Assembly: GCF_002095475.1 (NCBI RefSeq)
Contig: NZ_MLFR01000003.1
Location: 1-64,000, forward strand
Direction of reading: 5' to 3'
Source: Pantoea rwandensis
GTDB taxonomy: Bacteria > Pseudomonadota > Gammaproteobacteria > Enterobacterales > Enterobacteriaceae
Length of the DNA stretch: 64,000 bases
Made by a program: the position numbers and the translations under genes. The notes under the pieces are model-generated. The model was not told where the DNA came from, did not search any database, and was given only the letters and a program-made list of their open reading frames with translations. Below are positions 1-64,000 of this stretch, one piece after another. Numbering within the stretch: position 1 is the stretch's first letter; each line of letters opens with the position of its first letter.

Positions 1-220
1 AGTTATTCGGGGCTGACAAGGGTTTATTACAAAAAATTGACTGAGCGCTACTTTTTTAACCGAACAGGCTAAAAACAGACATTTCTCGATCAATAATCAG
101 TCAAAACCGCCCATTTGGCGGCACAAATCAGCGTCACGCATATAAGCACCAATGCTATTCTGATAGCCCAACGCCGTTTTCTTTGTTGCAGACTGAACAA
201 TTATTAAAGAAGGATTTTCA

Positions 221-1624
221 ATGATTCGCTCCGCGCGCAGTATGGCCGGCTTGCCCTGGATCGCCGCAATGGCGTTTTTCATGCAAGCCCTCGATGCCAC
301 CATCCTCAATACTGCGCTCCCTGCTATCGCCACCAGTCTTGAACGTTCCCCCCTCGCCATGCAATCTGCCATTATCAGCTATACGCTTACCGTAGCGATG
401 CTGATTCCTGTGAGTGGCTGGCTGGCCGATCGCTTTGGCACGCGCAAAGTTTTTATCGTTGCCGTTTCACTGTTTACGCTGGGTTCATTGACGTGTGCGC
501 TGTCTGGCTCGCTGAGCATGCTGGTTGTCTCGCGCATTATTCAGGGCGTTGGCGGCGCGATGATGATGCCGGTCGCACGTCTGGCACTGTTACGTGCTTA
601 TCCACGAAGTGAATTGCTGCCGGTACTTAACTTTGTAACCATGCCGGGATTAGTCGGACCGATTCTGGGACCGATGCTTGGTGGCTTGTTGGTCACCTAC
701 GCCAGCTGGCACTGGATATTCCTGATCAACATTCCAATCGGCATCGCGGGCATCTTCTATGCACGTAAATTTATGCCGGATTTCACCACGCCTAAGCGTC
801 GCTTTGATTTTGGCGGCTTCATTCTGTTTGGTTTAGGTCTGGTGCTGATATCCGTCGGTATCGAACTTTTTGGCGAGCGTATTGTGTCACCGTGGCAAGC
901 GGTTCTGGTGCTGTTAGCCGGTGTCGCGCTGTTGCTTCTTTATATAGTGCATGCACGCCGCCATCCCGCACCGCTGATTAGCTTACCGATGTTTAAAACC
1001 CGCACCTTCTCGGTTGGCATCATCGGTAATATTGCAGCACGCTTAGGCACCGGCTGCATTCCGTTTTTAATGCCATTGATGTTACAAGTCGGTTTTGGTT
1101 ACCCCGCATTAATTGCAGGCTGCATGATGGGACCCACAGCGATTGGCTCACTGCTGGCTAAATCCACCGTGACGCAAATTTTACGGCGTTTCGGTTATCG
1201 CAAAACGTTAGTCGGCATCACTATCATTATTGGTTTTCTGGTCGCCAGCTTCTCGCTGCAAACACCGGGTGAAAGTATATTGATGTTGTTGGCGGCGCTG
1301 TTTGTATTAGGAATGGCGATGTCGACGCAGTTCACCGCGATGAACACCATCACTCTGGCCGATTTGAATGATGAGAACGCCAGCGGAGGAAACAGCGTGC
1401 TGTCGGTGACACAACAAGTATCGATCAGCTTTGGTGTGGCCGTCAGCGCTGCGGTGTTGCGCTTCTGGCAGGATATTGAAAGCACCACTGTGCAGCAATT
1501 CCACGCCACCTTTGTGACGATGGGCGTTATTACCGTGCTGTCGGCGTTTGCTTTCTTGATGTTACGTCCAGGCGATGGCCGTAATCTGATCGCTAACCGC
1601 GAGAAAAAGAAAAAAACCGCTTAA
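221..1624 (+). CDS. hsrA: MFS transporter of the DHA2 drug:H+ antiporter family, HsrA-like
   Basis: Predicted inner-membrane multidrug-type proton antiporter with about 14 membrane segments (467 aa; E. coli HsrA is similar in length). Visible family marks are the [11 protein letters not shown] segment in the first helix (residues 24-34), motif [12 protein letters not shown] (66-76) and the antiporter motif [10 protein letters not shown] (146-155). The ATG has an AAGAAGGA Shine-Dalgarno about 6 nt upstream. It converges on rbsR, the same arrangement as rbsR-hsrA in E. coli, which supports the symbol. The two stop codons overlap. The substrate cannot be told from the sequence. The 220 nt to its left hold no gene I can support. 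Confidence 0.88.
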
Positions 1625-2613
1625 ACCGAACCGCGCTCCACCAGCTCCGGCGTCAGAACCAGCGTTTGCTGGCTGGCGTCAGGATCGCTCATACGATGAA
1701 TCAGCGTATCAATCGCCAGCTCGCCCAGCTCATCTTTGGGCTGATGGATAGTGCTGAGCGGCGGCGTGAGATAACGCGACAGTTCTATATTGTCATAGCC
1801 CATCACCGCAATATCTTGCGGCACGCTTAATCCCGCCTGGAATAACGCGTGATAAACGCCTACTGCCATCGCATCATTACTGGTGAAAACCGCTTCAGGC
1901 AATAACTCTAACGTCAGCAGTTGGTTCATCGCATTAAAGCCACCCTGAAATTCGAAATCACCGTCGACCACATAACCCGGCAACACCGGCAATCCACTGC
2001 TGGCCATAGCTTTGTGGAAACCCTCCAGACGCAAACGCGCCGGGGTTTTATCCTGCGGGCCAGCAATACAGGCGATACGTGTGTATCCGCGATCGATCAG
2101 ATGCTGCGTCGCCAGCTCACCGCCTAACAGCGCGTTATCCTGAATAATGTCGCCACGCCCTTCAAACGGCGCCCAGTCCATCATCACCATCGGTACAGAG
2201 GGATAACGATTGAGGATCTCAGCAGAGGGAAGATGCGTTTCAGTGCACATCATGAGCAATCCATCGACGCGTTTTTGCATCAGCGTTTCGAGGCTGCGAT
2301 TCATACGCTCTTCATCACCTTCGGTGTTACACAAAATCAAGCTATAGCCGCGTTCATAGCAGCTATTCTCCACGCCGCGCACCACTTCAGAATAGAACGG
2401 GTTACTGCTGGCTGTTAGCAGCATACCGATGGTGCGCGTCTGATTGATCTTCAAACTGCGCGCCAATGCGGAAGGCGCGTAGTTCAGTTCACGAATCGCT
2501 TGCTCAACCTTTTCCCGTACCTGCTCGCTAACAAAGCGATTGTTATTGATGACGTGGGAAACGGTCGATGTTGAGACGCCCGCCAAGCGGGCGACATCTT
2601 TCATGGTCGCCAA
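1621..2613 (-). CDS. rbsR: Ribose operon repressor RbsR (LacI family)
   Basis: DNA-binding repressor of ribose uptake, released by ribose. The N-terminal LacI-type helix-turn-helix ([19 protein letters not shown]) is followed by a periplasmic-binding-protein-like sensor domain. I chose the TTG at 2613 because an AGGG lies 8 nt upstream and it gives 330 aa beginning MATMKDV, identical in length and start to E. coli RbsR; the ATG at 2604 is the alternative. A longer reading from 2679 would run into rbsK. It is the last gene of rbsDACBKR and follows the rbsK stop by 4 nt. Its likely operators are the two palindromes upstream of rbsD. Confidence 0.97.
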
Positions 2614-2617
2614 AGGC

Positions 2618-3547
2618 TTAACCCTGTTGCTGCAGGAAGGTGTCGATCTCAGCACGCCACGGTACTGAGGGCTGTGCACCTGGGCGCGTCACTGCAATTG
2701 CAGCGGCGGCATGAGCAAAACGTACCGCATCATGCATTGCCACACCTTCTAAACGCGCAGTAATAAAAGCGCCATTGAACGTATCACCTGCCGCAATAGT
2801 ATCGATAGCCTGAACGCTGAAGCCTGGAATGCGTACACCTTTGCCTTGTTCACTTAGCCACACACCGCGACGCCCTAAGGTGATCAGTACAGTGTGAATG
2901 CCTTTTTCATGTAACGCCTGTGCTGCACGCGCTGCGTCTTCATCACTTTTCACCGCGATGCCTGTTAAAATTTCGGCTTCGGTTTCATTCGGCGTGATGA
3001 TATCAATTAAAGCCAGCAACTCGTCAGAGAGCTGGGTCGCAGGAGCAGGGTTCAGGATCACCTGGGTAGCATTGGCACGAGCAATCTCTGCTGCAGCCAA
3101 CACGCTTTCCAGCGGCGACTCCAGTTGCATCAGCAGTGCGTCCGCCTGGGCAATCACCTGCTGATGGCGCTCCACGCAAGCTGGCGTCAGCGCCGCGTTA
3201 GCACCAGAGTAAATGCCGATATTATTCTCACCTTCGCCGTTAACGAAGATCATTGCCACACCGGTGGCTTCATCCGCCACGGTTTCCACTGGCGCGGTAT
3301 CAATACGGTCCTGCTGTAATTGCTGGCGGATACGCTCGCCAATGTCATCTGCACCGACACAGGCGATAAAAGCGATGTCGGCACCGGCACGCCCCGCAGC
3401 CACAGCCTGATTAGCCCCTTTGCCACCAAAAGCAATCTGATACTGTTTTCCGATCACCGTTTCACCCGGACGTGGAAAGTGGGTGAGGTTAAGGATGTGA
3501 TCGGCATTGATGCTGCCGAGTACCGCCAGTTTTGCACTTGTGTTCAT
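2618..3547 (-). CDS. rbsK: Ribokinase
   Basis: Phosphorylates D-ribose to ribose 5-phosphate after import. PfkB-family fold with the N-terminal substrate motif [13 protein letters not shown] and the C-terminal anion-hole/catalytic motif AAGDTFNGA, whose Asp is the catalytic base. The start at ATG 3547 ([17 protein letters not shown]) gives 309 aa, the same length as E. coli RbsK; an upstream ATG at 3574 would add nine residues not seen in the family. It follows rbsB after a 64-nt gap containing a stem-loop, so kinase expression may be lower than that of the binding protein. Confidence 0.97.
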
Positions 3548-3567
3548 AGGGTTTGATCCAAGAAGTT

Positions 3568-3588
3568 GCGCCACCGGTAAGGTGGCGC
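3568..3588 (-). promoter_or_regulatory. Intercistronic stem-loop between rbsB and rbsK
   Basis: An 8-bp perfect stem (GCGCCACC / GGTGGCGC) with a 5-nt loop lies between rbsB and rbsK. There is no U-run after it on the minus strand, so it is more likely an mRNA stabiliser or partial attenuator that keeps rbsB message in excess than a full terminator. This role is inferred. Confidence 0.6.
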
Positions 3589-3611
3589 GTTGCCATGCTT
3601 TTCTTTATTTT

Positions 3612-4487
3612 TTATTTGGTTACCAGCTTCAGGTCAACCGGGTTTACTGCCTGTACTTTCTCGCCTTTCAGCACTTTATCTGCAATATCAACACCAATCA
3701 CGCCAATCTTATCGGGCATCTGCGCGACGGTAGCCGTCAGCTTACCGGCTTCTACCGCTTTCACACCGTCAGCAGTGCCGTCAAAACCCACCACCAGCAC
3801 ATCGGTTTTGCCCGCAGTTTGCAGTGCACGCAGTGCACCCAGCGCCATTTCGTCATTCTGCGCGAATACGGCCTGCACATCTGGATGCGCCTGCAGCAGG
3901 TTCTGCATCACGTTCAGACCTTTAGTACGATCAAAATCTGCTGGCTGGCTCGCCAGAATATTAAATTTGTGTGCATCGGCTGCCTGTTTGAAACCTTCGC
4001 CACGCTCACGCGCTGCCGATGTACCGGCAATGCCTTGCAGTTCAATAATTTTTGCGCCATCACCCAGTTTCTTCGCGATGAAGTCACCGGCCATTTTGCC
4101 GCCGAAACGGTTGTCAGAAGCCACGTGGCTGACTACGGTGCCCTGTGCCGCCATGCGGTCCAAGGTGATCACCGGAATGTTGGCCTGGTTGGCCATTTTC
4201 ACAGCGTTACCCACAGCATCAGAATCCGTTGGGTTGATCAGCATCAGTTTGGTGCCGCGCACAGTCAGATCCTGTACGTTCGCCAGCTCTTTCGCCGGGT
4301 TGTTCTGAGAATCTAACACCACCAGGTTATAACCCAGTTTGTCGGCTTCTTTCTGTGCGCCATCTTTCAGTGACACAAAGAACGGATTATTCAGCGTCGA
4401 TACAACCAGCGCAATGGTGTCCTTTGCCATCGCGCCAGCACTGAGGGTGGCGCCAAGGATGACGGCCAATGCAGTTAACTTTTTCAT
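3612..4487 (-). CDS. rbsB: Ribose ABC transporter periplasmic binding protein
   Basis: Binds D-ribose in the periplasm and delivers it to RbsAC; in E. coli it also serves the Trg chemoreceptor. The first 21 residues are a typical signal peptide (MKK, hydrophobic core, AMA-K cleavage site), followed by mature [16 protein letters not shown], almost identical to E. coli. Length is 291 aa against 296 in E. coli. It lies in rbsDACBKR, 27 nt after rbsC. Confidence 0.98.
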
Positions 4488-4514
4488 TTATATAATCCTG
4501 TGTGAAGGTCAGAG

Positions 4515-5486
4515 TTATTTACTGCTTTTGTTATCCACCAGCACGGCCAGCAGAATGACAACGGCTTTAACAATCATTTGGTAGTAAGAAGACACGCCCA
4601 TCAGATTCAGCCCGTTGTTCAGGAAACCAAGAATCAGTGCACCAATCAGCGTGCCCATGATGCGACCTTTACCGCCTCCCAGGCTGGTTCCGCCCAGCAC
4701 CACCGCCGCGATAGCATCCAGTTCATAACCGGTGCCCGCCGTAGGTTGCGCAGAAGAGAGACGCGCCACTTCAATGGTGCCCGCCAGCGCTGCCAGCAGA
4801 CCACACAATGAATAGACGATGATTTTGACGCGGTTAACATTGATACCTGACAGTCGAGTCGCCGCTTCATTACCGCCCAGCGCATAGATATAACGACCCA
4901 AACGCGTGTGGTGCAGCATGTACCAAGCCAGCGCAAACACGACTGCCATCAGCCATACCGGCGTTGGAATACCCAGCGGACGGCCAATACCAAACCAGCC
5001 GAACAGATCAGCGTTATCACTGAAACCGGTATTGATCGGGCTACCGTTGGTGTACACCATGGTGACACCACGCAGCAGTAGCATCATGACCAAGGTGGCG
5101 ATAAAGGCCTGCACCTTGCCGCGTGCCACAATAACCCCAGTAATCCCGCCGATTGCCGCACCGAGTGCCAGTGAAGCGACGACCGCCACCAGCGCATTCA
5201 CTTCCAGGCCCACAATCGATGCCGCGACAGCACCCGTTAGCGCCAGCAGCGATCCTACGGACAGATCAATACCCGAGGTGAGAATCACCAGCGTCATCCC
5301 CACGGCCATAATGGCGTTGACCGAGGTCTGCTGCAGAATGTTGAACATGTTGGCAACGGTGAAGAAGTTCGGGCTTTGGCTTGCTACCACGGCGATCAGC
5401 ACAATCAGCGCAATCAGCGACTTCTGCTCCAGCAGCCAGGCTTTGCTGAACCAGCGACGGCTGGCGGGTAAGGTTTGGGTGCTCAT
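4515..5486 (-). CDS. rbsC: Ribose ABC transporter permease
   Basis: Inner-membrane channel subunit of the RbsABC importer, with multiple hydrophobic helices and the family segment [15 protein letters not shown] (E-G-G-x-S type loop that contacts the ATPase). 323 aa, the usual length. Its ATG overlaps the rbsA stop codon by 4 nt (ATGA), implying translational coupling and balanced assembly with RbsA. Confidence 0.98.
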
Positions 5487-6991
5487 ACAACTAACTCCTC
5501 GCTGTGTTGCTTACCGACTGCTGCCGCCATCAGGGATTCCTGGGTAGCCTGCTCACGGGAAAATTCGCCACTCAGATGGCCTTCATGCATCACCAGAATG
5601 CGATCGCTCATGCCCAGCACTTCCGGCATTTCCGACGACACCAAAATGATGCTCAGCCCTTCGGCTTTAAACTGGTTAATTAACTGATAAATCTCTTTTT
5701 TCGCACCCACGTCGACGCCGCGCGTCGGCTCATCCAGAATCAATACGTTCGGGCGCGTCATTAATCCGCGCGCAATCGCCACTTTCTGCTGATTGCCGCC
5801 CGAAAGCAGACCGATTGGCTGCTCCATTGACGGGGTTTTGACGTTAAACAAACGGATGAAGTCACCTACCGCCAGCTGTTCTTCACTGTGTTTGAGGTTA
5901 CCGGTGGCATGGCTGAAATAGCGCAGCGCGGTTAATGACATGTTCTCTTTCACCGACATGCCGAGCACCAGGCCATCGCGCTTGCGGTCTTCTGAGATAT
6001 AGACGATGCCGTTGGCCAGACCATCCTGAGGCGAGCGAGTCATAATTTCGCGGCCGTTAAGCGTCACGGTGCCCTTACTGCGCGGCAATGCGCCGTACAG
6101 CACTTTCATCAGTTCCGTGCGTCCCGCGCCCATCAAACCGGAAATGCCGAGGATTTCCCCTTTGCGCAGGTTAAAGCTGACGTTATCCACGCCCGGTCCG
6201 CTGAGATGCTCAACGGTTAAACGAATGTCACCCGGCGCTTGATCGATATGCGGATATTGATCCTCCAACTTACGACCAACCATCATCTCGATCAGGCTCT
6301 CTTCACTGAGATCGCTGACCGCACGCTCGGCAATAAACTGGCCGTCACGGAATACGGTGACGTCATCGCAAATCTCGAAGATCTCTTTCATGCGGTGAGA
6401 GATATAAACGATGCCGCAGCCCTGCGCTTTCAGTTCATTAATCACGCGGAACAGCGACAGGGTTTCGGTATCGGTCAGCGCATCGGTCGGTTCATCCATA
6501 ATGATGACTTGCGACTCGAAGCTGAGCACTTTCGCAATCTCGACCATTTGCTGATCGCCAATAGATAAATCGCCCACCAGCTTGTGGCTGTTGAAGCGCA
6601 AGTTCAGGCGATGCAATAAAGCATCCGCCTCGGCGTACATCCTGTTCCATTCGATGCGGCCAAAGCGGTTAACGAATTCACGACCCAGAAAAATATTCTC
6701 CGCGACGGTCAGTTGCGGAATCAGGTTGAGTTCCTGATGGATAATACCAATGCCCGCTTCCTGCGACGCTTTCGGTCCAGAAAAAGCCACATCCTTGCCG
6801 AGCCACTGCAGCGAACCGGCATCCATGCTGTAAATGCCAGTCAGCACTTTCATCATGGTGGACTTGCCCGCGCCATTTTCACCGACCAGCGCCATCACGC
6901 GGCCCGGATAGACAGCAAGCGAAGCGCCGTTCAGCGCCTTGACGCCGGGAAACGACTTTTCAATCCCTTTGAGTTGCAATAACGGTTGCAT
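5483..6991 (-). CDS. rbsA: Ribose ABC transporter ATP-binding protein
   Basis: Duplicated ABC ATPase that powers ribose import. The first domain has Walker A GENGAGKS (residues 37-44) and an MDEPTDAL Walker B; the second has the degenerate P-loop GLMGAGRTE but an intact [14 protein letters not shown] signature and LDEPTRGVD. This one-good, one-degenerate P-loop pattern is normal for sugar ABC ATPases of the CUT2 class. 502 aa. It begins 7 nt after rbsD. Confidence 0.98.
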
Positions 6992-6998
6992 AACGGCC

Positions 6999-7418
6999 TC
7001 AGAAGGTCACGCCAGCGCTAAGGATGACATTCGCATACGGAGAACACTCTCCGCTGCGAATGACCGCCTGACTACGCTGTGTTTCTTGTTTGAACTGTTC
7101 ATGACTGGTGTAACTAATGGTGATGACATTCCCCTGGTGCCGTTGCAAGGCATCGAGCACGGCGAGCAGTGCGCTGTGAAGCTGCGGGTTGTGTTGCTTG
7201 ATCTCCTCCGCCATCAGGGCGCTTTCGACTTGCATCTCCTGGGTGACAACATCAACCACCTGTAAAAATTCGGGCGTTCCCGGCGTCAGTGCTAAATCGA
7301 TACGCTGTGGGCCGGCCGGAATCGGCAAGCCTGCATCAGCAATCGTCAGCGAGTCGGTGTGTCCCAGGCGGGCAATCACATGAGAGAGTTCAGCGTGTAA
7401 CAAGCGACCTTTTTTCAT
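6999..7418 (-). CDS. rbsD: D-ribose pyranase
   Basis: Interconverts beta-pyranose and beta-furanose forms of ribose so that RbsK receives its furanose substrate. The start [22 protein letters not shown] at ATG 7418 gives 139 aa, the same as E. coli RbsD; a purine-rich GGAGTGGAAGAA leader precedes it. An upstream in-frame ATG at 7478 would place coding sequence over the operator and promoter and is rejected. His in the HAELSHV segment is the conserved catalytic residue of the family. First gene of the rbs operon. Confidence 0.97.
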
Positions 7419-7431
7419 TTCTTCCACTCCA

Positions 7432-7449
7432 CAGCGAAACGTTTCGCTG
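7432..7449. promoter_or_regulatory. RbsR operator, proximal
   Basis: Perfect 18-bp palindrome CAGCGAAACGTTTCGCTG located just upstream of rbsD at the predicted transcription start. It has the form of the LacI-family rbs operator with the CGAAACGTTTCG core. A repressor bound here would block initiation. Confidence 0.9.
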
Positions 7450-7455
7450 ACCGGG

Positions 7456-7483
7456 AGTGTATTAAATGTACGCGGCAACTCAA
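7456..7483 (-). promoter_or_regulatory. Predicted rbs promoter
   Basis: Minus-strand -35 TTGAGT (7483-7478) and -10 TACACT (7461-7456) separated by 16 nt. The transcription start would fall within or beside the proximal RbsR operator. Confidence 0.6.
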
Positions 7484-7512
7484 TGGCATCATCACGGAAG
7501 TGTGATCGCCAT

Positions 7513-7524
7513 CGAAACGTTTCG
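7513..7524. promoter_or_regulatory. RbsR operator, distal
   Basis: Second copy of the palindromic core CGAAACGTTTCG, centred 78 bp upstream of the proximal operator and upstream of the -35 element. Two LacI-family sites at this spacing allow looping, but that is an inference. Confidence 0.8.
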
Positions 7525-7560
7525 CTTGTACCGGGGGGAATTTGAGTTTGGCCGTAAAAA

Positions 7561-7578
7561 GGGCCGCATCTGCGGCCC
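7561..7578 (-). terminator. Rho-independent terminator of kup
   Basis: 8-bp GC-rich stem (GGGCCGCA / TGCGGCCC) with a 2-nt gap. Read on the minus strand it is followed by TTTTT, directly downstream of the kup stop codon. Confidence 0.9.
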
Positions 7579-7593
7579 TTAAAAGGAGAGAGG

Positions 7594-9462
7594 TTAAATC
7601 TCGACTTGGGTGCCCAACTCGATCACGCGATTAGGCGGAATTTCAAACTGATCCGGCGCGCGCAGCGCATTGCGTTGCAGCGCGAGGAATAGCTTGCCGC
7701 GCAGGCGCAGATACCATGGGCGATCGCCAATAATCAGCGATTCATGCGACATAAAGAATGAGGTTTCCATCATGCGGCAGTTAAGACCTTCCAACCCACA
7801 GCGGTGGAAAATCTCTTCCACATTTGGGGTTTCACGCCAGCCGTAACTCGCCACCACACGCCAGAAAGTGGGCGACAACTGTTCGATGGTGACGCGACGC
7901 ACGTTGTGCACGTAAGGCGCATCTTCCGTACGCAGCGTTAGAAGGACCACGCGCTCATGCAGCACCTTGTTGTGTTTGAGGTTATGCAGCATGGCAAACG
8001 GAATCACGTTCAAGGCGCGTGACATGTATACCGCAGTGCCCGGCACACGCACAGGAGGCGATTTCTCCAGTGAGGCGATCATCGCTTCAAGTGAATTACC
8101 GTGCTCATGCATACGGCGCAGCAGGCGGAAGCGCTCGCTTTTCCATGTGGTCATCACGATAAACATCATCAGCGCCAACGTCAGCGGCAACCAACCGCCA
8201 GAGAACACTTTGACCAGGTTAGCCGAGAACAGCGACACGTCGATACACAGCATGCCGATTAAGATCACAATCACCAGATAACGATTCCAGTGCCAGTTTT
8301 GAATCGCCACCGTGGAACAGAGAATCGCGGTCAGTACCATGGTGCCCGTCACCGCGATACCGTAAGCGGCTGCTAGGTTGCTGGAGTGTTCAAAGCCGAC
8401 AATCACGATCACCACGGAGAAGTAGAGCAGCCAGTTGATCACCGGAATGTAAATCTGGCCCGACTCCTCCTCGGAGGTATGCACAATGCGCATTGGCGGC
8501 AAATAGCCCAAACGTACCGCCTGACGCGTTAACGAGAACACGCCAGAAATGACCGCCTGCGAGGCAATGACGGTAGCTAAGGTTGCCAGGATCAGCATCG
8601 GAATCAACATCCAGTCCGGCGCGAGCAGGAAGAAGGGGTTTTTGATCGCTTCAGGATGTTTAAGCAGCAGCGCGCCTTGACCAAAGTAGTTAAGCACCAG
8701 CGAAGGTAAGACGACGATAAACCAAGCGAGACGAATCGGAAATTTGCCGAAGTGTCCCATGTCCGCATACAGCGCTTCCACGCCCGTGATGGCGAGCACC
8801 ACGGCGCCCAGTGCAAAAAACGACACTGTTTTGTATTGGATGAAGAAGTGCATCGCCCAGTACGGATTCATTGCATGCAGGACATCAGGATTATCCAAAA
8901 TACTGCGCGCACCCAATACCGCCAGGATGATAAACCACAACAACATTACCGGGGCGAACAGCTTTCCTACCATGCCGGTACCGTGTTTCTGAATCACAAA
9001 CAGCAGCGTCAACACCGCAATCGCCAGAGGGACGATATAGGTATCCAAGCTTGGGGCGGCGATTTCCAGACCCTCAATCGCCGATAGCACCGAAACGGCT
9101 GGGGTGATCACCACTTCACCATAGAAGAAACTGCCGCCAATCAAACCCATAATGACAAGAATTGCCGTGGCTCTGGCGCCAGTATTGCGGCCCGCCAGTG
9201 ACATTAGGGTCAGGATACCGCCTTCGCCGGCGTTATCGGCACGCATCACGTAGCTGATGTATTTCAGCGACACGACGAGAATCAACAGCCAGAAGATCAG
9301 CGATAAAAAGCCAAAAACGGCTTCACGTTCTACCCCAAAGCCGAACTGGCCAGAGAGACATTCACGTAATGTATAGAGCGGGCTGGTACCGATATCGCCA
9401 TACACCACGCCAATCGCGGCGAGTGTAACTGCGCCAAGGGACTGCTTCTTATCCGAGCTCAT
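7594..9462 (-). CDS. kup: Low-affinity potassium uptake protein Kup
   Basis: Inner-membrane K+:H+ symporter for potassium uptake, important at low pH. 622 aa, exactly the E. coli length. About 12 membrane helices occupy the first 440 residues, starting with the family hallmark [17 protein letters not shown] (19-35), followed by a cytoplasmic C-terminal domain ending IELGTQVEI. It stands alone between the rbs operon and divergent ravA, as in E. coli. Confidence 0.98.
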
Positions 9463-9761
9463 AAGTTGTCTTTTGTTGGAGCCGATAAGGCATTTGCCTA
9501 CCGCTCAAGCCATCAAAAAGCGCACAGTATGCACATATTCCCAAAAAAACCTACTCTTACAACATGTCATCATGACGTCAGCGACGCGGTTTTTCGCCGA
9601 AATTCGACGCCGAAAACCGCCTGAAGCAGCGAGTTCTCTCGCCTCAACCTTCTGAAACAAAAAAGCTGACGGCTATCAACGCAATCAAGCATGATAACCA
9701 GTAGAGTATTGCGCTCGCCAGAATATGACGGCTCCAGGATCAGAAGGACAATGATGTGATT

Positions 9762-11258
9762 ATGGCTCAACCCCATCTTTTGGCAGAAAGAATTTCTCGC
9801 CTGAGCAACGCCCTGGAGAAAGGGCTGTATGAACGGCATCATGCGATACGCCTGTGCTTACTGGCTGCATTAAGTGGCGAGAGCGTATTTTTGCTGGGGC
9901 CGCCGGGCATTGCCAAAAGTCTGATTGCCCGCCGCCTGAAATACGCCTTCCAAAACGCCCGCGCCTTTGAATACCTGATGACCCGTTTTTCCACCCCCGA
10001 AGAAGTATTTGGCCCGCTGTCGATTCAGGCGCTGAAAGACGAAGGGCGCTATCAGCGATTAACCAAAGGCTACCTGCCGGATGCCGAAATCGTCTTCCTT
10101 GATGAAATCTGGAAAGCCGGCCCGGCTATTCTGAACACCTTACTGACCGCCATCAACGAACGCCGCTTCCGTAATGGAGACAGTGAAGAAAAGATCCCAA
10201 TGCGCTTGCTGGTGACGGCTTCCAACGAATTGCCGGAAGCGGACAGCGGGCTGGAAGCGCTGTATGACCGCATGTTGATCCGGCTGTGGCTGGACAACGT
10301 GCATGAGAAGCAGAACTTCCGCAGCATGCTCACCCACCAGCAAGATGAAAACGATAATCCGGTGACGGAAGCGCTGCGCATCAGTGATGAAGAGTATCAC
10401 CAGTGGCAGAAAGGCATCAGTCAGGTGAGTTTGCCCGATCATGTGTTTGAGCTGATTTATCAGCTGCGCCAGCAGCTGGAAACGCTGCCTGACGCGCCTT
10501 ACATTTCCGATCGGCGCTGGAAAAAAGCCATTCACCTGCTGCAAGCCAGTGCGTTTTACAGTGGCCGCGTAACCATTGCGCCCATTGATATCATCTTATT
10601 GAAAGATTGCCTGTGGCACGATGTCACCTCGATGAAGCTACTCGATCGTGAAATCGATGTGCTGATGACGCAACACGCCTGGCAGCAGCAGCCTTTGCTG
10701 CATAAGCTGCAGCAGATCAAAGGCCGTCGTCTGGCACTGCAACAGCAGCAAAGCGTGGCGCAAGCACTCACTTTGGAAAAACACAGCGGTATGTTCAGCC
10801 GCAAACCGCACTACGAACTGCCTGCTGCCATCACCGACGAACAACTGACGCTTATGCTGCAACAGCCGCTAACGCTGCACGATATGCAAGTGACGCATGT
10901 GCTGATTGGCCACGAGGCGCTCAATCAGTGGCTGCTCAAAGGCGGTGAAATCCGCGGTAAGCTGAACGGCATCGGCTTCGGTCAGACACTTGATCTGCTG
11001 GTCGACGCACATCACTGCCTGACATTGCGTGACGTGAGCCTTCAGTCCACACGATTAACCTTACCGGGTGCCAGCAGCAGCAGCGAAATGCCGCAGGAAA
11101 TCATGGATGAATACGACGAACTGGATACGCAATTGCGCGCCCAGCGCACGCTCTTCAGCCAACACCAGCGCTGTCTTTTTATTAGCGATGACTGGCTGGC
11201 ACGCATTGAAACCAGCTTGCAGGACGTGGCAGAACAGCTGAAACAGGCGCGTAAATGA
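9762..11258 (+). CDS. ravA: AAA+ ATPase RavA (MoxR family)
   Basis: MoxR-type AAA+ ATPase that works with ViaA; in E. coli it also binds the lysine decarboxylase LdcI and affects iron-sulfur respiratory enzymes and aminoglycoside sensitivity. Visible: Walker A GPPGIAKS (about residue 47), Walker B VFLDEIWK, sensor 1 TASNELPEA and the C-terminal LARA-type region. ATG 9762 ([11 protein letters not shown]) gives 498 aa, the E. coli length. A GTG six bases earlier (9756) has better spacing to the AAGGA at 9744-9748, so the true start may be two codons longer. Confidence 0.96.
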
Positions 11259-12715
11259 TCTCGCTGGAGACGCTAAGCACGCTGTTATCGATTGGCGAAA
11301 CGGAGTTAATCGAAGAGTTGATTTTGGCCCTGCTCGCGTCGCCACAGCTGGCGCTGTTCTTTGAAAAATTTCCGCGCATGAAACAAGCCTTAATGCGCGA
11401 TTTACCTCGCTGGCGTTCCGAAATCGCTGAACAGATGAAAGCCACGCCGGTGCCAGAAGCGCTGGCGCAGGAGTTTCAACTGTTTCAGCAGATGCAGTTA
11501 ATCAGCACACAGGACTTCAGCCGCCAGCTTCCCCTCATCATGTCGCAGCTGAAAAGCTTGCCATCGCCGTTCATTGAAGAAGCCAGCAAACTGCTGCTGC
11601 GTAATGAAACTGAGCAACTCAGCAGTGCGCAACACACCCTGTTTTTACAACGCTGGAGACTCAGCCTGACGCTGCAAACCCTGACGCTGAACGAAACCAT
11701 TCTGGAAGAGCAGCGCGAACGTCTGATGGCCGAGCTGCAACAACGGATGGCGATCAGCGGACAGCTGGCACCGATTCTGACCGACGATGATGAAGCCGCT
11801 GCCGGTCGCTTATGGGACATGAGCAAAGCCCCGTTACAGCGCGGTGATTACGAGCTGATCGTGCAATATGGCGATTTCCTCGCACAGCAGCCGGAATTAA
11901 TGAAACTGGCGCAGCAACTGGGCCGCAGCCGTGAAGCCAAATCGGTGCCGTCGCAGGATGCGCCTTTAGAGGCCTTTCGCCAATTGGTACGCGAGCCGGA
12001 TCATGTGCCGGAAGAGGTCAGCGGCATCCATCAGAGCGATGACGTACTGCGTCTGTTGCCGCCAGAGTTGGCAGCGCTGAGCATCAGTGAACTGGAACTG
12101 GAATTTTATCGCCGCTTGGTGGAAAAACGCCTGCTGACATACCAATTGCAAGGTGATGCATGGCATGAAAAAGTCACACTGCGCCCCGTCAGCCACCAGC
12201 AGCACGAAGAGCAGCCGCGTGGTCCCTTTATCGTCTGCGTCGATACTTCTGGTTCAATGGGAGGATTCAACGAACGCTGCGCCAAAGCCTTCTGCCTTGC
12301 GCTGTTGAAGGTGGCCTTAGCCGATAAACGTCGCTGCTATATTATGCTCTTCGCCCACGAAGTCATCGGTTATGAACTCACAGCAGAGAGTGGCATTGAG
12401 CAGGCCATCCGCTTCCTTAGTCAGCGTTTTCGCGGTGGCACCGACCTCGCGGCCTGTCTTGCCGCAGTGGTGCAGCGTATGGAAGGCAGTCTGTGGCAGG
12501 AAGCGGATGCGGTGATCGTGTCAGATTTTATCGCTCAACGCCTGCCTGATGATCTCGTTAGCACCATCAAGCAACGTCAGCGCCAGCATCAACAGCGCTT
12601 CCACGCCGTGGCGATGTCGCTGCACGGTAAGCCAGGCATTTTACGCATCTTCGATCACATCTGGCGTTTCGATACGGGTCTGAAAAGCCGCTTGCTGCGC
12701 CGCTGGAAGCGCTAA
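11255..12715 (+). CDS. viaA: VWA-domain protein ViaA, partner of RavA
   Basis: Von Willebrand factor A protein that stimulates RavA ATPase activity. The C-terminal VWA domain has an intact MIDAS metal site: DTSGSMGG (about residues 330-337), a distal GGTD Thr/Asp and the Asp of VIVSDF. The N-terminal two thirds are helical, as in E. coli ViaA (483 aa; here 486). Its ATG overlaps the ravA stop (ATGA), so the two are translationally coupled. Confidence 0.97.
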
Positions 12716-12781
12716 TTCATCTGACAGAAATGCTTATTTGCTATAGTGATTAGTTCGCACACTGAGCATTTGGAGCATCTT

Positions 12782-14908
12782 GTGACTACCGCCCAACTTC
12801 CTGCACCGACCCGCACTTTGCAGCTCTCCGGCCAAAACGCCGAACAAAAACGGAGCGAGCTGCTGGCCTATTTCACCCAAACATGGGAACTATACGAAAG
12901 CCTGTTTGACTGCCTGGCCGATGAACGCGCTTATTTCGACAAAGCCATCTCATTACGCCATCCGTTAATCTTCTATTTTGGCCACACCGCCACGTTCTAC
13001 ATCAATAAGTTGATGGCCGGCCGCTATCTGGAGCACCGCGTAGACGACCGCATCGAAGCAATGATGGCGATAGGTGTGGATGAAATGAGCTGGGATGATC
13101 TTAATGACAGCCACTATGCATGGCCGACCATTGAAGAAGTGCGTGATTATCGCGGCAAAGTGAAAAGCCTGGTGAGTGAAATCATTCGCACCATGCCCTT
13201 GGAACTCCCCATTACATGGGAAAGTCCTGCGTGGGTGATCTTAATGGGTATCGAACATGAGCGTATTCATCTGGAGACCTCCAGTGTATTGATGCGCCAA
13301 CTGCCTATTGCTTGGGTCAAACCGCAGCCGCATTGGCCAATGTGTACGCAGGCGCGACATGACCGAGCATCCGTACCGGTTAACAGCCTGATCAACATGC
13401 CAGGAGGCCGCGTACAGCAGGGTAAAACGGACGATACCTACGGCTGGGACAATGAATACGGTCATCAGGTAAGCGAGCTTAAGCCTTTCAAGGCCAGCAA
13501 AATGTTGGTCAGCAACGCCGAGTTTTACCGTTTTATCGCTGCCAACGGTTATCAGGACCAACGCTGGTGGGATAACGAAGGCTGGGGCTGGCGCGAATTT
13601 TCTGGCGCACAAATGCCGACATTTTGGGTGGGTGAATTATCGCAACCCGATCAGCTAAAACTGCGCTTGATGACCGAAGAAGTGGCCATGCCATGGGATT
13701 GGCCAGCTGAAGTCAATCAGCTCGAAGCGGCGGCCTTCTGTCGCTGGTTGGCAGAAGAGACCGGGAAATCCATTCAGCTACCTTGTGAAGCCGAATGGAT
13801 GCAGTTACGCGAGCAGGTAAGCGGCGATCAACCCGACTGGATCGACGCGCCCGGCAATATCAATTTGGCCTATTGGGCTTCATCAAGCCCGGTGGATCGC
13901 TTTGCGCAGGGCGAGTTTTTCGACATCGTCGGCAATGTCTGGCAGTGGACCACCACGCCAACCAACGGGTTCGAAGGTTTCAAAGTGCACCCGTTATACG
14001 ACGACTTCTCGACGCCGACCTTTGATGGTAAACACGCGCTGATCAAAGGCGGCAGCTGGATTTCCACCGGTAACGAGGCGTTGAAATCGGCTCGCTATGC
14101 TTTCCGCCGTCATTTCTTCCAGCATGCCGGTTTCCGCTATGTGGTTTCCTCGCATGAAGAGACCATGGCACTGAATCCGTACGAAACCGATAGCATGGTG
14201 TCGCAATATCTCGATTTTCAATATGGGCCAAGCTATTACGACGTGCCGAATTACGCCGCTGCGCTGGTGGAAAAAGTGCTGCCGCACTGTCATGCGCGCA
14301 GCACAGCTCTGGATATCGGTTGTGCCACCGGTCGCGCCAGCTTTGAGCTAGCCCGCTATTTCGATACCGTGACCGGTATGGATTACTCCGCGCGTTTCAT
14401 TGATGTGGCACTGCAACTAACTTCCGGAGAAGACTTCCGTTATGTGATACCGGAAGAGGGTGAGCTGGTGGAGTATCGCCAGGTGCGGTTGAAAGATTTT
14501 GATCTCAGCGACGAGCAGGCAAAACGCATTCAATTTTTGCAAGGCGATGCCTGTAATCTTAAACCGCAGCCAGATCGCTACGATCTGGTACTGGCTTCCA
14601 ACCTGATAGACCGTCTGCGTCAGCCGCAGCGTTTCCTGCAGGACATCACGCCGATGATCAAAGCTGGCGGATTGCTGGTGCTCTCTTCGCCTTATACCTG
14701 GCTGGAAGAGTTCACGCCAAAAGAGAACTGGCTGGGCGGCGTGCGCGAGAACGGTGAAGCACTGACCACTTATCAGGCGTTGCAGCGATTACTGCGTGAG
14801 GATTTCGAAGAAGTTGCCGCACCGCAGGATGTGCCCTTTGTGATCCGCGAGACGGCACGCAAGTTTCAGCATACTCAAGCACAGCTCACACTCTGGCGTA
14901 AGCGTTAA
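12782..14908 (+). CDS. ovoA: Ovothiol synthase OvoA: 5-histidylcysteine sulfoxide synthase with C-terminal methyltransferase
   Basis: Non-heme iron enzyme that joins cysteine to C5 of histidine as a sulfoxide, with a methyltransferase that later N-methylates the mercaptohistidine; the first and last steps of ovothiol A synthesis. Three domains are visible: DinB-like with the predicted iron triad H68 (FYFGH) and H159/H163 (EHERIHLE); FGE-sulfatase-like (about 200-470) with NVWQWT and KGGSW; and a Rossmann methyltransferase with DIGCATGR near 510. GTG 12782 is preferred because GGAG lies 6 nt upstream; a GTG at 12746 would add 12 residues. 708 aa. The sulfoxide lyase OvoB is not in the window. 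It lies 66 nt after viaA, where E. coli has asnA. Confidence 0.93.
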   Translation: MTTAQLPAPTRTLQLSGQNAEQKRSELLAYFTQTWELYESLFDCLADERAYFDKAISLRHPLIFYFGHTATFYINKLMAGRYLEHRVDDRIEAMMAIGVDEMSWDDLNDSHYAWPTIEEVRDYRGKVKSLVSEIIRTMPLELPITWESPAWVILMGIEHERIHLETSSVLMRQLPIAWVKPQPHWPMCTQARHDRASVPVNSLINMPGGRVQQGKTDDTYGWDNEYGHQVSELKPFKASKMLVSNAEFYRFIAANGYQDQRWWDNEGWGWREFSGAQMPTFWVGELSQPDQLKLRLMTEEVAMPWDWPAEVNQLEAAAFCRWLAEETGKSIQLPCEAEWMQLREQVSGDQPDWIDAPGNINLAYWASSSPVDRFAQGEFFDIVGNVWQWTTTPTNGFEGFKVHPLYDDFSTPTFDGKHALIKGGSWISTGNEALKSARYAFRRHFFQHAGFRYVVSSHEETMALNPYETDSMVSQYLDFQYGPSYYDVPNYAAALVEKVLPHCHARSTALDIGCATGRASFELARYFDTVTGMDYSARFIDVALQLTSGEDFRYVIPEEGELVEYRQVRLKDFDLSDEQAKRIQFLQGDACNLKPQPDRYDLVLASNLIDRLRQPQRFLQDITPMIKAGGLLVLSSPYTWLEEFTPKENWLGGVRENGEALTTYQALQRLLREDFEEVAAPQDVPFVIRETARKFQHTQAQLTLWRKR

Positions 14909-14914
14909 AAAAGC

Positions 14915-14945
14915 GTGCAGACTGCGGCACCCGCGCAGTCTGCAC
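14915..14945 (-). terminator. Perfect 12-bp hairpin with U-tract on the minus strand, between ovoA and asnC
   Basis: Arms GTGCAGACTGCG (14915-14926) and CGCAGTCTGCAC (14934-14945) with a 7-nt loop. On the minus strand the stem is followed by GC then TTTTTT; on the plus strand it is preceded by A6 but has no U-run. It could still terminate ovoA weakly, but the canonical direction is leftward, where there is no gene to terminate. Confidence 0.7.
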
Positions 14946-15015
14946 CTTGCCTGCAATGCTAATTTGCTGCACATTCTCCACTGTTCATAGAAGAAGAACC
15001 TTAAGAGGATGGATG

Positions 15016-15477
15016 ATGGCGGAACAACTGCAACTGGATAACCTTGATCGCGGTATTCTCAATGCTCTACTTGAGAATGCGCGAACCGCTTATGCCGAGC
15101 TCGCTAAACAGTTCAACGTCAGCCCGGGTACCATTCATGTGCGTGTCGAAAAGATGAGACAGGCGGGCATTATTTTAGGGACGCGCGTTGAAATCGATCC
15201 CCGCCAGCTTGGCTTTGATGTGTGCTGCTTTATCGGCATTATCCTGAAAAGTGCGCGCGACTATCCCGCTGCCCTCAGCAAACTGGAAGCGCTGGATGAA
15301 GTGGTAGAAGCCTGGTACACCACCGGTCACTACAGCATCTTTATTAAAGTGATGTGCCGATCCATCGATGCGCTACAACAGGTGCTGATCAATAAGATCC
15401 AGACCATTGATGAAATCCAGTCCACCGAAACCCTGATCTCATTACAAAATCCAATCATGCGTACGATCAAGCCGTAA
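15016..15477 (+). CDS. asnC: Transcriptional regulator AsnC (Lrp/AsnC family)
   Basis: Asparagine-responsive regulator; in E. coli it activates asnA and represses itself. N-terminal winged helix (LDRGILNALLENARTAYAEL, then SPGTIHVRVEKM), then the RAM ligand domain ending NPIMRTIKP as in E. coli. The second of two adjacent ATGs (15016, MAEQLQLDN) is 6 nt from AGAGGA and gives 153 aa (E. coli 152). An earlier in-frame ATG at 14947 adds unrelated residues. The usual divergent target asnA is absent. Confidence 0.97.
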   Translation: MAEQLQLDNLDRGILNALLENARTAYAELAKQFNVSPGTIHVRVEKMRQAGIILGTRVEIDPRQLGFDVCCFIGIILKSARDYPAALSKLEALDEVVEAWYTTGHYSIFIKVMCRSIDALQQVLINKIQTIDEIQSTETLISLQNPIMRTIKP

Positions 15478-15564
15478 TTCCCTCCTTCCTGTGCACAATC
15501 TTATCCCAGGCGGATCACACGAGTGATGCGCCTTGTCGCCTGATGCTTTCTGTTATTAACCCTG

Positions 15565-15573
15565 TTTTCCACA
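15565..15573 (+). promoter_or_regulatory. Possible DnaA box upstream of mioC
   Basis: TTTTCCACA, one mismatch from the DnaA box TTATCCACA, 58 nt before the mioC start. The E. coli mioC promoter is DnaA-repressed, which fits. Single weak site. Confidence 0.45.
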
Positions 15574-15630
15574 GGTGGATCACGGCTTGATCACAGCGTA
15601 CAATGCTCGCCTTTAGTGCGGGAGAGCATC

Positions 15631-16071
15631 ATGGCCGATATTACCTTAATCAGTGGCAGTACCCTTGGCAGCGCCGAATACGTCGCCGAACATCTGGAAG
15701 CAAAACTGCAGGAAGCGGGCTTTTCAACCGAGGTACTGCACGGGCCAGAGCTGGAAGAGCTGCCTCAAGAGGGGATCTGGCTGATTGTGACGTCCACGCA
15801 CGGTGCGGGTGAACTGCCAGACAACTTGCTTCCTTTATATGAAGCATTGCAAGAGACACAACCGGACCTTTCCGGCGTGCGTTATGGCGCAGTAGGGATT
15901 GGCAATCACGAATACGATCTCTTTTGTGGCGCAATCAAGTTAATAGAAGAACAACTCAATCAGCTCGGTGCAAAACGCATTGGCGATCGTCTTGAGATCG
16001 ACGTTCTCGAGCATGAGATTCCTGAAGATCCCGCAGAAGTGTGGGTTGAGTCTTGGAAAACGCAGATTTAA
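15631..16071 (+). CDS. mioC: Flavodoxin-like protein MioC
   Basis: FMN-binding flavodoxin-type protein, linked in E. coli to biotin synthase activity. The N-terminal FMN phosphate loop ITLISGSTLGSAEYVAEH is visible. ATG 15631 (MADITLISGS) with upstream GGGAGAG gives 146 aa (E. coli 147). It is the last gene before oriC and transcribes toward it; in E. coli this transcription influences initiation. Confidence 0.96.
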   Translation: MADITLISGSTLGSAEYVAEHLEAKLQEAGFSTEVLHGPELEELPQEGIWLIVTSTHGAGELPDNLLPLYEALQETQPDLSGVRYGAVGIGNHEYDLFCGAIKLIEEQLNQLGAKRIGDRLEIDVLEHEIPEDPAEVWVESWKTQI

Positions 16072-16088
16072 AACGATCCCAGCCGGTT

Positions 16089-16115
16089 GGGGATCGGGAA
16101 AACAGGGCGATCCCC
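16089..16115 (+). terminator. Stem-loop after mioC
   Basis: 8-bp stem GGGGATCG / CGATCCCC with a 11-nt loop, 17 nt after the mioC stop, followed by T-rich sequence (AGTTTATTTCG, then TTTTTCTC). Probable mioC terminator at the edge of oriC. Confidence 0.55.
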
Positions 16116-16149
16116 AGTTTATTTCGCTATTTTTCTCTTTTTTTTTCGC

Positions 16150-16440
16150 CTTACTCTGTGGATAACATAGCCTTAATCATGCGTATAACCGGTAGTTATC
16201 CAAAGAATAACCCTTGATGCTTTTTTCAGCTGTGCATAAGTAGCACTTTTGATCCCAGCTTATACGGATCAGGATCACCGATCATTCACAGTAAGTGATC
16301 CTCGCTAATCCTCTGTTTAAGAAATGTTTTTCCGGGTTATCAACAGAAACCTGCGATCCTAATAAGAGATCTAACAGAGAGATCATACAAAAGAATAAAG
16401 ATCCTTTTTTTTAAACCGTAGGATCCCCGGCTTTCGCAGC
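16150..16440 (+). other. oriC: Chromosomal replication origin oriC
   Basis: The mioC-mnmG gap has the enteric oriC plan. DnaA boxes: perfect TTATCCACA on the minus strand at 16157-16165 (R4-like), TTATCCAAA at 16196-16204 (R2-like), TTATGCACA on the minus strand at 16231-16239, TCATTCACA at 16282-16290 (R5/M-like) and TTATCAACA at 16337-16345 in the R1 position. At least ten GATC Dam/SeqA sites lie between 16251 and 16426. The mnmG-proximal end (about 16365-16425) is an AT-rich unwinding region with GATC-led 13-mer-like repeats. DnaA would load here and open the duplex next to mnmG. Confidence 0.95.
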
Positions 16441-16511
16441 AGACAGAATTTCAGTAGAATCCACCGCCCAGGGCAATGATCCCTGTCCGAACACTAACGA
16501 GGACCCACTTC

Positions 16512-18401
16512 ATGTTTTATCCAGATCCTTTTGACGTCATCGTAATCGGTGGTGGTCATGCGGGCACAGAAGCCGCTATGGCCGCTGCTCGAATGGGTCA
16601 GCAAACGCTGTTACTCACCCATAACATTGATACGCTTGGACAAATGTCCTGCAACCCGGCGATCGGTGGTATCGGCAAGGGACATCTGGTAAAGGAAGTG
16701 GATGCCTTAGGCGGCTTGATGGCTACCGCAATTGACCAAGCGGGCATTCAGTTTAGGATACTAAACGCGAGCAAAGGGCCTGCCGTACGAGCAACCCGTG
16801 CACAGGCAGACCGCGTGCTGTATCGCCAAGCGGTACGCACTGCGTTAGAGAATCAGCCAAACCTGATGATCTTCCAGCAGGCGGTTGACGATCTGATTGT
16901 GGAAAACGATCGCGTCGTCGGTGCTGTGACGCAAATGGGTCTGAAATTCCGAGCTAAAACCGTCGTGTTGACGGTTGGCACTTTCCTCGACGGCAAAATT
17001 CATATTGGTCTGGATAATTACAGCGGTGGCCGTGCTGGCGATCCGCCATCTATCCCGCTGGCTAAACGCCTGCGTGCACTGCCGCTGCGCGTCAACCGCC
17101 TAAAAACCGGTACGCCACCGCGCATTGATGCGCGCTCAATCGATTTTTCCGTGTTGGCACCACAGCATGGCGATACGCCAATGCCGGTATTTTCGTTCAT
17201 GGGGAACGTATCTCAGCATCCAAAACAAGTGCCGTGCTGGATCACTTACACCAATGAGCAGACACATGATGTGATCCGCAACAACCTCGATCGTAGCCCA
17301 ATGTATGCTGGGATCATTGAAGGGATCGGCCCACGTTATTGCCCATCGATCGAAGACAAAGTGATGCGTTTTGCCGATCGTAACGCACATCAGATCTTCC
17401 TCGAGCCAGAAGGCTTAACCAGTAACGAAATCTACCCGAACGGCATCTCGACCAGCTTGCCGTTTGATGTGCAGATGCAGATCGTCCGTTCAATGAAAGG
17501 CCTGGAGAATGCGAAGATCGTGCGTCCTGGTTATGCCATTGAGTACGACTTCTTCGATCCGCGCGATCTGAAACCCACGCTGGAAAGTAAATTCATTCAC
17601 GGCTTGTTCTTTGCTGGCCAGATCAATGGTACGACCGGTTACGAAGAAGCTGCAGCACAAGGTCTGCTGGCTGGCTTGAACGCTGCCCGCGCATCAGCGG
17701 ACAAAGAAGGGTGGGCGCCTCGTCGCGATCAAGCTTATCTGGGGGTGCTGGTGGATGACCTCTGTACTCTGGGCACCAAAGAACCGTATCGCATGTTTAC
17801 CTCACGTGCAGAATATCGTTTGATGCTGCGCGAAGATAATGCTGACCTGCGCCTGACAGAAACAGGCCGTGAGTTAGGCTTGGTCGATGACGCGCGTTGG
17901 GCACGTTATAACCAGAAGCTGGAAGCGATTGAGCTGGAGCGTCAGCGTCTGCGTGATCTTTGGGTGCATCCGAAATCCAGCAACGTTGACGAAGTGAACA
18001 GCGTGATCAGTGCGCCACTGACGAAAGAAGCCAGCGCTGAAGATCTTTTGCGTCGTCCAGAAATGACTTACGAGCTTTTGATGACTTTACCGAGTTACGG
18101 CCCTGCGCTGGCTGATACTGAATCTGCTGAGCAGGTTGAAATCCAGGTAAAGTATGAAGGCTATATTGCGCGCCAGCAGGAAGAGATTGATCGCCAGCAG
18201 CGTAATGAAAACACCTTGCTGCCAGTGGATCTCGACTATCGTCAGGTAAATGGACTTTCCAATGAAGTCATCGCGAAGCTCAACGATCATAAGCCAACAT
18301 CCATTGGTCAAGCTTCGCGTATTTCTGGCATTACACCTGCTGCGATATCAATTCTGCTGATTTACCTGAAAAAACAGGGTCTGCTGCGTAAAAGCGCCTG
18401 A
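16512..18401 (+). CDS. mnmG: tRNA uridine 5-carboxymethylaminomethyl modification enzyme MnmG (GidA)
   Basis: FAD-dependent partner of MnmE; together they build the cmnm5 modification at wobble U34 of several tRNAs. The N-terminal dinucleotide motif [19 protein letters not shown], the GidA signatures [14 protein letters not shown] and [16 protein letters not shown], and the helical C-terminal MnmE-binding domain are all present. ATG 16512 ([13 protein letters not shown]) with GAGG upstream gives 629 aa, as in E. coli; an earlier in-frame start at 16476 would lie at the edge of oriC. MnmE is also in this window. Confidence 0.98.
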
Positions 18402-18408
18402 TAGACTT

Positions 18409-18430
18409 AGGGGCGAGTCAACTCGCCCCT
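18409..18430 (+). promoter_or_regulatory. Stem-loop between mnmG and rsmG
   Basis: 9-bp perfect stem AGGGGCGAG / CTCGCCCCT with a 4-nt loop TCAA, 7 nt after mnmG. It lacks a U-run, so partial attenuation or mRNA processing between the two co-directional genes is more likely than full termination. Confidence 0.55.
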
Positions 18431-18448
18431 GTTAACGGAACTTTCCTT

Positions 18449-19066
18449 GTGATTAACAAACTCTCCCAGCTGCTCAAAGCGGCAAACATTTCCCTTACCG
18501 ATCAACAAAAACAGCAGCTGGTCGGCTATGTTGAATTACTGCATAAGTGGAATAAGGCTTATAACCTGACGTCGGTGCGCGATCCGCAACAGATGCTGGT
18601 GCGTCATATTCTCGACAGCGTAGTAGTGGAACCCCACTTACAAGGCGAACGCTTTATTGATGTCGGCACTGGGCCGGGTCTGCCTGGTATTCCTCTGGCA
18701 ATTGTGCGTCCACAGTCGCATTTCACGTTGCTGGATAGCTTAGGAAAACGCGTGCGCTTTTTACGTCAGGTACAGCATGAGTTAGGACTTACTAACATTT
18801 CACCTGTGCAAAGCCGCGTTGAGGAATTCCCCGCTGAACCGCCTTTTGATGGGGTGATTAGCCGCGCATTTGCTTCGCTGGAAGATATGCTGAACTGGTG
18901 CCATCATCTGCCTGGCCCTTCAGGTCGCTTCTATGCTTTGAAAGGTGTGCGTCCTGATGATGAGATCACGGCCTTGCCAGCAGGCTTTACCCTAGAGAAA
19001 ATGGAAGCACTGCACGTTCCTGAATTGGATGGTGAGCGTCACTTAGTGATTATACGTCGCGAATAG
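18449..19066 (+). CDS. rsmG: 16S rRNA (guanine-N7)-methyltransferase RsmG (GidB)
   Basis: Methylates G527 of 16S rRNA; its loss gives low-level streptomycin resistance in E. coli. SAM-binding motif [16 protein letters not shown] and the downstream [12 protein letters not shown] are intact. The GTG at 18449 ([18 protein letters not shown]) aligns with the E. coli start; 205 aa against 207. It follows mnmG as in most enterics. Confidence 0.97.
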
Positions 19067-19660
19067 ACATGAAATTAGTGTGGATTTAAGTCAGTCGGTC
19101 CCCTTTATCTTTGAAAATGCATTGAATAAAAAAACAGCGGTTGAACACTTTTAGTCAAAAGCTTTTATTCGGCAGGGCAGGGAGAAGGGGTTAACAACCT
19201 CAACGGAAATTATCTGAAAAGGTCTGTTACATTTAACGAATAATTCACATTTCATTATCACTTAGATCACTTTATTGGCTTTATTTACCTAACCAAATAG
19301 TCACGCCAGAAAATATAACTCTGCAATAAATCGGCGTGCGTAATATCAATTTTACGTTTTTATTGCGACCTACGATGTCAATAGAGTGTTTTTATCGAAA
19401 ATCATGACAGTATGGTGGGCGAGTAATTCTATCTTTATGATTTAAAATGTTATTAACGGACTTTGAAATCTTAAATTTCATGTTTAATACAAATTCATCT
19501 GCCTATGCATTGCTTATAATGTGATCTAAAGCACGCTTTAAAAGCAAGCTAGCACGGCAATTTCAGGCTTTTGGTCAAGCCATCGCGGAAGGTGATGTTT
19601 TGAAAAATAGCCCTCCAGAAAGAAATTTAAATAATTGTTCACCTTTTCGCTACTTACCGA
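19067..19660. other. AT-rich intergenic spacer upstream of the atp operon
   Basis: About 590 nt with no credible gene and visibly lower GC than the flanking genes. A TATAAT hexamer at 19515-19520, with TGTGATCTAAAGCACG just downstream (a half-match to a CRP site), may be an extra atp promoter, but no good -35 is seen at the right distance. Otherwise I see nothing. Confidence 0.5.
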
Positions 19661-19688
19661 TTGAAATCGCAGGTGGCGCCCGTATAAT
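19661..19688 (+). promoter_or_regulatory. Main atp operon promoter
   Basis: -35 TTGAAA (19661-19666) and a perfect -10 TATAAT (19683-19688) with a 16-nt spacer, 91 nt before the atpI start. This near-consensus sigma70 promoter suits the high expression needed for ATP synthase. Confidence 0.85.
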
Positions 19689-19779
19689 TTGCACGGCTTT
19701 TGCTGCTTGACTCAAATGAGTAAAGGCAGTCTTATACGACACGCGACATACCCCGTTCGGGGCAGGAGAGTTCAACGCC

Positions 19780-20987
<1,208 letters not shown>

Positions 20988-21015
20988 TTTTTTTATCTCA
21001 ACACTAAGCTTTTAA

Positions 21016-21360
<345 letters not shown>

Positions 21361-21384
21361 TAACTTAATAAGAGGCATTGTGCT

Positions 21385-21855
21385 GTGAACATTAATGCAA
21401 CAATCCTCGGCCAGGCCATCGCGTTCATTCTGTTTGTCGCGTTCTGCATGAAGTACGTATGGCCGCCGATTATGGCTGCCATCGAAAAGCGCCAGAAAGA
21501 AATTGCTGATGGCCTTGCTTCTGCTGAGCGCGCGAAGAAAGATTTAGATCTCGCGCAGGCCAATGCGACCGACCAGCTGAAAAAAGCCAAAGAAGACGCT
21601 CAAGTCATTATCGAGCAGGCGAACAAACGCCGCGCTCAGATTCTGGACGAAGCGAAAACTGAAGCTGAGACTGAACGTAACCGCATCGTGGCACAAGCGC
21701 AGGCAGAAATCGAAGCCGAGCGTTCACGTGCCCGTGAAGAGCTGCGTAAGCAAGTCGCGTTGCTGGCATTAGCTGGCGCCGAGAAAATCATCGAACGTTC
21801 CGTGGATGAAGCTGCTAACAGCGACATCGTTGATAAACTGGTCGCTGAACTGTAA
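21385..21855 (+). CDS. atpF: ATP synthase Fo subunit b
   Basis: Peripheral-stalk subunit with one N-terminal membrane helix (residues 5-25) and a long charged coiled coil linking Fo to F1 through the delta subunit. GTG start, as in E. coli, preceded by AAGAGGCA. 156 aa, the E. coli length. Confidence 0.98.
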
Positions 21856-21869
21856 GGAGGGAGGGGCTG

Positions 21870-22403
21870 ATGTCTGAACTGATTACTGTAGCTCGCCCCT
21901 ACGCCAAAGCAGCTTTTGACTTTGCTGTTGAGCATCAAAGTATCGATCGCTGGCAGACTATGCTGGCGTTTGCCGCAGAAGTGGCTCGCAACGAACAGAT
22001 GGCAGATCTTCTTTCCGGTGCTATTGCGCCGGAAGCGTTATCTGCATCTTTCAACGCGGTATGTGGCGATCAACTTGATGAACCCGCTCAAAACCTGATT
22101 AAGGTAATGGCGGAAAACGGACGTTTGACAGCGCTTCCAGCGGTACTGGAGCAGTTCATTCAACTACGCGACGCTTATGAAGCGACAGCCGAAGTTGATG
22201 TGATTTCTGCCCTTACGCTGAGTGACAGTCAGCTGAATAAAATCAGCGCCGCGATGGAAAAACGTCTGTCACGCAAAGTTAAGCTGAATTGCAAAATTGA
22301 CAAGTCCGTAATGGCAGGTGTGATCATCCGTACGGGTGATCTGGTTATTGATGGCAGCGTCCGCGGCCGTCTTGACCGTCTGGCAGACGTCTTGCAGTCT
22401 TAA
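21870..22403 (+). CDS. atpH: ATP synthase F1 subunit delta
   Basis: Sits on top of the F1 hexamer and binds subunit b, forming the stator connection. Typical OSCP/delta start [19 protein letters not shown] and C-terminal [19 protein letters not shown]. 177 aa as in E. coli. A GGAGGGAGGGG ribosome site precedes it, 14 nt after atpF. Confidence 0.98.
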
Positions 22404-22419
22404 GGGGACTGGAGCATAT

Positions 22420-23961
22420 ATGCAACTGAATTCCACCGAAATCAGCGAACTGATCAAGCAGCGCATTGCTCAGTTCAATGTGGTGAGCGAAGCTCACAAC
22501 GAAGGTACTATTGTTTCTGTAAGTGACGGTATCATCCGCGTACACGGCCTGGCCGATGTCATGCAGGGTGAGATGATTGCCCTGCCGGGTAACCGTTACG
22601 CTATCGCACTGAACCTCGAGCGTGACTCGGTTGGTGCAGTAGTGATGGGTCCGTACGCTGACCTCGCCGAAGGCATGAAGGTTAAATGTACTGGCCGTAT
22701 TCTTGAAGTTCCAGTTGGCCGTGGCCTGCTGGGCCGTGTGGTGAACACCCTGGGTGCACCGATCGACGGTAAAGGCGCAATCGAAAACGACGGCTTCTCG
22801 CCTGTTGAAATGATTGCACCGGGCGTTATCGACCGTCAGTCAGTAGACCAGCCTGTTCAAACCGGTTACAAATCTGTCGATGCGATGATTCCAATCGGCC
22901 GTGGCCAGCGTGAGCTGATCATCGGTGACCGTCAGACCGGTAAAACCGCAATGGCAATCGACGCCATCATCAACCAGCGCGATTCAGGCATCAAGTGTGT
23001 CTACGTTGCGATTGGTCAGAAAGCGTCAACCATTTCTAACGTGGTACGTAAGCTGGAAGAGCACGGTGCGCTGTCTAACACCATCGTGGTTGTTGCTTCT
23101 GCTTCTGAATCAGCAGCACTGCAGTACCTGTCACCTTACGCCGGTTGTGCGATGGGTGAGTACTTCCGTGACCGCGGTGAAGATGCGCTGATCGTATACG
23201 ATGACCTGTCTAAGCAGGCTATTGCTTATCGTCAGATTTCACTGCTGCTGCGCCGTCCACCAGGTCGTGAAGCATTCCCAGGCGACGTGTTCTATCTCCA
23301 CTCTCGTCTGCTGGAGCGTGCATCACGCGTTAGCGCTGACTACGTTGAGCGCTTCACCAAAGGTGAAGTGAAAGGCCAGACCGGTTCTCTGACCGCGCTG
23401 CCAATCATCGAAACTCAGGCGGGTGACGTTTCTGCGTTCGTTCCGACCAACGTAATCTCGATTACTGATGGTCAGATCTTCCTGGAATCAAACCTGTTCA
23501 ACTCCGGTATTCGTCCGGCCGTTAACCCGGGTATCTCTGTATCCCGTGTTGGTGGTGCTGCACAGACCAAGATCATCAAGAAACTGTCCGGTGGTATTCG
23601 TACCGCTTTGGCACAGTATCGTGAACTGGCTGCGTTCTCGCAGTTCGCTTCAGATCTGGACGATGCAACGCGTAAACAGCTGAGCCACGGTCAGAAAGTG
23701 ACCGAGTTGCTGAAACAGAAACAGTATGCGCCGATGTCAGTCGCGCAACAGGGTCTGGTGCTGTTTGCTGCTGAGCGCGGCTTCCTGAACGACGTTGAAC
23801 TGGCGAAAATCGGCAGCTTCGAAGCCGCTCTGCTGGCGTTCGCGGATCGCGACCACGCTGAGCTGATGGCTGAAATCAACCAAGCGGGCAACTTTAACAA
23901 CGATATCGAAGCGAAGCTGAAAAGCTTGCTCGAGACGTTTAAAGCAACCCAGTCCTGGTAA
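22420..23961 (+). CDS. atpA: ATP synthase F1 subunit alpha
   Basis: Regulatory nucleotide-binding subunit of the F1 hexamer. Walker A GDRQTGKT (about 169-176) and the alpha signature [13 protein letters not shown] are intact. ATG 22420 ([14 protein letters not shown]) gives 513 aa, the E. coli length, with GGGGACTGGAG upstream; an in-frame ATG at 22336 inside atpH is not used. Confidence 0.99.
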
Positions 23962-24013
23962 TGTCTGGCGGCTTGTCTGAAAAGGCAGGCCGCAAGGCTT
24001 TGAGGAGAAGCTA

Positions 24014-24880
24014 ATGGCCGGCGCAAAAGAAATACGTAGTAAGATCGGAAGCGTAAAAAATACGCAGAAGATCACCAAAGCGATGGAAATGGTCGCCGCC
24101 TCCAAAATGCGTAAAACGCAGGAACGCATGGCGGCCAGCCGTCCGTATGCAGATACCATGCGCAAAGTGATTGGTCACCTTGCACTTGGCAATCTGGAAT
24201 ACAAGCACCCTTACCTGGATGAGCGTGACGTTAAGCGCGTCGGCTACCTGGTCGTTTCGACTGACCGCGGGCTTTGTGGTGGTTTGAACATTAACTTGTT
24301 CAAGAAATTGCTGGCAGATATGAAAGGCTGGGCTGATAAAGGCGTGCAGAGCGATCTGGCGATTATCGGTTCTAAAGGCAATTCATTCTTCGGCTCTGTA
24401 GGTGGCAACATCGTGGCACAGGTTACCGGTATGGGCGATAAGCCTGCACTGTCTGATCTTATCGGCCCAGTAAAAGTGATGTTGCAGGCCTATGATGAAG
24501 GCCGCATCGACAAGCTGTATATCGTCGGCAACAAGTTTAATAACACCATGTCTCAGACTCCGACCATTACCCAACTGCTGCCGTTACCGCCAGCGGAAGG
24601 TGAAGAAGAGATGAAGGCGAAGACCTGGGATTACCTGTACGAACCCGATCCGAAAGCGCTGCTGGATACCCTGCTGCGCCGTTATGTCGAATCGCAGGTT
24701 TATCAGGGTGTGGTGGAAAACCTGGCCAGTGAGCAGGCCGCACGTATGGTGGCAATGAAAGCTGCAACCGATAACGGCGGAAACCTGATCAAAGAGCTGC
24801 AGTTGGTTTACAACAAAGCTCGTCAGGCCAGCATCACCCAGGAACTTACCGAGATCGTCTCGGGAGCCTCCGCGGTTTAA
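24014..24880 (+). CDS. atpG: ATP synthase F1 subunit gamma
   Basis: Central rotor shaft driving conformational change in the beta subunits. Conserved N-terminal helix [20 protein letters not shown] and C-terminal helix [15 protein letters not shown] are visible, and the middle Rossmann-like part has [12 protein letters not shown]. 288 aa against 287 in E. coli. Confidence 0.98.
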
Positions 24881-26341
<1,461 letters not shown>

Positions 26342-26365
26342 TAACGGTTTCCCAGGAGGAATAGT

Positions 26366-26785
26366 ATGGCTATGACTTATCATCTGGATGTTGTCAGCGC
26401 GGAGCAGCAAATGTTCTCCGGTCTGGTTCAGCGTATCCAGGTGTCAGGTAGTGAAGGTGAGCTGGGTATTCATCCTGGCCACGCCCCACTGCTGACAGCC
26501 ATCAAGCCTGGTATGATTCGCATCGTGAAACAGCACGGCGAAGAGGAGTATATCTACCTCTCTGGCGGCGTGCTGGAAGTACAGCCGGGCAGCACGACCG
26601 TTCTGGCCGACACTGCGATTCGCGGTGAAGACCTCGACGAAGCGCGCGCGCTGGAAGCGAAACGTAAAGCAGAAGAGCACATGAACAGCAGCCACGGTGA
26701 CGTGGACTATGCTCAGGCCTCTGCGGAACTGGCGAAAGCTATCGCGAAACTGCGTGTAATCGAGCTGACCAAGAAAGCGATGTAA
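26366..26785 (+). CDS. atpC: ATP synthase F1 subunit epsilon
   Basis: Rotor subunit with an N-terminal beta-sandwich ([19 protein letters not shown]) and a C-terminal two-helix hairpin that inhibits ATP hydrolysis. 139 aa as in E. coli. CCAGGAGG ribosome site. Last gene of the atp operon. Confidence 0.98.
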
Positions 26786-26804
26786 TCAGGCTTTATGCGT
26801 CACG

Positions 26805-26836
26805 AAATGCCAGCCCATTGGGTTGGCATTTTTTTG
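26805..26836 (+). terminator. Rho-independent terminator of the atp operon
   Basis: Stem AATGCCAGCCC / GGGTTGGCATT with a 3-nt loop, followed by seven T residues, 20 nt after atpC. Confidence 0.95.
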
Positions 26837-26987
26837 CGCGCAATTTATTGCTCGACGTCTAAGTCGGCGCGTCGTTTTATCTCCGATCATCCTTTCATCT
26901 TTATCCGCTAATTTCGTTCCGAGAAAAATGTAGTAATCTCAGGGGTAAACCTTACACTTTCGAAAGTTAAATTGAGTCTGGATAGTT

Positions 26988-28358
26988 ATGTCTACAAGCG
27001 CGATGAGTGTGGTGATCCTGGCCGCTGGCAAAGGCACCCGAATGTATTCCGATCTGCCAAAAGTTCTGCATACCCTGGCATGCAAACCGATGGTTCAGCA
27101 TGTGATCGATGCAGCGACTGGCCTCGGAGCCCAACAGGTGCATCTGGTGTACGGTCACGGCGGCGATCTGCTGCAAGAGAAACTGGCCCACAACACCCTG
27201 AACTGGGTTTTGCAGTCCGAGCAACTGGGTACCGGCCATGCGATGCAGCAGGCGGCACTGTTCTTTGCCGATGACGAAGATATTCTGATGCTGTACGGCG
27301 ATGTGCCGCTGATCTCCCAACCGACATTGCAACGCCTGCGTGATGCCAAACCGGAAGGCGGAATCGGCCTCCTGACCGTAGTGCTAGACAATCCAACCGG
27401 CTATGGTCGCATCGTGCGTGAGAACGGCACCGTGACCGGCATCATCGAGCAGAAAGATGCATCAGCTGAACAGCTGACAATCCCGGAGATCAACACCGGT
27501 ATTCTGATTGCCAACGGCGGCGATTTGAAACGCTGGCTGGCACAGCTCAACAACAATAATGCGCAGGGTGAATTCTACATCACCGACATCATTGCCATGG
27601 CGCACCACGAAGGTCGCGTCATCAACGCGGTGCACCCGGCGCGTAACAGCGAAACCGATGGCGTGAACAATCGTCTGCAGTTGGCCACGCTTGAGCGCGC
27701 ATATCAGAGCGAGCGGGCAGAACAACTGCTGCTGGCGGGTGTCATGCTGCGCGATCCTGCACGTTTCGACCTGCGCGGTACGCTGCAACATGGACGTGAC
27801 GTTGAGATCGATACCAACGTTATCATTGAAGGCACGGTGTCATTGGGCAACCGCGTGAAGATAGGCGCTGGTTGCATCATCAAAAACAGCGTGATAGCTG
27901 ATGATTGTGAAATCAGCCCTTATTCAGTGATCGAAGATGCCACATTGGCTGCAGCTTGTACCGTTGGGCCGTTCGCGCGTCTGCGCCCGGGCAGTGAGCT
28001 GGCGGAAGAGGCGCACGTGGGCAATTTCGTTGAGATGAAAAAAGCCACGCTGGGCAAAGGATCTAAAGCCGGCCATCTCTCCTATCTTGGCGATGCTGAA
28101 ATTGGTGCGGGCGTGAACATAGGAGCGGGCACCATTACCTGCAACTACGATGGCGCCAACAAATTCAAAACTATCATCGGCGATAACGTGTTTGTTGGGT
28201 CCGATACGCAATTGGTCGCACCGGTTACGGTCGCGGCGGGCGCCACTATTGCAGCAGGCACCACGGTAATGAAAGACGTCCTGGCTGACGATCTGGTCTA
28301 TAACCGTAAAGAACAAAATCAGAAGTCTGGCTGGCAACGTCCGGTTAAGAAAAAATAA
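26988..28358 (+). CDS. glmU: Bifunctional GlcN-1-P acetyltransferase / GlcNAc-1-P uridyltransferase GlmU
   Basis: Makes UDP-GlcNAc from glucosamine 1-phosphate in two steps for peptidoglycan and LPS. The N-terminal pyrophosphorylase domain has [18 protein letters not shown] (residues 11-28); the C-terminal half is a left-handed beta-helix of hexapeptide repeats with NYDGANKF. 456 aa as in E. coli. It precedes glmS, so the pathway's first and last enzymes are paired. Confidence 0.99.
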
Positions 28359-28396
28359 ATTTTAAGGGTCGGCAAAGATCGGCTCGTAGGAAAAAA

Positions 28397-28521
28397 CTAC
28401 CCAAAATAATTCGAGTTGCAGGAAGGTGGCAGCTACATGAATCCTCAGGAGTTTACTGAAGCAAGTGACTGAGGTGAATGCATGTAGCCCATGTACCTGA
28501 AATTTGAAGTATGAAGGGTAG
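28397..28521 (+). repeat. ERIC element between glmU and glmS
   Basis: 125-bp enterobacterial repetitive intergenic consensus (IRU) element. Ends are the inverted CTACCC / GGGTAG; next to them lie AATAATTCGAGTTGCAG on the left and TTTGAAGTATGA on the right. The core AAGCAAGTGACTGAGGTGAA closely matches the published ERIC core. It occupies about half of the glmU-glmS gap. Confidence 0.9.
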
Positions 28522-28605
28522 ATCCCCCCACTCTCTACAAGGCTCGGGGGAAATCAGGTCAGATGACAACGCAATGGCCGAAAGCCATGAAGTCAGGAAA
28601 CTATT

Positions 28606-30435
28606 ATGTGTGGAATTGTTGGTGCAGTAGCGCAGCGTGACATCGCAGAAATTCTGCTGGAAGGTCTGCGTCGTCTTGAATATCGCGGTTATGACTCTGC
28701 CGGTCTCGCAGTGGTTGACGCGCAGGGCCATATGACGCGTCTGCGTCGTCTGGGGAAAGTGGCAAATCTGGCAGAAGCGGCAGAGCAGCAGCCGCTGGTG
28801 GGCGGAACGGGTATTGCTCATACGCGTTGGGCCACTCATGGTGAGCCGTCAGAAGCCAATGCGCACCCGCATATCTCTGAGCACATCATTATTGTGCACA
28901 ACGGTATTATCGAAAATCATGAGCCATTGCGTGCGCAGATGATCGAACGCGGCTACCGCTTTGCCTCAGAAACCGACACCGAAGTGGTGGCGCATCTGGT
29001 GCATTGGGAGCAGAAGCAGGGAGGCACGTTGCGCGAAGTGGTGCTGCGCGTGATCCCGCAACTGCGTGGTGCTTATGGCATGGTGATCATGGACAGTCGC
29101 GATCCGTCCGTGCTGGTGGCCGCCCGTTCAGGTAGCCCCTTGGTGATTGGCCGTGGCGTGGGCGAGAACTTTATCGCTTCTGACCAACTGGCGCTATTGC
29201 CGGTGACCCGCCGCTTTATGTACCTTGAAGAGGGCGATATTGCGGAGATTACTCGCCGTGAAGTCACCATCATCGATCGTGATGGCAAGCCAGCAAAACG
29301 CGCGGAAATCGAGTCAACGGCGCAGTACGATGCCGGTGATAAGGGGACTTATCGCCACTACATGCAGAAAGAGATCTACGAGCAGCCAAACGCGATTAAA
29401 AACACCATTAGCGGTCGTTTTAATCATGGGCAAATCGATCTCAGCGAACTGGGTGCCAATGCAGAAGCCTTGCTGAGCAAGGTTGAGCACATCCAGATTA
29501 TCGCCTGCGGCACTTCGTATAACTCTGGGATGGTGTCACGCTACTGGTTTGAGTCGCTGGCCAACCTTCCTTGCGATGTGGAAATCGCCTCTGAATTCCG
29601 CTATCGCAAATCCGCTGTGCGTAAAAACAGCTTGCTGATCACTCTGTCGCAATCGGGTGAAACTGCCGATACGCTGGCCGCGCTGCGTCTGTCAAAAGAA
29701 CTGGGTTATCTCGGTTCGCTGGCTATCTGTAACGTTGCCGGCTCTTCGCTGGTGCGTGAATCCGATCTGGCGCTGATGACCAAAGCCGGCACCGAAATTG
29801 GTGTGGCCTCGACCAAAGCCTTTACCACCCAGTTGGCGGTGTTGCTGATGCTGGTGGCAAAACTCGGCCGTCTGCACGGTATGAAGCCGGAAACAGAGCA
29901 TGAGATCGTGCATGCGCTGCAGGCATTGCCAAGCCGCATTGAGCAGATGTTGGCGCAGGATAAAGTGATTGAAAGCCTGGCCGAAGGTTTCTCGGACAAG
30001 CATCATGCGTTGTTCCTGGGTCGTGGCGATCAGTATCCGATCGCGATGGAAGGCGCGCTGAAGCTGAAGGAGATCTCCTATATCCACGCTGAAGCCTACG
30101 CCGCCGGAGAGCTGAAACACGGTCCGCTGGCGCTGATTGATGCCGATATGCCGGTCATCGTGGTGGCGCCAAATAACGAGCTGCTGGAGAAGCTAAAATC
30201 CAACATCGAAGAGGTACGTGCACGCGGCGGTCTGCTGTATGTGTTTGCCGACCAGGATGCGGGTTTCACCGACAGCGATGGCATGAAAATCATCTCTCTG
30301 CCACACGTTGAAGAAGTCATTGCACCGATCTTCTACACCGTACCGTTACAGCTGCTTTCGTATCACGTTGCGCTGATTAAAGGGACAGATGTTGACCAGC
30401 CACGTAACCTGGCAAAATCGGTTACCGTTGAATAA
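28606..30435 (+). CDS. glmS: Glutamine--fructose-6-phosphate aminotransferase GlmS
   Basis: First committed step to amino sugars: fructose 6-phosphate plus glutamine gives glucosamine 6-phosphate. The N-terminal glutaminase domain starts MCGIVGAV with the nucleophile Cys at position 2; two SIS isomerase domains follow ([19 protein letters not shown]) and the C-terminus is LAKSVTVE. 609 aa as in E. coli. In E. coli the message is controlled by the sRNAs GlmZ/GlmY; here an ERIC element lies in the leader. Confidence 0.99.
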
Positions 30436-30462
30436 TCAGTAAAAATGGCGGGCCTGCAAGGG
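30400..30462 (+). other. attTn7 site, unoccupied
   Basis: The last ~36 bp of glmS (CCACGTAACCTGGCAAAATC onward) match the conserved TnsD recognition region. Tn7 inserts about 25 bp past the glmS stop, here near 30460 in the terminator loop. The sequence runs intact into the pstS promoter, so no Tn7-like element is present. Confidence 0.75.
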
Positions 30463-30480
30463 GCCCGCTTAGATTTTAAT
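30448..30480 (+). terminator. Terminator of glmS
   Basis: 7-bp stem GCGGGCC / GGCCCGC with a 7-nt loop, followed by TTAGATTTTAA, 12 nt after the stop codon. Confidence 0.75.
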
Positions 30481-30482
30481 CG

Positions 30483-30533
30483 GTGTCATATAACTGTCAT
30501 ATTTCGTACATTTCACTGTCATCAAACTGTCCT
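30483..30533 (+). promoter_or_regulatory. Two Pho boxes upstream of pstS
   Basis: Four CTGTCAT-type half-sites form two boxes: 30483-30500 (GTGTCATATAACTGTCAT) and 30516-30533 (CTGTCATCAAACTGTCCT), each with 11-bp half-site spacing. PhoB binding here would activate pstSCAB-phoU under phosphate starvation. Confidence 0.9.
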
Positions 30534-30613
30534 ATTTTCCCTCCAGCAGCAATCACTGACTCCTACTAAAAAAGGCAATGAGCCTGATTTTCTTTAAATC
30601 CCCTGGAGGGAAC

Positions 30614-31657
30614 ATGACACTGATGCGTACATCCGTAGCCCGAATCCTCGCCGCCACCTTCGCAGTAAGCGCGGTATCTGCATTTGCAGCGACCGACCTG
30701 ACTGGCGCTGGCGGTACATTCCCGGCACCGGTTTATGCCAAGTGGGCAGCAGAATACCAGCAAGCCACCGGTAGCAAAGTGAACTATCAGGGTATTGGTT
30801 CTTCAGGCGGCGTTAAGCAGATCATCGCTAAAACCGTTGATTTCGGTGCGTCAGATGCGCCGATGGCTGATGCCGATTTGGAAAAAAATGGCCTGTTCCA
30901 GTTCCCTACCGTTATCGGTGGCGTGGTGCTGGCCGTTAACATCCCAGGCGTGAAATCAGGCGAACTGACGCTGGACGGCAAAACCGTTGGCGACATCTAC
31001 CTGGGTAACATCAAAAAGTGGAACGACCCGGCGATCACTAAACTGAACCCAGGCGTGAAACTGCCAGACACCAACATCAACGTGGTTCGCCGTGCTGATG
31101 GTTCAGGTACTTCTTTCGTGTTCACCAGCTACCTGTCTAAAGTAAACGCAGACTGGAACAGCAAAATTGGTAAAGGTAACACCGTTAACTGGCCAACCGG
31201 TCTGGGCGGTAAAGGTAACGATGGCGTAGCAGCCTTCGTGCAGCGTCTGCCAGGTTCAATCGGCTACGTAGAGTATGCGTACGCTAAGCAGAACAACCTG
31301 ACCTACACCAAACTGATGGATGCAGATGGCAAGCCAGTTGCTCCGAGCGAAACCAGCTTCTCAAACTCTGCTAAAGGCGCAGACTGGAGCAAATCTTTCG
31401 CTCAAGACCTGACCTTCCAGAAAGGTGCAGATGCATGGCCAATCTCTTCTACCACCTTCATCCTGATCTACAAAGAGCAGGCTGATGCGGCTAAAGGTGC
31501 AGAAGTGATGAAGTTCTTCGACTGGGCTTATAAAGGTGGCAGCAAAACTGCAACCGCACTGGATTACGCCGCGCTGCCAGAAAGCGTTGCTAACCAGATT
31601 CGTACTGCCTGGAAAGCGAACATCAAAGACAGCGCCGGCAAAGCGATTTACAAGTAA
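30614..31657 (+). CDS. pstS: Phosphate ABC transporter periplasmic binding protein PstS
   Basis: High-affinity periplasmic phosphate receptor. Signal peptide of about 26 residues ([20 protein letters not shown], cleavage at AFA-A), then [18 protein letters not shown] and the phosphate ligands in [11 protein letters not shown] and [16 protein letters not shown] 30614 follows a CTGGAGGG site; 347 aa, close to E. coli's 346. First gene of the Pho-regulated pst operon. Confidence 0.98.
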
Positions 31658-31697
31658 GTGAATAACCCGGTCAGCCTACCTGACTGACCAACCCGAT

Positions 31698-31718
31698 GGG
31701 CGGCATTTGATGCCGCCC
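31698..31718 (+). repeat. Palindrome in the pstS-pstC gap
   Basis: 9-bp stem GGGCGGCAT / ATGCCGCCC with a 3-nt loop. Its sequence resembles the REP-like palindromes elsewhere in the window, but the GTAG head is absent. In this position it probably stabilises pstS message or attenuates entry into pstC. Confidence 0.65.
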
Positions 31719-31746
31719 TGAACTCCCTCTGAGAACCGAGAATTCT

Positions 31747-32709
31747 ATGGCTGCCACTAAGCCGACGTTCAAAGCCCCTGGCAAACAAGGCGACATGATT
31801 TTCGGCGCGCTGGTTAAACTGTCCGCGCTTATCGTGTTGTTGTTGATGGGTGGCATTATCGTCTCCCTGATTTTCTCCTCTTGGCCTAGCATCCAGAAAT
31901 TTGGTTTTTCCTTCTTATGGACCAAAACCTGGGATGCGCCAAACGAACAATTTGGTGCGCTGGTACCGATTTACGGCACCCTCGTCACCTCGATTATTGC
32001 TCTGATCATCGCTGTGCCGGTGAGCTTTGGCATTGCGCTGTTCCTGACGGAGCTGTCGCCTAACTGGCTACGTCGCCCGCTGGGTACCGCGATTGAACTG
32101 CTGGCTGCGATCCCGAGTATCGTTTACGGCATGTGGGGCCTGTTTATCTTCGCGCCACTGTTTGCAGAGTACTTCCAAACACCGGTCGGCAACGTGATGT
32201 CGAACATTCCGATTGTGGGCACCCTGTTCTCAGGCCCGGCATTCGGTATCGGTATCCTGGCCGCGGGCGTTATCCTCGCCATCATGATCATCCCTTACAT
32301 CGCTTCGGTGATGCGTGATGTGTTTGAGCAGACGCCGGTGATGATGAAAGAGTCCGCTTACGGCATTGGTTGCACCACGTGGGAAGTGATCTGGCGCATC
32401 GTACTGCCGTTCACCAAAAACGGTGTGATCGGTGGTGTGATGTTGGGTCTGGGCCGTGCGCTGGGTGAAACCATGGCAGTGACTTTCATCATCGGTAACA
32501 CCTACCAGCTCGACAGCGCCTCGCTGTTTATGCCGGGCAACAGTATCACTTCTGCGCTGGCGAACGAGTTCGCTGAAGCCGAATCAGGTGTCCATGTGGC
32601 GGCGCTGATGGAGCTGGGCCTGATCCTGTTCGTGATTACCTTTATCGTGCTGGCGATCTCTAAACTGATGATCCTGCGCCTGGCGAAGAGTGAAGGAGCC
32701 CGTTCATGA
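31747..32709 (+). CDS. pstC: Phosphate ABC transporter permease PstC
   Basis: One of two membrane subunits of the PstSCAB phosphate importer. Six predicted helices, with the EAA-type ATPase-contact loop around [20 protein letters not shown]. 320 aa (E. coli 319). Its stop overlaps the pstA start (ATGA), giving coupled translation. Confidence 0.98.
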
Positions 32710-33593
32710 CAGCTATTGAAATGCAGGCTCGTGCTGAGCTGGAAGCCTCTCGCCGCAAAATGCAGGCGTGGCGCAGTACCAAAAACAAAATCGCGCTGAC
32801 CTTATCGATGCTGACCATGGCCTTTGGCCTGTTCTGGCTGGTGTGGATTCTGTTCACCACCGTCACCAAAGGCATTGATGGTCTGAGCTGGTCACTGTTC
32901 ACTGAATCCACGCCGCCGCCGAACACCGCGGGCGGTGGTTTAGCCAACGCCCTGGTGGGCAGTGGATTATTGATTCTGTGGTCAACGGTAATCGGTACGC
33001 CGCTGGGCATCATGGCGGGCATTTACCTGGCAGAATATGGTCGTAAGCACTGGCTGGCGGAAGTGATTCGTTTTATCAACGACATCCTGCTTTCTGCACC
33101 CTCCATTGTGGTCGGTCTATTTGTCTACACCATTGTGGTCGCACAAATGCAGCACTTCTCTGGCTGGGCCGGGGTAGTGGCGCTGGCACTGTTGCAGATT
33201 CCCATCGTGATTCGTACCTCAGAAAACATGCTGCGTCTGGTACCAGACAGCATGCGTGAAGCGGCTTATGCGCTGGGTACGCCGAAATGGAAGATGATTT
33301 CGGCCATTACGCTAAAAGCCTCGGTCTCCGGCATCATTACCGGTGTATTGCTGGCTGTGGCACGTATCGCGGGCGAAACCGCACCGCTGCTGTTTACGGC
33401 GCTGTCGAACCAGTTCTGGAGCACCGACATGATGCAGCCAATCGCGAACTTGCCGGTGACGATTTTCAAATTCGCCATGAGTCCATTTGCCGAGTGGCAA
33501 AGCCTGGCATGGGCGGGTGTGTTGATCATTACCCTGTGCGTGCTGCTGCTGAACATTGTCGCGCGAGTGGTTTTCGCCAAGGGCAAACATTAA
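32706..33593 (+). CDS. pstA: Phosphate ABC transporter permease PstA
   Basis: Second membrane subunit of the phosphate importer, with the EAA-like loop [20 protein letters not shown] and about six helices. 295 aa (E. coli 296). It overlaps pstC by 4 nt. Confidence 0.98.
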
Positions 33594-33634
33594 TTTCCCG
33601 GCGCGGCTTCGGCGGCGCTGCACATGAGAGATGA

Positions 33635-34411
<777 letters not shown>

Positions 34412-34425
34412 TTCAGGAGACGCAC

Positions 34426-35160
34426 ATGGACAATTTGAATCTGAATAAACACATCTCCGGTCAGTTCAACGCGGAGCTGGAACACATTCGCACTCAGGTC
34501 ATGATCATGGGTGGCATGGTGGAGCAGCAGCTCACCGACGCCATTACCGCGATGCATAACCAAGATGGCGAGCTGGCACGTCGCGTGATCGACGGCGACC
34601 AGAAGGTCAACATGATGGAAGTGGAGATTGATGAAGCCTGCGTGCGCATCATCGCCAAACGCCAGCCCACCGCGATTGATTTGCGTCTGGTGATGGCGAT
34701 TATCAAAACCATCTCTGAGCTGGAACGTATCGGTGACGTTGCGGAGAAAATAAGCCGCACCGCACTCGAGAAGTTCAGCCAGCAGCACCTGCCTTTGCTG
34801 GTCAGCCTTGAATCTCTCGGCCGCCACACCGTGCAGATGCTGCATGACGTGCTGGATGCCTTCGCGCGTATGGACCTTAATGAAGCGATTAAGATCTACC
34901 GCGAAGACAAAAAGGTTGATAAAGAGTACGAAGGCATTGTGCGTCAGCTGATGACCTACATGATGGAAGATCCACGCACCATCCCAAGCGTACTGACGGC
35001 CCTGTTCTGTGCTCGCGCCATTGAGCGTATCGGTGACCGCTGCCAAAACATCTGCGAAATTATCTTCTATTTCGTTAAAGGTCAGGATTTCCGTCACGTT
35101 GGCGGCGACAAGTTGGATGAACTGCTGTCAGGTGATGACGGCAGCAATAAACCCTCTTAA
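34426..35160 (+). CDS. phoU: Phosphate signalling protein PhoU
   Basis: Negative regulator linking Pst transport activity to PhoR/PhoB. Two three-helix bundles, each with the metal-binding E-x-x-x-D type helix ([12 protein letters not shown] and [12 protein letters not shown]). 244 aa (E. coli 241). It starts 14 nt after pstB with AGGAG upstream and is the last gene of the operon. Confidence 0.98.
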
Positions 35161-35170
35161 TTGCTGTTTC

Positions 35171-35204
35171 GGCTGCCTGTTGCCACTGAGGCACACAGGC
35201 AGCC
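35171..35204 (+). terminator. Stem-loop after phoU
   Basis: Perfect 10-bp stem GGCTGCCTGT / ACAGGCAGCC with a 14-nt loop, 10 nt after phoU. It lacks a U-run, so termination efficiency is uncertain. Confidence 0.55.
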
Positions 35205-35279
35205 ATCCTCATTTCTGATTGGTCTCCGCGATTCCCTCTCTTTATACTTGGCGCACTTTTTACTGCCAGGTGCTGTTAC

Positions 35280-36518
35280 ATGTCTTCCGCAAAACCTAAA
35301 AAAAATGCCGTCACGCCGGCTAAAGCGATGCTGGCCGCCATCAGTGGCTACGCGATGGACGGATTTGATCTGTTAATTCTGGGCTTTATGTTACCGGCAA
35401 TCAGCGTCTCGCTGGCGCTCGATCCTTCTCAGGCCGGTTCGCTGGTCACCTGGACGCTGATTGGCGCGGTGATCGGTGGCATCGTGTTTGGCCATCTCAG
35501 CGATCGCTATGGCCGTATCCGCATTCTCACCGTCACCATCCTGATGTTCTCCATCTTCACCGGACTGTGCGCCGTGGCGCAAGGTTACTGGGATTTATTG
35601 GCTTACCGCACCTTAGCGGGTGTGGGTTTGGGCGGTGAATTTGGTATCGGCATGGCGTTGATTGCTGAAGCCTGGCCGAAAGAGAAGCGCAATCGCGCAT
35701 CGGCATGGGTCGGCATGGGTTGGCAGCTTGGCGTGCTGCTGGCGGCATTTATCACTCCGCCGTTGCTTAGCGTGATCGGCTGGCGCGGCATGTTCCTGGT
35801 GGGCCTGCTGCCTGCGCTGGTGTCGTTTGTGATCCGTCGTAGCATGGGCGAACCGGAAGGCTTTACTCAGCATGTGGAAAAAACGCCGCAATTGTCATTT
35901 ACCGCGCGCATCAAACTGCTGTTCGCTGACCGTGCCACCAGCAAAGCCAGTCTCGGGATTTTCATCCTCTGCTCCGTGCAGAACTTTGGTTATTACGGTC
36001 TGATGATTTGGATGCCGAGCTATCTGTCATCGAATTTTGGCTTTAGCCTCACTAAGTCCGGCTTGTGGACAGCCGTCACCGTGGTCGGCATGACCTTTGG
36101 TATCTGGTTGTTTGGGGTATTGGCCGATCGCTTCGCGCGCTGGAAGATTTTCCTGCTGTACCAGTTTGGTGCTGTGGTGATGGTGGTGGTGTATGCACAG
36201 CTGCGCGATCCCACAGTAATGCTGTTTACCGGGGCGATCATGGGGATGTTTGTGAACGGTATGATTGGTGGCTACGGTGCGCTGATCTCTGACACCTTTC
36301 CACCGCAGGCGCGTGCGACCGCGCAGAATGTGTTGTTCAACCTTGGGCGCGGCGTGGGTGGCTTTGGTCCGCTAGTGATCGGCCTGCTGGCGGCGAAAAT
36401 TTCGTTTACCGCGGCGATCACGCTGCTGGCGCTGATTTATCTACTGGATATCGTTGCGACGCTGTTCCTGTTGCCGAAGAAACAGAGCAACGAGGATTCA
36501 CTGGGCGCGATTGGTTAA
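35280..36518 (+). CDS. MFS transporter, metabolite:H+ symporter (AAHS/SHS-like)
   Basis: Twelve-helix major facilitator (412 aa). The first helix has SGYAMDGFDLLILGFMLP, where the Asp-Gly-Phe-Asp signature marks aromatic-acid and short organic-acid proton symporters. Motif A GHLSDRYGRIR follows helix 2 and its echo GVLADRFARWK lies between helices 6 and 7. The substrate is not evident. It is a single gene between phoU and yieH, with a weak ribosome site and no linked enzymes, and has no counterpart I know of at this place in E. coli. Confidence 0.85.
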   Translation: MSSAKPKKNAVTPAKAMLAAISGYAMDGFDLLILGFMLPAISVSLALDPSQAGSLVTWTLIGAVIGGIVFGHLSDRYGRIRILTVTILMFSIFTGLCAVAQGYWDLLAYRTLAGVGLGGEFGIGMALIAEAWPKEKRNRASAWVGMGWQLGVLLAAFITPPLLSVIGWRGMFLVGLLPALVSFVIRRSMGEPEGFTQHVEKTPQLSFTARIKLLFADRATSKASLGIFILCSVQNFGYYGLMIWMPSYLSSNFGFSLTKSGLWTAVTVVGMTFGIWLFGVLADRFARWKIFLLYQFGAVVMVVVYAQLRDPTVMLFTGAIMGMFVNGMIGGYGALISDTFPPQARATAQNVLFNLGRGVGGFGPLVIGLLAAKISFTAAITLLALIYLLDIVATLFLLPKKQSNEDSLGAIG

Positions 36519-36534
36519 AGCGTTTGGGTTACCT

Positions 36535-36554
36535 GGTGCGCATAAATGCGCACC
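36535..36554. repeat. REP-like palindrome after the MFS gene
   Basis: GGTGCGCATAAATGCGCACC, followed by CTAC (the reverse of a GTAG head). Member of the GTAG-palindrome family of this window, minus-strand orientation. Confidence 0.7.
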
Positions 36555-36610
36555 CTACGAAAACATGTGTGGATCTTATCTGCGTGCTGATCAAAATCGT
36601 ACGTCGCTCT

Positions 36611-36882
36611 CTGTAATGGCGGCATTCATGCCGCCCTGGCACACAGGTAACAGATCAGACCGACCACATAGGTAACACTATTATGGTCAGTCGATTCGGA
36701 TGATAGATTGTCCGGTCACCATGCCTCGGTTTCTGTAGGGGCGGCATTCATGCCGCCCTGGCACACAGGTAACAGATCAGACCGACCACATAGGTAACAC
36801 CATTATGGTCAGTCGATTCGGATGATAGATTGTCCGGTCATCATGCGCCGGTTTCTGTAGGGGCGGCATTCATGCCGCCCTG
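36611..36882. repeat. 122-bp tandem repeat array with REP-like palindromes
   Basis: Two complete units and a partial third. The palindrome GGCGGCATTCATGCCGCCC starts at 36618, 36740 and 36862, an exact 122-bp period. The ~100 bp between palindromes are nearly identical in both full units, including two AGGTAACA direct repeats and GATTCGGATGATAGATTGTC. Copies two and three have the GTAGGGG head; copy one has GTAATGG. The array, with the palindrome at 36535, fills the 366-nt gap between the MFS gene and yieH; no gene is seen. Confidence 0.9.
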
Positions 36883-36884
36883 GT

Positions 36885-37532
36885 TTACACCAAATCCCAC
36901 CCTCTGGCGCGCCACAGCGCCGGCAGTTGCGCCATATCATCAAAACGCGTCACCAGTGGGTGATCCAATTCTGGATTGTGCGCATCGGCACAGTAGTAAA
37001 ATACCGGAATACCTGCTGCGATTCCCGCGCGGGCGCCTGCTTCGGAATCATCCACCAGAATGCATTTCTCAATCGGCACCTGCATTTGTTCTGCCGCGTG
37101 GTACATCAGCTCGGGATCGGGCTTCCAGTGGTTAATGTCGTAACCGCTGTACAGCCGACCATCAAGATACGGCAGCATGCCGGTTAATCCCAGCGAGTGC
37201 TGCATCTTCTTCACTGTACCGTTTGAGACTACGCACATCGGCACTTTCACGCTCTCCACCAGCGCTTTAGCACCGGCAATTGGCTTCAGGTCAAGGTCAA
37301 ACAGGCGGGCGACATCAGCACGATAGGCGGTTTCGAACTCTTCGATGGGCACCTCTTTCTGATGCTGTGCCAGTACATCCCGCACGATGTCATAAAGCTT
37401 TACCCCTTTGTACTGCTCAAACATCTGCTGCAAAGAGAGCTCAATACCGTATTGGGCAAAGGTGTTGACGTAAGATTGCGTACAGATCACTTCACTGTCG
37501 ACCAGCGTACCGTCGCAATCGAAAAAACACAT
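36885..37532 (-). CDS. yieH: HAD phosphatase YieH (6-phosphogluconate phosphatase-like), possible start-proximal frameshift
   Basis: Haloacid-dehalogenase hydrolase: nucleophile motif FFDCDGTLVDSE, motif II VVSNGT, and motif III/IV with K of HWKPDPEL and VDDSEAGARAG. E. coli YieH (221 aa) dephosphorylates 6-phosphogluconate. Read as written, the gene starts MCFFDCDG (215 aa), lacking most of the first beta strand. Eleven bases upstream, at 37543, an ATG with AAGGA 9 nt before it opens MSVECVF but goes out of frame at a run of six T; a seventh T would give MSVECVFFDCDG, matching the family. It converges with the MFS gene across the repeat array. Confidence 0.85.
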   Translation of the reverse strand: MCFFDCDGTLVDSEVICTQSYVNTFAQYGIELSLQQMFEQYKGVKLYDIVRDVLAQHQKEVPIEEFETAYRADVARLFDLDLKPIAGAKALVESVKVPMCVVSNGTVKKMQHSLGLTGMLPYLDGRLYSGYDINHWKPDPELMYHAAEQMQVPIEKCILVDDSEAGARAGIAAGIPVFYYCADAHNPELDHPLVTRFDDMAQLPALWRARGWDLV

Positions 37533-37694
37533 TCAACTGACATCGCACATCATCCTTTTGTTAAACAACCAGCTGACACTCTAACGCACTGAGCGCAGAA
37601 AGCGACCCTGAGCAACCGGTTGCGAATAATCAGTGTTTTGCTGCGCTAAAATCTATAGGATACGCGGCGATAAATTTTTTTCCGGGACAGTTGA

Positions 37695-39008
37695 ATGAAC
37701 AATCAGGGCTTGTTGCAGCGCATGTTTAAGCTGCAGGAACACGGCACAACCGCGCGCACTGAAGTGATAGCCGGTTTCACGACTTTCCTGACGATGGTGT
37801 ACATCGTCTTTGTAAACCCGCAGATCCTTGGCGTAGCGGGCATGGATACGCAGGCGGTGTTTGTCACCACCTGTTTGATCGCCGCTTTTGGCAGCATCAT
37901 GATGGGGCTGGTGGCAAATCTGCCGGTCGCGCTGGCACCGGCGATGGGCTTGAATGCTTTCTTTGCCTTTGTGGTAGTGGGCGCAATGGGTTATTCGTGG
38001 CAGATCGGCATGGGCGCGATCTTCTGGGGGGCGCTGGGTCTGCTGATCTTGACCCTGCTGCGTGTCCGCTATTGGATGATTGCCAATATCCCGATGAGTC
38101 TGCGTGTCGGCATTACTGCCGGTATCGGTCTGTTTATCGCCATGATGGGACTAAAGAACGCCGGTATTATTGTGCCAAATGCCGATACCATCGTGACGGT
38201 GGGCAACCTGACTTCGCATAGCGTATTGCTTGGCGCACTGGGTTTCTTCATCATCGCGATTTTGGCCTCACGTAATATTCATGCCGCAGTGCTGGTGTCG
38301 ATTGTGGTCACTACGGTGATCGGCTTAGCGATTGGCGATGTAAAGTTCAGTGGCGTGTTTGCCGCTCCGCCCGCCATCACCTCGGTGGTGGGCCAGGTCG
38401 ATATCAAAGGCGCATTTAACATCGGCATGGCGGGCGTCATCTTCTCCTTTATGCTGGTGAACCTGTTTGACTCCTCCGGCACACTGATCGGCGTCACCGA
38501 TAAAGCGGGATTAACCGATGAGAAGGGCACTTTCCCGCGCATGAAGCAGGCACTGTATGTGGATAGCATTAGCTCAGTCACCGGCTCGCTGATCGGAACC
38601 TCCTCTGTCACGGCATACATTGAGAGTTCGTCGGGAGTAGCCATTGGTGGCCGTACGGGTCTGATGGCGGTGATCACCGGTATTCTCTTCCTGCTGGTGA
38701 TGTTCCTGTCACCGCTGGCTGCCATGGTGCCTTCTTATGCGGCAGCAGGTGCGCTGATCTATGTGGGTGTACTGATGACGGCGTCGCTGTCGCGCGTGCG
38801 TTGGGACGACCTCACCGAAGCGGTACCCGCGTTTGTCACGGCAGCGATGATGCCGTTTAGCTTCTCGATCACCGAAGGGATTGCACTGGGCTTTATCTCT
38901 TATTGTGTGATGAAACTCGGCACCGGACGCTGGCGCGAAATCAGCCCGTGCGTAGTGGTCGTCGCACTGCTGTTTGTACTGAAAATCGCGTTTATCGACG
39001 CGCACTAA
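37695..39008 (+). CDS. adeP: Adenine permease AdeP (NCS2 family)
   Basis: High-affinity adenine:H+ symporter of the AzgA-like nucleobase family. Near-identical to E. coli AdeP (YieG) through EHGTTARTEVIAGFTTFLTM, the substrate-site motif NLFDSSGTLIGV and TSSVTAYIESSSGV. 437 aa against 445; the N-terminus is shorter. About 14 membrane segments. The yieH-adeP-yieE neighbourhood is as in E. coli, but yieF is missing. Confidence 0.95.
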   Translation: MNNQGLLQRMFKLQEHGTTARTEVIAGFTTFLTMVYIVFVNPQILGVAGMDTQAVFVTTCLIAAFGSIMMGLVANLPVALAPAMGLNAFFAFVVVGAMGYSWQIGMGAIFWGALGLLILTLLRVRYWMIANIPMSLRVGITAGIGLFIAMMGLKNAGIIVPNADTIVTVGNLTSHSVLLGALGFFIIAILASRNIHAAVLVSIVVTTVIGLAIGDVKFSGVFAAPPAITSVVGQVDIKGAFNIGMAGVIFSFMLVNLFDSSGTLIGVTDKAGLTDEKGTFPRMKQALYVDSISSVTGSLIGTSSVTAYIESSSGVAIGGRTGLMAVITGILFLLVMFLSPLAAMVPSYAAAGALIYVGVLMTASLSRVRWDDLTEAVPAFVTAAMMPFSFSITEGIALGFISYCVMKLGTGRWREISPCVVVVALLFVLKIAFIDAH

Positions 39009-39011
39009 AAG

Positions 39012-39037
39012 AACAGGCCGCGATTGCGGCCTGTTTT
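39012..39037. terminator. Bidirectional terminator between adeP and yieE
   Basis: Perfect 10-bp stem AACAGGCCGC / GCGGCCTGTT with loop GATT and T-rich tail TTTATT on the plus strand; the minus strand reads into TTTTAG. Serves the two converging genes. Confidence 0.85.
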
Positions 39038-39038
39038 A

Positions 39039-39785
39039 TTACAGATGCCCGATTTCCTGTGGTGCGCTGGCCAGGCTAGTCAGCCGCAGTGAACGTGGGC
39101 CAATATTCGGCTTACTCATCTCGACATCGCGCAGCGGCTGCCACTGTTGCTGTGCATCAATCTCCCACAGACATAAGCGTTCGGTGCCGGGTGACAGGGC
39201 GCAAGACCATACCAACATAGGCTCCGCATCGCATACTGCTTGAATATCCGGGAATACGCTCGAACGCAGGCGACCTGCGGCTGGGTGCAGCTGCAATGAA
39301 CCAATGCCACTCGCCTCACCCGTGAGTTTGAGAATGCTTTGGCGTAGCGTCCATATCTGCGTCACGGCTTCCATAAAGTCTTGCTGTGCATTGATCCAGG
39401 CTTTCTCTCCAGATGAGAGATCCTGTGTCAGCATATCCTGTGTTTGACGACTATGGGCCCGCACGATCTCCATATCCAACCCTGCACGACCACCCTCTTC
39501 TGCCAGCAGTACGCCCACCATATTGCCTGCATAAGCAATGCTGAAATCAGGGAGGTTAGGATCGGCAAAACAGGGGCGTCCACTGCTGGTGGTGACGAGT
39601 GGCGGCAGTTCTCGAATGCCGTAGACGCGCAGCAACAGTTGTGCCAGCAACTCACGAGCAGCAAGAAAACGACTGCGGCGCTTATCAGGGAAGTGCTCAG
39701 CGCTGTTAATCACATCCTGTGAAACTCGCGGTGACTCTGGAGAGAGCCGCGAATTTCCCATCCAACGTACAAAATGACTAGCCAT
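39039..39785 (-). CDS. yieE: Phosphopantetheinyl transferase-like protein YieE, divergent active site
   Basis: Member of the 4'-phosphopantetheinyl transferase superfamily (248 aa; E. coli YieE is about this size and also near adeP). The first metal motif GLDMEIV is present. The second motif, normally W-x-x-K-E-x-x-x-K, reads WTLRQSILKLTG: Lys-Glu is replaced by Arg-Gln. It may therefore have altered or no transferase activity. No acyl- or peptidyl-carrier gene is nearby. Confidence 0.8.
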   Translation of the reverse strand: MASHFVRWMGNSRLSPESPRVSQDVINSAEHFPDKRRSRFLAARELLAQLLLRVYGIRELPPLVTTSSGRPCFADPNLPDFSIAYAGNMVGVLLAEEGGRAGLDMEIVRAHSRQTQDMLTQDLSSGEKAWINAQQDFMEAVTQIWTLRQSILKLTGEASGIGSLQLHPAAGRLRSSVFPDIQAVCDAEPMLVWSCALSPGTERLCLWEIDAQQQWQPLRDVEMSKPNIGPRSLRLTSLASAPQEIGHL

Positions 39786-40076
39786 CTGTCGCTCCGTGAA
39801 AATGGTCAGATAATCATCAAGTCTATTGTAAGAATTTTCTCATGGGTTTGCATCCGCCATAACATTGATTGTGAGAAATTTCAGATAACGCCGAAGCGAT
39901 GTCTTATCCCACTCCGCAACTTTGTATATAACGCTTTTGCGGATTCTGCCCAGAAAGGGTGTCGTGAAGCGTGATGTGGTGTAGGATTTGGGCAGCAAAA
40001 CAGCACATCGAAGTGCGCAAACAATCCACCTCAAGAAATCGTGCCCATCGCCGTTGCATGCACGTTGGAGTTTCTT

Positions 40077-40586
40077 ATGTCAGTAACCTCACTTACTCGC
40101 CAGGAATCGATCTCTCTGGATGAATTTCGTCATGGCATGCGCCGCTTAACTGCAGGTGTTTCATTGGTGACCACTGAGTTCCAGGGCGAAAAGCTGGGGC
40201 TGATTGCCACCTCGGTTAGCTCACTGGCTGCTGAGCCGCCAAGCCTGTTGGTGTGCGTCAATCGTAGCGCGTCCAGCCACGATGCTTTCGTTAACGCGGG
40301 CCACTTTGCCGTTAACGTCTTGCGTGAGCAGCATGATGATTTATGCGCCCAGTTTAGCCAGTCTGCGCGTCGTGCAGAACGTTTTCAGAGCGGTGAATGG
40401 CACACGCTGAATACCGGTGCTCCGGTATTGGCCGATGCACTAGTGAGCTTTGACTGCCAGCTGGAAAAAGTGGTGGAGTGGAATACGCACAGCGTCCTGC
40501 TGGCGCGTATTGTCGGTATCGCCTTACCGGGCGAAGCCGCAGAGCCGATGGTGTACTTTAACAGCGGTTTTCACTCGCTGGGTTAA
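40077..40586 (+). CDS. Flavin reductase-domain protein (RutF/HpaC-like)
   Basis: FMN-binding split-barrel NAD(P)H:flavin oxidoreductase (169 aa), the type that supplies reduced flavin to two-component monooxygenases. Marks: RLTAGVSLVTTEFQGEKLGLIATSVSSL, PPSLLVCVNRSAS, HFAVNVL and the terminal YFNSGFHSLG. It resembles RutF in length and in LVSFDCQLEKVV. ATG 40077 has GGAG 6 nt upstream; an in-frame ATG at 40041 is not preferred. No monooxygenase is adjacent; the converging neighbour is RutE-like. Confidence 0.8.
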   Translation: MSVTSLTRQESISLDEFRHGMRRLTAGVSLVTTEFQGEKLGLIATSVSSLAAEPPSLLVCVNRSASSHDAFVNAGHFAVNVLREQHDDLCAQFSQSARRAERFQSGEWHTLNTGAPVLADALVSFDCQLEKVVEWNTHSVLLARIVGIALPGEAAEPMVYFNSGFHSLG

Positions 40587-40632
40587 GCGAGAAGAGCAGG
40601 CGTCGAGTATTCATCGCGACGCCCGTTTTCAA

Positions 40633-41223
40633 TCAGGCAAATTTGCTGGCTTCGTCGAAGCCTAAACGCGGCAAACGCTCATGCAGTTTGCTGGCTTCAC
40701 CGTAGCCAAGGTTAATCAGTAAATTCACCTGCCATTTGCTTTCGCTAAAGAAAGCTTCGTTCACTTTTGCTGGATCAAAGCCAGACATTGGACCGGCATC
40801 CAGGCCCAATGAGCGTGCTGCCAGGATCAGGTAGCCTGCTTGCAGGCTGCTGTTGCGGAATGCGGTCTCTTTAGCCAAATCTGGACTGCTGGTGAACCAG
40901 CTGCGCGCATCACCGTGTGGGAAGAGTTTTGGTAATGCCTCATAAAATTCTGGGTCCCACGCCACAATCACCGTCGCGGGTGCCGCCATGGTTTTATCCA
41001 CGTTGCCAGAGGAGAGCGCGGGCTTCAGCTTTTCTTTGCCTTCCTGAGAAGTGACAAACACGAAACGTCCCGGTGAGCAGTTGGCTGAAGTTGGGCCGAG
41101 TGCGGTCAGGCTGTAGAGCTGCTGCAGCACGTCGTGGGAAAGGGGTTTGTCCTGCCAATAGCTGTGCGTGCGAGCGTCATTAAACAGCGCGTTCAGCGCC
41201 ACGCTGTCGAGCGGTATACTCAT
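40633..41223 (-). CDS. rutE: Malonic semialdehyde reductase-like nitroreductase (RutE-like)
   Basis: FMN-dependent nitroreductase-fold protein of 196 aa, exactly the RutE length, with long identical stretches to Rut[30 protein letters not shown] and ETAFRNSS, then [20 protein letters not shown]. RutE reduces malonic semialdehyde to 3-hydroxypropionate in pyrimidine degradation. ATG 41223 follows CAGGAGAG. It converges with the RutF-like gene 46 nt away. rutABCDG are not in the window, so its role here is inferred. Confidence 0.82.
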
Positions 41224-41372
41224 GTGTCTCTCCTGTTCAGGCGGCCAGTCGCGCCTGATTTTTAGCATGAATAGTCGATGTGGCCGGTGCGCTTTAGCAC
41301 GTGCCAGCGATCGTTATACTGCAAAGGAGAGGGGGTGCCAAATAACAAAGATGCATGTTTACAGCGAACCCA

Positions 41373-41435
41373 GTGCGCATCAATGCGCACCCTACAGAAT
41401 CGCGTAGACAGATTGTAGGGGCGCCATTGATGGCG
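41373..41435. repeat. Inverted pair of REP-like palindromes
   Basis: GTGCGCATCAATGCGCAC (41373-41390) followed by CCTAC, and GTAGGG leading into CGCCATTGATGGCG (41422-41435). The two lie tail-to-tail about 30 bp apart between the rutE-like gene and mnmE, like a REP doublet (BIME). Confidence 0.75.
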
Positions 41436-41448
41436 ACCAAAGTCGGTA

Positions 41449-42813
41449 CTATTTACCAATGCAGAAGCTGGAGAAAATCCTGCCGAGCAGATCGTCGGAG
41501 GTGAACTCCCCAGTGATTTCACTCAGTGCCTGTTGTGCCAGGCGCAACTCTTCCGCCAGCAGTTCACCCGCCCAGGCACCCAGAAGCTGGTCTTTACCCT
41601 GCTGTAAGTGAGTGGCCGCCAACTCCAATGCCTGCAGATGGCGTCGACGTGCCAGGAAGCCACCTTCCATATTGCCGGAGAAGCCCATGCTCTGTTTCAG
41701 ATGATCGCGCAGTGCATCCACGCCTTCGCCGGTACGTGCAGAGAGGCGAATCAGTGAGTGATCATTCACTTCTGTCAGGCCCAGCACTTCGCCGGTCATA
41801 TCGGCTTTGTTACGCACTACGGTAATCGGCAATTGGTCCGGTAAACGTGCCACGAAATCAGGCCAGATAGCGGCGGCTTCGGTGGCATCGGTGGTGGTAC
41901 CATCTACCATGAACAGCACCCGGTCAGCCTGTTCGATTTCCTGCCACGCACGTTCAATCCCAATACGTTCGACTTCATCACTGGCTTCACGTAAACCGGC
42001 GGTATCAATGATGTGTAGCGGCATGCCGTCGATATGAATGTGCTCGCGCAGCACGTCGCGGGTAGTACCGGCGATATCGGTGACAATCGCGGCTTCACGA
42101 CCGGCAAGGGCGTTAAGCAAGCTGGATTTACCGGCGTTAGGGCGACCGGCAATCACCACTTTCATTCCTTCACGCAGCAGGCTGCCCTGACGCGCTTCGG
42201 CGCGCACGTTATCAAGGTCACCGATCACCACATTCAGCTGGCCTTCGATTTTGCCGTCAGACAGGAAGTCGATCTCCTCATCCGGGAAGTCGATGGCGGC
42301 TTCCACATAGATGCGCAGGTGAGTCAGTGCTTCCACAAGCGTATTGATGCGCAGGGAAAATGCGCCTTGTAGTGAGTTCACTGCGGAACGCGCCGCCTGC
42401 TCTGAACTGGCATCGATTAGGTCGGCAATAGCTTCTGCCTGCGCCAGATCGAGTTTATCGTTTAGGAAGGCGCGTTCAGAGAATTCACCCGGCTGCGCGA
42501 TACGCACACCTGAAAGGGCAACAATACGCTTGAGCAGCAGATCAAGAATCACCGGACCGCCGTGACCTTGCAGCTCCAGTACGTCTTCGCCTGTAAAGGA
42601 GTTAGGGCCGGGAAACCACAGCGCAATCCCTTGATCCAGTACGCTGCCATCCGCATCGTTGAACGGCAAATAGTCGGCATAGCGCGGTTTCGGCAATTTA
42701 CCGAGCACGGCTTGCGCGACGTCTGCGGCTTTGGCGCCTGAAATACGCAGAATGCCGACGCCGCCACGACCGGGAGGCGTCGCCTGGGCAACGATGGTAT
42801 CGCTGTGGCTCAT
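41449..42813 (-). CDS. mnmE: tRNA modification GTPase MnmE (TrmE)
   Basis: GTPase that with MnmG modifies wobble uridine 34. N-terminal tetrahydrofolate-binding domain with [17 protein letters not shown]; inserted G domain with [24 protein letters not shown] and NKAD; C-terminal catalytic CIGK. 454 aa as in E. coli. MnmG is encoded 23 kb away beside oriC. Confidence 0.99.
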
Positions 42814-42825
42814 GATTCTCTCTCT

Positions 42826-42948
42826 TATCCGTCAGACTTCAAGCCGCAGCGGCATTGGCTGCGCTCATTCATCTCAGTTACTTACTTGAGTAAGCTCCTG
42901 AAGATTCTTTCGCTTGCCTCGTTGCTGCAGCTCGAATTATTTAGGGTA
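42826..42948 (-). repeat. ERIC element between mnmE and yidC
   Basis: About 123 bp, opposite in orientation to the glmUS copy: GTCAGACTTCAAGC on the left, a TTACTTGAGTAAGCTCCTGA core and CTCGAATTATTTAGGGTA on the right, as expected for an ERIC/IRU element. Confidence 0.88.
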
Positions 42949-42967
42949 CAAATTTTGAAAAAAAACA

Positions 42968-42987
42968 GGGCGACATAAATGCCGCCC
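42968..42987. repeat. REP-like palindrome beside ERIC
   Basis: GGGCGACATAAATGCCGCCC with one mismatch in the stem and no clear GTAG head, 19 bp from the ERIC element and just after the yidC stop. May double as the 3' end of the rpmH-rnpA-yidD-yidC transcript. Confidence 0.55.
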
Positions 42988-43021
42988 CTTGAGTATACGC
43001 TGCTGCTGTTGCAGTCAGAAG

Positions 43022-44668
43022 TTACGCTTTCTTCTTGTCGCGGCTGTGCAGGCCACGTTTTTCCAGACCGCGATAAATCAGCTGCTGCTGGAGAATGGTC
43101 ACCAGGTTACTAACGATGTAGTACAGCACCAGACCCGCAGGGAACCACAGGAAGAACACGGTAAAGATAACCGGCATGTAGGTCATGATCTTCTGCTGCA
43201 TCGGATCGGTCACGGTGGTCGGTGACATCTTCTGAATGAAGAACATGGTGATACCCATGATAACCGGCAGGATGTAGTACGGGTCCTGCGCGGACAGGTC
43301 ATGAATCCACAGAATGAACGGTGCATGACGCAGTTCAATCGAACCTGACAGCATGTAGTACAAGGCCAGGAAGATTGGCATCTGGATAACCAGCGGTAAG
43401 CAGCCACCCAGTGGGTTCACTTTCTCTGCTTTATACAGCGCCATCATTTCCTGGCTCTGCTTCTGCTTGTCATCGCCCAGACGCTCACGCATCGCCTGAA
43501 TCTTCGGCTGCAGCATACGCATCTTCGCCATGGAGGTGTACTGCGCTTTAGTCAGCGGGTACATGATGCCACGAACGATGAAGGTGATAACGATAATCGA
43601 GAAGCCCCAGTTACCGATAAAGCTGTGAATGAACTTCAGCAGCTTAAACAGTGGCTGAGAGATGAACCACAACCATCCGTAGTCCACGGTCAGATCCAGG
43701 TGAGGCGCGATAGCCGCCATTTTGTCCTGGATTTCCGGGCCTAACCACAGGGTCGCGCCGAGATCTTGCTGTGCGCCTGCTGCGACGGTGACCGGTGAAG
43801 ATTTATAACCGATTGCCGCAATGCCGTTGCCCAGGTTGCTGGTGTACAGGGTGTTGTTGCCCTGAGTACGTGGCACCCAAGCCGTAGCGAAATATTGCTG
43901 CAGCATCGCAACCCAACCATTGCTGGTGGTCGCGTTCAGGTTCTCGTTTTCCGCGATAGTATCGAATTTATACTTTTCGTATTTCGCTTCGCTGGTCGAG
44001 TACGCTGCGCCACGGAAGGTGTGCAGTGCAAAGTTATTGCTGCCCGTATCACGGTGCTTCGGCAGATCAATAGTCTGCTTCAGCTGACCAAACATCGACA
44101 CTTCCAGCGGCTGCTGAGAGGCGTTATTGATGTTGTAGTCAACGTTAACCGCGAATTCGCCACGCTTGAAGACGAAGGTTTTGGTGTAAACCACACCTTT
44201 TTCGTCAGTCCAGGTGAGCGGCACGCGCAGTTCGGTCTGGCCATCGGCCATCTCGAAATGATCTTGTGTAGTGGTGAACAGCGGACGTGCGCCATTGTTC
44301 GGGTTATCCGGACCGTTACGGCCGGTTAAGCCACTTTGCGCCTGATAAACGAAGGCTGGAGTGGTTTCCAGCAGCTGGAACGGTGCGTCAGAACCCAGTT
44401 TGTCCGGGTAGGTCAGCAGCAGTGCCTGCTCAATATCGCCACCGCGAGTATTGATGTTGAGTGACAGGACATCAGTCTTAACGGTGATCGTTTGGCCCTG
44501 ACCGCTAGCCGGCACGCCGGAAGTGGCGGCATCACCCGCTGCGCTGCTTGTGTTCTGCGTGGTCTGAGTCTGCTGTGGCTGCGGAGCGTGGTCCGTCTGC
44601 CAAGCTTGCCAGATCATAAAAGACACGAACAGAAAAGCGATGAGAAAGAGATTACGTTGCGAATCCAT
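43022..44668 (-). CDS. yidC: Membrane protein insertase YidC
   Basis: Oxa1-family insertase acting alone or with SecYEG. N-terminal membrane anchor ([18 protein letters not shown]), large periplasmic domain (about 60-345) and the conserved membrane core with [30 protein letters not shown], containing the hydrophilic-groove Arg. 548 aa as in E. coli. It starts 2 nt after yidD in the rpmH-rnpA-yidD-yidC cluster. Confidence 0.99.
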
Positions 44669-44670
44669 CG

Positions 44671-44928
44671 TTAATGTTCTCTGGTATCAAAGGTTTTTGG
44701 CGGCACAGGATCGTCACCACCCGGGTTCAAAGGGTGGCATTTTAATACGCGTTTAATCGTCAACCAACTGCCTTTTACAACACCAAAGCGTCGTAAAGCC
44801 TCAATCCCATACTGCGAGCAGGTGGGATGGAACCGACAATGAGGTCCCAGCAGTGGGCTGATGGCGCGTTGATAAACGCGTATCAGGGCGATCAGGAGCC
44901 GCGAGCCAGGCGACAGTGACGACGCCAT
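44671..44928 (-). CDS. yidD: Membrane protein insertion efficiency factor YidD
   Basis: Small membrane-associated protein that aids YidC-dependent insertion. Conserved [20 protein letters not shown] and [10 protein letters not shown] with the family's cysteines, then [14 protein letters not shown]. 85 aa as in E. coli. It overlaps the rnpA 3' end by 37 nt, the usual arrangement. Confidence 0.98.
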
Positions 44929-45251
44929 AGTTTCTCCAACGCTTCCGTTAACGCACGGTTATCGAGGTCAGCAATCCCTTTTTTCGCCACGATGACAAAA
45001 TCCATCGCAGGCAGCTCGTGTTGGCGCAGACGAAAGCTTTCGCGGGTCAATCGCTTGATCCGGTTGCGTTCATGGGCGCGTTTCACATGCTTTTTAGCGA
45101 CGGTAAGACCGATGCGGGGATGCCCCAGCGAATTAAGTCGGCCGAGGATGGTGATTTGCGGCGTACCGGCTCTTTGTGGCTGCTGGAAGACGAAAGTGAA
45201 ATGAGTGGGAGTTAACAAACGTAACTCCCTGGGAAATGCGAGCTTAACCAC
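44892..45251 (-). CDS. rnpA: Ribonuclease P protein component
   Basis: Basic protein subunit of RNase P that helps the RNA bind pre-tRNA. Start [17 protein letters not shown] from a GTG codon as in E. coli, and the RNR motif [16 protein letters not shown]. 119 aa as in E. coli. It follows rpmH by 14 nt. Confidence 0.98.
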
Positions 45252-45265
45252 TAGGGTTAGCTTTA

Positions 45266-45418
<153 letters not shown>

Positions 45419-45504
45419 CTAAACTTGAAAATTTTCACTGGGTGACGCGTTTTCGGGCCAGTAAATCGACCAACGCCTCAATGTGTCTTTAATAAAGAGG
45501 CGGG

Positions 45505-45533
45505 ATTGTAATAATTGTACAGTCCGGAGTCAA
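45505..45533 (-). promoter_or_regulatory. rpmH promoter
   Basis: Minus strand: -35 TTGACT (45533-45528), 17-nt spacer, -10 TACAAT (45510-45505). Ten of twelve consensus positions match, about 100 nt before rpmH. Confidence 0.85.
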
Positions 45534-45791
45534 TTTACTTCGCAGTTCGCGGCACCTGGAAACCCAGATACAGCCCGCTGATTCCGGGCATCAAGGCTTC
45601 ACGCAATAATGCCGGGTGGGGAATTATACGGGCTATGGGGTAAAGCGCAAGGATCGCGCAGGATCTTCTTGCGATCAATTTGCAGATTTATTGCGCGGAA
45701 ACGAGAGGCGACCAGAAAAATTGCAGCTTTCAGCGAGATCACCGCTCGCTTTTTCCGCAGAAAGCGTAAACTCATTAGCGCTTCAGTAGCC

Positions 45792-45800
45792 TGTGGATAA
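45792..45800 (-). promoter_or_regulatory. DnaA box in the dnaA promoter region
   Basis: Perfect TTATCCACA on the minus strand, about 210 nt before the dnaA start. Fits DnaA autorepression as in E. coli. Confidence 0.8.
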
Positions 45801-46010
45801 ATTGGATCAAAACTGTGTAGAAAGGGAAGATCTCTGTGCCGCTTTGCGCTATGATCCGCCCTTCCGCTGACGATCCTCAACTGCGATCGCCGGGGATGAC
45901 TACCGCGCATAGCGGTCGCAGGCGCTTTCTGACCGCCTGTGTCAAAAAAGACAGTTTCTAATATTTTAGCGCCTGAAATTCTTATCGATTTTGTACGAGT
46001 GGAGTCCGCC

Positions 46011-47411
46011 GTGTCACTTACGCTTTGGCAACAGTGTCTTGCCCGTTTGCAGGATGAGCTTCCTGCCACCGAATTCAGCATGTGGATTCGTCCGCTGCAG
46101 GCTGAATTAAACGACAATACGCTGACCTTGTATGCACCAAATCGGTTTGTACTCGACTGGGTTCGGGATAAATATCTCAATAGTATCAATGGGCTGCTGA
46201 ATGAATTCTGCGGTCCGAATGTGCCTTTGCTGCGTTTTGAAGTGGGCACGCGCCCGGCTGCGCAAATGGCAACCACTCAGCCTGTAATGGCGAGCTACAG
46301 CACGCCTGCACCGGTTGAAAATCGTCCTGCTCCGGCGCAAATTCTGCGTCCAAGTTGGGATTCGGTGCCAGCACCCGCAGACGTGACTTACCGTTCCAAT
46401 GTGAATAACCGCCATAACTTCGACAACTTTGTTGAAGGTAAATCTAACCAGTTGGCACGCGCGGCGGCACGTCAGGTGGCGGATAATCCCGGCGGCGCTT
46501 ATAACCCACTCTTCCTTTATGGCGGCACAGGTTTGGGTAAAACTCACCTATTGCACGCGGTGGGTAATGGCATTATTGCGCGCAAGCCGAATGCCAAAGT
46601 GGTTTACATGCACTCCGAGCGCTTTGTGCAGGACATGGTAAAAGCGCTGCAAAACAATGCCATTGAAGAGTTTAAGCGTTACTACCGCTCCGTCGATGCG
46701 CTGTTAATCGATGACATTCAATTCTTTGCCAATAAAGAGCGCTCGCAGGAGGAGTTTTTCCATACCTTTAATGCGCTGCTGGAAGGCAACCAACAGATCA
46801 TTCTGACCTCGGATCGCTACCCGAAAGAGATCAACGGCGTGGAAGATCGCCTGAAGTCCCGCTTTGGCTGGGGCTTAACTGTCGCGATCGAGCCGCCTGA
46901 GCTGGAAACGCGCGTGGCGATCCTAATGAAGAAAGCCGACGAAAATGATATTCGTCTGCCAGGTGAAGTCGCCTTCTTTATTGCTAAGCGTCTGCGTTCT
47001 AATGTGCGTGAGTTGGAAGGGGCGCTGAACCGCGTTATCGCCAATGCCAATTTTACTGGCCGCGCCATTACCATTGATTTCGTCCGTGAAGCGCTGCGCG
47101 ATCTGCTGGCGTTACAGGAAAAGCTCGTCACTATCGACAATATTCAGAAAACGGTGGCCGAGTACTACAAGATTAAAGTGGCGGATTTGCTGTCGAAGCG
47201 TCGTTCGCGCTCAGTGGCACGTCCGCGTCAGATGGCGATGGCAATGGCAAAAGAGCTAACCAACCATAGTCTGCCTGAAATTGGTGATGCGTTTGGTGGC
47301 CGCGACCATACCACCGTGCTCCACGCCTGCCGTAAAATCGAGCAGTTGCGCGAAGAGAGCCACGACATCAAAGAAGATTTTTCTAACCTCATTCGAACCT
47401 TATCTTCCTGA
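46011..47411 (+). CDS. dnaA: Chromosomal replication initiator DnaA
   Basis: Binds DnaA boxes at oriC and opens the duplex. Domain I begins [24 protein letters not shown]; the AAA+ domain has Walker A GGTGLGKT and Walker B LLIDDIQF; the domain IV DNA-binding signature is [18 protein letters not shown] 46011, as in E. coli, with GGAG 7 nt upstream gives 466 aa (E. coli 467). A longer in-frame reading from 45939 is rejected. dnaN follows after 5 nt. Confidence 0.99.
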
Positions 47412-47416
47412 CGCAT

Positions 47417-48517
47417 ATGAAATTTATTGTAGAACGTGAGCAGTTGCTGAAACCACTGCAACAGGTGAGTGGCCCGCTTGGCGGACGACCCACTTTACCC
47501 ATCCTAGGAAATTTACTGCTGCAGGTCAGTGAAGGTTCGCTGAGGCTGACGGGCACCGACTTGGAAATGGAGATGGTGGCGCGCGTTGCATTGACGCAGC
47601 CGCATGAGCCCGGTGCGACAACCGTTCCTGCCCGCAAATTCCTGGATATTTGCCGCGGCCTTCCGGAAGGCGCTGAAATCAGCCTGACGCTGGAAGGTGA
47701 CAGAATGCTGGTGCGTTCTGGCCGCAGTCGTTTTTCATTATCGACGCTGCCCGCCACTGACTTCCCGAATCTGGATGACTGGCAGAGCGAGGTCGAATTC
47801 ACCTTGCCGCAGGCCACGCTGAAACGTCTGATCGAAGCGACTCAGTTCTCCATGGCACATCAGGATGTGCGTTATTACCTTAACGGCATGCTGTTTGAGA
47901 CCGAAGGTGAAGAATTGCGTACCGTCGCCACCGATGGGCACCGCCTGGCCGTGTGTTCTATGCCGATTGGTCAAGCACTGCCTAACCATTCGGTGATCGT
48001 GCCACGTAAAGGTGTGATTGAGCTGGTACGTCTGCTAGATGGTGGCGAAACCCCGTTGCAAGTGCAAATTGGCAGCAGCAACATTCGCGCGCACGTCGGT
48101 GACTTTATCTTCACGTCTAAGCTGGTTGATGGCCGTTTCCCGGATTATCGTCGCGTATTGCCGAAAAACCCAGACAAAGCGTTGGAAGCTGGTTGCGATT
48201 TGCTGAAGCAGGCGTTTGCCCGTGCAGCGATCCTCTCTAATGAGAAGTTCCGCGGTGTTCGCATCTATATCACCGAAAATCAGCTCAAGATCACTGCTAA
48301 TAACCCTGAACAGGAAGAAGCGGAAGAGATGCTGGATGTATCGTACAGCGGCACCGAGCTGGAGATTGGTTTCAACGTCAGTTACGTGCTGGATGTGCTC
48401 AATGCGCTGAAGTGCGAGAACGTGCGTTTGCTGCTGACCGATTCGGTTTCCAGTGTGCAAATTGAAGATGTCGCCAGCCCAGCAGCGGCCTACGTCGTTA
48501 TGCCTATGAGATTGTAG
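47417..48517 (+). CDS. dnaN: DNA polymerase III beta sliding clamp
   Basis: Ring-shaped processivity clamp made of three similar folds per monomer. 366 aa as in E. coli, starting MKFIVEREQLLKPLQQVSGPL and ending AAAYVVMPMRL, the conserved peptide-binding C-terminus. Five nt after dnaA, probably co-transcribed with it. Confidence 0.99.
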   Translation: MKFIVEREQLLKPLQQVSGPLGGRPTLPILGNLLLQVSEGSLRLTGTDLEMEMVARVALTQPHEPGATTVPARKFLDICRGLPEGAEISLTLEGDRMLVRSGRSRFSLSTLPATDFPNLDDWQSEVEFTLPQATLKRLIEATQFSMAHQDVRYYLNGMLFETEGEELRTVATDGHRLAVCSMPIGQALPNHSVIVPRKGVIELVRLLDGGETPLQVQIGSSNIRAHVGDFIFTSKLVDGRFPDYRRVLPKNPDKALEAGCDLLKQAFARAAILSNEKFRGVRIYITENQLKITANNPEQEEAEEMLDVSYSGTELEIGFNVSYVLDVLNALKCENVRLLLTDSVSSVQIEDVASPAAAYVVMPMRL

Positions 48518-48583
48518 GGTCGGCATTTATGCGACCTGGCTGATTTTTGCACCACTTCGGGAGCCATTAATGGCTCCCCTACG
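48515..48583. repeat. REP-like inverted doublet between dnaN and recF
   Basis: GTAG head into GGTCGGCATTTATGCGACC (48518-48536), then 22 bp, then GGGAGCCATTAATGGCTCCC (48559-48578) followed by CTACG. The two face each other head-outward, the classic REP doublet form. It occupies nearly all of the 85-nt gap. Confidence 0.8.
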
Positions 48584-48602
48584 TTGATCCCCGGAACACG
48601 TC

Positions 48603-52114
<3,512 letters not shown>

Positions 52115-52121
52115 TCTGTTC

Positions 52122-52149
52122 AACCCTTCCCAACCGGGAAGGGTTTTTA
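52122..52149 (+). terminator. Rho-independent terminator of gyrB
   Basis: 10-bp stem AACCCTTCCC / GGGAAGGGTT with loop AACC and a run of T, 7 nt after the gyrB stop. Confidence 0.95.
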
Positions 52150-52309
52150 ATTCCCCGCATTTTGCTATTCGCCTGACAATCTTCTTTTTCCTTAAAAAAC
52201 ATCTGCGTTAGTTTTTGTTTGCTTCCGTTTTTCCCCGAGTGCTGAGATCCGTATCACTTTCATAAATCGCCGTCTCCCTTACGCTTGCGTGCGAAGCGGA
52301 GGAGAGCGC

Positions 52310-53506
52310 ATGTTTTTGGAAGAACGACGTAGCCAGATTTTGCAGTGGCTGGATGAACACGAACGCGTCACGGTGAATGGACTGGCTAGCCAGCTTGGTG
52401 TGACACGGGAAACCATTCGCACCGATCTCAGCGCATTGGCGCAACAGGGATTAGTGCAGCGCTGCTATGGCGGTGCTATTGCGTTGCGCCGCAATATGCA
52501 GGAAAAACTGATCAGCGAAAGCGGTAATTTTGAAGTGTTATTGCAGCGCCTTCAGTCACGCAAAGCATCGGGAAAGTCGTCAGGAAAGCAGGGGAAAGTC
52601 TGCATCCTTGGTGCATTTAACGTTGATATCGTGGCGAAAGTGGCGCGCTTTCCGCAAAGTGGCGAATCGCTGATGGCCCTCGGAAGCACCCTGGGACCGG
52701 GCGGCAAAGGGGCAAACCAGGCGATGGCGGCCAGCTGTGCCGGCACTCGCGTCCATTTTGTGGCCAAGGTGGGGACTGACCAGTTCAGCCAGTTCGCGTT
52801 CGATCACCTGTCTGCATCCGACATTCACTCTTTCCGTCTTTACCAAACAGACACCGAACCCACTGGCAGCGCCATCATTTATGTCTCGCAGGAAAATGGC
52901 GAGAACATGATTGCGATCTACTCGGGTGCCAATAAAACCGTCACTGATGAAGAGATTGCCGAACTCACGCACGAATTAACCGATGCGGATGTGATGTTGC
53001 TGCAACTGGAGAACAACTTTGAGGCCACCCGCAGCGCCATCCGTCTCGCGCACACCTTAGGCGTTCGCGTCATCATGAACCCTGCACCGTTTTCCGCTGA
53101 CGTGGTGAGCTGCTTGGCGATGATTGATGTCCTCACGCCGAACGAAACGGAAGCTTCGCGCCTGTCGGGGATTGAAATCCTTGACCTGCCGAGTGCGCGT
53201 GCGGCCGCGCAGGCGATTGTCGCACTGGGTGCCAGGCGCGTGATCATCACCATGGGATCGCGCGGCGCGCTGCTGTTTGATAACCAACAATTCCACCACA
53301 TTCCGGCTTTTCCAGCGCTCAGTGTTGATACCACGGGCGCAGGGGATGCCTTCAATGGCGCGCTGGCTGCGGCATTAGCCCAGGGACAAAGTCTGCTACA
53401 GGCCGCAACCTGGGCATCGGCCTTTGCTTCGCTGGCAGTAGAGCGAGAAGGGGCCAGCAACATGCCCGACCGTCAGCAGGTGCTGACCCGACTTCAACAA
53501 CGATAA
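52310..53506 (+). CDS. DeoR-type HTH regulator fused to a PfkB-family sugar kinase
   Basis: 398 aa. Residues 1-57 are a DeoR winged helix (MFLEERRSQILQWLDEHERV; VTRETIRTDLSAL; QRCYGGA). After a short linker, from about residue 96, comes a ribokinase-like domain with [22 protein letters not shown] and the catalytic DTTGAGDAFNGA (Asp346). The fusion suggests a protein that both controls its operon and phosphorylates the inducer or a derived sugar. ATG 52310 follows CGGAGGAGAG. First gene of a four-gene cassette inserted between gyrB and yidA, separate from rbsK in sequence. Substrate unknown. Confidence 0.88.
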   Translation: MFLEERRSQILQWLDEHERVTVNGLASQLGVTRETIRTDLSALAQQGLVQRCYGGAIALRRNMQEKLISESGNFEVLLQRLQSRKASGKSSGKQGKVCILGAFNVDIVAKVARFPQSGESLMALGSTLGPGGKGANQAMAASCAGTRVHFVAKVGTDQFSQFAFDHLSASDIHSFRLYQTDTEPTGSAIIYVSQENGENMIAIYSGANKTVTDEEIAELTHELTDADVMLLQLENNFEATRSAIRLAHTLGVRVIMNPAPFSADVVSCLAMIDVLTPNETEASRLSGIEILDLPSARAAAQAIVALGARRVIITMGSRGALLFDNQQFHHIPAFPALSVDTTGAGDAFNGALAAALAQGQSLLQAATWASAFASLAVEREGASNMPDRQQVLTRLQQR

Positions 53507-53550
53507 ATCCAATAATGAATCACAGCGGTATTCCGCTGGCAGGAGAGATG

Positions 53551-54474
53551 ATGAAAAAGATTGAAGGCATTGTACCGGTCATGTTGACCCCGTTTACCCC
53601 GGATAACCAGATTGATTATCCCGGCCTGGAAAAGTTGATCGGCTGGTATTTGCAAGAGGGCGTCGATGCACTGTTCGCGGTGTGTCAGTCGAGTGAGATG
53701 CAGTATCTCAGCCTTGAGGAACGCGTTGAGCTGGCACGCTTTGTAGTAGAAAAAGTGCAGGGCCGTGTCCCGGTGATCGCCTCTGGTCATATTAGCGACG
53801 ACCTGACCGAACAGACTACCGAGCTGCAAGCCATGGCCAAAACGGGCATTGATGCGCTGGTGTTAGTAACCAATCATCTTGATCCGAAGAATCAGGGCAG
53901 TGAAACATTTTATGCTCACATCAACCATCTGCTGGAGGCATTGCCAGCCGATTTACCGTTGGGTCTGTATGAGTGCCCGGCACCTTATCGCCGTCTGTTA
54001 ACCGATGACGAGTTCAGCTTCTGTGCTAACAGCGGTCGTTTCGTGGTTCTGAAAGATGTGAGTTGTGATCTGCCCACCGTTGAGCGTCGCGTCAAGCTGG
54101 CAGAGGGCACGCCACTGGCGATCATCAATGCGAATGCCGCGATTGCCTGGCCGGCGATGCAGGCAGGTTCAAAAGGTTTCAGTGGCGTGTTCACCAATTT
54201 CCATCCGGGCCTGTATCACTGGCTGTACCACCAAGGTGCACAGCAGCCGGATAAAGCCCATGAGCTGTCTCTGTTCCTGTCACTGAGCGCGGTGACCGAG
54301 ACCCTCGGCTATCCGAAAAACGCCAAAATCTATCACCAGCGCCTCGGGACTTTTGCTAGCGAGCACTGCCGCGTGAACAAAGATGACGTGCTGGAAAAAT
54401 TCTGGGGCCTAAGCGTACTGCTCGATCAAATCCGTGATGGCACCGCGTTATGGCAGCCGCGCGTAGCCAAATAA
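53551..54474 (+). CDS. DapA/NanA-family aldolase or dehydratase
   Basis: Class I aldolase TIM barrel of the dihydrodipicolinate synthase / N-acetylneuraminate lyase superfamily (307 aa). The Schiff-base lysine is K168 (VVLKDVS) and the catalytic Tyr140 is in GLYECPAPY. The usual G-T/S-T/N-G-E carboxylate-binding motif near residue 47 is replaced by CQSSE (45-49), so the substrate likely differs from DHDPS or sialic acid lyase. The second of two adjacent ATGs (53551) is chosen for its 5-nt spacing to GGAG. It follows the regulator-kinase by 44 nt. Confidence 0.85.
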   Translation: MKKIEGIVPVMLTPFTPDNQIDYPGLEKLIGWYLQEGVDALFAVCQSSEMQYLSLEERVELARFVVEKVQGRVPVIASGHISDDLTEQTTELQAMAKTGIDALVLVTNHLDPKNQGSETFYAHINHLLEALPADLPLGLYECPAPYRRLLTDDEFSFCANSGRFVVLKDVSCDLPTVERRVKLAEGTPLAIINANAAIAWPAMQAGSKGFSGVFTNFHPGLYHWLYHQGAQQPDKAHELSLFLSLSAVTETLGYPKNAKIYHQRLGTFASEHCRVNKDDVLEKFWGLSVLLDQIRDGTALWQPRVAK

Positions 54475-54547
54475 ATCCTCTGAAGGGAGGATATTTATCC
54501 TCCCGCTGTACCTGAACCCACTAACGATAACGACACGGGAAAACATC

Positions 54548-55042
54548 ATGATTGTATGCGATCGACTGGACTGGCCGCGCGAGCGCCACGCTTTTCATCC
54601 CATAGTTGACCAGGCTATTCGCTGGATTGCGGATACTGATTTCAGCCAGCTGGAAGCAGGGAAATACGATTTATTGCCCAACAACCAGATGTTCTGTCTG
54701 GTGCAGGAAATGGAGACTGAGCCGGCAAGCGCACGCCGTGCGGAGTCGCATTTTAACTATGTTGATATCCAGTATTTACTGGAAGGGCGTGAGAATATTG
54801 GCGTGGCGCGTGCCCATCCGCAGCACGTCATTACTGAAGATCTGCGCAGTGAGCGCGACGTTGTGTTTTATCAGGACACCATTGATGAGTCGATGATTAC
54901 GCTGACGCCGGGCCAGTTTGCGCTGTTTTTCCCGCACGATGTCCATCGTCCGTGTTGTGCCGCGCCCGAAGTACAGCGGATTCGCAAAGCGGTGATGAAA
55001 ATCCATCTCGACTTGTTCTCTGCCCCGCAGGAGGCGTCATGA
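54548..55042 (+). CDS. YhcH/YjgK/YiaL-family protein
   Basis: Cupin-like family also called EbgC/DUF386 (164 aa). Members lie in sugar-acid and sialic-acid operons; YhcH (NanQ) acts as an anomerase. Visible: ESHFNYVDIQYLLEGRENIG and the metal-site segment FALFFPHDVHRPC...KAVMKIHLDL. It is third in the cassette and overlaps the transporter start (ATGA), so it probably works on the imported sugar. Exact reaction unknown. Confidence 0.85.
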   Translation: MIVCDRLDWPRERHAFHPIVDQAIRWIADTDFSQLEAGKYDLLPNNQMFCLVQEMETEPASARRAESHFNYVDIQYLLEGRENIGVARAHPQHVITEDLRSERDVVFYQDTIDESMITLTPGQFALFFPHDVHRPCCAAPEVQRIRKAVMKIHLDLFSAPQEAS

Positions 55043-56328
55043 AACCCTCCGCGCATACGTTATCCGATGCGACCCTCGCGCCAACCCCGGTAGTAAGCAA
55101 ACTGCGTTGGGGCATTGTGTTGCTTTTACTGTTGGCGGCGGTGGTTAACTACCTTGATCGCGCCAACCTCAGTATCGCCAATACCACCATTGCTGCCGAG
55201 TTTGGCTTCTCGCAAACCGAAATGGGAATGTTACTGTCGGCGTTTCTCTGGCCTTATGCGCTGGCGAACCTCCCTGCTGGCTGGTTAGTCGATAAGTTTG
55301 GCCCGAAAAGAATGTTTTCATGGGCGCTGGGATTATGGTCCACCTTTACCGTGCTGGCATCGTTTGTGAATAGCTACAGCTTCTTCTATGGCTTACGCAT
55401 GATGTTGGGTATTGCCGAATCACCCTTTTTCACCTCAGGCATCAAGATCACCCATCGCTGGTTTGGTGATAACGAACGCGGATTACCCACGGCAATCATC
55501 AATACTGGTTCGCAAATCGCCAATGCGATTGCGCCACCGATTCTCACCGTACTGCTGCTGACATTGGGCTGGCGCGGCATGTTTGTTGCGATTGGTTTAA
55601 TGGGGATCCCTTTGCTGCTGGCATGGTGGAAGTTTTACCGCGACCCGAATGCGCGTGAAGATGCGCTGTTGCATGCGGGCCATCGCAGCGTGGCCTCGCC
55701 GGATGAGAAAGCGCAGTCCAGTTGGGGTGCCTTGTTCCGCCACAGCACCACGTGGTTTATGGTGATCGGCAACTTCTCCATCATGTTTACAATCTGGGTG
55801 TATCTCACCTGGCTGCCGGGCTATCTGGAAAAATCCTTGGGCTTCAGTCTGAAGGCAACAGGGTGGATCGCCTCCATTCCCTTCTTCGCCGGGATTTTAG
55901 GGGTGCTGGTGGGCGGTATGCTGTCCGATCGCTTGGTGCGCCGCGGTGTCCGTGCGATTACTGCGCGTAAAGTGCCGATTGTCACCGGCGCAGCGCTGGC
56001 GGCCTGCTTTGTGGCACCAATTCCGTTTGTGGATAGCACGCCATTAGCCATTGCGTTGCTGGCCATGGGGTACTTCTGCTCGCAGATGCCACAAGGCGCG
56101 CTTTGGACGCTGGCCAGTGATATCGCACCCAAATCTCAGGTCGCCTCTCTGGGCGCGATCCAGAACTTTGGCGGTTTCCTTGGCGCGGCAATGGCACCGA
56201 TCGTCACGGGTATTATTCTCGATACCACCGGCAAATTTACCAATGTATTCTTGCTGGGGGCGGGTTTGCTGATGCTCGGCGCGTTGAGCTATGGCTTGTT
56301 TGTGCGTAAGCCACTTGCCGTAAAATAG
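55039..56328 (+). CDS. MFS transporter, anion:cation symporter (ACS) family
   Basis: Twelve-helix transporter (429 aa) related to hexuronate, glucarate and galactonate symporters: NYLDRANLSIANTTIAAEFG, GWLVDKFGPKRMF (motif A) and GIAESPFFTSGIKIT. It shares the DRANL and GxAExPxF patterns with DgoT in this window. ATG 55039 overlaps the upstream stop by 4 nt; in-frame upstream codons lie inside the YhcH-like gene. Likely imports the cassette's acidic sugar substrate. Confidence 0.88.
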   Translation: MKPSAHTLSDATLAPTPVVSKLRWGIVLLLLLAAVVNYLDRANLSIANTTIAAEFGFSQTEMGMLLSAFLWPYALANLPAGWLVDKFGPKRMFSWALGLWSTFTVLASFVNSYSFFYGLRMMLGIAESPFFTSGIKITHRWFGDNERGLPTAIINTGSQIANAIAPPILTVLLLTLGWRGMFVAIGLMGIPLLLAWWKFYRDPNAREDALLHAGHRSVASPDEKAQSSWGALFRHSTTWFMVIGNFSIMFTIWVYLTWLPGYLEKSLGFSLKATGWIASIPFFAGILGVLVGGMLSDRLVRRGVRAITARKVPIVTGAALAACFVAPIPFVDSTPLAIALLAMGYFCSQMPQGALWTLASDIAPKSQVASLGAIQNFGGFLGAAMAPIVTGIILDTTGKFTNVFLLGAGLLMLGALSYGLFVRKPLAVK

Positions 56329-56416
56329 CCTGAAGTGCCGTCTATCGTCGATTAACTGGTCAATGTGAGCTGAATCGCGCTAGCATTAAACAAACTCTGA
56401 CTTAACCGAGGATGTT

Positions 56417-57226
56417 ATGGCGATTAAATTGATTGCGATCGATATGGACGGCACGCTGCTCAACCCGCAGCACGAAGTGACGGCGGCAGTAAAATCGGCC
56501 ATTGGTCGTGCACGCGATAAAGGTGTGTCGATTGTGCTGGCAACCGGTCGCCCGTTGGTCGGCATTGAGCGCTATCTGATGGAACTGGATATGCAGCAGC
56601 CCGGCCAGTATTGCATCAGCAACAACGGGGCTTTGGTGCACAACGCGGTTAACGGTGATGTCGTGGCCGAACAGACGCTCAGTTTTGATGACTATCTTTA
56701 TATTGAGCAGCTGGCGCGCGACCTCGGCGTGCATTTCCAGGCGTTCGACAAATCCTTCCTCTACACGCCAAACAAAGACATCAGCGAATACACCATTCAC
56801 GAAGCCAGTTTGACCGGCATTCCGGTGCGTTACCGTGCGGTGGAAGAGATGGACCCCGCCACGCGCTTCCCGAAACTGATGATGATCGACAAGCCACATC
56901 TGCTGGATAAGGCGATTGCTGATCTGCCTGCGCGCGCCCGTGATAGCTACACCATCCTGAAAAGCGCACCTTATTACCTGGAAATTCTTAATCCGCTGGT
57001 CAATAAAGGCTACGGCGTGAAAATGCTGGCCGATAAACTGGGTCTGCAGCAGTCGGAAGTGATGGCGATTGGTGATCAGGAAAACGATCTGGCGATGATT
57101 GAATATGCCGGAACCGGCGTAGCGATGGGTAATGCGATTGATTCGGTAAAAAGCATTGCGCAGTTCGTGACGAAAACCAATATGGAAGATGGTGTCGCGC
57201 ACGCTATTGAAGAGTTAGTGCTGTAA
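56417..57226 (+). CDS. yidA: Cof-type HAD sugar phosphatase YidA
   Basis: Broad sugar-phosphate phosphatase. Motif I IDMDGTLL (8-15), motif II ATGRP, motif III Lys in VNKGYGVKML, motif IV GDQENDLAMIEYAG. 269 aa (E. coli 270). It stands between the cassette and dgo as gyrB-yidA-dgo does in E. coli. Confidence 0.96.
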   Translation: MAIKLIAIDMDGTLLNPQHEVTAAVKSAIGRARDKGVSIVLATGRPLVGIERYLMELDMQQPGQYCISNNGALVHNAVNGDVVAEQTLSFDDYLYIEQLARDLGVHFQAFDKSFLYTPNKDISEYTIHEASLTGIPVRYRAVEEMDPATRFPKLMMIDKPHLLDKAIADLPARARDSYTILKSAPYYLEILNPLVNKGYGVKMLADKLGLQQSEVMAIGDQENDLAMIEYAGTGVAMGNAIDSVKSIAQFVTKTNMEDGVAHAIEELVL

Positions 57227-57385
57227 TCCTCTACTCTGCGGGCAGCGCACTGCTGTCCGTCTCTCTGAGTTGTGTCCATTGGTCGACATCAACAGCAACA
57301 CTACGGAATGATCGTTCCCGTTTCCGCGAGTGTTTATTCATACACCCTAAGTGATGCACCACCCCATAATCGGCTCGATTTTGCC

Positions 57386-57405
57386 GGGTGCGCATTCATG
57401 CGCCC
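57386..57405. repeat. REP-like palindrome upstream of dgoR
   Basis: GGGTGCGCATTCATGCGCCC, related to the other GCAT-n-ATGC palindromes. The GTAG head is degenerate (GCCG). The remaining ~150 nt after yidA show no gene. Confidence 0.6.
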
Positions 57406-57430
57406 ACGAATTGTCTATTATGTGATCCAG

Positions 57431-57464
57431 ATTGTAGTACAACTTATATTGTTAGTACTACAAT
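57431..57464. promoter_or_regulatory. Probable DgoR operator
   Basis: Perfect 10-bp inverted repeat ATTGTAGTAC (57431-57440) / GTACTACAAT (57455-57464) with a 14-nt spacer. The left arm also forms the palindrome TTGTAGTACAA, and the right arm lies in TTGTTAGTACTACAA. GntR/FadR-type palindromes like this, 90 nt before dgoR, suit autorepression relieved by D-galactonate. Confidence 0.75.
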
Positions 57465-57551
57465 CTGCGTCATGGCGTGAGGTGGCGGTTAGTTTTCACG
57501 TGTCGAAAGCAGTAATCTGGTGAGCTACCGTCTTTCACTGAATGGAACATC

Positions 57552-58250
57552 ATGACGCAAGAACAATTAAGCAAAACCGAGCGCATCATCCTTACGCTGG
57601 GTGAAGAAATTGTCGCAGGGAAGTATGTGCCAGGTGCTGCGTTGCCCGCCGAAGCGGAGTTGTGTGAGCGCTTTGGCACCTCTCGCAACATTATCCGCGA
57701 AGTGTTTCGCTCGCTGATGGCAAAGCGGCTGATGGAGATGAAGCGCTATCGTGGCGCCTTTGTTACCCCGCGCAATCAGTGGAATTACCTCGATAGCGAC
57801 GTATTGCAGTGGGCACTGGCGCACGATCAAGACCCAAGGCTGATTGCCGCGATGAGCGAAGTGCGCGTGCTGGTGGAGCCCCAAATTGCACGCTGGTCGG
57901 CGGAACGCGCGACCTCAACCGATTTGGCGGCGATTGAACAGGCTTATAACGACATGGTTGCTCATCATCTCGATCGTGAAGCGTTCAATGAGGCAGATAT
58001 CCGCTACCACGAAGCGGTACTGGCCTCGGTGCACAATCCGGTATTGCAGCAGCTTAACGTGGCAATCAGTCAATTGCAGAAAGCGGTGTTTGCGAAAACC
58101 TATATGGCTGATTCCGGCAACATGCCGCGCACCTTAGCCGAACACAAAGCGCTATTCGATGCCATTCGTCATCAGGATGGCGATGCGGCGGAACAGGCGG
58201 CAAAAGCAATGATCGCCAGCTCCACCGCCCGACTCAAGGAAATTATGTGA
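57552..58250 (+). CDS. dgoR: D-galactonate operon repressor DgoR (GntR family)
   Basis: FadR-subfamily GntR repressor of D-galactonate use. N-terminal winged helix (LPAEAELCERFGTSRNIIREVFRSL), then the all-helical FCD effector domain with metal-site Asp/His in EADIRYHEAVL and AEHKALFDAIR. 232 aa (E. coli 229). First gene of dgoRKADT; overlaps dgoK by 4 nt. Confidence 0.97.
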   Translation: MTQEQLSKTERIILTLGEEIVAGKYVPGAALPAEAELCERFGTSRNIIREVFRSLMAKRLMEMKRYRGAFVTPRNQWNYLDSDVLQWALAHDQDPRLIAAMSEVRVLVEPQIARWSAERATSTDLAAIEQAYNDMVAHHLDREAFNEADIRYHEAVLASVHNPVLQQLNVAISQLQKAVFAKTYMADSGNMPRTLAEHKALFDAIRHQDGDAAEQAAKAMIASSTARLKEIM

Positions 58251-59122
58251 CCAGCTATATCGCGATTGATTGGGGCTCAACCAATTTACGTGCCTGGCAT
58301 TATCAGCAGGGCAACTGTATTGAGGAGCGCCGTTCAGAAGCGGGCGTCACGCGTCTTGGCGGACGCACGCCAGCAGAGGTGTTTGCCAGTGTGACTGACG
58401 GCTGGCCAGTGAATGAGGTACCGGTAGTGATGGCAGGCATGGTCGGCAGCAATGCAGGCTGGCTTGCGGTGCCTTATTTGGCCTGTCCGGTGGCGCTGGA
58501 CCAACTCAGCAGCCGCCTGACCCGCGTTGAAGATAAAGCATGGATCGTGCCGGGATTGAGCGTCGAACGTGCTGATAACTACAACGTGATGCGTGGTGAA
58601 GAGACACAATTGCTGGGTGCCTTAGCGCTGCAACCTGCAACGCAGTATGTAATGCCTGGCACACATGCTAAGTGGGTGCAGGTGGAGCAGCAGCGAGTAC
58701 AGGATTTCCGCACGGTGATGACGGGTGAACTGCATCATCTGTTGCTGAAACAGTCGCTGATTGGTGCGGGTTTACCCGAGCAGGAAGAGAATCCCGCCGC
58801 TTTCCGTGAGGGCTTAGCGGTCGGCAGCCACGATGCATCAATCCTTTCCCGCCTATTCGAAGTGCGTGCTTCTCATGTGTTGGGCGCACGCAATCGCCAC
58901 CATATCAGCGATTTTTTATCCGGCCTGTTGATTGGTCATGAAGTGGCGCTGATGACGCAATACGTAGATCGCAGCCAACCGGTCAACATTATTGCCGGAA
59001 ATGCGCTGGCGCAGCGCTATCAGCAGGCGCTGCAATTTATCGGTGTGGATTCAGTCACATTGGAAGGCGATCGCGCTTTCCAGCATGGAATAAGGAGTAT
59101 TGCAGATGACCTGGCAAACTAA
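58247..59122 (+). CDS. dgoK: 2-dehydro-3-deoxygalactonokinase
   Basis: Phosphorylates 2-keto-3-deoxygalactonate. Starts with the sugar-kinase phosphate motif AIDWGSTNLRAW and has PGTHAKWVQV and MTGELHHLL typical of DgoK. GTG start (58247) inside the ATGTGA overlap with dgoR. 291 aa (E. coli 292). Confidence 0.96.
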   Translation: MTSYIAIDWGSTNLRAWHYQQGNCIEERRSEAGVTRLGGRTPAEVFASVTDGWPVNEVPVVMAGMVGSNAGWLAVPYLACPVALDQLSSRLTRVEDKAWIVPGLSVERADNYNVMRGEETQLLGALALQPATQYVMPGTHAKWVQVEQQRVQDFRTVMTGELHHLLLKQSLIGAGLPEQEENPAAFREGLAVGSHDASILSRLFEVRASHVLGARNRHHISDFLSGLLIGHEVALMTQYVDRSQPVNIIAGNALAQRYQQALQFIGVDSVTLEGDRAFQHGIRSIADDLAN

Positions 59123-59723
59123 ATTGCCGTTGATCGCCATCTTACGTGGCATCACGCCAGACGAAGCCGAAGCACACGTAGGTGCGCTGATCGAAGCGGG
59201 TTTTGACGCCATCGAGATCCCGCTGAATTCCCCTGAATGGCCCAAAAGCATTGGTGCGATGGTGCAGACTTTCGGCGATAAAGCGCTGATTGGTGCGGGC
59301 ACGGTGCTGAATCCGGCGCAGGTCGATGAGCTGGCCACGCTCAACAGCAAGCTGGTGGTAACGCCGAATACCGATGCGGCAGTAATCCGTCAGGCCGTGG
59401 CGAAAGGGATGATTGTTGCTGCGGGTTGCGCCACCGCCACTGAAGCCTTCACCGCACTGCAGGCGGGCGCCCAGGCGCTGAAAATCTTCCCATCGTCGGC
59501 GTTTGGACCGGGCTACATCAAGGCGTTGAAAGCGGTGCTGCCGCCGGAAGTGCCAGTGTTTGCGGTGGGCGGCGTGACGCCGGAAAACTTGCATGAATTT
59601 ATGGCCGCAGGCTGCATTGGCGCAGGTTTGGGCAGCGATCTTTATCGCGCTGGCCAGCCGCTGTCGCGCACTGTGGAGAAAGCTCGCGCATTTATTGCTG
59701 CTTATAAGGACGCTGTACGATGA
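59106..59723 (+). CDS. dgoA: 2-dehydro-3-deoxy-6-phosphogalactonate aldolase
   Basis: Splits KDPGal into pyruvate and glyceraldehyde 3-phosphate. KDPG/KHG-aldolase family with the Glu motif [11 protein letters not shown], substrate loop [11 protein letters not shown] and Schiff-base Lys in [15 protein letters not shown] 59106 is 8 nt from AAGGAG, giving 205 aa as in E. coli; it overlaps the dgoK end. Confidence 0.97.
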
Positions 59724-60868
59724 AAATTACCAAACTGACCACCTATCGCCTGCCGCCGCGCTGGATGTTCCTGAAAATCGAAACTGACGAAGGCATTGTC
59801 GGCTGGGGCGAGCCGGTGATTGAAGGGCGCGCACGCAGCGTCGAAGCGGCCGTGCATGAGCTGTCGGAATATCTGATTGGTCAGGACCCGGCACGCATCA
59901 ACGACTTGTGGCAGGTGATGTATCGCGGTGGATTTTATCGCGGCGGTCCGATTCTGATGAGCGCTATTGCCGGTATCGATCAGGCTTTGTGGGATATCAA
60001 AGGCAAAGCGCTGGGTGTGCCGGTGTATCAACTGCTGGGTGGTCTGGTGCGTGACAGCATCAAGGCTTACAGTTGGGTGGGGGGCGATCGCCCGGAAGAA
60101 GTTGTTGATGGCATCAAGAAACTGCGCAAGATAGGCTTCGACACCTTTAAGCTGAATGGCTGCGAAGAGATGGGCATTATCGATAATGCGCGCAAAGTGG
60201 ATGCTGCCGTGAACACCGTGGCACAGATTCGCGAAGCCTTTGGCAAAGAGATTGAGTTCGGCCTCGATTTCCACGGCCGCGTCAGTGCGCCAATGGCGAA
60301 AGTGCTGATTAAAGAGCTGGAGCCGTATCGCCCGTTGTTTATAGAAGAGCCGGTGCTGGCGGAGCAGGCGGAATACTATCCGCGTCTGGCGGCGCAAACC
60401 CATATTCCGATTGCTGCAGGCGAACGCATGTTCTCGCGCTTCGAGTTCAAGCGCGTGCTGGAAGCGGGCGGCTTGGCGATTCTGCAACCGGATCTGTCGC
60501 ATGCGGGCGGTATCACCGAATGCTATAAAATTGCCGCGATGGCGGAGTCCTATGATGTGGCGCTGGCACCGCACTGTCCGCTCGGCCCAATCGCACTCGC
60601 TGCCTGCCTGCACGTCGATTTCGTGTCACGCAACGCGGTGTTCCAGGAGCAGAGTATGGGCATTCACTATAATCAGGGTGCTGAACTGCTGGATTACGTC
60701 ATCAATAAAGATGATTTCAAAATGGATGATGGTCACTTCTATCCGCTGAATAAACCGGGCCTCGGCGTGGAAATTAACGAAGAGCTGGTGATTGAAAGAA
60801 GTAAAAATGCACCGGACTGGCGCAATCCATTGTGGCGCTTCCCAGATGGATCGGTTGCAGAGTGGTAA
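59720..60868 (+). CDS. dgoD: D-galactonate dehydratase
   Basis: Enolase-superfamily dehydratase making 2-keto-3-deoxygalactonate. Metal ligands appear in [16 protein letters not shown] and AAGERMFSR, and the catalytic His in LAPHCPLGP. 382 aa as in E. coli. ATGA overlap with dgoA. An ERIC element follows directly, before dgoT. Confidence 0.98.
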
Positions 60869-60979
60869 TACCCGTCATACTTCAATCTGTAGATGCGCTG
60901 GCTGCGCTCATTCACCTTGAGCAAGCTCTGGGGAATATATTCCCTTGCCGCCTGTCTGCACGTCGAATTATTTAGGGTT
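60869..60979 (-). repeat. ERIC element between dgoD and dgoT
   Basis: About 111 bp: TACCCGTCATACTTCAA at the left, CTCGAATTATTTAGGGT-type sequence at the right (GTCGAATTATTTAGGGT). The central TTACTTGAGTAAG part is shortened by about 12-16 bp compared with the mnmE-yidC copy. It lies in the operon, leaving 185 nt before dgoT in which only a small hairpin (GGCGTG / CACGCC near 61114-61130) is seen. Confidence 0.85.
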
Positions 60980-61164
60980 TAAGAATTTATAAAATCTTTT
61001 AGATAAAGATATGCCGGTGAAATAAGGCATAGGGCCTCGCTCAGCCTTATCCCGGCAGATGACATTTACCGCCTGTGCGGTTTTACCTTCAATATCCTTG
61101 CCCTGCATTTGTAGCGGCGTGCTTCGTCACGCCTGAACTACAAACACGATTACGGAGAAACACC

Positions 61165-62457
61165 ATGGATCTCTCTGCTGTTCAGGCCAAACCGACACGG
61201 CGTCGTTATATTACGCTGTTGATGATCTTTATTACGGTGGTGATTTGCTATGTCGACCGCGCTAATTTAGCGGTGGCCTCTGCCCATATTCAGGAAGAGT
61301 TCGGTATCAGCAAAGCTGAGATGGGATACGTCTTCTCTGCCTTTGCCTGGTTATATACCCTGTGTCAGATCCCCGGTGGCTGGTTCCTCGATCGCGTCGG
61401 TTCCCGCCTGACCTATTTTATTGCCATCTTCGGTTGGTCAGTTGCCACCTTATTCCAGGGTTTTGCCAGCGGACTATTATCGCTGATTGGTTTGCGTGCC
61501 ATCACCGGCATCTTTGAAGCGCCCGCGTTCCCGACCAACAATCGCTTGGTCACCAGCTGGTTCCCCGAGCAGGAGCGCGCCTCCGCCGTCGGCTTTTACA
61601 CCTCCGGTCAGTTTGTCGGCCTCGCTTTTCTCACGCCGTTGCTGATCTGGATTCAGGAACTGCTGAGCTGGCACTGGGTGTTCATCATCACAGGCGCTAT
61701 CGGCATCATCTGGTCGCTGGTGTGGATCAAGTTCTATCAGGCGCCAAGCCAGAGCAAAGGCATCAACCAGGCGGAACTGGACTATATCCGTGAAGGTGGA
61801 GCGATGGTCGACGGCGATGCGCCGTCGGCGAAAAAAACGCGCACCAAACTCACTGCTGCGGACTGGAAACTGGTGTTCCATCGCAAGCTGTGCGGCGTAT
61901 ACCTTGGGCAATTCGCGGTTACCTCCACGCTGTGGTTCTTCCTGACCTGGTTCCCGAACTACCTGACACAGGAAAAACACATCTCTGCGCTCACGGCCGG
62001 TTTTATGACGACCGTGCCGTTCCTGGCCGCCTTCTTTGGCGTGATTCTTTCTGGCATCGTGGCCGATCGTCTGGTGCGCAGCGGGCGTTCCCTTGGTTTT
62101 GCGCGTAAAACGCCAATTATCTGCGGATTGCTGATCTCTACCTGCATCATGGGGGCCAACTACACCAACGATCCGGTATGGATTATGACGCTGATGGCCA
62201 TCGCATTCTTCGGCAACGGTTTTGCCTCCATCACCTGGTCGCTGGTTTCCTCACTGGCACCGGTGCGTTTGATTGGATTGACCGGTGGGATGTTCAACTT
62301 TATCGGAGGTTTGGGCGGTATTACTGTGCCGCTGGTGGTGGGCTATCTGGCGCAGGATTATGGCTTTGCCCCGGCTCTGGTGTATATCTCTGCCGTGGCG
62401 TTGGTCGGTGCGCTGTCGTATATCCTATTGGTCGGGGATGTAAAACGCGTGGGGTGA
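61165..62457 (+). CDS. dgoT: D-galactonate transporter DgoT
   Basis: MFS proton:D-galactonate symporter (ACS family). Nearly identical to E. coli Dgo[53 protein letters not shown] 61165 with TACGGAG upstream gives 430 aa, the E. coli length; the in-frame start at 61075 is upstream noise. Last dgo gene, separated from dgoD by an ERIC element. Confidence 0.97.
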
Positions 62458-62501
62458 TTGCCAAACCACATGGGTTATTTGCAGGGTCGCCATTTATGGC
62501 G

Positions 62502-62865
62502 TAATGCTTGTCAGTTAAGCATTAGGTGATAACGCAGTCTGGTGCCGCTCTGGGGCTGGCTGCCCTCGCGCCGCTGACGCGGTACCTTCACTTCACTCGT
62601 CCGCCTGACGGACCGGCGCAGACGGGACTTTCCCTGTCCCGGCTGCACCTTTCGCCAGCATCCATGCTGGCTCTCCTGGCTTCCTCATTCTGTTCAGCGC
62701 TGCGAAATGCCAGCCCCAGAGCGGCACCAGCCTGCTTGCTGACATCTGTTTACGCTTTTGGAAAGGGCGAGATGTTTCAGGAGGTAGCATTTTTACTGCT
62801 ATAAAGGGCGCCATTTTAAGAAAATGACAGCCTCACCTGAAGAGCCCCTTAACTGACAAGCATTA
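62502..62865. mobile_element. 364-bp MITE with IS4-like terminal inverted repeats
   Basis: Bounded by perfect 18-bp inverted repeats TAATGCTTGTCAGTTAAG (62502-62519) and its complement (62848-62865), close in form to IS4 ends. Flanked on both sides by the 14-bp direct repeat CGCCATTTATGGCG (62488-62501 and 62866-62879), the length class of IS4 target duplications. The inside has no recognisable transposase; short reading frames there look fortuitous. The target is itself a REP-like palindrome. It lies in the dgoT-yidR gap (504 nt), which otherwise shows nothing but the yidR leader. Confidence 0.85.
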
Positions 62866-62961
62866 CGCCATTTATGGCGGCCATTGTGAATGGCAAACTT
62901 GCTGCACCCCCTCTCAAAATCGCGTAATTTGTTCGGCAACTGTTGGATGTAAGGTTGCCTC

Positions 62962-64000
62962 ATGTCAGAAAAACAACTCACTTTTGCACAGCGTCACCAT
63001 CAACTCACCAATATCAACGTCTGGACCGCCGACAGCCAGTGGCTGGCGTTTGATGTTCGCCCGTCGGGGGCTTCTTTTACCAGCTTAACCATCGAGCGCG
63101 TCAACGTGGCAAGCGGTGTGGTCGAAGTGCTGTATCAGGCTCGCGATGGCGCGCACGTTGGTGTTGTCACCGTGAGTCCAGACCTGCCGCCGCGCTATGT
63201 GTGTATTCATGGCCCCGAACATCCCGATGCGCACTGGCACTACGATTTTCATCATCGCCGTGGCGTGATCGTGCAGCAGAGCCATGCCGAGAATCTCGAC
63301 GCCTGTGACATCACCGCGCCCTACACGGCGGGTGCTTTACGCGGCGGTTCACATGTTCACGTCTTCAGCCCCGACGGATCGCGCCTCAGCTTTACCTATA
63401 ATGATCATGTGATGCATGAGAAAGATGTGCATGACGATCTTCGCAACGTGGGTGTGGCCGTACCGCTGCATCCGGTGTGCCCGCCTAAGCAGCATCCGCG
63501 TGAATATGATGGCAGCCATTACTGTGTGCTGGTGAGTCAGACCACGCGCGATCCACAGCCGGGCAGCGATCAGATTGACCGTGCCTACGAGGAGTGCTGG
63601 ATTGGCGATCGTGGTTATCAGAAACCGGATGGCAGCTGGCAGCGTTGGGCGCTGGCCTTTATTGGCGATACGCGCGCCGCGAACGGTGACAAAGTCCCCG
63701 AAGTGTTTGTGGTGGATCTGCCAGAGGCAACTGGTGATTACGCGAAAGCGGGCGCATCACCGCTACAGGGCACAGCGGATAAATTGCCTGCGCCGCCGGC
63801 CGGTGTGAAGCAGCGTCGCGTCACGCACAGCAAAGGGTTGGCTTTGCAGCCACGACATTGGCTGCGCGCCGCACCAGACGGCAGCGCCATCGCTTTTCTG
63901 CTGGCCGACGATCAGGGTGTCGTGCAGCTGTGGAGCGTTTCGCCAAACGGCGGCGTACCGCGTCAGATTACCCAGCTCAGCAGCAGTATTCAGTCGGCCT
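62962..64000 (+). CDS. yidR: DUF3748 beta-propeller protein YidR (partial, runs off the window)
   Basis: Open frame of 346 codons from ATG 62962 (MSEKQLTFAQRHHQLTNINV) to the window edge without a stop; E. coli YidR is about 415 aa. Repeating blade-like elements (WLAFDVRPSG, GSHVHVFSPDGSRLSFTYND, HWLRAAPDGSAIAFLLADD) indicate a TolB/WD40-like propeller. No signal peptide is visible. AAGG lies 8 nt upstream of the start. Function unknown. It follows dgoT and the MITE on the same strand. Confidence 0.85.
   Translation, partial: MSEKQLTFAQRHHQLTNINVWTADSQWLAFDVRPSGASFTSLTIERVNVASGVVEVLYQARDGAHVGVVTVSPDLPPRYVCIHGPEHPDAHWHYDFHHRRGVIVQQSHAENLDACDITAPYTAGALRGGSHVHVFSPDGSRLSFTYNDHVMHEKDVHDDLRNVGVAVPLHPVCPPKQHPREYDGSHYCVLVSQTTRDPQPGSDQIDRAYEECWIGDRGYQKPDGSWQRWALAFIGDTRAANGDKVPEVFVVDLPEATGDYAKAGASPLQGTADKLPAPPAGVKQRRVTHSKGLALQPRHWLRAAPDGSAIAFLLADDQGVVQLWSVSPNGGVPRQITQLSSSIQSA

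Follow-up and report, generated by a model that had tools for sequence, protein, structure and literature searches.

Between an MFS transporter gene and a DUF3748 gene, the window analysed here (a 64-kb stretch of Pantoea DNA) carries a short unit framed by direct and inverted repeats, and the locus raises the question of how this unit arrived, what moved it and what it carries. A preliminary description of the same DNA had reported perfect 18-bp inverted ends, an exact 14-bp direct repeat on both sides, a length of 364 bp and no internal transposase, and had read the whole as a non-autonomous element of IS4 type lying in a palindrome. Each of these features was verified. The ends TAATGCTTGTCAGTTAAG are identical over all 18 bp, the two copies of the 14-bp target-site duplication (TSD) CGCCATTTATGGCG show no mismatch, and the element measures 364 bp end to end, with a longest internal ORF of 92 aa and none of transposase size (Table 1). 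Allowing up to 3 mismatches, the 18-mer end occurs at 2 sites in the 64-kb window against 0.05 expected. The element begins 44 bp beyond the end of the MFS transporter gene. The window derives from a draft assembly of 5.78 Mb in 69 contigs, which we label G000; other G- and L-numbers denote genomes and loci. We read the unit as a MITE of the IS4 subgroup that inserts at hairpin apices and carries TwoAYGGAY RNA modules as cargo, and we give this reading as a whole a probability of about 0.8.

Table 1 Features of the element and its neighbours, with positions in the 64-kb window.
Feature	Position	Strand	Remark
Upstream gene, MFS transporter (PF07690)	61075..62457	+	True start may be further in
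Left target duplication CGCCATTTATGGCG, palindrome, 14 bp	62488..62501		Also single at the same gap in relatives
Non-autonomous element, 364 bp, block A only	62502..62865		Probable deletion derivative
Left terminal inverted repeat TAATGCTTGTCAGTTAAG	62502..62519	+	Identical to IS right end in L055
Block A closing stem, left arm, 27 nt	62534..62560		96% complementary to right arm; covarying helix 1
TwoAYGGAY-like RNA module (RF01731)	62603..62678	-	42.9 bits against a gathering score of 43
Block A hairpin H2, AGGGA in loop region	62624..62640	-	
Block A hairpin H1, GCCAGC-AUGGAU-GCUGGC	62654..62671	-	GGA in 34/34 non-redundant copies
Block A closing stem, right arm	62709..62735		
Right-end hairpin remnant	62803..62833		From alignment with L085
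Right terminal inverted repeat	62848..62865	-	
Right target duplication CGCCATTTATGGCG	62866..62879		
Downstream gene, DUF3748 protein (PF12566)	62962..64000	+	Continues beyond the window

A search for the 364-bp sequence, as the preliminary description had proposed, revealed a repeated element. G000 contains 82 match pieces; at 23 places, some of them at contig ends, the match has an E-value below 1e-58. Matches are present in at least 33 of 61 Pantoea genomes. All 44 plasmid records with matches belong to Pantoea. Among 198 sampled genomes of the family 13 had a match, and in only two of these (G000 itself and G011, of the same genus) did it extend beyond short pieces of 23-73 bp. No match came from a search of 20,395 E. 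coli records. We assembled 111 loci, comprising 80 regions hand-picked from the matches listed in favour of an intact left end and 31 other loci; L017 and L026 denote a single place, and L001 and L085 represent the same insertion. Both ends were found, with at most 4 mismatches each, in 58 loci, hereafter the two-ended copies. The remaining 53 lack two recognisable ends, which we attribute to decay, to truncation or to the ends of contigs; to this extent the internal sequence does occur without its inverted ends, an observation that the preliminary description had set against its own interpretation. In G000 both ends are kept at 6 of 30 loci, with a TSD at 3 of those 6, and most local copies are therefore old, truncated or cut by contig ends. 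Most two-ended copies are of a longer form of 507-618 bp, and 14 of the 58 are short and, judged by length, contain block A only.

The gap between the MFS and DUF3748 genes was compared in 21 readable relatives without the element (L109, where the downstream match is absent, stands outside this count). Four of them (G058, G057, G023 and G074) have one uninterrupted GGTCGCCATTTATGGCGACC there, three (G004, G051 and G001) have variants of it, and the other 14 have no such palindrome. When the window flanks were joined, the palindrome was collinear in all three aligned cases (G058, G023 and G074). Since the intergenic sequence around it has diverged, the single palindrome in relatives is likely, but not proven, to be the exact empty site. 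No clean empty site was seen in a close strain, and the window's nearest relative also carries the element. In the sister species G052 the same insertion, with the same TSD, is occupied by a copy of 618 bp; the window copy is probably an internal-deletion derivative, in which case the insertion is older than the split of the two species. Alignment with L085 places the missing 254 bp (block B and an A-run) beside the right-end hairpin remnant, where they adjoin short AAAGG repeats. The element accordingly has the properties of a MITE, namely no transposase, several copies and, in 4 of the 21 readable relatives, a site with one target copy. At G000:C50:20557-20753, G000:C52:16636-16754 and L029 we also observed tandem repeats of the element's left arm (matches of 31-37 bp at a spacing of about 33-61 bp), so some copies grow head-to-tail arrays.

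A full IS4-family element with the same ends, which the preliminary description had suggested looking for, was found in other Pantoea species and is absent from the source assembly. In G006, G021 and G064 we identified an IS4-subgroup IS of 1.42 kb whose right end is the identical 18-mer, which bears out the earlier view that the ends are IS4-like. It is 1419 bp long in G006, where the same 18-bp right end is accompanied by the TSD CGCGATTTATCGCG, is present as eight copies of 1421 bp in G064, and as one copy with a split ORF in G021. The transposase matches NF033592 at 292.8 bits, contains PF13006 and PF01609, and has a YREK motif at Y330 and DDE spacings of 76 and 104, in agreement with the subgroup patterns Y(2)R(3)E(6)K and D(60-110)D(100-150)E. 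The subgroup table of De Palmenaer et al. 2008 (PMC2266710) gives the end signature -AATR--------WTW and direct repeats of 10-13 bp; the size and end signature of the IS agree with that table, and the ends of the element match the signature. The 14-bp TSDs of the window copy and of the G006 IS are 1 bp over the published range.

The element therefore resembles the IS4 subgroup (archetype: E. coli IS4) in its end signature, in its duplications of 9-14 bp as compared with 10-13 bp, and in having a 1.42-kb relative with YREK and DDE motifs, but differs in that it has no transposase of its own and shares with the IS only about 18-23 bp at the ends, the interiors having nothing significant in common. 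We regard its assignment as a MITE of the IS4 subgroup as supported. Transposase matches occur in 12 of the 61 Pantoea genomes, many as fragments only. G000 yielded 0 Nterm_IS4 matches and 0 matches to the related IS transposase, and an autonomous partner with the same ends was not found there. Mobility and targeting of the element are well supported, and its mobilisation would have occurred in trans; because the helper is absent from its own assembly, its present mobility in this genome is putative.

Target choice was analysed on the two-ended copies. A TSD (score of at least 7) flanks 35 of the 58, compared with 54 of 3306 mispaired flank controls; perfect TSDs of at least 9 bp are found in 22, and a clear TSD is absent in 23. 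TSD lengths range from 9 to 14 bp, with 12 and 14 the commonest. Palindromic positions make up 64% of the TSDs versus 25% of flanking sequence, and 16 of 35 TSDs are at least 80% palindromic versus 54 of 8302 controls. An A-run is located to the left in 20/35 and a T-run to the right in 20/35, against 4.9% in the control, with at least one run in 25 of the 35 rejoined sites and both in 15. The rejoined target often has the order A-run, stem, T-run, as in AAAAAAGGG-CGACTTGCGTCG-CCCTTTTTT. By longest-ORF calls, a gene 3' end faces the element in all 58 two-ended copies, on both sides in 33, and no copy lies between two 5' ends.

The related IS has the same habit. All 10 full-length IS copies examined occupy hairpin-forming sites, with TSDs of 10-14 bp that are partly to fully palindromic, and nine of the ten sites are terminator-like as judged by eye. 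E. coli IS4, about 66% identical to the Pantoea IS over 59%, was found at eight loci representing five distinct sites; three of the five are terminator-like by eye, beside zapB, glgP and bamD (at bamD the two TSD copies differ at one position), one copy is inside a gene, and one shared site was met four times. IS4 has also been reported in the pheST attenuator. It is well supported that the targets are hairpin sites generally, very often intrinsic terminators, and that this preference is shared with the related IS.

The preliminary description had assigned the target palindrome in the window to a dispersed REP-like family and had proposed it as a preferred landing site. The family assignment is borne out: the palindrome GTCGCCATNNATGGCGAC has 108 genome sites with at most 1 mismatch, while the reversed-pattern control has 0. 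Eleven TSDs are 14 bp long, and 8 of these are REP-like palindromes such as CGCNATTTATNGCG. The landing-site proposal agrees with the palindromic TSDs, but it had missed the wider target class, intrinsic terminators. With a palindrome so common, and with the surroundings of the empty palindromes diverged, the apparent TSD might be explained as two REP-like palindromes that happen to stand beside an old palindromic repeat, transposition being absent. We consider this very improbable: four species have one palindrome at the same gap, the other TSDs mostly differ (33 distinct sequences among 35) and many are inside terminators, and an identical end is present on an IS. These observations, namely several TSD-flanked copies and an IS in congeners with the same end and target habit, uphold insertion of a non-autonomous IS4-type element into a palindrome.

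REP and REPIN sequences are moved by RAYT, the REP-associated tyrosine transposase, without a TSD, and the 9-14 bp TSDs together with the IS4-type ends set the element apart from them. Dispersed palindromes are known as insertion sites of REP-targeting ISs, including the IS4-family ISRm22 (Tobes and Pareja 2006, PMC1525189); what differs here is that intrinsic terminators are hit more often and that the habit is shared by a MITE. IS1272 likewise uses inverted repeats as targets, but is described as replacing the inverted repeat without a TSD (PMC5678879), whereas the hairpin apex is duplicated here.

A hairpin with a T-run for leftward reading is present at the right end of 39 of the 58 two-ended copies, compared with 38 of 580 shuffles. 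The window copy fails this terminator test; in L085, scanned once on its own, 1 terminator was detected where 0.8 would be expected. A second short element was noticed at L044, L045 and L054 of the source genome, with the IS4-like ends TAATGCTTGTCACTTAAG / TAATGCCGCTCACTTAAG and REP-like palindromes inside; L044 and L045 are flanked by near-identical palindromic 14-mers. An element of this kind may have dispersed the palindrome into which the window element is inserted.

The cargo is not IS debris. It is made up of the Rfam RNA family TwoAYGGAY, present once or as two copies that point in opposite directions, which the preliminary description had overlooked. Block A is on the minus strand; longer copies have a second, similar module, block B, on the plus strand, which the window copy does not have. 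The window module scores 0.1 bits below the RF01731 cut-off, and G000 as a whole contains 23 matches to this family, 16 of them over the cut-off. The alignments comprised 34 non-redundant modules out of 97 for A and 14 out of 52 for B. Paired cells amount to 97.8% in A and 96.6% in B, with 14 and 12 pairs, respectively, changed on both sides, and the covariation score was reached by 0 of 500 shuffles in either block, nor did sliding the register attain it. Further pair types were less remarkable in number, since 59/500 shuffles in A and 2/500 in B had as many, and the relatedness of copies weakens such covariation counts. Two hairpins with AYGGAY-type loops and covariation, the hallmarks of the family, are thus present, with many loops reading ARGGAN or AGGAC instead of a strict AYGGAY. 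The loop GGA is found in 34/34 (H1) and 28/34 (H2) of A and in 14/14 (H1) and 13/14 (H2) of B, and the overall number of GGA per module does not exceed that in shuffles (5.8 versus 6.4 and 4.9 versus 5.3). The modules share two tandem GGA-loop hairpins with published TwoAYGGAY (Weinberg 2010, PMC2864571; Gardner and Eldai 2014, PMC4333381) but are here the cargo of a multi-copy mobile element, which is not stated in the relevant portions of those papers.

The cargo might instead act as DNA, a long palindromic spacer aiding transposition or chromosome structure, its likeness to TwoAYGGAY reflecting shared palindrome descent. Consistent with this, both blocks are closed by stems that form long inverted repeats, the module of the window copy lies antisense to the MFS gene, and a promoter scan of the window copy and L085 was negative; counts of G-U versus A-C, taken over the pairs that both strands are predicted to form, do not separate the strands (7 to 4 and 4 to 4). 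However, apical GGA loops are kept while the stems vary, and in both blocks the TwoAYGGAY strand has a lower consensus energy than the other (-67.6 versus -56.8 and -109.7 versus -99.4), as it does per sequence in 26/34 A and 14/14 B. A CsrB-like motif, moreover, is almost exclusively on that strand, and we consider a role as DNA unlikely. Counts of G-U versus A-C on predicted pairs (134 to 7 and 79 to 4) were discarded as biased by one-strand folding, and were not used because pairs predicted for both strands show nothing.

Returning to the RNA reading, the loops suggest a partner. The repeat consensus of CsrB is CAGGAHG. CsrB itself was found in the source genome (197.8 bits), where it holds CAUGGAUG and CCUGGAUG stretches resembling the loops of blocks A and B. 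The looser motif CA(N)GGAHG, picked after the loops had been seen, occurs 1.68 times per A copy versus 0.23 when shuffled and 0.03 antisense, and 1.07 times per B copy versus 0.15 when shuffled. It is present on the sense strand of 34/34 A and 12/14 B modules and on the other strand of 1/34 and 0/14. In B, the strict form CAGGAHG shows no enrichment (0.07 versus 0.09), and the stricter WCANGGANGW occurs in 18/34 A and 0/14 B. TwoAYGGAY was proposed as a CsrA-binding sRNA, without validation there, by Gardner and Eldai 2014 (PMC4333381). Binding of CsrA by the modules described here is a tentative prediction from motif and fold, which we place somewhat below even odds.

Compared with CsrA sponges of the CsrB/CsrC type, the modules also present GGA in hairpin loops but have few of them, show no visible promoter and are dispersed by transposition. 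The 5'tnpA RNA of IS200 is another mobile-element RNA with GGA sites named as CsrA candidates, but it belongs to the transposase mRNA (PMC12594629, in the part concerned). Neither this element nor any MITE with CsrA-type sites is described in the portions of the literature covered by our search, which does not prove absence; a MITE review (PMC10969869) has no mention of CsrA, IS4 or Pantoea, and a P. ananatis sRNA paper (PMC6749038) none of TwoAYGGAY, CsrA or CsrB.

In the mechanism we propose, the transposase of a hairpin-targeting IS4-subgroup IS, as present in other Pantoea species, would recognise the 18-bp ends in trans, and the element would enter a palindrome at its midpoint, where the 9-14 bp spanning the hairpin apex would be duplicated. 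As the targets are intrinsic terminators and the dispersed REP-like palindrome, copies sit at gene 3' ends. The split terminator would often be compensated, for leftward transcription, by the right-end hairpin with its T-run. Rightward read-through would produce B in the sense orientation, and leftward read-through, if it passed the right-end hairpin, would do so for A. A neighbouring gene read through the split terminator would then acquire a GGA-loop module in its 3' UTR, and this module could bind CsrA. Both genes next to the window copy lie on the plus strand. As this copy has lost block B and its block A would be antisense to the upstream MFS gene, we expect it to be inert as RNA; no sigma-70-type promoter was found by the scan in the window copy or L085, and its surviving module is probably silent.

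Insertion at the apex of a terminator hairpin would allow spread with little damage while altering 3' UTRs. The element links an orphan RNA family with transposition and points to a concrete candidate partner for it, CsrA, and if the predicted binding is true, transposition would be a route to rewiring a global regulon. A bolder version holds that a selfish mini-transposon scatters CsrA decoys, breaking terminators and putting modules into 3' UTRs (A in one direction, B in the other). The level of free CsrA would thereby shift and many genes would be rewired at once, and TwoAYGGAY would be chiefly a mobile-element RNA. We consider this distinctly unlikely.

Alternatively, the element may be a plain selfish MITE, its RNA modules hitch-hiking without host-relevant activity. 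The proportion of copies without both ends (53/111), the short A-only forms (14/58 two-ended copies, by length) and the patchy presence (at least 33/61 genomes) would all be expected of such an element, but covariation and loop conservation extend across species, and TwoAYGGAY is also found in other families of the order, often in several copies. A purely selfish element is thus a possibility that we hold clearly short of an even chance. At the level of the order, 75 of 247 genomes (55 over the cut-off) and 20 of 87 genera had RF01731 matches, often several per genome among the matches listed, and with inverted pairs too; going by these matches, TwoAYGGAY may in many cases belong to dispersed repeats across the order. 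In other families of the order, at L162 and L165, inverted TwoAYGGAY-bearing repeats flank ORFs, which could be the cargo of a larger mobile unit; one such ORF, at L162, is of 590 aa, has a P-loop-like stretch and follows an rplI-like ORF (names assigned by eye). At L168, in the genome of another family, a TwoAYGGAY pair near 720-1570 lies between two similar terminator-like hairpins, an arrangement that recalls the targeting observed in Pantoea.
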